Part shown: piece after piece, positions 1 through 33,783 of the stretch
Layout of the letters: every line of letters begins with the position of its first letter
Numbering within the stretch: the stretch's first letter is position 1
Notes under the pieces: model-generated
Told to the model about the DNA's origin: nothing
What the model saw: only the letters and a program-made list of their open reading frames with translations
The model's database searches: none
Made by a program: the position numbers and the translations under genes
From: Alphaproteobacteria bacterium
GTDB lineage: Bacteria > Pseudomonadota > Alphaproteobacteria > Rickettsiales > VGDC01
Assembly (NCBI GenBank): GCA_022450665.1
Contig: JAKUPQ010000021.1
Coordinates: 1-33,783 of the forward strand
Length of the DNA: 33,783 nucleotides
Reading direction: 5' to 3'

Positions 1-890
1 AATGCCAGTTTCCCTTCCTGTTTCCATAAATTGAGCGATTTCTCAACTTTGCCACCAGTATCGCTTGCCACGGCTTTTTTCCACCGCTTATCCAGCGTAA
101 GGCGAATGTTTTTTAAGGCCTCTGCATCAGTTATAATATCTTCGGCAACCGTTAAATCATAGGCAGGATCACTATTCCAGTAGTTATCAAAACTATGAGA
201 TATCTTTGAAACCACAGGCCCAGCCGCCATCACATCCATATCGCTAAAATTATAATCGGCACTGGCATCAAAATATTGATCGCCCAAATTGCGCCCTCCA
301 ATAATCGCCGTTAAGTTATCGGCAATAAGCGCTTTATTGTGCATGCGTTTATTGGCACGTTCAAAATCAAATACCCATGTTGTCATGCGCAACACAAACG
401 ATTCATCTTGCAACACTACCGGATTGAACACGCGGATGGATATATTTGGATGACTGGATAAAAGCGATACTTCGCCATGCACCTTGCTTACTGCCAGCGA
501 ATCAACAAGCAGCCTGACACGCACCCCCCTGTCTGCCGCGCGCAGAATTTCCTCCAGCAGCATGCTGCCCGTGAGGTCATCTTCTACAATATAATATTGT
601 AAATCTAAGCTATGCTCTGCAAAACGAATCATTGCCACACGTCCAAAGAAGGCTTCGCTTCCTTTAGTGATTAACCGGAATGCAGATTTTCCGGGGTTTG
701 CATTGCGCCCTTCGATGATGCTTTTGCCAATGATGGTGTTGTAATCAGCTTTTAGTGCATATTGTTTTTCTTTTTGTGGGCTTCCTTGCGCCGCTTTAGT
801 TGAGGTGGCGATACAGCCCGATAAGCAGAATATGCCTACAAGACACGCAACAAGAATTGATTTCACTTTGTAGACAGATATTGCACGCAT
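1..890 (-). CDS. Phospholipase D-family lipoprotein (ClsC/cardiolipin-synthase-like), 3' end cut by window edge
   Basis: My own translation from the ATG at 890 gives an open frame running off the left edge, so about 296 N-terminal residues are present. It begins with a lipoprotein signal: a hydrophobic stretch ending in LSGC, with the cysteine about residue 26. A first PLD half follows, with the HKD motif written as H-N-K-A-L-I-A-D and then GGRNLGDQYF, as in the ClsC/YmdC branch of cardiolipin synthases and related phosphatidyltransferases. The second HKD motif lies outside the window. The likely role is phospholipid transfer or hydrolysis at the inner face of the outer membrane or in the periplasm; this follows from the family and the substrate is not shown. 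It lies 44 bases downstream of gabD on the same strand, so it may be cotranscribed. Confidence 0.8.
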   Translation of the reverse strand, partial: MRAISVYKVKSILVACLVGIFCLSGCIATSTKAAQGSPQKEKQYALKADYNTIIGKSIIEGRNANPGKSAFRLITKGSEAFFGRVAMIRFAEHSLDLQYYIVEDDLTGSMLLEEILRAADRGVRVRLLVDSLAVSKVHGEVSLLSSHPNISIRVFNPVVLQDESFVLRMTTWVFDFERANKRMHNKALIADNLTAIIGGRNLGDQYFDASADYNFSDMDVMAAGPVVSKISHSFDNYWNSDPAYDLTVAEDIITDAEALKNIRLTLDKRWKKAVASDTGGKVEKSLNLWKQEGKLA

Positions 891-934
891 TACATCACCG
901 TTTTATATTTTTTCATTTCATTAACTGAATAACT

Positions 935-2392
935 TTAATTTTCCAGCCCACCCAGCATGATATATTTTATTTCTACATATTCTTCTATGCCGTATTTCGA
1001 ACCCTCGCGCCCTAAACCAGATTCTTTAACGCCGCCAAAGGGAGCAACGGCGGTTGAAATCATTCCTGTATTCACTCCCACCATGCCAGATTCGATTGCT
1101 TCAGCAACTCGCCATATACGCGCCATATCTCCAGAATAGAAATACGCCGCCAATCCAAATGGAGTATTATTCGCCTTTTCAATGACATCTGATTCACTTT
1201 TAAACCGATACAACGGGGCAACGGGGCCGAAGGTTTCTTCACATGCGGGCAATGCATTATCTGGTACATCGCTTAAAATGGTAGGCTCATAAAACGTTCC
1301 GCCTTTTGCATGGCTTTTGCCACCTATCAGCACCTTGCCTCCTTTTTTGACCACATCTTCCACATGTTGCTGCACTTTTTTGAACGCGGCTTGGTTGATC
1401 AATGGCCCTTGAGCGACATCTTTTTCATCCCACGCTCCCACCGTTAACGTGGAAACTTTATTCATGAGCTTCTTTGCAAATTCATCGTATACAGCATCTT
1501 GCACGTAAATGCGGTTTGCACACACGCAGGTTTGGCCGGTATTGCGAAACTTGGAGGCAATACAGCCTTCTACTGCAGCGTCGATATCTGCATCATCAAA
1601 CACGATAAATGGTGCGTTGCCACCCAATTCCAAACTGATCTTTTTCACATGATCGGCACTTCCGCGCATGAGCAGCTTTCCAACTTCCGTAGAGCCTGTA
1701 AATGAAATTTTACGTATAATAGGATTCTCGGTAAACTCTGCGCCTATATCCTTGGCATCGCCCGTCACCACGTTAAACACTCCTGCGGGAACGCCTGCTT
1801 CTTCTGCCAAAACAGCCAATGCTAAAGCCGAAAACGGCGTTGCTTTAGCGGGTTTAGCTACCACAGTGCAGCCCGCTGCCAGTGCTGGTCCAACTTTACG
1901 TGTGAGCATGGCATAAGGAAAATTCCAGGGAGTAATTGCGGCCACCACACCCACCGGTTGGCGAATTGCAAATAAGCGTTTATCTTTTTGTGGGCTGGCA
2001 ATCACATCGCCATCTAGGCGTTTGGCTTCTTCTGCAAACCACTCTAAAAAAGATGCTGCATACTCCACTTCACCCAGTGATTCGCTAAGCGGCTTACCCT
2101 GCTCGCTCGACATTATAATGGCTAAATCATTTTTATTTTTAAGCAAAAGCTCGTACCACTTACGTAATATTGCTCCGCGCTCTTCGCCAGTTTTGCTGCG
2201 CCATTGTGGCCACGCATTATTCGCAAAAGTAATGGCTTTTGCCGTATCTGCCCGCCCTAAGTGAGGATCCGTGCCAATCACCGCTTGTGTTGCAGGGTTG
2301 AAAACTTCAATAGTTTTTTCATGCTCTGCGTTAATCCATTTTCCACCAACAAAGCATTGCTGCCTTAAAAGGCTTTTGTTTTCAATCTTCAT
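935..2392 (-). CDS. gabD: NAD(P)-dependent succinate-semialdehyde dehydrogenase
   Basis: This 485-residue protein is a full-length aldehyde dehydrogenase. The general-base glutamate lies in LELGGNAP (about Glu255) and the catalytic cysteine in NTGQTCVCANR (about Cys289). The second cysteine two residues later is typical of GabD. PWNFP near residue 155 and FTGSTEVGK near 231 form the Rossmann-fold cofactor site. The C-terminal EYVEIKYIMLGG also fits GabD. It oxidises succinate semialdehyde to succinate, feeding GABA-type carbon into the TCA cycle in the cytoplasm. Other semialdehyde dehydrogenases of the same subfamily, such as glutarate semialdehyde dehydrogenase, cannot be excluded. No aminotransferase partner (gabT) is in the window. 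It is divergent from the GAF gene. Confidence 0.9.
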   Translation of the reverse strand: MKIENKSLLRQQCFVGGKWINAEHEKTIEVFNPATQAVIGTDPHLGRADTAKAITFANNAWPQWRSKTGEERGAILRKWYELLLKNKNDLAIIMSSEQGKPLSESLGEVEYAASFLEWFAEEAKRLDGDVIASPQKDKRLFAIRQPVGVVAAITPWNFPYAMLTRKVGPALAAGCTVVAKPAKATPFSALALAVLAEEAGVPAGVFNVVTGDAKDIGAEFTENPIIRKISFTGSTEVGKLLMRGSADHVKKISLELGGNAPFIVFDDADIDAAVEGCIASKFRNTGQTCVCANRIYVQDAVYDEFAKKLMNKVSTLTVGAWDEKDVAQGPLINQAAFKKVQQHVEDVVKKGGKVLIGGKSHAKGGTFYEPTILSDVPDNALPACEETFGPVAPLYRFKSESDVIEKANNTPFGLAAYFYSGDMARIWRVAEAIESGMVGVNTGMISTAVAPFGGVKESGLGREGSKYGIEEYVEIKYIMLGGLEN

Positions 2393-2535
2393 GCGGGATT
2401 TCCCTTATACAGTCGTAAAAAGATTACTAATCAATGAATCATTAAACTACGTAATAAGAAATTAATTTTTCATATTCTTTATGAACAAATTTTTCTAGGT
2501 TGCATTAATTTAGCCGCAACAATCCATGTTATCAT

Positions 2536-2564
2536 TTGAATAAACAAGCATTTAGTGCTATGTT
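2536..2564 (+). promoter_or_regulatory. Candidate sigma-70-type promoter for the GAF-domain gene
   Basis: TTGAAT at 2536-2541 is followed after 17 bases by TATGTT at 2559-2564, each four of six matches to the consensus. It lies in the AT-rich 205-base divergent spacer between gabD and the GAF gene and would start transcription about 25-30 bases before the ATG at 2598. This is motif reading only; such matches occur by chance in AT-rich DNA. Confidence 0.3.
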
Positions 2565-2597
2565 TATATAAATTCTAAAGAAAGAAAATTTAACATT

Positions 2598-3125
2598 ATG
2601 CTTCAATCATTTGGCTCGCAGCCTATACCGCAAAATGAAGACTTACGCCTATCCACTTTACATGCAACTAAGTTATTAGATAGCCCTGAAGAAGAAGAAT
2701 ATAACGCTATTACCCGTATTGCTAAGGCCTACTTCAACACCCCCGTTACTTTAATTAGCTTGGTTGATGCAAAACGCCAATGGTTCAAAGCAAAATGTGG
2801 GTTAGAAGCCAGCGAAACCCCTAGAGAAATTTCGTTTTGCACCCATGCAATTATGAAATCCAATGTTATGGTGGTGCCAGATGCCGCTGCAGACAAGCGT
2901 TTTAAAGAAAATCCTTTGGTAAAAGGCGAGCCTAATATTCGTTTTTATGCCGGGGCGCCTGTAATTATTCCCGATGGAATCATTCTGGGTACATTATGTC
3001 TGATTGACACCAAACCCAACCCTAATTTTTCTAAAGAAGATGAAGCGGTGTTGGCCGACATGGCGCTTTTAGTAGCAAGCTTGGCAGAACATAGTTTGTA
3101 TAAACACGCTTACCTTAAACAATAG
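2598..3125 (+). CDS. Stand-alone GAF-domain protein
   Basis: This 175-residue soluble protein is almost entirely one GAF domain. It shows the pattern of the GAF modules that precede many bacterial kinases and cyclases: LDSPEEEEYNAITRIA, then PVTLISLVDAKRQWFK, SFCTHAI, FYAGAPVI and LGTLCLID. The domain spans about residues 25-165, with no output domain attached. GAF domains of this type bind small ligands or act in protein contacts; the ligand here is unknown. It may act in trans with a separate signalling protein. The ATG at 2598 has only a weak purine-rich ribosome site (AAAGAAAG). Sixty bases separate it from the downstream methylase gene on the same strand, so the two may be transcribed together. 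Confidence 0.75.
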   Translation: MLQSFGSQPIPQNEDLRLSTLHATKLLDSPEEEEYNAITRIAKAYFNTPVTLISLVDAKRQWFKAKCGLEASETPREISFCTHAIMKSNVMVVPDAAADKRFKENPLVKGEPNIRFYAGAPVIIPDGIILGTLCLIDTKPNPNFSKEDEAVLADMALLVASLAEHSLYKHAYLKQ

Positions 3126-3185
3126 TAAAACTTTTTATTGCTATTATAGCGTCATGGGTTTGCGTTACATATTAGCAAGGTAAGT

Positions 3186-4367
3186 ATGCCCACCAAACCA
3201 AAAACTGTTTTAATGAGCGATTACGCCAGTAAGTTTGTTTGCATTGGTGCAACATGCGAAGACACCTGCTGTACTGGATGGTCGATTGATGTTGATGAAG
3301 AAACACATGCAAAATATCTGCGTAAACGCGGATTGAAAGACGTTAGCTTTACATCTGCTGACAATAATCATTTTATGCGTTGCGACAGCAACACAGGCTA
3401 TTGCGAGCAGAATAATGAGGGTTGGTGCAATATTCAGCAGCAACATGGCGAAGAATATTTAAGTGAAACCTGTTATTTTTTTCCACGGACTCTTCGTAAA
3501 ATTGACGATCAGCTATTTATGGGCATTAGTCTTTCCTGTCCTGAAGCTGCAAAATCGGTATTACTTGGAAACACTCCCCTTATTCAACGTACGGCTTCTG
3601 TTATGGAGCGGAAAATAAAAAAAGTTCCTAATCGCGCCCCTCAATATTTGAATTTTGAGATGGCAATGGAAATTCACACACAAATTATAACCGCATTACA
3701 AAATCCAGACCTGACTATTGACCAGCAGATTGGGCGGTTGATTGCGCTGTGCTATGCCCTTTCGGAAACAGAGCAAATTAGCTGGCATGCAGCTACCACA
3801 TTTTATATGAACAGCCTCGCGCCCTCTCCTCCATCTCCCCCCAGGACTGTAGATAATATTCATATTTTATTGGGTTTATTTTCTGTTGCCGTCACACTGG
3901 AGTCACAATTCCATCCACGCTTATATCGCACCATTCGCGATATCGAAAAATCATTGCATGTACAGCTGCATTGGGAAAATGGTGTATTAGATTACAGGCC
4001 TGACAACACCGAGGCGGTGGATGCTTTGTTGGCCTCGTGGCCGAAGTATAAACCGCATTACGAGGATTTTTTCAGAAAATGGCTTATAAATTATGCAATT
4101 AACAACGTTTTGCCTTTTGCAGGGCTAGGAGTATCTCCCAAAGAACAAGCGTATTTTCTGGTGATATATTATGCTTCGCTACGCTTGGCGGTTATGTCGG
4201 CGTGCTATCTTAAAGAAGCACCTATTAGCGAAGATGAAGTAGTACGCATTTTTCAATCTATCTCGCGTTTATACGATCAAATTGTGGATGCCGAAATATT
4301 TTTTACCACCTTTGATGATCCTCACTGGAAACATGAAAGCAGCTTACGCGCTATCATAGGCATTTAA
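3186..4367 (+). CDS. fliB: FliB-family lysine N-methylase
   Basis: This 393-residue protein matches the flagellin lysine-N-methylase (FliB) family. The N-terminal cysteine pattern is C19, C24, C28-C29, followed by GWSIDVD. A second group is C66, C73, C81 and C96, ending in SETCYFFPR at 93-101. In the family, these cysteines are thought to hold an iron-sulfur cluster used for methyl transfer from SAM to lysines of flagellin. The start at 3186 has AAGG six bases upstream. Flagellin genes are not in the window, although flagellar export and rod genes lie 20 kb away, so flagellin as substrate is inference. The gene converges with the antiporter gene, and their last 4 bases overlap. The rest of the family includes uncharacterised methylases, so the target could be another protein. 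Confidence 0.75.
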   Translation: MPTKPKTVLMSDYASKFVCIGATCEDTCCTGWSIDVDEETHAKYLRKRGLKDVSFTSADNNHFMRCDSNTGYCEQNNEGWCNIQQQHGEEYLSETCYFFPRTLRKIDDQLFMGISLSCPEAAKSVLLGNTPLIQRTASVMERKIKKVPNRAPQYLNFEMAMEIHTQIITALQNPDLTIDQQIGRLIALCYALSETEQISWHAATTFYMNSLAPSPPSPPRTVDNIHILLGLFSVAVTLESQFHPRLYRTIRDIEKSLHVQLHWENGVLDYRPDNTEAVDALLASWPKYKPHYEDFFRKWLINYAINNVLPFAGLGVSPKEQAYFLVIYYASLRLAVMSACYLKEAPISEDEVVRIFQSISRLYDQIVDAEIFFTTFDDPHWKHESSLRAIIGI

Positions 4368-5551
4368 TCGGGCGTGATGAGTCCCAGCTTTTTAGCTAGT
4401 GGGTTAACTGTCCAGCCCTGCAATAACAACGAAATAAACACAATGATAAATGCGGTATTAAAGTAATAATGCGCGCTGGGTATTCCTGCCATGGCAGGAA
4501 TGAGTGCAAGATATATCGGCACTGCGCCACGCAGCCCAACCCATGAAATAAATGTTTTTTCCTGCCATTTAAAGCCGCTACCGAGCATACATACCCACAC
4601 CCCTGCCGGACGCGCCACAAAAAGCAAGGCCATGCTTACCCATAATGCCGGAGCAAGATATTGCAGCAATTGAGAAGGGGTAACCAACAAGCCCAACACC
4701 AGCATCATAATAAGCTGCGCCATCCATGCAAGACCATCGCTGAATTGTTTGATAATGGTCATGCGCGCATAACCACTTGCGGCAAAAGTGAGTCCCGCCA
4801 AATATACCGCCAAAAAGCCGCTGCCACCCATTAAGTTAGCACCGCCATAAATAAGCAAGCCAAATGCTAATGTTACGATAGGATACAAGCCTGCATCGAG
4901 TTTTAAGCGTTTCAGCATATAGGTCATGCCATGGCCACCTGCAATGCCTGCAAAAAGACCAATGAGCATTTGCTTCATGAACAAAAATAAGAATGGCGCC
5001 CAACCTACTGATATATCATTTTTAAGAAGCTCCACGCAAGTGATGGTTAAAAACACTGCCATAGGATCATTAATGCCGGATTCCACTTCTAACGTATATT
5101 TCACTTTATGCGCCAACTGAATACCACGCTGTTGCAACAACAAAAATACCGCTGCGGCATCGGTTGAAGCTACAATTGCACCAAGTAGCAAGCCATAAAT
5201 CAGATCCACATCCAAAACCCACGCCGCAAACGCGCCGGTAATACTTGCCGTGGCCAACACACCTAAAGTTGAAAGCAACAAAGCATTTGCTAAGCTTGCT
5301 TTAAAAATCCGCATGGGAGTTCGCACACCACCATCAAACAAAATAATCGCCAAAGCCAAAGAGCAGACTGTGAATGCGGTTTCTATATCGTCGAATTGTA
5401 TGCCGCCCGGCCCATCTTCTCCGAAGAAAATACCTACGCATAAATATGTTAGCAAGATTGGCGAGCCAATGCGTGACGATAGTTGCCCTACGAAGACACT
5501 CGATAGCACAATGATTGCGCCAATAAAAAATAGCGTATTGGAAAATTCCAC
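4364..5551 (-). CDS. CPA1-type cation/proton antiporter, membrane domain only
   Basis: This 395-residue integral membrane protein has about 10-12 hydrophobic segments and the CPA1 pattern. A conserved acidic site appears in ASTDAAAVFLLLQQRG, and GINDPMAVFLTI contains the ND pair of the ion site. WVGLRGAVPIYLALIP near the C-terminus is also typical. It most resembles the NhaP2/CvrA potassium-proton antiporter group, but it stops right after the membrane domain and lacks the RCK (TrkA_C) and CorC-like tails usual in CvrA, which runs to about 570 residues. It probably exchanges Na+ or K+ for protons across the inner membrane; the ion is not determined. The start codon is GTG with AGAAG a few bases upstream. 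Confidence 0.8.
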   Translation of the reverse strand: MEFSNTLFFIGAIIVLSSVFVGQLSSRIGSPILLTYLCVGIFFGEDGPGGIQFDDIETAFTVCSLALAIILFDGGVRTPMRIFKASLANALLLSTLGVLATASITGAFAAWVLDVDLIYGLLLGAIVASTDAAAVFLLLQQRGIQLAHKVKYTLEVESGINDPMAVFLTITCVELLKNDISVGWAPFLFLFMKQMLIGLFAGIAGGHGMTYMLKRLKLDAGLYPIVTLAFGLLIYGGANLMGGSGFLAVYLAGLTFAASGYARMTIIKQFSDGLAWMAQLIMMLVLGLLVTPSQLLQYLAPALWVSMALLFVARPAGVWVCMLGSGFKWQEKTFISWVGLRGAVPIYLALIPAMAGIPSAHYYFNTAFIIVFISLLLQGWTVNPLAKKLGLITPD

Positions 5552-5619
5552 CGGACTTCTTTCTGCATTGATATTTGGCCGCTATACTAACGATATCGTG
5601 TTAAATTACCAGTTTACTC

Positions 5620-5648
5620 TTGCATATCCGCACAATATTCGGCATAGT
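5620..5648 (+). promoter_or_regulatory. Candidate promoter of the iron-uptake operon
   Basis: TTGCAT at 5620-5625 and CATAGT at 5643-5648 are separated by 17 bases. Both are partial matches to sigma-70 boxes. The Fur-box match at 5658-5676 begins 9 bases after the -10 box, so a repressor bound there would cover the transcription start. The placement relative to the Fur box makes this promoter more believable than the box matches alone. Confidence 0.4.
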
Positions 5649-5657
5649 ATGCGCTCT

Positions 5658-5676
5658 GTGAATGATAATCAATATC
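5658..5676 (+). promoter_or_regulatory. Fur box (16 of 19 matches to consensus)
   Basis: The sequence GTGAATGATAATCAATATC matches the classical 19-base Fur box GATAATGATAATCATTATC at 16 positions, including an unbroken run of 11 bases (AATGATAATCA). It lies between a candidate promoter and the cupredoxin-FTR1 gene pair, which are iron-transport genes. Repression of this operon by Fur when iron is plentiful is therefore a strong inference. In alphaproteobacteria the Fur-family proteins Irr and Mur can use related sites, so the exact regulator is open. Confidence 0.75.
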
Positions 5677-6018
5677 AAGGTAAACCATGAAGCATTTCTT
5701 AGCGTATCCTTAGCCGCCATCACACTGGCAACGTTTTCTCTGCCCGCATTGGCAGCAGAAGAATTTACCATTGTCATTAAAGATCATAAATTTACCCCAG
5801 AAACGCTGGAAGTACCCACTGGCAAGAAAATCAAACTAATTGTTAAGAACGAAGATCCCACACCCGAAGAATTTGAAAGCCATGATTTGATGCGCGAGAA
5901 AATCATCAACGGAAACAGTAAAGGCATTGTTTTCATCGGTCCATTAGAGCCAGGTGAATATAGCTATTTCGGTGAGTTCAATATGGACACCGCCTTAGGA
6001 ACCATTGTAGCAAAGTAA
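5662..6018 (+). CDS. Secreted cupredoxin-like iron-uptake protein (start uncertain, possible frameshift)
   Basis: The open frame encodes a signal peptide ending ALAAEE and then a single cupredoxin domain: HKFTPETLEVPTGKK, EFESHDLMREK and PGEYSYFGEFNMD. Such domains accompany FTR1 permeases (EfeO-like), where they bind or oxidise iron in the periplasm. The ATG at 5662 lies inside the Fur box and has no ribosome site. The well-placed ATG at 5687, with AAGG at 5677-5680, is in another frame and reads MKHFLAYP before a stop. One extra T near 5696-5697 would join MKHFLAYP to LAAITLATF in a standard signal peptide. The gene therefore either starts upstream at 5662 or carries a one-base loss, real or a sequencing error. 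The FTR1 permease gene follows 4 bases later. Confidence 0.75.
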   Translation: MIINIKVNHEAFLSVSLAAITLATFSLPALAAEEFTIVIKDHKFTPETLEVPTGKKIKLIVKNEDPTPEEFESHDLMREKIINGNSKGIVFIGPLEPGEYSYFGEFNMDTALGTIVAK

Positions 6019-6022
6019 GAAT

Positions 6023-6868
6023 ATGTTTAGCAGCGCCATAATATTTTTTAGAGAAGTCTTTGAAATTGTATTGATTGTAGGAATTATTCTTGCAGCGACT
6101 CGCAATCTTCCCGGCCGTACACGCTGGATAGCACTTGGGTTTGCAGGTGGTATTGCCGGCTCAGCACTGCTAGCATTCTTTACCGAAAATATTTCAAACT
6201 TCGCTGATGGCCTCGGCCAAGAAATTTTTAACGCCGCTATTCTATTTACCGCTGCTGGGTTTATTGCATGGACTGTCATTTGGATGAAACGCCATGCCCG
6301 TGATCTAAAAGGACATTTTAATCGCGTAGGCGAAGCGGTTGCTGCAGGTGACATTCCCTCTTACAGTTTATCTGCCGTTATTGCACTGGCCATATGGCGA
6401 GAAGGCTCTGAAATGGTATTGTTTTCTTATGGCATGCTCGCCAGTGGCAACCTGACACCCTCCACCCTTGGTTTGAGCGCCATAATGGGGCTATGCGCCG
6501 GATTGATAACTGGTTTACTATTCTATTATGGCTTGCTCAAAGTTTCCTCCCGCTATTTCATGCAATTTACAAGCTGGCTTTTAGTGCTGCTGGTAGCAGG
6601 CATGATGTCGCAGGGAGTTGGCATGTTAGTTGCGGCGGGCTATTTCGAAACGCTTTCGGCCACAGTATGGAATAGTTCTTGGCTCATTGCTGACAGCACG
6701 ATGATCGGTCAATCACTGAACGTGTTAATTGGCTACACATCGCGCCCAATGATAATTCAAATTATCGTATATGTTGGCACATTACTTGCACTATATAGCT
6801 TCATGAAATTGGCTGAGACACGCAGTAATTCCAAATATAAAAACAACAATCTAGCGGATGCAGCTTGA
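6023..6868 (+). CDS. efeU: FTR1-family high-affinity iron permease
   Basis: This 281-residue membrane protein has about seven hydrophobic segments and the two iron-binding motifs of the FTR1/EfeU family. These are REVFE at residues 10-14 in the first membrane helix and REGSE at 126-130 in the fourth. It moves ferric iron, or iron oxidised during transport, across the inner membrane. It starts 4 bases after the cupredoxin gene and should be cotranscribed with it under the Fur-box promoter. The peroxidase EfeB and an M75 peptidase EfeO are not present, so this is a reduced two-gene version of the Efe system. The last residues are polar and rich in Asn and Lys. It converges with the LemA-like gene, leaving a 4-base gap. 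Confidence 0.88.
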   Translation: MFSSAIIFFREVFEIVLIVGIILAATRNLPGRTRWIALGFAGGIAGSALLAFFTENISNFADGLGQEIFNAAILFTAAGFIAWTVIWMKRHARDLKGHFNRVGEAVAAGDIPSYSLSAVIALAIWREGSEMVLFSYGMLASGNLTPSTLGLSAIMGLCAGLITGLLFYYGLLKVSSRYFMQFTSWLLVLLVAGMMSQGVGMLVAAGYFETLSATVWNSSWLIADSTMIGQSLNVLIGYTSRPMIIQIIVYVGTLLALYSFMKLAETRSNSKYKNNNLADAA

Positions 6869-6872
6869 AACG

Positions 6873-7403
6873 TTAGTGTGTGCTAAATTGCGGGGCAGAT
6901 ATTAATCCCATCCGCTTACCAATAATGGCATTCATCCGCGATTTAAGAAGCGTATTGTAAACCAAAACAGACTTATTAAATGCCTTGATAGAGGCACCTA
7001 AATGTTCCGCATTGTCTTTCAGACTTTGCTGTATAGCTGGTAGCGTTGCATTGCCTGCTAGATTTGGGTTTTTATGAATGGTTTCCAGCATTTCACGGGC
7101 ATGCGCTTCAATACGCCAGTGAAGTTCACTACGCTTCTCAACATCGCTTTGATCTGTGGCAGCTTCTTCAGCTAATACATGTTGTAGCTGATGGGTATTT
7201 TCTTGCGTTGGGGGCGTTTCTGGTGCCAGCCAAAAGCTCTGTAAATCTCCGTAGAGTGCATAGCGCGTGTGCAGCGCCTGATTCACCTGTGCCCAAAGCG
7301 TATTCATACGCTCTTTCTGCTTGAGTACATAATGAAAACACACCGCTACCCATAAAAAATAGCCTGCAAGCACAAACACAATGGTGGCATACACATAATA
7401 CAT
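6873..7403 (-). CDS. LemA-like membrane protein
   Basis: From the ATG at 7403 this is 176 residues. It opens with an N-terminal membrane segment (YYVYATIVFVLAGYFLWVAVCF), followed by a mostly helical domain. The C-terminal VYNTLLKSRMNAIIGKRMGL resembles the YN-x-x-x-x-x-P region of LemA proteins. LemA family members are inner-membrane proteins with a helical bundle of unclear function, often near stress or proteolysis genes. The start was chosen because GAAGGA lies six bases before this ATG; an open frame continues upstream into the neighbour but without a ribosome site. It is the last gene of a leftward unit with virB8, virB9 and a DUF3592-like gene, 10 bases after the latter. The LemA assignment is moderate. 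Confidence 0.6.
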   Translation of the reverse strand: MYYVYATIVFVLAGYFLWVAVCFHYVLKQKERMNTLWAQVNQALHTRYALYGDLQSFWLAPETPPTQENTHQLQHVLAEEAATDQSDVEKRSELHWRIEAHAREMLETIHKNPNLAGNATLPAIQQSLKDNAEHLGASIKAFNKSVLVYNTLLKSRMNAIIGKRMGLISAPQFSTH

Positions 7404-7413
7404 GACATTTCCT

Positions 7414-7848
7414 TCAGCCTTTAGATATAGCGCGCTCGCTAATTGCTTCACGTCGCAAGAACAGCCCTAAGATTAATGCGATTAGTGCTGCAAAACCAGA
7501 TAAAAAAGAAGGAACAATAGAATCCATGATACGCGGTAGTCGTGATTTATCAGGCGCATTGTTGGGGTAAAGCAATGTTATATCATCGCCGCTGGTATGT
7601 TCTGGTTTGATCACACCATCTTTCAATATTGTAGTAATACGTGCGCCATTTGGTAACGGCATGCTTACTATTAAATGAAACAAGCGCTGAGTACTATTGC
7701 TATTAATACGGGTTGAACGCACCTCGACACTCACCACCTTACCTGTAACCAAAGTATGGCTGTTGTGAATGTCGCGGTAATGTGAGAACAAAACCGAAAA
7801 CACGATCAACAATATTACCGTTATTGTAAAAGCAATCCGATGAGGCAC
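7414..7848 (-). CDS. DUF3592-like two-helix membrane protein
   Basis: The protein is about 144 residues, with an N-terminal membrane helix (IAFTITVILLIVFSVLF), a periplasmic beta-rich stretch and a C-terminal helix (FLSGFAALIALILGLFL). The layout, a short extracytoplasmic domain with a TGKVVSVEVR start and a VTLLYPNNAP-like turn before the second helix, is that of DUF3592 proteins. Their function is unknown. The start is taken as the GTG at 7848 because the strong ribosome site AGGAGG ends seven bases before it; the GTG two codons earlier is too close to that site. It sits between virB9 and the LemA-like gene on the same strand. Confidence 0.6.
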   Translation of the reverse strand: MPHRIAFTITVILLIVFSVLFSHYRDIHNSHTLVTGKVVSVEVRSTRINSNSTQRLFHLIVSMPLPNGARITTILKDGVIKPEHTSGDDITLLYPNNAPDKSRLPRIMDSIVPSFLSGFAALIALILGLFLRREAISERAISKG

Positions 7849-7882
7849 TCTCACCCCTCCTTACTGCACTACATTTTAGCAA

Positions 7883-8791
7883 TTATTTCGGTGCAGTCGC
7901 CTCAGATTCTCTTAAACTTGGGGTATTGCTTCCCGAACGACGATCGTAGTTTGGTTGTGTAGTTTCATCTTCACCGAACTGATACCATTTTTTCTTGGAG
8001 ATTGGTCGTGGTGTAGCACCCGAGGTACGTACGCCCATGTTACGGTTGAAGATACAAACCACATCTTGTCCGTGACGTAAAGTAAACTGTGCTGCCACAC
8101 GCTCAACAATGATGTAATTGCCACGGGCGCGGAAGTTGATGATTGATTCACTACCATCACCATGTACTAAGAAAAATGCTGGCACTTCTGCGTTTTTATC
8201 ACGAAATTCAAAATAGGTGAATTCACCATCGTCAAAAATACGAATGGGCGAAATTTCTTCTGCGCCAGTAAGCGCATAATCGAAGTTGTACTTTTCTGGC
8301 TCGATCATCGGGTCAGGCACGCTATCAATATAGTTACTCACGCCAATGCCTGCACCGCGTCCATAGATAAAGCGCATAACAAACACCATATCCGGATCAT
8401 TGATATTTTCTGCCATTTCGGCATGTAACTCAAAGTGGTATGTGCGTTTGTTGGTAATCACTGTCATGTTTGTCAATGCATCTTGCTGCACCGGCTTAAT
8501 AAATATACGATTTCCGGCTGGTGTGATTTGCCAGGTAACCGAATTTCCCATCGAGACGGTAAAAACTTCTTCGTCTGATTCAAATTCAATTACGGATTGA
8601 TAATCATAATGGCCGACAAACTTGAACACTTCATTTGCATTATATACTACGGTTCGAATGCGTTTATCGGCAGCTATTGGCTTGGATTCTTTAAGCGCGT
8701 AAGCAGGTTGGGCGGTCGAAAAGGTTAGCACGGTAGCGGCGCTGACGCCCATAACACATGTTAAAACCAAGGTTCGAAAGGTGTTTTTCAT
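7883..8791 (-). CDS. virB9: VirB9/TrbG-family type IV secretion protein
   Basis: This 302-residue protein has a signal peptide (cleavage near QPAYALKE). The N-terminal VirB9 domain includes VYNANEVFKF, IEFESDEEVFTVSMG, WQITPAGNRIFIKP and TNMTVITNKRTYHFEL. The C-terminal beta-sandwich includes PIRIFDDGEFTYFEF, PAFFLVHGDGSE and YIIVERVAAQFTLRHG. In a VirB-type T4SS this is the outer part of the core complex, bound to VirB7 and VirB10. It follows virB8 with a 2-base gap, and its ribosome site lies inside the end of virB8. No virB10, virB4, virB6, virB11 or virD4 appears in the window. That suits a scattered T4SS, as in Rickettsiales-type systems, or a repurposed pair. The C-terminal tail after about residue 265 is polar and not conserved in the family. 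Confidence 0.85.
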   Translation of the reverse strand: MKNTFRTLVLTCVMGVSAATVLTFSTAQPAYALKESKPIAADKRIRTVVYNANEVFKFVGHYDYQSVIEFESDEEVFTVSMGNSVTWQITPAGNRIFIKPVQQDALTNMTVITNKRTYHFELHAEMAENINDPDMVFVMRFIYGRGAGIGVSNYIDSVPDPMIEPEKYNFDYALTGAEEISPIRIFDDGEFTYFEFRDKNAEVPAFFLVHGDGSESIINFRARGNYIIVERVAAQFTLRHGQDVVCIFNRNMGVRTSGATPRPISKKKWYQFGEDETTQPNYDRRSGSNTPSLRESEATAPK

Positions 8792-8793
8792 AG

Positions 8794-9528
8794 TTATTCC
8801 AATCCTAATTGCTTGCTATTGTAACCGGTTACCTTGAATATCATCGGGGTAATAGCTCCAGTCACTTGGTCTACATGAATTTTCGAGAAACGGAAAGTAA
8901 TATCTGCTCCCCATATAGATTTTCTCTCTTCTGCTCCGCCTTTTTCTGTTGCCACATACTTTGCTTTTGCACTCACTTGTAGCATTTCGGAGTCGTTCCC
9001 TCCACCGGGAGATACCACTTCTGTGTCGATAATATCAATATCAATGACATCAATACTACGTGTTGTATGGCGCTCATAAAGTGCTGTAGGACTATTAATG
9101 CTTTTATACAGCATCACATAATCATCATAAACCTGTGGTTCGCTAAGAACAAAAACGCGCTTGAAGTTAGCTTGTTGCTGCTCGATATCATACGCTTCAC
9201 GCACGTTAATAAAGTTATTTGCAAACCATGTCATTACCACAAAATTTGGATCTTGCGCGGGGTTTTCGGTCAATTGCTCAACCCGTGCAACTTTATCAAA
9301 AGAGTTAGGCACGCGCACAATCATAGTTTTTGTGTCGCTAAGTGGCATAAGCACAAACAGCCCGATAAGCGCCATAATGGTAATGAAAAACGCAAAGGCG
9401 GTAATAATAATCAGCAATGCGCGCTCGCTGATGGGTGAATGATAGCGCGTACCATACCAACGCATAGCATCGCGAAAATACTCACCAGATTCAATGCTCT
9501 CGGTAACGTCGTTTTTTATATCACTCAC
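8794..9528 (-). CDS. virB8: VirB8-family type IV secretion inner-membrane protein
   Basis: This 244-residue protein has a short cytoplasmic N-terminus containing YFRDAMRWYGTRYHSP, one membrane helix (ALLIIITAFAFFITIMALIGLFVLM) and a periplasmic NTF2-like domain. Features of the latter include FANNFINVREAYDIEQQQANFKRV, ALYERH and KAKYVATEKGG. This is the VirB8 arrangement, which assembles in the inner-membrane platform of a T4SS. The start codon is GTG at 9528 with AAAGG about eight bases upstream. It is the first gene of the leftward unit virB8-virB9-DUF3592-LemA and is divergent from the giant hydrolase gene. Confidence 0.85.
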   Translation of the reverse strand: MSDIKNDVTESIESGEYFRDAMRWYGTRYHSPISERALLIIITAFAFFITIMALIGLFVLMPLSDTKTMIVRVPNSFDKVARVEQLTENPAQDPNFVVMTWFANNFINVREAYDIEQQQANFKRVFVLSEPQVYDDYVMLYKSINSPTALYERHTTRSIDVIDIDIIDTEVVSPGGGNDSEMLQVSAKAKYVATEKGGAEERKSIWGADITFRFSKIHVDQVTGAITPMIFKVTGYNSKQLGLE

Positions 9529-9580
9529 GCGTGGGTGCCTTTAGTTTGTGAAAGCCATTAACAATTTATTGCGATGTTAG

Positions 9581-9608
9581 CCTATATTCAAATTGAAAGA
9601 AAGTGCAA
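9581..9608 (-). promoter_or_regulatory. Candidate promoter for the virB8-virB9 unit
   Basis: On the minus strand TTGCAC (9608-9603) is followed after 16 bases by TATAGG (9586-9581), about 50 bases before the GTG start of virB8. The matches are partial (three and four of six), so this is only a candidate. Confidence 0.28.
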
Positions 9609-9688
9609 GAAAGGATTTACAAAATCATTTTACAATTCTATTGTATTTTTAGCTTTAATAAAATTGCAAGAAAGTTTTATTAATATAT

Positions 9689-9746
9689 GCTATAGTGGGT
9701 TCTAAGGGAGGATCCGAGCTATAGTGGGTTCTAAGGGAGGATCCGA
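9689..9746 (+). repeat. Perfect tandem duplication of a 29-bp unit
   Basis: Two adjacent identical copies, 9689-9717 and 9718-9746, each begin GCTATAGTGGG and end GGAGGATCCGA. Each contains a TATAGT word and an AAGGGAGG word resembling a ribosome site. No further copy was noticed elsewhere in the window. The unit lies 130-190 bases upstream of the preferred hydrolase start, just upstream of its candidate promoter. It may be a recent slippage duplication or a tandem binding site. Confidence 0.9.
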
Positions 9747-9785
9747 CCGCTGGCTTACACTGCCAACATCAAGCTCAGCCTTGGT

Positions 9786-9813
9786 TTGCGGTCTTAATTT
9801 TGCAAAATATACT
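9786..9813 (+). promoter_or_regulatory. Candidate promoter for the giant hydrolase gene
   Basis: TTGCGG at 9786-9791 and TATACT at 9808-9813 are separated by 16 bases. A start near 9820 would give a leader of about 57 bases before the ATG at 9877, which carries the signal peptide. The -35 match is weak and the -10 match is good. Confidence 0.33.
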
Positions 9814-9876
9814 AGCAAGGTGCGGGTGATGCGCAACTGCCGTTATGCTATAAAGACCAACACAGGCAGGTCTGAT

Positions 9877-12800
9877 ATGAAAAAAATTGGTTTCATTACG
9901 TTATTCGCTATTTTGGCACTGCCTATTAGTATGGCACATGCCGTATTAACCCGCGATGACCTCGAAAAAGATCCCCGCGCTGGCTCTACAGACGAATTTG
10001 TATGCCCACAGGCATGGCCTGTCGATTGCACCCGTGGTTCTGGTGGCTCAACCGGATGTGGTGGTTGGCAAATTATTAAAGACCTCGCCGAACCAGAAGT
10101 GTGGCCTGACTCTAGAGGTAATGCCTGCAGTACCGGCGTACGTATTGGATTAGGCAATCGCCTTGCAGAAGGGCAACCTGTGGGTGCTATGTTCCCTGGC
10201 ACGGTCATTTTTTCACAATCAGGAGATTTTCGCAGTGGGGATTTTGAAAGCCGCGACTATGGCGGAGTAGTTATTATTGAGCTAAATCTGGATGACGGCT
10301 CGCCACAATGCTATCTGCGCTATATGTTTCTTGATCGCCGCGATTTAGTCAAAACCGGCACAACTGTTGAAGCCGGGCAGCAAATTGGCTCGGTAGCCAG
10401 TAGCGATATGAACGTTACAAAAGACTGGTGGCGACGTGAATGGCCACAAATGCAGCAATCACAGGTTAAAATAGATATCGGTTGTGATGAAGCGCTGGTA
10501 AATTACCCGCAATTTATGCCATTCGAGCCGTATACCGGCTCTGGCCCCCAAGATGAACAAAGCTGTCCTTTAACAAAACTTCGCTTCCCAACGCCACCTT
10601 TAGAATATCTTGCTTCTTTTGATGCCGCTTCTAATGCGCAGTGCCGTGTTGGCTTCCGTACGGATGCGCGTGGACAGCATGAACGTGAAGGCGTATTAAT
10701 TTCCGAACCACAGGATAATAGTGAGCTAACCACCTCTCTTACAGGGCAATATGTTGAAAAAGTAAAGCCACGCGGATTTATTAAACGCAAAACCACCCCC
10801 GTACGCTCCACATTTGGCAACGCCAACACCCGTGAAGACCTTTGGAATGGTGAATTAGAACGCACCGGCAACGGCAATTTGTTCCGTAACCATTCTGAAT
10901 ACGCAAAGGCAACAAACCTGCGCTGCGCCAATATGGAGCGTGTATTAAACGGACAAGGGAATACCGAGGCCACCCCTGAAGAAATCCGCGAATATTTAAC
11001 CCATTGCAGCAACCAATATATTTTAGGGCGCTCTATGGCATTTCAGGTGTATGAACAAGCGCAGCTTGGTATCGCGGCATTAAATGCCCCGCTCCCCATG
11101 CACCTGCGAGAGTTTTTGGATGCGGAAGAACGTGTTGAATATGAAGATTGGTTGGCTGCCGGTGCCGACAACCGTATCGAAGTGCAGCATCTTATTGATA
11201 AAGTATTCTATCGCGAATTATGTCAACCACTAGCGATGCAAACCCTTGAATTTCAGGACTACGATGTCGAAAAAATTCTTGATCGCTCGTGGTATGATTT
11301 ATTGGTTCAATGGCCCATTGATAATGGCTTGGGACAGATCAACAATCCGCCAATGAAAGAAATTGAAATCAATGATTATGCTGATTACCCTTATGAGCGT
11401 ATTATTGATCCTGCACACCCGTTTTCCCCTCGCCATATTTTCGCCGAAACAGATCGTGAGCGCTATCGCGATTATGGCGTGCAATGCGCAAAAACCCCTG
11501 TGGATTTAATTTTAGGACGCTTTGGTGATGGCATAGACCGTGATATGGAGGTGCTGGGCGCACGCGACACCGTATTTCATTCATGCATCAAATGCCGTAT
11601 TGACCTCAACGAAACGAGAGAAGCGTGTATTCCTGATCCATTTAGCTTTACCAATGCTGGCGGGTGCGATGGTGGCTTTGGCCCCCTTACCGCCGATGGT
11701 GAATTATGCACCAATCTTGATCCGGCTTTAAAAACATTGATGAGTGCTTTAGAAGCAGAATTTGGTTTGTATCCTAACCTCCTGCACGCGGTAGCAACCG
11801 CAGAAAGCGGCTGCTCTGCTACTGCCACCTCACCCGTAGGTGCACAAGGTATGTTCCAGTTCATGCCAGCGACAGCAGCGGCTTATGGTATCAACCCCTG
11901 GGATCCTGAACAAGCAGCTCGAGGCTCAGCACGTTATTATAAAGACAGCGCTGATACATTCGATTGTGATTTACCGCTTATGCTTGCTTCCTATAACTGT
12001 GGGCCGGGTTGTGCAGCCCAGTTCCGCGATGGCATACGCACTAGCTTGCCTACAGAAACTCAAGGATATATCACTAAAATTCAAGCCATGCTGGGTGGTT
12101 CCGCTACTGGCTGTAGCGTAGGTGGACCTGCTGGCGGTGGTGTGCCCGGCGCTGGCGGTGGCACAGGTGGCGGCGACGTATTTGGCGGTGGCCCCGGCAC
12201 ATGTACACCCTTTACAGACCCTATAGAAATTGGCGATCCAGGCGCAACAGAGCCTTGTACACCAGGTGCACCTGTTGGCTTGGGAGGCTTTGATCCTTCC
12301 GGCTGCCCAGGAAGCTATGTTGGTAATGCCAATGCATTTGATAATGGTACGGGTGGAAAATGCCCTCCTCTAAGCTATCCTACCCCCGATCTTGCCGGTC
12401 TCGGCTTTTATGGATGTCATGGCCGTTTCTTCTACCCTCCAGGGTGCGATGGTGCATGCCAAGCACGCTTTAACAGCGGTTGCACAAGATTGAGAGGGTA
12501 TCCATACTCACCTAAAAGCATTATTTGTACGGATGGTTGCCCCGGACGTATTCATGAAGGCATGGATATTGCCTTTGAATTTGGAGTTCCCGTATATGCT
12601 TCTGCCGATGGGGTAGTGCGGCGTATTAACAGCAGTGGATATGTTTTCATTGATCACTCCGGCGCGTGTATCGATCCTGCTTGCACCAAACGCTTTGGTA
12701 ACGGTGTGGAAACACGCTATTACCATATGGGTATGGATCGCGTTATCGTAGCTGAAGGCGACAATGTTACACGCTGTCAGCAAATAGGATCTGTAGGCGA

Positions 12801-15153
12801 TAAAAACATCGAAGGGGTGCCGCATTTGCATTATGAGGCACGAGATGTTGGTAGCAAAATGTTCCCTGGTGATACATTTGGATATTATGCATTAGACCAA
12901 ACAGAGCGTTACCATGCGCATGTGGAAGATAAATCCTGCACCGGCGGCTTGACCGATGCAGAGGCGCGCATGGGTGACCAAGGCATTTGTAAAATGAAAC
13001 TCCCTGTGGAAGTTCGCGGCCAGAACGATCTCGATCCGCCGCCATTCCTTGAAGATTTTGATTACAAGAATGTAGAAGTACCTGTACCCGGATCGGAAGG
13101 ACATCACACCGTATTCGATCACGAAGTTGGTGGTATGATATATGAAGGAGCATGGACCCGTTGTACGGATCCCCTGCTTCCGCCAGATGCAGAAACCTTA
13201 TGCACATCGCTCAATGAAGACAATGCCCCCGGTGGAGGACCCGGTGGAGGCGGCGGTAGTGGCAGCCCTGTGGATCCCGATCCAGGTGCTACACCTCCCC
13301 CAGCTACTGGTAGTGCAGGTTATATCAATCCAATACCATGTGGAGTAGTCACAAGCGAATTTGGTATGCGCGTGAACCCTGTTTCCGGTATTTTAAAACT
13401 GCATGGCGGCGTTGATATTGCAGATGGCCAAAGTCCTACGTCCGTACCGCTTTTAGCAGCATCCGGTGGCACAATCAGCATACGAAGTTCTGATCCAAGC
13501 TATGGTAACTTTACACAAATTACTCACGCTGATGGATCCGTAACACGTTATGCTCACCAAAGCTCTGCATGTCCTTTAACAATAGGGCAAAATGTAGTGC
13601 AGGGACAAGTGATCGGCTTTCAAGGTGCTACAGGTAATGTTACTGGATCACACTTGCATTTCGAAGTAAAAGAGACGGCAACTACCGAACGCATTGATCC
13701 GCAACCGTTAATTCCTGCACAGGCACCTGGAGCACCAATGTGTGCATCTTACTATAATGCAACATGCGGCAATGTTATTAGCGGGCAGCCTACCGGCGGT
13801 GGACTTGGTGGGGCAGTTGGTAAGACTCTCTGCATCCAAAAGCCCTGCTCTTTGCGCTATGATCATTCGGATCTGGTATCGCAATGCGCATGGGCCGAAG
13901 ACAAAGGTGGCTGCGGCACACTCGGCAACTACTTCCAACGTTACGAAGGAGATTCCGGTGGCGATTGCTGCTATAAGGCAACCGCGCCCGTTGCACCGCT
14001 CAACACACTCAAGCTCCGTCCGGGCTATGATGGTGAAGCGAAAGTGGTAGGTGCTATCAACGCCAATCAAAGGCAACGTGGCGGTTGGCCGGGGGTTCGC
14101 GTCGATGACAGCAATTCCGAAGGGCTTAAAGGCGAAGGCGGCAACGTCAACCCTAGCGCTGCTAATCCCGGAATACCGGAGGGCTATACTTTCCATGAAC
14201 ATTTCCGCGACCACCGCCCCTATATGCGTTGGTGGGACACGGGAGCTGAAAGTGGCAACATATTAATGGACAGCGCCGAAGCTGAAAGCATTGATGGCTC
14301 TTATGATGCACTCGTAGGTGTAGGCGTTGAAAAGAACTCCTGCGGCTATGGTGGCTGGGGTGACCCTGAGCTATCAGATCCCAATACCAGCTGGATGGAA
14401 ATGAAGCTCTATCAGGCACGCTCACAATATATGACTGGTCTGCGTTGTATTTCACGTTATGAAAAAATGTTCAAACGCGGTGCAGCAGAAGATTATGTAT
14501 TGAGTCTGGCTGGCGGTAACTTCTACAGTGCATTAACCGGCACCACCAGTACATCGGCCACTAGTATTCTTTGGCCACTGGGTTGGCGTGGATATGTGTC
14601 GGAGCCTGTGCAGGCGTTACGCTTCCCTTATTTAATCAGCATGCCGCCAACAGCAACCGGTGGCACCCCCCAATACACCAATGCTACAGGGGCGCTTATT
14701 GGTGGCGGTCTGGATCAGGCACTACCCGGCGATATCCTGATTTGGGACGAAGCCGTAGTTGGGGAAAATCGCATGCCGCATGTGGCCTATGTCGTTGCAG
14801 CCAATAATGAAGCTATGCAACGCGGCATGTCTGGTGGTGGCGCAAACCCAGATTATGTACTGACACCTAAGCGTTTCTTCCCGCCACCAGAGCGAGATGA
14901 AGTAACACCACATATACGTATTGCAGATTATAATTTCGGTAAATACCCCGATGTATGCGGCAATACTAACTGGTGGGGCGTTGGTCCAGAGCGGACGCTT
15001 TATAAAGGCGAGATACCAGAGAATTTAAGTGCAGCAGCCCAGCGTAGAAATATCGATGACACAAGCTGCGATAATACCGATCTGATTGCCTGCGTAGAAA
15101 ACTATTGGGGTGATGTTAAAATTTACCGCCCGTGGTTGGATGTGCGTGACTAA
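9877..15153 (+). CDS. Giant secreted multi-domain peptidoglycan hydrolase (SLT + M23 domains)
   Basis: From the ATG at 9877 (AGG six bases upstream) this is about 1758 residues, with signal peptide MKKIGFITLFAILALPISMAHA. In order: a degenerate LytM-like fold (about 87-173) without the metal histidines; a cysteine-containing region of unknown fold; a lytic transglycosylase domain (about 618-738, catalytic Glu643 in ATAESG, then GAQGMFQFMP and ASYNCGPG); a Gly-rich linker; an M23 domain with HEGMD (His893, Asp897), His950 and HLHYE (983-987); a second Gly-rich linker; an M23 domain with HGGVD (1176-1180), His1227 and HLHFE (1259-1263). The end has LPGDILIWD and PHVAYVV (His1635), resembling NlpC/CHAP-type folds, with Cys1489 as possible nucleophile. 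It should cut both glycan strands and peptide crosslinks in the periplasm or a target wall. virB8/virB9 are divergent from it. Confidence 0.85.
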   Translation: MKKIGFITLFAILALPISMAHAVLTRDDLEKDPRAGSTDEFVCPQAWPVDCTRGSGGSTGCGGWQIIKDLAEPEVWPDSRGNACSTGVRIGLGNRLAEGQPVGAMFPGTVIFSQSGDFRSGDFESRDYGGVVIIELNLDDGSPQCYLRYMFLDRRDLVKTGTTVEAGQQIGSVASSDMNVTKDWWRREWPQMQQSQVKIDIGCDEALVNYPQFMPFEPYTGSGPQDEQSCPLTKLRFPTPPLEYLASFDAASNAQCRVGFRTDARGQHEREGVLISEPQDNSELTTSLTGQYVEKVKPRGFIKRKTTPVRSTFGNANTREDLWNGELERTGNGNLFRNHSEYAKATNLRCANMERVLNGQGNTEATPEEIREYLTHCSNQYILGRSMAFQVYEQAQLGIAALNAPLPMHLREFLDAEERVEYEDWLAAGADNRIEVQHLIDKVFYRELCQPLAMQTLEFQDYDVEKILDRSWYDLLVQWPIDNGLGQINNPPMKEIEINDYADYPYERIIDPAHPFSPRHIFAETDRERYRDYGVQCAKTPVDLILGRFGDGIDRDMEVLGARDTVFHSCIKCRIDLNETREACIPDPFSFTNAGGCDGGFGPLTADGELCTNLDPALKTLMSALEAEFGLYPNLLHAVATAESGCSATATSPVGAQGMFQFMPATAAAYGINPWDPEQAARGSARYYKDSADTFDCDLPLMLASYNCGPGCAAQFRDGIRTSLPTETQGYITKIQAMLGGSATGCSVGGPAGGGVPGAGGGTGGGDVFGGGPGTCTPFTDPIEIGDPGATEPCTPGAPVGLGGFDPSGCPGSYVGNANAFDNGTGGKCPPLSYPTPDLAGLGFYGCHGRFFYPPGCDGACQARFNSGCTRLRGYPYSPKSIICTDGCPGRIHEGMDIAFEFGVPVYASADGVVRRINSSGYVFIDHSGACIDPACTKRFGNGVETRYYHMGMDRVIVAEGDNVTRCQQIGSVGDKNIEGVPHLHYEARDVGSKMFPGDTFGYYALDQTERYHAHVEDKSCTGGLTDAEARMGDQGICKMKLPVEVRGQNDLDPPPFLEDFDYKNVEVPVPGSEGHHTVFDHEVGGMIYEGAWTRCTDPLLPPDAETLCTSLNEDNAPGGGPGGGGGSGSPVDPDPGATPPPATGSAGYINPIPCGVVTSEFGMRVNPVSGILKLHGGVDIADGQSPTSVPLLAASGGTISIRSSDPSYGNFTQITHADGSVTRYAHQSSACPLTIGQNVVQGQVIGFQGATGNVTGSHLHFEVKETATTERIDPQPLIPAQAPGAPMCASYYNATCGNVISGQPTGGGLGGAVGKTLCIQKPCSLRYDHSDLVSQCAWAEDKGGCGTLGNYFQRYEGDSGGDCCYKATAPVAPLNTLKLRPGYDGEAKVVGAINANQRQRGGWPGVRVDDSNSEGLKGEGGNVNPSAANPGIPEGYTFHEHFRDHRPYMRWWDTGAESGNILMDSAEAESIDGSYDALVGVGVEKNSCGYGGWGDPELSDPNTSWMEMKLYQARSQYMTGLRCISRYEKMFKRGAAEDYVLSLAGGNFYSALTGTTSTSATSILWPLGWRGYVSEPVQALRFPYLISMPPTATGGTPQYTNATGALIGGGLDQALPGDILIWDEAVVGENRMPHVAYVVAANNEAMQRGMSGGGANPDYVLTPKRFFPPPERDEVTPHIRIADYNFGKYPDVCGNTNWWGVGPERTLYKGEIPENLSAAAQRRNIDDTSCDNTDLIACVENYWGDVKIYRPWLDVRD

Positions 15154-15187
15154 TGTCAGGTTGTTTTAAGAACAAGTGAGGTTTGCA

Positions 15188-15643
15188 ATGTTAACTGGAT
15201 CATATATACATTCACTGCGGCATCTTCGAACGCAAGTTTCATCGTTTTTGTCAATCGCATTGATGTGCCAAGTATTTACATTTGGTGCTATTGGTGTGGC
15301 CACTGCCCTCACCCCCTCGGCGGCTCAAGCACAGTATAATCCTGCGGCGGCTGCCACTCGCTGTCGTCAGTTTACTACGTCAGAACGCAATATGCGCGCT
15401 CTGGCAGATAACAATGCAGCACTGAACGCATTTGTTATTTGCATTGATTTAGGTGTAGATCCACCATTGAAAGCGCGTCAGGAATATGGTCGCGGCCCTG
15501 CTGCTGGTGTAAGCATGGCGCAGGTATCTGGCCGTACTTGTCCACCATTTGCTACCTGTCTGTACGGAGCGCGTGTATTTGATGAGGTGAAGCCTGGCCC
15601 ACCCGCCGGCATCAGCCGCCGTCAGTTGATGGGTGCGCCATAA
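15188..15643 (+). CDS. Small secreted cysteine-containing protein of unknown function
   Basis: From the ATG at 15188 this is 151 residues. That start was chosen over the in-frame GTG at 15176 because GTGAGG lies six bases before it. It has a long N-terminal region and a hydrophobic signal segment ending near SAAQAQYNP. The mature part of about 100 residues has four cysteines (ATRCRQF, VICIDLG, RTCPPFATC) that could form two disulfides. I do not recognise a family. It begins 34 bases after the giant hydrolase and is probably cotranscribed, so a partner, inhibitor or anchoring role for that enzyme is possible but only inferred from position. Confidence 0.65.
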   Translation: MLTGSYIHSLRHLRTQVSSFLSIALMCQVFTFGAIGVATALTPSAAQAQYNPAAAATRCRQFTTSERNMRALADNNAALNAFVICIDLGVDPPLKARQEYGRGPAAGVSMAQVSGRTCPPFATCLYGARVFDEVKPGPPAGISRRQLMGAP

Positions 15644-15646
15644 GTG

Positions 15647-16393
15647 TCACGCTGAGTTAACGCATAGGTCGTGCAATCGTTTTTCGGCAGATGCTTTACC
15701 GCTTCCATCACCTACATGAAGCCACACCCCTTCATGCGCAATACCCCTGAAATATGGCAGCGTGCGGTCGGGGTTGATGCTTTTGTTATACAGTACATTC
15801 ATAGAGAATGCCCCGTCAGGAGCATCATTGAAGATACGTGGGTGCAACAATTGAATACCTGCAAAAATAAATGGTACGGTTTCGTGCTCTCCCCGCCGTT
15901 GCAGCACCCCTTCCGCACCCATGGAAAAGTCTCCCCGCCCATAATATCCTGAGGCATTAGCGGCGCTGGCCATCAGCATCAGCCCATCCATCTCTTCGGG
16001 ATCCCAACGCTCTGCCATAGATTGCAACAAAGGGCGGGCGCCATTCAAACTAATTACATCGCTGTTGAGTACAAAAAACGGCTCATCGCCCAATAGCGGT
16101 AAGGCATTTTTGATACCACCTCCCGTTTCAAGTGGCTCCCCCTCTTCGCGGGAGATAATAATGGTGGGGCTGGCGCGCTGGCTCAAATACGCTTCCAGCA
16201 CATCTGCCATATACGACGTATTTACTACTACTTCATTAATCCCAGCGCTTTGCACTAAATCCAGCGACCAATCAATGAGCGGTTTGCCACCAACTTGCAC
16301 CAAAGGCTTAGGCACCGAATCGTCATGGCTACGCATGCGTTTGCCATAACCCGCGGCCAAAATCATTGCTTTTTTAGGAAAGTAACCCTTCAT
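15647..16393 (-). CDS. murU: N-acetylmuramate-1-phosphate uridylyltransferase
   Basis: This 248-residue nucleotidyltransferase has the sugar-nucleotide signature AMILAAGYGKRMR, followed by PKPLVQVGGKPLIDWSLD and the metal-site region FFVLNSDVI. It transfers UMP to MurNAc-1-phosphate, giving UDP-MurNAc. This is the recycling route that bypasses de novo MurA/MurB synthesis and hence fosfomycin. The identification over other NTP-transferases rests on its position directly after amgK. The start is the ATG at 16393, whose ATGA overlaps the amgK stop, a sign of translational coupling; an upstream in-frame start would intrude further into amgK. It is the last gene of the tsaE-amgK-murU operon and nearly touches the end of the convergent small secreted protein gene. 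Confidence 0.85.
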   Translation of the reverse strand: MKGYFPKKAMILAAGYGKRMRSHDDSVPKPLVQVGGKPLIDWSLDLVQSAGINEVVVNTSYMADVLEAYLSQRASPTIIISREEGEPLETGGGIKNALPLLGDEPFFVLNSDVISLNGARPLLQSMAERWDPEEMDGLMLMASAANASGYYGRGDFSMGAEGVLQRRGEHETVPFIFAGIQLLHPRIFNDAPDGAFSMNVLYNKSINPDRTLPYFRGIAHEGVWLHVGDGSGKASAEKRLHDLCVNSA

Positions 16394-17457
16394 GATATTG
16401 CACTCGCCGGAGTTAAAGTAATTGCCCCACGCCATTGCGGCTGAATATGCTGTTCGATCCAGTCGCGAATATCCGCCATTACGGGGTGCTGTAAATCATG
16501 CATGAAATGTCCCCAGACGCGTGGTAAAAATTTAGTGTAGTGGGTTTTACCATCGCGTATCCCAAGACGCACAAATATGCCAATAATTTTTGCTTGCCGC
16601 TGCGCGCCTAAGATCGCGTATGTTTGCATAAAGCTATCATAATCACACGAAGTCAGAGTGCAATAATGCTCAATTGCAGCTTCGACCGTTTGTGGCAAAA
16701 CATCGCGCCGCGCATCTTCGAGCAGCGACACCATATCATAAGCGCAATGGCCAATAAGCGCATCCTGAAAATCCAGCAGCCCTACTCGATTCACCCTCTC
16801 GCGTTGTGGTAGCCACAATAGATTATCTGCATGATAATCACGCAATACAACCACATTATTTTGCAGGGGATATTTTGCTAAAAGCTGGCTCCATAACGCC
16901 AAAAACTCTGCATTAAGCGTTTCACATTCGGCAGCATCGTTAATCACTGCAGGCATAAACCAATCGGTAAATAATGCCAACTCGCGCATGAGTGCTGCGC
17001 TGTTATATTCTGGCACATTCAAACTGATAGGGCGCTGAATGTTATCATTATGTAAATGCGCCAATGCTTCAATTGCTGAAAGATATAGTTGTTTTTCCTG
17101 ATCCGCGAGCGTTGCATCATTGCAATTAGCCAATAAGCGTGTGTAGGAATCATCACCCAGATCTTCTAACAGCAAAAACCCATTTTGCTTATCCTCTGCA
17201 ATAATTTGCGGCACTGTCAGACCAATGCTTTGCAGATATTTATCCACCAGTATAAAAGGCGCAATATCTTCTTTTTCTGGTGGCGCATCCATTAGCACCG
17301 CTTGCTTGCCATTATGGAACACACGCTCATAACGGCGAAAAGAGGCATCTCCGGCTAAAGGCTTTAATGTAGCTCCTTGCCACCCGGCATCATCCACAAA
17401 TTGCCGCATTGCCTCTGCACGCGTTGCAAACTGTTTTTCTTTTAACGTTTTAGTCAT
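16390..17457 (-). CDS. amgK: N-acetylmuramate/N-acetylglucosamine kinase
   Basis: The protein is about 355 residues with an aminoglycoside-phosphotransferase-like fold. GDASFRRYERV lies in the N-lobe. The catalytic loop is RDYHADNLLW (Asp acting as base, Asn binding metal), and LLDFQDALIG carries the metal-binding Asp. AmgK phosphorylates the anomeric carbon of MurNAc and GlcNAc released from the wall, making the MurU substrate. The start is taken as ATG at 17457 (MTKTLKEKQF); an ATG four codons upstream is also possible. Its start overlaps the end of tsaE and its end overlaps murU by 4 bases, so the three genes form a tight operon. Recycling of wall sugars is interesting beside a large wall hydrolase. 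Confidence 0.88.
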   Translation of the reverse strand: MTKTLKEKQFATRAEAMRQFVDDAGWQGATLKPLAGDASFRRYERVFHNGKQAVLMDAPPEKEDIAPFILVDKYLQSIGLTVPQIIAEDKQNGFLLLEDLGDDSYTRLLANCNDATLADQEKQLYLSAIEALAHLHNDNIQRPISLNVPEYNSAALMRELALFTDWFMPAVINDAAECETLNAEFLALWSQLLAKYPLQNNVVVLRDYHADNLLWLPQRERVNRVGLLDFQDALIGHCAYDMVSLLEDARRDVLPQTVEAAIEHYCTLTSCDYDSFMQTYAILGAQRQAKIIGIFVRLGIRDGKTHYTKFLPRVWGHFMHDLQHPVMADIRDWIEQHIQPQWRGAITLTPASAIS

Positions 17458-17965
17458 GGCGCGATGCATCCCATTTATATCTAATCTCTTTTAATGTGGC
17501 TACCATAGTTCCACTGGCAGCAACATGCAATCTGCGACCATCATTTTTATCATCATGGGAAATGGTGATTTCAAGACGGGTAGCGGGCCATAATGCTTCG
17601 GCAATTTCTGGCCATTCGACAATTACCAATGCATTTTCTAAGGTTTCTTCCAAGCCTAATTCCCAACATTCCTGCGGATGCTCCAGACGGTATAAATCAA
17701 AGTGCTGAATCACAAAAGCACCTTTTTCTGGCATGGCGTCATAATTTTGCACCAGCATAAAACTAGGACTTACAACTTCTGTGTTTTCACCACACAAGCT
17801 GCGAATAAAAGCACGTGCAAAAGTGGTTTTTCCTGAGCCTAGCGTACCTTTTAGCAATATGGTTTCGTGTCCATGCATAAACGCTGCAAAACACTGTGCA
17901 AAACCAAGTGTATCCGTCTCGTTTGGCAAGGTAATATCCCAGCGATATATGTGTGTTGCGTCCAT
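17450..17965 (-). CDS. tsaE: tRNA threonylcarbamoyladenosine biosynthesis ATPase
   Basis: This 171-residue protein is the TsaE ATPase. Walker A reads GTLGSGKTTFARAFIR, SPSFMLVQNYD is the switch region, and HFDLYRLEHPQECWELGLEE plus VIVEWPEIA are characteristic. TsaE drives the TsaB-TsaD complex that makes t6A at position 37 of ANN-decoding tRNAs in the cytoplasm. It is the first gene of the tsaE-amgK-murU unit, an order common in alphaproteobacteria. The ribosome site is poorly placed: GGTGA directly abuts the ATG. No better start was found. It is divergent from the MotB-like pair across a 103-base spacer. Confidence 0.92.
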   Translation of the reverse strand: MDATHIYRWDITLPNETDTLGFAQCFAAFMHGHETILLKGTLGSGKTTFARAFIRSLCGENTEVVSPSFMLVQNYDAMPEKGAFVIQHFDLYRLEHPQECWELGLEETLENALVIVEWPEIAEALWPATRLEITISHDDKNDGRRLHVAASGTMVATLKEIRYKWDASRHD

Positions 17966-17974
17966 TCACCGAAG

Positions 17975-18001
17975 CTAGCACATTGTAATATGTTGTGCTA
18001 G
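17975..18001. promoter_or_regulatory. Inverted repeat in the tsaE/motB-like divergent spacer
   Basis: CTAGCACA (17975-17982) and TGTGCTAG (17994-18001) form perfect 8-base arms around an 11-base AT-rich centre. There is no T-run, and it lies between two divergent starts, so an operator dyad is more likely than a terminator. Which gene it would control is unknown. Confidence 0.4.
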
Positions 18002-18068
18002 TATGCAAATGGCTAGGCAACCACAAGATGTTGATGCATGGCCGAAAAAAAATTGCTAAAGTGGCCTT

Positions 18069-18800
18069 ATGAACGCAAATATCGACACACAAAACAACGA
18101 TTCAAACGATAACAACAATACAGCCGCGCTTTTTGTATCGCTCTATGTTGTGTTGCTGGCGTTTTTTATTCTGCTTACTTCTAATTCTCAATTCGATGCT
18201 GAAAAAACCAAAAACGTTACTGATAGCGTGAAAAAAGCATTCTCGATGGATGTACCAACCGATACTAATATAAAAACCCCTACCCATGGCAGTGAAGTTA
18301 GTGTGAAGCAGTTTTTTAATGAGTTGCAAACCGCTGTACATAGCATCGTACCCATTGAAGAAATGGATGTTATTACTGATGGACGCACCATGGTTATGAA
18401 AATGCAAAGCACTGCGTTATTCAACCGAGATGATCCAAACTTGCGCTACGACCGCCGAGATTTTTACCGGCGTTTAAGTGACATCATGACAAAATGGCGC
18501 GAGGGAATGCGTATGCAACTCGAGTTTTTGCAAGGGGTGGATAAATCTGCTCAAGCCAGTACTGCTTCTACACTAGAAATCACCCGCGCCGGAAATTTTG
18601 CACGCTTTATGGAAAATCGTGGCACTATTCCACAAAGCCTCAGCGTTGCGCTTGAACAAAATGCGCCCGATACTATCACCATGATATTCACTGTTGTGTC
18701 GCTCGATACCACTAAACTTAATTTTATGAAAGAAAAAGCACCAGACACAGCGCCCGCACAAGGGGCTATTCCCTTAAGTAACATGAAAGCTAAACCATGA
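18069..18800 (+). CDS. MotB-like paralogue lacking the proton-carrying Asp and PG-binding signature
   Basis: This 243-residue protein has an Asn/Asp-rich cytoplasmic start and one membrane helix (LFVSLYVVLLAFFILLTSNS). It then has a periplasmic part that follows the MotB/OmpA layout loosely (TALFNRDD, LQFLQGVD-like region near 155-165). Aligned with the next gene, the MotB aspartate of the channel is replaced by Ser24, and the GHTD and R-R residues of the OmpA peptidoglycan site are missing. It therefore cannot be a normal stator B subunit by itself. The gene end overlaps the next MotB start by 4 bases (ATGA), implying coupled synthesis and perhaps a mixed dimer. AAAGTGG lies before the ATG at 18069. 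It could also be an unrelated single-pass protein; the MotB link rests on helix similarity and context. Confidence 0.65.
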   Translation: MNANIDTQNNDSNDNNNTAALFVSLYVVLLAFFILLTSNSQFDAEKTKNVTDSVKKAFSMDVPTDTNIKTPTHGSEVSVKQFFNELQTAVHSIVPIEEMDVITDGRTMVMKMQSTALFNRDDPNLRYDRRDFYRRLSDIMTKWREGMRMQLEFLQGVDKSAQASTASTLEITRAGNFARFMENRGTIPQSLSVALEQNAPDTITMIFTVVSLDTTKLNFMKEKAPDTAPAQGAIPLSNMKAKP

Positions 18801-19537
18801 GCGTGTATGACCCATATTCTGTGGATGGCGAAGACGGCATGATAAGCGCAAAACCTAAGCCAGCCAATACCGCATGGATGATGACCGTGGCAGATCTATT
18901 CTCTTTGATGCTTACTTTCTTTGTGCTGCTTTATTCTATGTCGGTTATTCAACGCGAGAAATTTGATGAAATTTCCAATTCACTCATGCAACGGCTCAAT
19001 GTGGTGTTGCAAGAAGAAGAACCGGTGATACTAAGCGAAAAATGGCAGATTCCTCGCGCTACATTTACCTATGCACGGGGCTTGGATTACCTTAATCGCG
19101 TAATAGACCAGCGCTTTGAAGGCGTAGACGCGCTAGAAGGGGTAGTTGTCTCACGTGGGCAAGATCGTATTACTCTTTCGCTTACGAGTGACACCATGTT
19201 TAAGCCTGGCAGTGTGGATATTGAACCAAAAGCCCAGCAAATGCTGATTCAAATCGGGCGTTTTCTTAGTAATTTAGGCAATGCCATTACCATCGAAGGC
19301 CATACCGATCCCCGACCTATCAATACTGCTCAGTTTCCTTCAAACTGGGAGCTTTCTATGGCGCGTGCTGTAAGTGTAGCTAATACATTACGCGCTCAAG
19401 GCTATCCTTATACGATTGATGTGTATGGATTTGGTAGTTCACGCCATGATCAACTGGCAATGCTAACGCCCGAGCGCCGCGATCAACTTTCACGCCGAGT
19501 AGATATTATTGTGAGGGAAACCGTTGCAAAATATTAG
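18797..19537 (+). CDS. motB: MotB-type flagellar stator protein with OmpA domain
   Basis: This 246-residue protein has a short cytoplasmic tail and the MotB membrane helix WMMTVADLFSLMLTFFVLLYSMS. Asp33 lies at the proton-channel position. Then comes a plug/linker region, and a C-terminal OmpA-like peptidoglycan-binding domain with SDTMFKPGSVDIEP, IEGHTDPRPI, NWELSMARAVSVANTL and RRDQLSRRVDIIV. With MotA it would form the ion channel that drives the flagellum and anchor it to the wall. No motA is in the window, as often in alphaproteobacteria, where motA can lie elsewhere. It overlaps the MotB-like paralogue by 4 bases and is followed after 81 bases by the TPR gene. Confidence 0.85.
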   Translation: MSVYDPYSVDGEDGMISAKPKPANTAWMMTVADLFSLMLTFFVLLYSMSVIQREKFDEISNSLMQRLNVVLQEEEPVILSEKWQIPRATFTYARGLDYLNRVIDQRFEGVDALEGVVVSRGQDRITLSLTSDTMFKPGSVDIEPKAQQMLIQIGRFLSNLGNAITIEGHTDPRPINTAQFPSNWELSMARAVSVANTLRAQGYPYTIDVYGFGSSRHDQLAMLTPERRDQLSRRVDIIVRETVAKY

Positions 19538-19618
19538 CCAATCAGCGTATGTTTCATATATCAAAGTGGGGAATTCTCTCTGCACCTGCGCCACTTCCTG
19601 CATTGGGTATAACATCGC

Positions 19619-22600
19619 ATGAGCGTCATAAAAAATGCAGCAATACTTGGTGGCATGTTGGCCATTTTTGGCACAAGCCTCTTGCCGTTCTCCTTTGCAT
19701 TGGCGCAAGCTACACCAGGCAACCCCATGGTAACGGGCAATGTTATCCGCGATTATGCGCGCATAACTTTCTATTGGCCGCAAAAAATTGATATGATTGC
19801 CACCACCAGCGGCAAAAAATTAATTGTCAAATTTGATAGAGATGTGAACCCTGATTTTGGGGCAATATTGCGTTCACTGTATCCTTATGTGATAAAAGCA
19901 GAGCTTACTGGTAGCCAACGTACAATAATTTTTACCATGAAAGAAGCTTACGCTATTCGTAGCTTTATCACCGATTCTGAATCCGGTGTGGATATTCTAG
20001 GAATATATGAAGAGCCACCGGCGCTAACGCCTGAAACAGCAACACCAACCGTTACTGACTCTCCAGCGCAATTGGCAATAGAGTCGCCTTCTGCTGCGCA
20101 AGTCACTCCTGAAACCACCCCGCCAGCACCTGCTGCTATACGTGAAAATATTGATGCGCCACCACCAGAGTTGCTGGCAGCAACACCTACAATTCCTTCA
20201 ACATCGCCAAAGCCACAGCCTGCTCCGATACAGGCGCCTGTTGTGCAAGCCGCCCCTGTTATTGAAGCTCCGTCACCTAAGGCAAAACCGCGTACACGCC
20301 CTGTGAGAACGCCGCAGCCCGATCAAACAAAGGCAGCACCTGTTATTAATGTGCAACAAAACACGGTTGCGCCACCAGCACCGCCTAAAAAACAACCGAA
20401 ACCGCAAGTCGTAGCTCAAGCTATTCAGCCAGCACCTGAAAAACCCAGACAAACTCTTGCTCAACCGCAAACACTTCCGACTACTTCGCAGCCAATAGCT
20501 ATGGCAGCCCGTAATAAAACCACAGCTGCGCCAGCTTCCGCAGAAAAAGTAGTTAAAACTCCTCTTGTAGAAGCAAAACCAACGCCTGTGCCAACGCAAG
20601 CAGCGACTACGCCTGCTGCTCCTGCTAAAGCAACGCCAGCAGTGGCCACAACAAAGTCTTATGCCCCCACCGAGAAATTTGGCGATATTCAGGGCGAGCG
20701 TCTTAAAATAGAGCATAGCATCATAAACAAAGAACCAGATTTGCGTTTTGGATTTAAAGAAAGAGTAGCAGCGGCATCGTGGCAGCGTGGACGCACCGTC
20801 ATGCTGTGGTTTGACAAACCGGTTACGCTCACTGGCCTAACAGATGTAAAAGCAAAAAGTACCAGCTGGCTTGACAGTATTGAGCAGTTGGGAGGTGACA
20901 GCTATACACTTTTGAAAATTGACCTAAATACCGATGTTAGCCTCAACACCCTCAAAGACCGCGAAGGCTATGGTTGGCATACCCGCGTAATGAGCACCAA
21001 CGCCAAACCCGACAATAAGATAACGCCAAATATTACAAAAATTCGTAACCAAGCCGCTGTATTCTTACCTGCGACTCAAACGCCGGAGCCAAAAAAGATT
21101 TATGACCCCATCATAGGTGATATGCTATATATCGTGCCACTTTATGCCAGCAACACAGGTGTTTACCCTCCGCGAAGTTTTGTGGACTTTGATTTATTGC
21201 ACACCACGCAGGGTATTGTCATTTCCTCTAAATCAGACAGGTTAAGTGTTGCCCGCAAGGATGATGGCGTGATGATAACGGCGCAAGGTGGCTTGTTTAT
21301 CACCCCGAATATCACCGAGCAAGATACAGAAAAAGCGGCAATGCGCGATGTTCGCGATCAATTGTTCAAAGATTCGCTATTTCCTTACCGCGAGTGGAAA
21401 GAGGAAGGAAACCGTTCTCTACATGACCGCGAAACATTTTTACTCAACCAAATTACCACCGCTTCAGATGAAAAAACACGCAACCAAACCCGTTTGAAAC
21501 TGGCACAGCTTTATATAGCGCATCAGCAATATAATGAAGCAACTGCTGTATTAAAGCGCATTCGCCGTGATGATTTAGATTTCTATCGCGACTACAAACT
21601 TGCTGCGTTAGAGGGTGTAGCCTATATGCTCAACTACCGTCTGCAAGAAGCAGCGCTGAGTTTTTCATCTGATACTCTGGATAATACCGAAGAAGGCGAG
21701 TTACTACGCAAAGCTATTGCGGCAAACATGGGCAATGGCCAAGAAAATGTTCCTTACATGGAATATAACGCCGCATATATTCGCCAATACCCTCCTGCAC
21801 TCCGCCAAAGGCTGGCTATTGTTACCGCCAATGATGCAATCCGTAAAAAAGACTACCGAGTGGCTAACGATGTTTTTGAAACACTGGAAGCTGATCGTTT
21901 AAATGGTGAGGTTGCGGATTACATCAATTTTCTTAAAGCTAAAGTTGCAGCAGCGGCTGGACGTGTGGATGAAGCCGAGCGCATATGGGGCAAGCTTGCC
22001 AAAAAGCAAGATGACCGTCAGTTTCGCGCACGCGCCGAATATTCGCTAATTTTACTGGGTCTAGAAGAAGGCACAATTCCGGTGGAAGACGCAATTAAGC
22101 GTTTAGATGCACTGCGCATTGTATGGCGCGGCGATGATTTAGAACGCTCTTTACTTATGATTCTTGGCCAGCTTTATGTGAATCAGGGAAACTTCTGGGA
22201 TGGTATGAAAGCGTGGGAAGAACTCTTGCAATATTATCCCAATTCTCCCGATGCTTTGACTGCCTATCAGCGCTTAGCCGAGACCTTTCGTATGCTGTAT
22301 TTAAACGGCGGAGCAGACCGCATAAGCCCCATCCGCGCACTGGCATTGTATAGTGAGTTTCAAGAGCTTACGCCATTGGGTGATGCAGGGAACGAAATGA
22401 TTGAAAACCTCGTTGATCGCCTTGTTAACGTAGATTTGCTGGATGAAGCTGCGGCACGTCTGGAAAACCAAGTGAAATACCGTCTGGAAAAAGAAGAAAA
22501 AAGCCGCGTTGGCGCACGTTTGGCCTATATATATTTGCTTAACCGCCAACCCGAGAAAGCCCTGTCGGCACTACAAAACTCCCGCGTCGAAGATGTTCCG

Positions 22601-23134
22601 GCAAGCTTAAGCCGAGAGCGTAATCGTTTTGCTGCACAGGCGCTCATTGATATGGATCGTGCCGATCAGGCATTGACCATGATTGAAGGCGACTATACCC
22701 CTGATGGCGAAAAAGTTCGGTTGGAGGCGTATTGGGAAAAAGAAGATTGGGCATATATTATTGACATCATCGAATTGATGCTGCGTGACCGAAACGACTT
22801 AAATGCCCCGTTCACAGAGCAAGAAGGCCGCGAGCTACTAAAACTGGCGTTGGCTTATGTTTTTGTGGGCGAGTTTGATCAGTTAAAATACCTGCGCGAT
22901 GCCTATACTCCGCTTATGGAAGGCAACCCCTATCGCGAAGAGTTCTTGTTTTTAACCGAAGAACGTGTGCAAACCAGCAACGACAATTTTGCAGAAGTTA
23001 TCGACACAATCAGCTCAATGGAAGGCTTTATGAACAGCTATCGAAACCGTGTGCAGCAAGATGGGTTAAGCCAAGCTGTTGGCAATGCAGACGCCGATAC
23101 AAACGATGTTCAACCGCCCGCTAACCCGCAATAA
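19619..23134 (+). CDS. Large periplasmic TPR protein with Pro/Ala-rich linker
   Basis: This 1171-residue protein has a signal peptide ending FALAQATP. A small beta-rich domain (about 40-128) contains RITFYWPQKIDMIA and KKLIVKFDRD. A long Pro/Ala/Thr/Gln linker (about 132-350) would span the periplasm. A second beta-rich segment (about 355-560) contains WQRGRTVMLWFDKPV. Helical repeats of TPR type run from about 590 to 1120, for example LKLAQLYIAHQQYNEATAVLKRI and LLMILGQLYVNQGNFWDGMKAWEELL. I do not recognise a named family. It follows the two MotB-like genes on the same strand, so a stator-assembly or motor scaffold role, comparable in idea to rhizobial MotC, is possible but inferred. The ribosome site before ATG 19619 is weak. 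It converges with the small Met/Gln/Arg-rich gene. Confidence 0.75.
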   Translation: MSVIKNAAILGGMLAIFGTSLLPFSFALAQATPGNPMVTGNVIRDYARITFYWPQKIDMIATTSGKKLIVKFDRDVNPDFGAILRSLYPYVIKAELTGSQRTIIFTMKEAYAIRSFITDSESGVDILGIYEEPPALTPETATPTVTDSPAQLAIESPSAAQVTPETTPPAPAAIRENIDAPPPELLAATPTIPSTSPKPQPAPIQAPVVQAAPVIEAPSPKAKPRTRPVRTPQPDQTKAAPVINVQQNTVAPPAPPKKQPKPQVVAQAIQPAPEKPRQTLAQPQTLPTTSQPIAMAARNKTTAAPASAEKVVKTPLVEAKPTPVPTQAATTPAAPAKATPAVATTKSYAPTEKFGDIQGERLKIEHSIINKEPDLRFGFKERVAAASWQRGRTVMLWFDKPVTLTGLTDVKAKSTSWLDSIEQLGGDSYTLLKIDLNTDVSLNTLKDREGYGWHTRVMSTNAKPDNKITPNITKIRNQAAVFLPATQTPEPKKIYDPIIGDMLYIVPLYASNTGVYPPRSFVDFDLLHTTQGIVISSKSDRLSVARKDDGVMITAQGGLFITPNITEQDTEKAAMRDVRDQLFKDSLFPYREWKEEGNRSLHDRETFLLNQITTASDEKTRNQTRLKLAQLYIAHQQYNEATAVLKRIRRDDLDFYRDYKLAALEGVAYMLNYRLQEAALSFSSDTLDNTEEGELLRKAIAANMGNGQENVPYMEYNAAYIRQYPPALRQRLAIVTANDAIRKKDYRVANDVFETLEADRLNGEVADYINFLKAKVAAAAGRVDEAERIWGKLAKKQDDRQFRARAEYSLILLGLEEGTIPVEDAIKRLDALRIVWRGDDLERSLLMILGQLYVNQGNFWDGMKAWEELLQYYPNSPDALTAYQRLAETFRMLYLNGGADRISPIRALALYSEFQELTPLGDAGNEMIENLVDRLVNVDLLDEAAARLENQVKYRLEKEEKSRVGARLAYIYLLNRQPEKALSALQNSRVEDVPASLSRERNRFAAQALIDMDRADQALTMIEGDYTPDGEKVRLEAYWEKEDWAYIIDIIELMLRDRNDLNAPFTEQEGRELLKLALAYVFVGEFDQLKYLRDAYTPLMEGNPYREEFLFLTEERVQTSNDNFAEVIDTISSMEGFMNSYRNRVQQDGLSQAVGNADADTNDVQPPANPQ

Positions 23135-23143
23135 CAAAGAACG

Positions 23144-23458
23144 TTAGTAAGAATAGTGAAAATAGGGCTTTGGATCCTGATAATCATCATCATTATCCGC
23201 TGCAATTTTATCCATCTTATCCATACGCCGAAGCTGTTTGTCCTCTTTATCGTTGCGCCTAATCTGATTGGTTTTCGTCTGGCTATTTAGTTGCTGCATG
23301 CGTCGCATTTCTAACATACGTTGTTGTTCCATGAGCTGCTGGCGTCGCATTTGCTGGCTTTGCTGTGCATTGGCCTGTGATGGGGATAAGCTCAGCACCA
23401 ACACACTGCTTAACACAGCAAAACACATAACCGGATACGCGAAAATTCTATATGCCAT
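23144..23458 (-). CDS. Small secreted Met/Gln/Arg-rich protein downstream of fliP
   Basis: From the ATG at 23458 this is 104 residues: a signal peptide (MAYRIFAYPVMCFAVLSSVLVL, cleavage near ANAQQ), then a low-complexity helical region rich in Met, Gln, Arg and Lys (QQSQQMRRQQLMEQQRM), and an acidic tail ending PYFHYSY. No family is recognised. Its start lies inside the last codons of fliP (11-base overlap), so translation is probably coupled and it belongs to the csrA-fliP unit. A longer frame reaching further into fliP exists but starts in the membrane-protein codons and lacks a signal peptide at its front. A role in flagellar assembly is inferred only from position. Confidence 0.6.
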   Translation of the reverse strand: MAYRIFAYPVMCFAVLSSVLVLSLSPSQANAQQSQQMRRQQLMEQQRMLEMRRMQQLNSQTKTNQIRRNDKEDKQLRRMDKMDKIAADNDDDYQDPKPYFHYSY

Positions 23459-24248
23459 AGCTTTTAACCAGACTACCTGCCACCATGTTCCAGCCATCTA
23501 CCAGCACAAAGAAAATCAGCTTGAATGGCAGCGATATCATTACCGGCGGTAGCATCATCATGCCCATAGACATAAGGATAGATGCCACCAACATATCAAT
23601 AACCACAAATGGTATGAACAGCAGGAAACCAATTTCAAATGCACGTTTAAGCTCGCTAATCATAAATGCTGGAATCAGTACCCGATACGGCGTATCTTCG
23701 GGCCGTTCGAGAGTTAAATCCGGCACCATCTCGGCAAACAATCGTATGTCTGTATCGCGGGTGTGTAGCAACATAAAACTATGAAATGGCAATGCGGTGC
23801 GTTTAATCGCTTCTTCTTCACTAATTTGCTCTTCTATCAGTGGCAATACGCCATCGTTATACGCTTTTTCAAATGTGGGAGCCATTATGAAGAATGTGAG
23901 AAACATTGCCAAACTAATTAGCACCTGATTCGGTGGGGTTTGCTGCACGCCCATGGCACTACGAAAAAACGAGAGCGCAAGAACAATACGCGTACAAGAT
24001 CTCACCATCAGCAATATTCCTCGCTCAATACTGAGTACAGTAATAAGAATGATGATTTGAATCATGCGCCCCGTCGCAGAGCCTTCGCCTTCTTCGCCAA
24101 AATCAATATTCAGTGACTGGGCAAATGCATCGCCATAGCCCATTAGCAAATAGACGGCAATAGCCCCCATCAAAGGCATAAACAACCATCCAGCTATACG
24201 CTTAGGTGTATAAAACGGCGGCGGCGCAAAAGGTTTATTCGCTTGCAT
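23448..24248 (-). CDS. fliP: Flagellar type III export gate protein FliP
   Basis: This 266-residue membrane protein has the FliP hallmarks: RMIQIIILITVLS-x-x-RGILLMVRSCTRIVLALSFFRSAMG, then TPPNQVLISLAMFLTFFIMAPTF. The C-terminal block runs from LIPAFMISELKRAFEIGFLLFIPFVVIDMLVASILMSMGM to LPFKLIFFVLVDGWNMVAGSLVKSY. FliP forms the central export gate with FliQ and FliR. An N-terminal hydrophobic segment near residues 20-40 is the usual signal-like helix. The ATG at 24248 is preferred: AAGGAG lies 10 bases before it, while a TTG six bases earlier is a rarer start. It overlaps the end of fliO and the start of the next small gene. Confidence 0.95.
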   Translation of the reverse strand: MQANKPFAPPPFYTPKRIAGWLFMPLMGAIAVYLLMGYGDAFAQSLNIDFGEEGEGSATGRMIQIIILITVLSIERGILLMVRSCTRIVLALSFFRSAMGVQQTPPNQVLISLAMFLTFFIMAPTFEKAYNDGVLPLIEEQISEEEAIKRTALPFHSFMLLHTRDTDIRLFAEMVPDLTLERPEDTPYRVLIPAFMISELKRAFEIGFLLFIPFVVIDMLVASILMSMGMMMLPPVMISLPFKLIFFVLVDGWNMVAGSLVKSYGI

Positions 24249-24570
24249 GGGCAAGACGCTCCTTATTAGAAATAATCAAGCTGGGGCCGGTGTCTTCTTC
24301 CTCATCGTTACATGGAATATCAACCTCAATCACTTCGAAGCGATCACCGGATTTTACTATTAAATGTTCCATATCATCGCGGCGTACCAACAACAAGCGA
24401 CTTCGCGCATCTATAGGAAGTGTTTCCACAATGCTTAATCTGGCTTCGCTTTTACGGCGTATACGCATCGCAGGGTTGCCATATTTACGCAGCGCAATAC
24501 CCAGCAACCCTATTAACCCCACTACGAGGGCAAATGCGGCAAAAAACTGACCTATTTGCACATATTCCAT
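24235..24570 (-). CDS. fliO: Flagellar biosynthesis protein FliO
   Basis: This 111-residue protein has one N-terminal membrane helix (FFAAFALVVGLIGLLGIAL) and a short cytoplasmic domain with RLSIVETLPIDARSRLLLVRRDDMEHLIV, the FliO signature. FliO helps FliP assemble into the export gate and is the least conserved member of it. It overlaps fliP by 14 bases and begins 9 bases after the upstream chaperone-like gene, within the csrA-led leftward unit. Confidence 0.9.
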   Translation of the reverse strand: MEYVQIGQFFAAFALVVGLIGLLGIALRKYGNPAMRIRRKSEARLSIVETLPIDARSRLLLVRRDDMEHLIVKSGDRFEVIEVDIPCNDEEEDTGPSLIISNKERLAHASE

Positions 24571-24578
24571 ATTCGTCT

Positions 24579-24920
24579 CTATTCGCTATTGTTTTTGGGT
24601 TTGAACGATTCGTTGGTTTTGTAGGCTTTGGCCGCTTTTTGCCGTGTATTTAGTGCATCTAACTGCTCGCGCACATCAGTTTTCACCACTTGCATATTAT
24701 CACGCAGGGTCGTCAGGTCTGTAGCGAGGTCAGCTAAAGGCTGGTTATAAGCATCAGCTTGCGCCTTAGGCATATCCAGCACCGCTTCGCATAACTCCTG
24801 CACTTTTTCATCGAGACCTGCCAAATCCACCTCGCCGCCTTGTTCCAAATGCGTATGAGTGGTATCGATAAAGCTACGTATTTGTTTCAGCAACTCTGAG
24901 GCATCCGCATTATTGCTCAT
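24579..24920 (-). CDS. Putative FliT/FlgN-like flagellar export chaperone
   Basis: This is a small helical, acidic protein of 113 residues with no membrane segment or signal. The central VQELCEAVLDMPKAQADAYNQPLADLATDL and the end RQKAAKAYKTNESF recall the helical layout and Lys-Ala-Tyr tail of FlgN/FliT-type chaperones. The sequence is too short and divergent to be certain. The start is the ATG at 24920, with GGAGAT just upstream; the open frame continues 32 codons further but overlaps the FlhB-like gene. Its place between an FlhB C-domain homologue and fliO supports an export role. Confidence 0.55.
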   Translation of the reverse strand: MSNNADASELLKQIRSFIDTTHTHLEQGGEVDLAGLDEKVQELCEAVLDMPKAQADAYNQPLADLATDLTTLRDNMQVVKTDVREQLDALNTRQKAAKAYKTNESFKPKNNSE

Positions 24921-25284
24921 AGGTATCTCCCTGCGCTGGTTCTGTATGTATACTATCCGTCTTGCGTGGCGCCGCTGGCGACAGGCGTGCGCTTTGCGCA
25001 TTGGCTTTATATACATAGGTCAAAATCTCACCCACCGCAGCATATGCCTCGAGGGGGATAACGGAATCCACTTCCATCACCGAAAGTATTTCTACTAAGT
25101 CTGCATCTTCGCGCACCTTGATGTCATTGGCAAATGCAATTTGCAATATTTGCTCCGCAATATTCCCCTGCCCGCTTGCGGTTATGCGTGGGGCAGAATC
25201 TTTATCAACGACATATTCCAGTGCAACAGCTTTTTGCTGCTTTTCTGGTTTGTTTGAAGATGAATATGTGGGACGGTCTGCCAT
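24910..25284 (-). CDS. FlhB C-terminal-domain homologue (YlqH/FhlB-type)
   Basis: This 124-residue soluble protein aligns with the cytoplasmic tail of FlhB. KAVALEYVVD, then NIAEQILQIAFANDIKVREDADLVEILSVMEVDSVIP and AAVGEILTYVYKAN correspond to the FlhB stretch after its cleavage site. The NPTH autocleavage motif is absent, as in the stand-alone FlhB-like proteins (YlqH in Bacillus, FhlB or FlhX elsewhere). Those can partly replace the FlhB tail in the export switch. A complete flhB with NPTH lies at 28191-29264, so this is an extra copy of the domain. It overlaps the next gene by 11 bases and follows csrA by 43 bases. Confidence 0.85.
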   Translation of the reverse strand: MADRPTYSSSNKPEKQQKAVALEYVVDKDSAPRITASGQGNIAEQILQIAFANDIKVREDADLVEILSVMEVDSVIPLEAYAAVGEILTYVYKANAQSARLSPAAPRKTDSIHTEPAQGDTYEQ

Positions 25285-25327
25285 GAAACTCCTGCCAGTC
25301 GTCTGATTGACGAGGGCTTGTTATTAT

Positions 25328-25567
25328 TTATTCGGCATCTAGGTTTAGCCCGCCAGTAGCTGAAAGAATATCGTCATCCGACCCGCCCGACATTGCGTCT
25401 TTGTTGGCCTGAGTAATTTTATCGTGAATTTCTTTGCGCAAAACCGTGACTTCTGAAGGAAACGTAAAGCCAATTTTGGCAGTTTTACCGCGCACTTCAA
25501 CCACCGTTAATTCGATGCTGTTATTGATAATAACCGATTCGCCCACTTTTCGGGATAGATAAAGCAT
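25328..25567 (-). CDS. csrA: Carbon storage regulator CsrA
   Basis: This 79-residue protein is CsrA, starting MLYLSRKVGESVIINNSIELTVVEVRGK and continuing KIGFTFPSEVTVLRKEIHDKI. It has an acidic Asp/Gly-rich tail somewhat longer than usual. CsrA dimers bind GGA motifs in mRNA leaders and, in many bacteria, control flagellin translation. Here it is the first gene of a unit with export genes, which favours a motility role as in other alphaproteobacterial and Gram-positive flagellar loci. AGGG lies upstream of the ATG at 25567. A FliW antagonist is not in the window. Confidence 0.95.
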   Translation of the reverse strand: MLYLSRKVGESVIINNSIELTVVEVRGKTAKIGFTFPSEVTVLRKEIHDKITQANKDAMSGGSDDDILSATGGLNLDAE

Positions 25568-25833
25568 ATAAACCCTGCAAATATATTTTGCGACTACCCA
25601 CGCGAATGACGTGCAGGCTCACCTACTGGAATATAGGTTTTCCTTAGGGTTGCACAATGCGCGCTACATATTTTTATGTGGCAATTCCCTATGGAATACG
25701 CTATTATTATAGACGATAGATATAGCAAAAACCTCGATTCCACAACAAAAAACAGGACGAGTGCTATCATCTCGCTCATGGTTGACACAGCAAGGTAGAA
25801 CGAGGGAAAACGCAAAACAGATCGCGGTAATAC

Positions 25834-26235
25834 ATGGATTTTTCCAATATTAAACTATTATCAATGATGCAATCCAAAATGGCGCACCTTAGCGAGCGTC
25901 AGGATGTGCTTTCGCAAAATATCGCTAATGTTGACACCCCGGGCTATAAACCCAAAGATCTAAAAGAGCTGGAATTTAAAGACATGGTACGCAGCGAATC
26001 TAATCGCTTACAATTGCGCGCCACCAGCCCAGACCATCAATCTTCCAGCCAGCGTCCGGCAGAGTTCAGAACGGTAAAAATGAAAACCACCTACGAACAT
26101 TCGCCCATGAAAAATCATGTGGTTGTGGAAGAGCAGATGATGAAAGTCGCTGAAACAAAACTGCAATATGACATGACTACCAATTTATACAAAAAAATGT
26201 CGGATATGTTCAAAACCGCCATTGGTAACCGCTGA
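25834..26235 (+). CDS. flgB: Flagellar proximal rod protein FlgB
   Basis: This 133-residue protein has the rod-protein N-terminus with QDVLSQNIANVDTPGYKPKDL (about 22-42) and the C-terminal helix EEQMMKVAETKLQYDMTTNLYKKMSDMFKTAIG. Both ends form the coiled rod. It is exported by the flagellar type III system and forms the proximal rod with FlgC and FlgF. It is the first gene of the rightward unit flgB-flgC-fliE-fliQ-fliR-flhB, divergent from csrA across a 266-base spacer. No convincing promoter pair was found there. Confidence 0.95.
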   Translation: MDFSNIKLLSMMQSKMAHLSERQDVLSQNIANVDTPGYKPKDLKELEFKDMVRSESNRLQLRATSPDHQSSSQRPAEFRTVKMKTTYEHSPMKNHVVVEEQMMKVAETKLQYDMTTNLYKKMSDMFKTAIGNR

Positions 26236-26257
26236 TTTTGCAGAATAGGAGAAAATA

Positions 26258-26665
26258 ATGGATTTAGTTAATTCCCTGCATATCGCCGCCTCTGGTATGA
26301 AAGCGCAATCAGATCGCCTGCGCATTGTTAGCGAAAACATTGCCAATGCCGACTCTCTTGGCACACGTCCGGGTGAAGAACCTTATCGCCGTAAAGTCGT
26401 GTCGTTCCGCAATCATCTGGATCGTGAAATGGGCGTAAGCAAAGTTGAAGTATACAAATACGGCGTTGATAAATCCGAATTTGAAAAGAAATATGACCCC
26501 GGCCACCCAGCCGCAGATAACGAAGGATATGTTCAGCTGCCCAACGTGAATCCGGTAATGGAAATGGTGGATATGCGCGAGGCACAGCGCGGCTATGAAG
26601 CGAATCTTAATGTGATTGAAGTATCCAAAGGCATGTTGCAACGCACCGTTGATATGCTGCGCTAA
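26258..26665 (+). CDS. flgC: Flagellar proximal rod protein FlgC
   Basis: This 135-residue protein starts MDLVNSLHIAASGMKAQSDRLRIVSENIANADS, the FlgC N-terminal motif. It ends NPVMEMVDMREAQRGYEANLNVIEVSKGMLQRTVDML, the typical rod C-terminal helix. It is a proximal rod subunit exported after FlgB. It is 22 bases after flgB, with AGGAG before the ATG at 26258. Confidence 0.96.
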   Translation: MDLVNSLHIAASGMKAQSDRLRIVSENIANADSLGTRPGEEPYRRKVVSFRNHLDREMGVSKVEVYKYGVDKSEFEKKYDPGHPAADNEGYVQLPNVNPVMEMVDMREAQRGYEANLNVIEVSKGMLQRTVDMLR

Positions 26666-26699
26666 ATGGCGTCAGAACACATAAATAAAGGAATATTCC

Positions 26700-27029
26700 A
26701 TGGTTGATGTATCTAGTTTTAGCGCGGCAGTAAATGCTTATAAAAATGCCACGAAAATGGGCGGCGAATCAACTCCTGACCTTAACGCTGGAGTTGCAGA
26801 AAATGCTGGCAAGCCTGGCTTTGATGATTTGCTTACAGAATCGCTTTCATCGGCAAAAAATACTGCGTATCAATCAGAAAGCATGAGCGCTAAGGCATTG
26901 GTGGGTGATGCAGAGCTTCATGAGCTGGTTACCTCTGTTACCAACGCCGAACTTACCCTCAACACCGTTGTTGCTGTGCGCGACCGTGTAGTGAACGCGT
27001 ATCAGGAAATTCTCAAAATGCCTATTTAA
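26700..27029 (+). CDS. fliE: Flagellar hook-basal body protein FliE
   Basis: This 109-residue protein has a poorly conserved N-terminal half and the conserved FliE end: FDDLLTESLSSAKNTAYQSESMSAKALVGDAELHELVTSVTNAELTLNTVVAVRDRVVNAYQEILKMPI. FliE links the MS-ring and export gate to the rod. It follows flgC by 34 bases and has AAGGAA before the start at 26700. Confidence 0.93.
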   Translation: MVDVSSFSAAVNAYKNATKMGGESTPDLNAGVAENAGKPGFDDLLTESLSSAKNTAYQSESMSAKALVGDAELHELVTSVTNAELTLNTVVAVRDRVVNAYQEILKMPI

Positions 27030-27115
27030 CGCTTTTGCGTAATAGCCCCCATTCTTCACATTGCTTCTTGCAATATTTACACTTATGTTGGTTGTATGAG
27101 CACTAGGAAACCAGC

Positions 27116-27397
27116 ATGAATTCCATTGAAGTTATAGAACTGATACAGGATGCGTTATTCTTGTTATTAAAAATCTCCACCCCCATTATGTTGGTGGCGT
27201 TGGTGGTTGGCTTAATGGTTGCGTTATTCCAAGCCCTCACACAAATTCAGGAAATGACCCTGACATTTGTTCCCAAAATCATCGCAATTTTCTTTTGTGC
27301 TATGCTAATGCTGCCGTGGATGCTGGAATCGATGACCAATTTTATGGACCAGATCTCGGATAAAATCATTACCATTGAAGATAGAGATGATGAATAG
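27116..27397 (+). CDS. fliQ: Flagellar export gate protein FliQ
   Basis: This 93-residue protein has two membrane helices. The family motif reads LLLKISTPIMLVALVVGLMVALFQALTQIQEMTLTFVPKIIAIF. It is one of the gate subunits with FliP and FliR. It lies 86 bases after fliE, with AGGA before the ATG, and 13 bases before fliR. Confidence 0.96.
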   Translation: MNSIEVIELIQDALFLLLKISTPIMLVALVVGLMVALFQALTQIQEMTLTFVPKIIAIFFCAMLMLPWMLESMTNFMDQISDKIITIEDRDDE

Positions 27398-27410
27398 GTA
27401 GCCCTTTGCC

Positions 27411-28175
27411 ATGTTAGAGCAATTTCTTGTTACCGAACTTTTTGCATTCCTGCTTGTTTTCTCACGCCTTGGCTCCAGTATGATGTTACTTCCGGGTATT
27501 GGCGAAGTATATGTATCTGCGCGTGCGCGGTTAATGCTTGCCCTTATGATTAGCCTGCTGGTTACGCCGATAGCACAGCCGCTTATGCCGGACATTCCTA
27601 ACTCCCCCTTTGGCTTGGCCGTATTATTGGCTGCGGAAATCACAATTGGCGTGTTTATTGGTCTGCTGAGCCGCATTTTAATATCTGCTTTGCATACCGC
27701 AGGCATGATTATTGCTTTCCAATCAGGCCTTGCTGCTGCCATGATGTTTGACATCAATGCCGGCACCCAAGGCTCTCCCTTTGGCAATTTATTAACTCTT
27801 GGTGCGGTAATGTTGATTTTTACCTTGAACTTACATCACCTGATGCTCATGGGGGTTGCCGACAGCTATACGTTATTCGCCCCGGGCAACTTCCCGCCCG
27901 TGGGAGATTTTGCACAAATGGCGGCACAAATAATTTCTTCTGTATTTTTAATCGCTTTAGCTTTTTCCAGCCCACATATTATTGTTGGGCTATTGGTATA
28001 TTTATCTGCCGGTATTATGTCGCGTTTAATGCCGGCTATGCAGGTGTTCTTTGTGATTATGCCCGCACAAATTCTTGCCAGTGTGCTTATTTTGACCGTA
28101 ACCGTAAGTTCCGGTATGCTGATGTATATGGCATTTTTTGAAAATATGCTTTCTGGCTTTTTAACGCCGCAATAA
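27411..28175 (+). CDS. fliR: Flagellar export gate protein FliR
   Basis: This 254-residue polytopic protein has the FliR pattern: FSRLGSSMMLLPGIGEVYVSARARLMLALMISLLVTP, EITIGVFIGLLSRILISALHTAGMIIAFQSGLA, and the central loop with NLHHLMLMGVADSYTLFAPG. FliR completes the FliPQR gate in the flagellar export machine. It lies 13 bases after fliQ, and flhB begins 15 bases after it. The ribosome site is weak, which suggests coupling to fliQ. Confidence 0.95.
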   Translation: MLEQFLVTELFAFLLVFSRLGSSMMLLPGIGEVYVSARARLMLALMISLLVTPIAQPLMPDIPNSPFGLAVLLAAEITIGVFIGLLSRILISALHTAGMIIAFQSGLAAAMMFDINAGTQGSPFGNLLTLGAVMLIFTLNLHHLMLMGVADSYTLFAPGNFPPVGDFAQMAAQIISSVFLIALAFSSPHIIVGLLVYLSAGIMSRLMPAMQVFFVIMPAQILASVLILTVTVSSGMLMYMAFFENMLSGFLTPQ

Positions 28176-28190
28176 CCGGCATAGGGCATT

Positions 28191-29264
28191 ATGGCAGAAC
28201 AAAATGAAGACCAGTCACAAAAGACCGAGGATCCTACCCAGCACAGGCTGAACGAAGCGAAAAAGAAAGGGCAGGTTCCGAACTCGCGTGAGGTGAACAA
28301 TTTTTTTGTTATGCTCTCTTTGGCGCTAATGATTGCATGGCTATTTCCTCCCATGTTTGAAAAAGCGCGCATGGCACTTGCGCCTTTCATTGTTAATCCT
28401 CACGACATAATCATAACACCAGAAAGCCTGCGCGAGGTGATGGGTAATTTGTTGCTCAAAGTAGGCGTGATGTTAATCGCTCCGCTTTCGCTCATTCTAC
28501 TGCTTGTAATCGGCGCGGCGCTAATGCAAAGCCAATTAGTTTTTGCCGTTGAGCGCATCAAACCAAAGCTAGAGAAAATATCTATTATCAAAGGGCTTAA
28601 GCGTTTATTTTCCCTGCGCTCGGTCGTGGAGTTTCTCAAAGGTATTGTCAAAATCTCCATTATCAGCTTCGTCGCGCTTATGGCAGTTTACAGCGATTTA
28701 CCAACGATGGAAATGCTTCCTACCTATGAACTAAATGATATGATGACCTACCTCAGCGGGCTGGCATTTAAAATTATGGTGGGCGTGTGCTGTGTCATGT
28801 TTGTGGTGGCAGCTGCTGACTTTGCGTATCAGCGGTTTGAATTTATGAAATCCATGCGTATGAGTAAGCAGGAAATTAAAGACGAGCATAAACAGCAAGA
28901 AGGCGATCCGCAGATCAAATCAAAACTGCGGCAGATTCGTATGGAACGTGCGCGCCAACGTATGATGGCCTCTGTACCCAATGCCGATGTAGTTATTACC
29001 AACCCGACACACTACGCCGTGGCACTCAGCTATGAAACCGGACTCATGCAAGCGCCGATACTTCTGGCCAAGGGCGTGGACGAGGTGGCGTTTCGCATAC
29101 GTGACGTGGCTAAAGAACATGATATTCCAATTGTGGAAAACCCTCCATTAGCAAGAGCGCTACACGCCAGCGTTGAACTGGATCAGGAGATACCATACGA
29201 ACATTATAAGGCAGTGGCAGAAGTGATTAGCTATGTATATCGCTTAAAAGGCAAGATGTCGTAG
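28191..29264 (+). CDS. flhB: Flagellar export switch protein FlhB
   Basis: This 357-residue protein has the N-terminal EDPTQHRLNEAKKKGQVPNSREVNNF and four membrane helices. The cytoplasmic tail contains the autocleavage site NPTH at 271-274, inside DVVITNPTHYAVALSY. Cleavage after Asn271 switches export from rod/hook to filament substrates. Unlike the stand-alone homologue at 24910-25284, all key residues are present. It is the last gene of the flgB unit, with 74 bases before the CckA gene. Confidence 0.97.
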   Translation: MAEQNEDQSQKTEDPTQHRLNEAKKKGQVPNSREVNNFFVMLSLALMIAWLFPPMFEKARMALAPFIVNPHDIIITPESLREVMGNLLLKVGVMLIAPLSLILLLVIGAALMQSQLVFAVERIKPKLEKISIIKGLKRLFSLRSVVEFLKGIVKISIISFVALMAVYSDLPTMEMLPTYELNDMMTYLSGLAFKIMVGVCCVMFVVAAADFAYQRFEFMKSMRMSKQEIKDEHKQQEGDPQIKSKLRQIRMERARQRMMASVPNADVVITNPTHYAVALSYETGLMQAPILLAKGVDEVAFRIRDVAKEHDIPIVENPPLARALHASVELDQEIPYEHYKAVAEVISYVYRLKGKMS

Positions 29265-29318
29265 CTTTCTCTTGTTTTCATACTACCCGCTGTATATAAA
29301 TGATAAGAGTAGTCAACA

Positions 29319-29324
29319 TATAAT
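29319..29324 (+). promoter_or_regulatory. Perfect -10 box before the CckA N-terminal gene
   Basis: TATAAT at 29319-29324 lies 14 bases before the ATG at 29339, implying a very short leader. No good -35 box is seen 16-18 bases upstream, so an activator-dependent promoter or readthrough from flhB are both possible. Confidence 0.35.
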
Positions 29325-29338
29325 ACGGAATCTGACTT

Positions 29339-30445
29339 ATGGCACAACCCCGCCGCTCCAGCGATACCTTTAATGAAGACGAATCCGGCGATTTCATCGT
29401 ACGCCGACGTATTTTGCCGGTCTGGCAGCTTATTATACTATTTCTGCTTAGCTTTACGGTGCTGTTTGTAGTGGCTACCAACGCCAATATGCTTGGTGGA
29501 TCTATTGGTCTGGCATTAGCAATTTTTGCGGTAATTGGTCCCTTAACATGGTTTACCGTCTATTTTAGTCAGCAAAACCGTGACATGCTTTTAGCAGCAG
29601 AATTTCAAAACGCCTTGTTCTCGGCAGCGGCACGCTTAAAAACCAAATTTGTTATTATCGTTAAGCAAGACGGTACAATCTTTTATTTTGACCGTGGCTT
29701 CCAACAGGTGTTTCCCGAAACCAACAGCCGCGGCACCTTAATGATTGATAAAATCTTTAATGCCAAGCAAATCACGCCAGTAGAAGCCGACAAGCTCTAT
29801 CGTGCGCTGGATGAGGAACGCTCCGAAACCGTATTCATTCACTTGCAAAACGAAAAGGGTGAAGAACAAAAGGTGATTGTCACTGTGGATCCACTGCCCC
29901 GCCCCAGCGGATTTTATATCATGCGTGGCCGCGATTATATTGTAAAACGCTACGAGCGCAGCGCAGTTCAAAGCAACTCCACACCTATGGCAGAAAACCA
30001 GCATGTTTCTGCCACGATGTCGCACATGATGCATACTATTCCTTATGGCCTATATACCACCGACGCAGAGGGTAAGATTCTGTTTATGAATTACCGTTTG
30101 GAAAGCTGGCTGGGATACGCACAAAACGAAGTGGCCAGCAAAAAACTCTCCTTACTGGATATTATTCCTCAGCAAAACACCGCCACTGCCGAAAGTATTT
30201 TGCTTAAAGATTGCGATGGTGAGGTGCAGTTTAAATGCAAAGATGGCCGCGCCATTCAAATGCATATGCAACAAGAACTGACCAAAGATGCCAATGGCGG
30301 ATTAGTAGGGTCTGTTGCTATTTTGCGCCCAGAAACTCCTATGAGTATGGAAATTGCGCCACGCTCCGCTATTGCAGAGGCACGCGCCGAAGAAGAGCAA
30401 GCACCAATAAGCAGCCCTTCCCTTACAGCAGGTAAAAAATTCTGA
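29339..30445 (+). CDS. cckA: CckA N-terminal part: two membrane helices and two PAS domains
   Basis: This 368-residue protein has two membrane helices (about 27-47 and 52-76). A first PAS-like domain (about 90-200) contains VIIVKQDGTIFYFDRGFQQVF. A second PAS domain (about 225-325) contains TIPYGLYTTDAEGKILFMNYRLESWLGY. A low-complexity tail follows. It has no kinase domain. This is the sensor half of CckA, whose full-length form continues into a PAS-kinase-receiver part, here encoded by the next gene in another frame. It ends at a TGA four bases after an A6 run (30434-30439); with one A fewer, the frame would run on into the next gene. By itself it could only act through partner binding. Confidence 0.75.
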   Translation: MAQPRRSSDTFNEDESGDFIVRRRILPVWQLIILFLLSFTVLFVVATNANMLGGSIGLALAIFAVIGPLTWFTVYFSQQNRDMLLAAEFQNALFSAAARLKTKFVIIVKQDGTIFYFDRGFQQVFPETNSRGTLMIDKIFNAKQITPVEADKLYRALDEERSETVFIHLQNEKGEEQKVIVTVDPLPRPSGFYIMRGRDYIVKRYERSAVQSNSTPMAENQHVSATMSHMMHTIPYGLYTTDAEGKILFMNYRLESWLGYAQNEVASKKLSLLDIIPQQNTATAESILLKDCDGEVQFKCKDGRAIQMHMQQELTKDANGGLVGSVAILRPETPMSMEIAPRSAIAEARAEEEQAPISSPSLTAGKKF

Positions 30446-30446
30446 T

Positions 30447-32030
30447 ATGACCGATAGCGCTAAATATGAAGCTTTTCTGGAAATTTACTTTGGTGAATTC
30501 TTAGAAACCAATCCGATTCCCATAGCGCGATTAGGAGAAGATGGGGCAATCATCAATTGCAATCACCCATTCAGACGTTTAACACAGCGCCTCACTAATG
30601 CCCAGAACACATGGACGCTCTATGACGATATCAAACCTGAGTGTCATCCCATATTAGAAAAACTTCTTAGCGATGCTTTCGCTGGCAATTGTACATCCAA
30701 ACCAGTGTCACTTGAATTAAAAGGGGCGGATTCTGATAGTGAGGCACGCACTACCGTTTCACTCTACATCACATGTTTACAGCCTTCCGGCGTAGAAAAG
30801 CACATGATTATTGTGCATCTTATTGATAATACAGAGCAAAAAAATCTTGAAATGCGCTTTGCCCATTCGCAAAAAATGCAGGCGGTGGGGCAACTCGCCG
30901 GTGGCGTTGCGCATGATTTCAATAACTTGCTCACAGCGATGATTGGATTTTGCGATTTACTGCTCATGCGTCACCCCGCAGGCGACCCTTCCTTTGCAGA
31001 TATTATGCAAATTAAACAAAATGCCAATCGTGCGGCTAATCTGGTGCGCCAGTTGCTGGCATTTTCGCGCCGCCAAACCCTGCAACCCAAAGTGCTTGAT
31101 ATCACCGATGTGTTGGCCGAACTTTCGCATCTTATACGCCGCTTGATAGGCGAGAATATCGTGCTTAACATGCAGCATGGGCGCGATATGGGCATGATTA
31201 AAGTCGATCAAGGGCAGTTAGAGCAAGTGATCATCAACCTAGCGGTAAATGCGCGAGACGCTATGAGTGGCGGCGGTACGCTGACCATCAAAACCAGTGA
31301 CGTTAGCATTGATGCAAATAATCGTCCCAATCGTAACATGATAAGTCCAGCCGCTGAAGACAGCATTACCGATGGGGAATATGTGTTGGTTGAGGTGCAG
31401 GATACAGGTTGCGGCATCCCACGACAACTTATTCAACAAATTTTTGAGCCATTCTTTTCTACAAAAGAAGTAGGTTCAGGTACAGGGCTTGGGCTGTCCA
31501 CGGTCTATGGTATTGTCAAGCAAACCGGCGGCTATATTTATGTTACCAGTCAGGCTGATGATGGGACTACCTTCAGCATTTACTTCCCTCGCTACGAAAG
31601 CAATACAAGCGTACGAGGTGAGAGCCAGGAAAAACTCGTTGCAGCAGATCTTACAGGCAGCGGTACTATTTTACTGGTAGAAGATGAAAGCCCTGTACGC
31701 ATGTTTGCAGCACGTGCGCTCAGCAATAAAGGCTATAAAGTCATAGAAGCGGATAGCGCTGAAACCGCTCTGGAAACTATTGACCAGCATGGCGATGAAA
31801 TCCAGATTATTATTACCGATGTAATCATGCCGGGCATGACCGGCCCTGATATGGTGGTGAAAATTCTCGAGACCTATCCGGATATTAAAGTAATTTTTAT
31901 TTCGGGTTATGCCGAAGATGCATTTGTAAACAGTTACGGTTCAGAGCGTGAATTTAATTTTCTGCCCAAGCCATTTACACTTAAACAACTGGCAACTAAA
32001 GTAAAAGATGTTCTTGAGGACGAAAATTAA
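30447..32030 (+). CDS. cckA: CckA C-terminal part: PAS, histidine kinase and receiver domains
   Basis: This 527-residue soluble hybrid kinase has a PAS domain (about 10-130). The HisKA block GQLAGGVAHDFNNLLTAMIGF has phospho-acceptor His156. The ATPase part has the N-box NLAVNARDAM (about 264-273), DTGCGIP (319-325) and GTGLGLS (345-351). The receiver domain (about 405-525) has Asp458, with VED at 411-413 and Lys508. The H-box is the CckA type; CckA passes phosphate to ChpT and then to CtrA and CpdR in alphaproteobacterial cell-cycle and motility control. It lacks membrane helices, which are in the preceding gene. The start is weak: CAGG lies about 14 bases before the ATG. The gene may be the C-terminal piece of one interrupted CckA. 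Confidence 0.9.
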   Translation: MTDSAKYEAFLEIYFGEFLETNPIPIARLGEDGAIINCNHPFRRLTQRLTNAQNTWTLYDDIKPECHPILEKLLSDAFAGNCTSKPVSLELKGADSDSEARTTVSLYITCLQPSGVEKHMIIVHLIDNTEQKNLEMRFAHSQKMQAVGQLAGGVAHDFNNLLTAMIGFCDLLLMRHPAGDPSFADIMQIKQNANRAANLVRQLLAFSRRQTLQPKVLDITDVLAELSHLIRRLIGENIVLNMQHGRDMGMIKVDQGQLEQVIINLAVNARDAMSGGGTLTIKTSDVSIDANNRPNRNMISPAAEDSITDGEYVLVEVQDTGCGIPRQLIQQIFEPFFSTKEVGSGTGLGLSTVYGIVKQTGGYIYVTSQADDGTTFSIYFPRYESNTSVRGESQEKLVAADLTGSGTILLVEDESPVRMFAARALSNKGYKVIEADSAETALETIDQHGDEIQIIITDVIMPGMTGPDMVVKILETYPDIKVIFISGYAEDAFVNSYGSEREFNFLPKPFTLKQLATKVKDVLEDEN

Positions 32031-32055
32031 GGCGCCGCACATCATAAACCAGCGA

Positions 32056-32586
32056 TTAATCTTCTGTGTTTTTACGCTTATTGCTATCTGAAAATGCCGC
32101 ATTACGCAATGCTCTGTCAGCTGTGGTCTCAACTTCGATTCCCCATTCATCCACAATGTCCTGCTGTTTGCTGTATAACGATGCAACGCTGCTATCTTGC
32201 AAAGAATTGAGTATAAAATGCACCATTTTCGGGAAAAACCACACTAATAGCCAGCCGAAGCCTGCCGCCCCGTACATTACCAGCCAGACATGGGGAGTAA
32301 AGATTAAATCATATACACGATCCGAAGTAATTTCTCCTTTTCGTAGCAGCCCCATTATATAGGGCAACACCCCTGCAAAATTACATGCGGCCACTACGCG
32401 AAAGTGATTGCGTTCTTTAGTGGTATCCACATAGCTTGCAACAAAACTTGGCAACATGCCAAGTGTAAACAGCACCGCCGCGAAGCTTAGCGCTATAATC
32501 AACATGATAAAGCCAACAATATAGAGCAACATCCGAGACTTGCTGCGCTTTTGCTTTACCTTTTTTACTTTTTTTGCTTTTGCCAT
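32056..32586 (-). CDS. Unrecognised membrane protein with very basic N-terminus
   Basis: This 176-residue protein starts with a Lys/Arg-rich cytoplasmic stretch (MAKAKKVKKVKQKRSKSR). About three membrane helices follow (roughly 20-50, 62-82 and 97-118), then a soluble tail of about 55 residues rich in polar residues. I do not recognise a family. It converges with cckA (25-base gap) and follows the gene at 32593 on the same strand by 6 bases, so they are likely one unit. The ribosome site is weak (GGACA). Function cannot be inferred. Confidence 0.6.
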   Translation of the reverse strand: MAKAKKVKKVKQKRSKSRMLLYIVGFIMLIIALSFAAVLFTLGMLPSFVASYVDTTKERNHFRVVAACNFAGVLPYIMGLLRKGEITSDRVYDLIFTPHVWLVMYGAAGFGWLLVWFFPKMVHFILNSLQDSSVASLYSKQQDIVDEWGIEVETTADRALRNAAFSDSNKRKNTED

Positions 32587-32592
32587 ATAGAA

Positions 32593-33783
32593 TTAATGTC
32601 CAAGGAAAAAGTTTTTTAACACCACACCAACGGTTATCAGCAATGTAGAATATGCCGTGATGAGCGCCAGAATAATGCCGCCCTGCTCTGCTTTATATTG
32701 CAGGCGTTTTTTGTTTTCCAACTGAGAAATTTGTTTGGCATTTTTTGTGAAACGTCGTACCGCCTTTTGAAACCCATCAATATCCTCTGCCACCGTTGCC
32801 GGATCCATAATGCAATCGAATATTTTTTCTAATTCGCCACTTTTCGCTGCAGATTTAAGAGAGCTACGTATATTTTTGCGAATAGAACGACTATGATAAT
32901 TATCTACCAACGGAACAATACGTAAGGCCGCCCAACTAGACAATCCTTTGAGACGGGGTCTGCCTGCCTTGCGCTGCGCTTGTGCAAGCATATAAATAAT
33001 GAGCAATTGCGGGTTTTGCGCCAATGCTGGAATACGCTTGATTTCCGCAAGCTTAATCTCTTTATTTACTTCCAGCCGCATTGCCATAAATGCTGCAATA
33101 TGCCTGTCCAGATATTCAAAATTCTGATTATTCCTTATTCCAAGCCTATCCAAAGCATGGAGCATTTCTTCGGCAGTCAAAACATTCTCTTTTGCTAATA
33201 AGGGGCTTTGGCATGGCAGTGTAGGGTTAAGCTCATACAACACACGTTCTATACCAAATCCCATGGCCTGAATGCGCAAAAACTTGCTGCAATTTTGCAT
33301 TCTATACAATAAATTCCCATAACGTATGGCTTTGGCGCCATCAAGCAAATCATTGAGATAGTTATGAAAATTATAATCCAACACCTCCACGCATGATTGA
33401 ATAGATTTTTGATCGCGCTCGCGCATGGAATCCGCAATAATTATTCCAAGCCCATCAACAAAACTGGATATATTGTTATAGCGCACCGGCCCTTCCGGAT
33501 CTAAAAGGCAAATGCTGCGCGCTACCAGTTCATTATTGGCTTTTTCACTATTACTTTGAATGCCGCCGGTTTTTTCCATTACCTTACGAATATCCTGCGC
33601 CATTTCATTTTTGTGTAAACTCACCTCTACCCAGCGGCTAAGGTGGTTGCTGCGTAATGCGGGTTTTGCATCTTCCCAATGCTGTGAGAAGCTATGCGCC
33701 AAGGCACGACGGTTAAAATAATCTTCGTTCATAAAAGGAAACGGACGCTGCCCTTCGCGTAAAACCGATGGGGTAAGCAAATT
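32593..33783 (-). CDS. Unrecognised helical protein with C-terminal membrane anchor, probably cut at the right edge
   Basis: The frame is open to the window end. Candidate starts are a TTG at 33780 and an ATG at 33732 (MNEDYFNRRALAHSF), neither with a clear ribosome site, so the true start may lie outside. The 395 visible residues are mostly alpha-helical and polar, with repeated leucine-rich stretches such as EEMLHALDRLGI and LLIIYMLAQAQRKAG. A single C-terminal hydrophobic helix (GIILALITAYSTLLITVGVVL) would anchor it in the inner membrane. No family is recognised. It precedes the small membrane protein gene by 6 bases. Confidence 0.55.
   Translation of the reverse strand, partial: NLLTPSVLREGQRPFPFMNEDYFNRRALAHSFSQHWEDAKPALRSNHLSRWVEVSLHKNEMAQDIRKVMEKTGGIQSNSEKANNELVARSICLLDPEGPVRYNNISSFVDGLGIIIADSMRERDQKSIQSCVEVLDYNFHNYLNDLLDGAKAIRYGNLLYRMQNCSKFLRIQAMGFGIERVLYELNPTLPCQSPLLAKENVLTAEEMLHALDRLGIRNNQNFEYLDRHIAAFMAMRLEVNKEIKLAEIKRIPALAQNPQLLIIYMLAQAQRKAGRPRLKGLSSWAALRIVPLVDNYHSRSIRKNIRSSLKSAAKSGELEKIFDCIMDPATVAEDIDGFQKAVRRFTKNAKQISQLENKKRLQYKAEQGGIILALITAYSTLLITVGVVLKNFFLGH

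Follow-up and report, generated by a model that had tools for sequence, protein, structure and literature searches.

A giant exported protein with wall-hydrolase domains beside a second virB8-virB9 pair in a Rickettsiales genome, and a backbone conserved in its order

The locus and the secretion genes of its genome

The stretch of DNA analysed here (33,783 nucleotides; hereafter the window) is a single contig from an assembly of 2.48 Mb (99% complete) that belongs to the order Rickettsiales and is a MAG, like all the genomes of this order that were compared. Its forward strand encodes a giant exported protein of 1758 residues (9877-15153; residues 52-1809 of P0001) in a reading frame that is open from position 9724 and whose stop codon ends at 15153. 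The first ATG that is followed by a signal peptide lies at 9877 and was taken as the natural start; the Sec signal peptide predicted there from the sequence (MKKIGFITLFAILALPISMAHA, 9877-9942, forward strand) has a hydropathy peak of 2.17 and an AxA-type end, in agreement with the export that a preliminary description of the locus had proposed. A similar N-terminal segment is found in nearly all relatives with a complete N-terminus. Transcribed divergently from the giant gene, as had also been described, are virB8 (8794-9528, reverse strand) and virB9 (7883-8791, reverse strand), both identified by profile match. A short tandem duplication, ctatagtgggttctaagggaggatccga, is present in two copies (9691-9750) in the intergenic region between virB8 and the giant gene, near the start of the open frame and ahead of the natural ATG. 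Two genes past virB9 lies a LemA-family gene (6873-7451, reverse strand), a homologue of which also follows virB9 at the locus of the only full-length relative of the giant (L034).

A profile search found VirB9 of the window's type encoded in 335 of 344 genomes of the order. The genome to which the window belongs has virB3, virB10, virB11 and virD4, two copies each of virB2, virB4, virB8 and virB9, and three of virB6 (at least two clear copies and one weak copy below the cut-off), spread over separate islands. Duplicated virB4, virB8 and virB9, multicopy virB6 and split islands are the pattern of rvh systems (PMC2653234, PMC11077975), and all of these features are present; thus, the machine of this genome has the hallmarks of an rvh T4SS, and it is complete. 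The virB8 and virB9 genes of the window are the stand-alone second pair, of which virB8 is divergent in sequence (73.7 bits in the profile match, against 139.7 for the main-cluster copy), and it is this pair that the giant gene adjoins. A genome-wide SLT search found just two SLT proteins, the giant and a 690-aa frame, and no small VirB1-type protein; because the 690-aa frame is of Slt70 size, the giant is the sole VirB1 candidate found. M23 domains are encoded in seven other places of the genome.

Domains of the giant protein

In order, the giant comprises the signal peptide, a degenerate M23 domain, a module named here after its HPFSPR motif, an intact SLT domain, two intact M23 domains, and a CHAP-like C-terminal domain (CTD). 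A Pfam scan delineated three M23 stretches (whole-protein E 1.7e-46) and one SLT domain (E 6e-15), matches of a strength that lies far from chance, and detected no pilin or adhesin homology. The chain is cysteine-containing, as had been noted, with 54 cysteines that occur in every segment. It had also been called a polyprotein; that reading was rejected, as no sign of processing was seen.

The SLT lytic-transglycosylase-type domain (11746-12018, forward strand) matches its family with 55.3 bits and has a putative catalytic Glu643 (E694 of P0001) in an ES motif, followed by GAQGMFQFMPATA and ASYNCGPG; the catalytic Glu, a GxQGMFQ... stretch and an AYN-type motif, by which the SLT family is recognized, are thus all present. 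M23 domain a (12550-12861, forward strand) has intact ligands H893, D897 and H985 with base H983, and M23 domain b (13399-13695, forward strand) has intact ligands H1176, D1180 and H1261 with base H1259. Both score over the Pfam cut-off and have the zinc-binding and catalytic motifs of the M23 fold, HxxxD and HxH. The closest solved relatives of domain b are NMB0315-type proteins, DipM and ShyA, which are endopeptidases. The preliminary description had placed Glu643 and the six M23 ligands correctly, and its content of one SLT and two complete M23 domains is borne out by Pfam and motifs; the two bases are added here. Its degenerate LytM-like domain without histidines was recovered as well (about 10159-10407, forward strand); over residues 146-260 it shares 67% identity with the relative, and it is thus conserved, though not catalytic.

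The full-length relative was found by a whole-protein search in another genome of the same family (G001) and is 47% identical to the giant. Between these two proteins identity is 67% in the degenerate M23 domain, 69% in the front of the CTD, 44% in the SLT domain and 35% in M23 domain a, in which the relative has lost the first His of HxH. Since the degenerate M23 domain and the CTD front are better conserved than the SLT domain and M23 domain a, the non-catalytic parts are under strong constraint.

The CTD (14143-15150, core 14371-15150, forward strand) is a previously undescribed, conserved domain. A first model had a pLDDT of 58.5; VIA-align already put CHAP folds on top for it, and Foldseek returned nothing meaningful. 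For a second model (pLDDT 80, pTM 0.80), built from a deeper, trimmed alignment, all 10 of 10 VIA-align matches listed were CHAP/amidase folds from several unrelated proteins (Z 3.9-5.6), and no CHAP entry was among the top 50 of Foldseek. A PDB profile search with the CTD gave no match, and one homologue scored 24.4 bits (E 4.3e-5) against Pfam CHAP, just below the cut-off of 26. The CTD is therefore only provisionally assigned a CHAP fold on the strength of the model, and is labelled CHAP-like because Z was moderate and Foldseek by itself gave no match. The end of the protein had been described as possibly NlpC/CHAP-like; NlpC/P60 had no Pfam match and was rejected in favour of CHAP, which fits better. 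Among the CHAP-fold amidases that the model resembles are Ly7917, the phi812 hub CHAP and GspSA, from which the CTD family differs in retaining the catalytic His in about half of its members, in having extra conserved cysteines and in falling below the Pfam cut-off. The alignment places a putative triad at Cys1524 (codon 14446-14448), His1635 (14779-14781) and Asn1686 (14932-14934), all on the forward strand, which are conserved in 28, 14 and 23 of 29 members, respectively; another four cysteines are invariant or almost invariant. The window protein has all three residues and its CTD is possibly catalytic, but a Cys-His-Asn/Glu triad is not found family-wide, and catalysis is not the common function of the CTD family.

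A backbone shared across the order and its place beside virB8-virB9

Besides the one full-length relative, the whole-protein search found many giants that are alike in the C-terminal part only. A profile of the CTD identified it in 52 genomes from 14 families, out of 344 genomes of the order, but in none of 381 sampled genomes of other Alphaproteobacteria (a thin sample), and none was found on plasmids. As a rule there is one backbone copy per genome, and the giants range from 695 to 2709 aa. The HPFSPR module (11305-11508, forward strand; residues 528-595 of P0001) is a second common module, VERIxDPxHPFSPR in motif form; of 19 giants, 15 have it upstream of the CTD. Only the giant of L044 has a convincing second membrane segment. 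The same protein (L044:5706-11618, reverse strand; family f9, genome G009) has at residues 511-583 a segment resembling VirB2/TrbC pilins (45 bits), in one chain with the CHAP-like domain. The variable N-terminal part of another giant (L038:9814-13050, forward strand) consists of six MgtE_N-like helical repeats (E 2.2e-39). At L041 (5906-14344; family f22), three exported, Cys-rich large genes stand in a row around a backbone copy (1235, 695 and 867 aa, the last with 82 Cys), about 16 kb from virB8 and virB9.

Downstream of the giant gene is a gene for an exported partner with a C-x(n)-C..G.DPP domain (15176-15643, forward strand), which is a separate gene in nine loci. Eight giants have an internal CTD, and in seven of them a DPP motif occurs in the tail past it, a number reached in none of 2000 shuffles; a profile of the DPP domain was not significant on these fused tails, so that fusion is proposed at the level of the motif. 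That some families encode giant and DPP partner in a single gene and others in two suggests that they act together. DPP partners are long, Gly/Thr-rich and repeat-like, and occur also beside giants without hydrolases. A further stretch that looks CHAP-like (PPQAGDIAVIIDGRYCVGQAAVIQSVD... in L046) follows the DPP motif in the C-terminal tails of the giants of L044 and L046 and suggests a repeated fold. HPFSPR module, CHAP-like CTD and DPP partner together constitute an undescribed backbone that, among the genomes sampled, is specific to the order.

The hydrolase domains do not belong to what is conserved among the giants: in the Pfam scan of 19 giants, only the window protein and its relative in G001 have SLT or M23 domains, and the other 17 have neither. 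Between the HPFSPR module and the CTD lie 97-494 aa in other giants but 879-886 aa in the family of the window, because in this family SLT-M23-M23 occupies the gap. The simplest reading of these sequences is that the SLT-M23-M23 cassette was inserted into an older backbone in this lineage only.

When CTD and VirB9 coordinates were crossed, 25 genomes, from 11 families, had the giant beside virB8-virB9 and in divergent orientation, with a chance estimate over families of about 5e-19 (assuming independence and random placement within 12 kb), and the contigs G322, G320 and G342 continue the pattern. Thus, position links the backbone to rvhB8-rvhB9 in 11 families, and the connection to the T4SS that had been inferred from position holds. 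Orthologues away from T4SS genes, which the preliminary description had named as refuting evidence, were encountered in part: adjacency is not shown in 27 of the 52 backbone genomes, in some of them due to short contigs (for at least one, G040, a contig break is a possible cause), and the giant is never adjacent to virB8 and virB9 in family f23, nor in f6, f9 and most of f22. Ordinary genes lie upstream of rvhB8 in families f7, f17, f21 and f27. The CTD was not found in families whose small genomes match the profile of intracellular Rickettsiales and which are presumably the intracellular ones.

It is very unlikely that the giant is just a common wall hydrolase for housekeeping or predation that stands beside virB8 and virB9 by accident. 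M23 and SLT are common housekeeping domains, the genome has its other M23 genes, and in some families the backbone lies away from virB8-virB9; however, recurrence of the same divergent virB8-virB9 pair as a neighbour in so many families already disfavours accident, and so does the near-absence of the backbone outside the order.

Possible role in the rvh machine

The leading reading, to which we give an even chance, is that the giant is a Sec-exported periplasmic component of the rvh machine with a VirB1-like wall-opening role in this lineage. Made from the divergent neighbour of the second virB8-virB9 pair, it would be exported by Sec to the periplasm, where the backbone may dock on VirB8 and VirB9, the two proteins to which VirB1 peptides map in the classical system (PMC2653234). 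The cassette would act where the machine crosses the wall, SLT cutting glycan strands and M23 cutting peptide cross-links, and the giant would thereby be the VirB1 of the rvh machine. VirB1 of Agrobacterium and Brucella, and the small lytic transglycosylase proposed as virB1 of Rickettsia, are likewise exported SLT proteins linked to virB8/virB9 of P-type T4SSs. Signal peptide, SLT domain and virB8/virB9 neighbourhood are present in the giant, but the SLT domain is absent from most of its relatives; VirB1 is a one-domain protein of about 240-290 aa (PMC2653234), whereas the giant has 1758 aa and includes peptidases. That VirB1 is small and encoded with the main cluster, and the giant beside the duplicated pair, counts against the reading, as do the missing adjacencies and the lost His in M23 domain a of the only full-length relative. 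The backbone of other families, in which no hydrolase was recognized, likewise implies that wall cutting is not the common function.

The closest parallel to the giant, judged by architecture, is the VirB1-like PrgK of the enterococcal plasmid pCF10, in which LytM, SLT and CHAP domains are combined in one T4SS protein (PMC11323569), so that the earlier premise of one small transglycosylase per T4SS does not hold universally. PrgK, like TraG of pIP501, is one exported T4SS-linked chain with degenerate LytM/M23, SLT and CHAP domains; a VirB8-like protein is its binding partner, and SLT is regulated by the degenerate LytM domain and by the CHAP domain, which is apparently inactive (PMC11323569). 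The giant's gene adjoins virB8. By analogy, the degenerate M23 and CHAP-like domains of the giant may bind peptidoglycan or restrain the enzymes. The giant differs in having two more intact M23 domains, the HPFSPR module, twice the size and a Gram-negative rvh machine, and no membrane anchor was seen in it.

An alternative that we regard as rather doubtful is a weapon, a wall-degrading effector or spike placed by rvh on or in a neighbouring bacterium, in which the conserved C-terminal half would serve for export or docking and the N-terminal part would be changeable cargo. It has been proposed that non-host-restricted Rickettsiales use rvh to kill bacteria, and M23 and peptidoglycan-binding proteins have been noted there (PMC9352585, PMC11077975); a variable N-terminal and a conserved C-terminal part in a T4SS neighbourhood also resemble X-T4SS effectors with peptidoglycan-hydrolase domains (PMC6536674). 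Such effectors have no Sec signal peptide, but the giant has one by hydropathy and its AxA-type end, and the fact that nearly all members whose N-terminus is complete have one too speaks against loading from the cytosol by VirD4. An XVIPCD-type C-terminal signal is another mark of these effectors; the conserved C-terminal domain of the giant is of CHAP-like fold. Most relatives are also without a recognisable toxin domain, and there is no sign of a dedicated immunity gene, the DPP partner being unlike an immunity protein since it also accompanies hydrolase-free giants. The usual single copy, fixed place and signal peptide fit a machine part better than an effector repertoire.

It is unlikely that the backbone serves chiefly as a structural or adhesive element on the surface of rvh (a stalk, pilus base or substitute for VirB5), with the cassette as a secondary add-on of one lineage. 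This would suit the lack of VirB5 in rvh systems (PMC2653234), the hydrolase-free giants of other families, the pilin-like segment in L044, the repeat-like character of the DPP partners and the inconstant CHAP His, but would leave the intact SLT and both M23 active sites of the window protein unexplained, and that protein has neither pilin nor adhesin homology.

With the periplasmic wall-opening component as the leading reading, the giant would be a T4SS wall enzyme of several domains whose rvh-linked backbone is also undescribed; it suggests a wall-opening part not described before and adds a Gram-negative counterpart to the PrgK-type enzymes. On the current view, the rvh system of typhus-group relatives first served to attack bacteria and was later turned to the manipulation of host cells, and no wall-directed rvh part was known before from non-host-restricted lineages; the backbone family, which spans 14 families and was absent from all others sampled, is a concrete, position-linked candidate, by which the idea of a bacteria-killing ancestor becomes testable on a defined protein and the duplicated rvhB8/rvhB9 pair gains a possible purpose. 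A broader scenario, which we consider speculative and rather improbable, is that extracellular Rickettsiales have an undescribed T4SS component family, in which the CHAP-fold backbone and the DPP partner carry exchangeable cargo, for breaching walls, perhaps of other bacteria; it would have been lost with intracellular life and be a relic of a bacteria-attacking rvh ancestor.

Downstream of the giant module are tsaE, an aminoglycoside-phosphotransferase-like gene (AmgK-type) and a nucleotidyltransferase gene (MurU-type), which are possible wall-recycling genes (window 15647-17965). This set, in whole or in part, is also present downstream of the giant module in L034, L039, L040, L042, L045, L049 and L050; of these, L049 is a locus where virB8 and virB9 are not adjacent.
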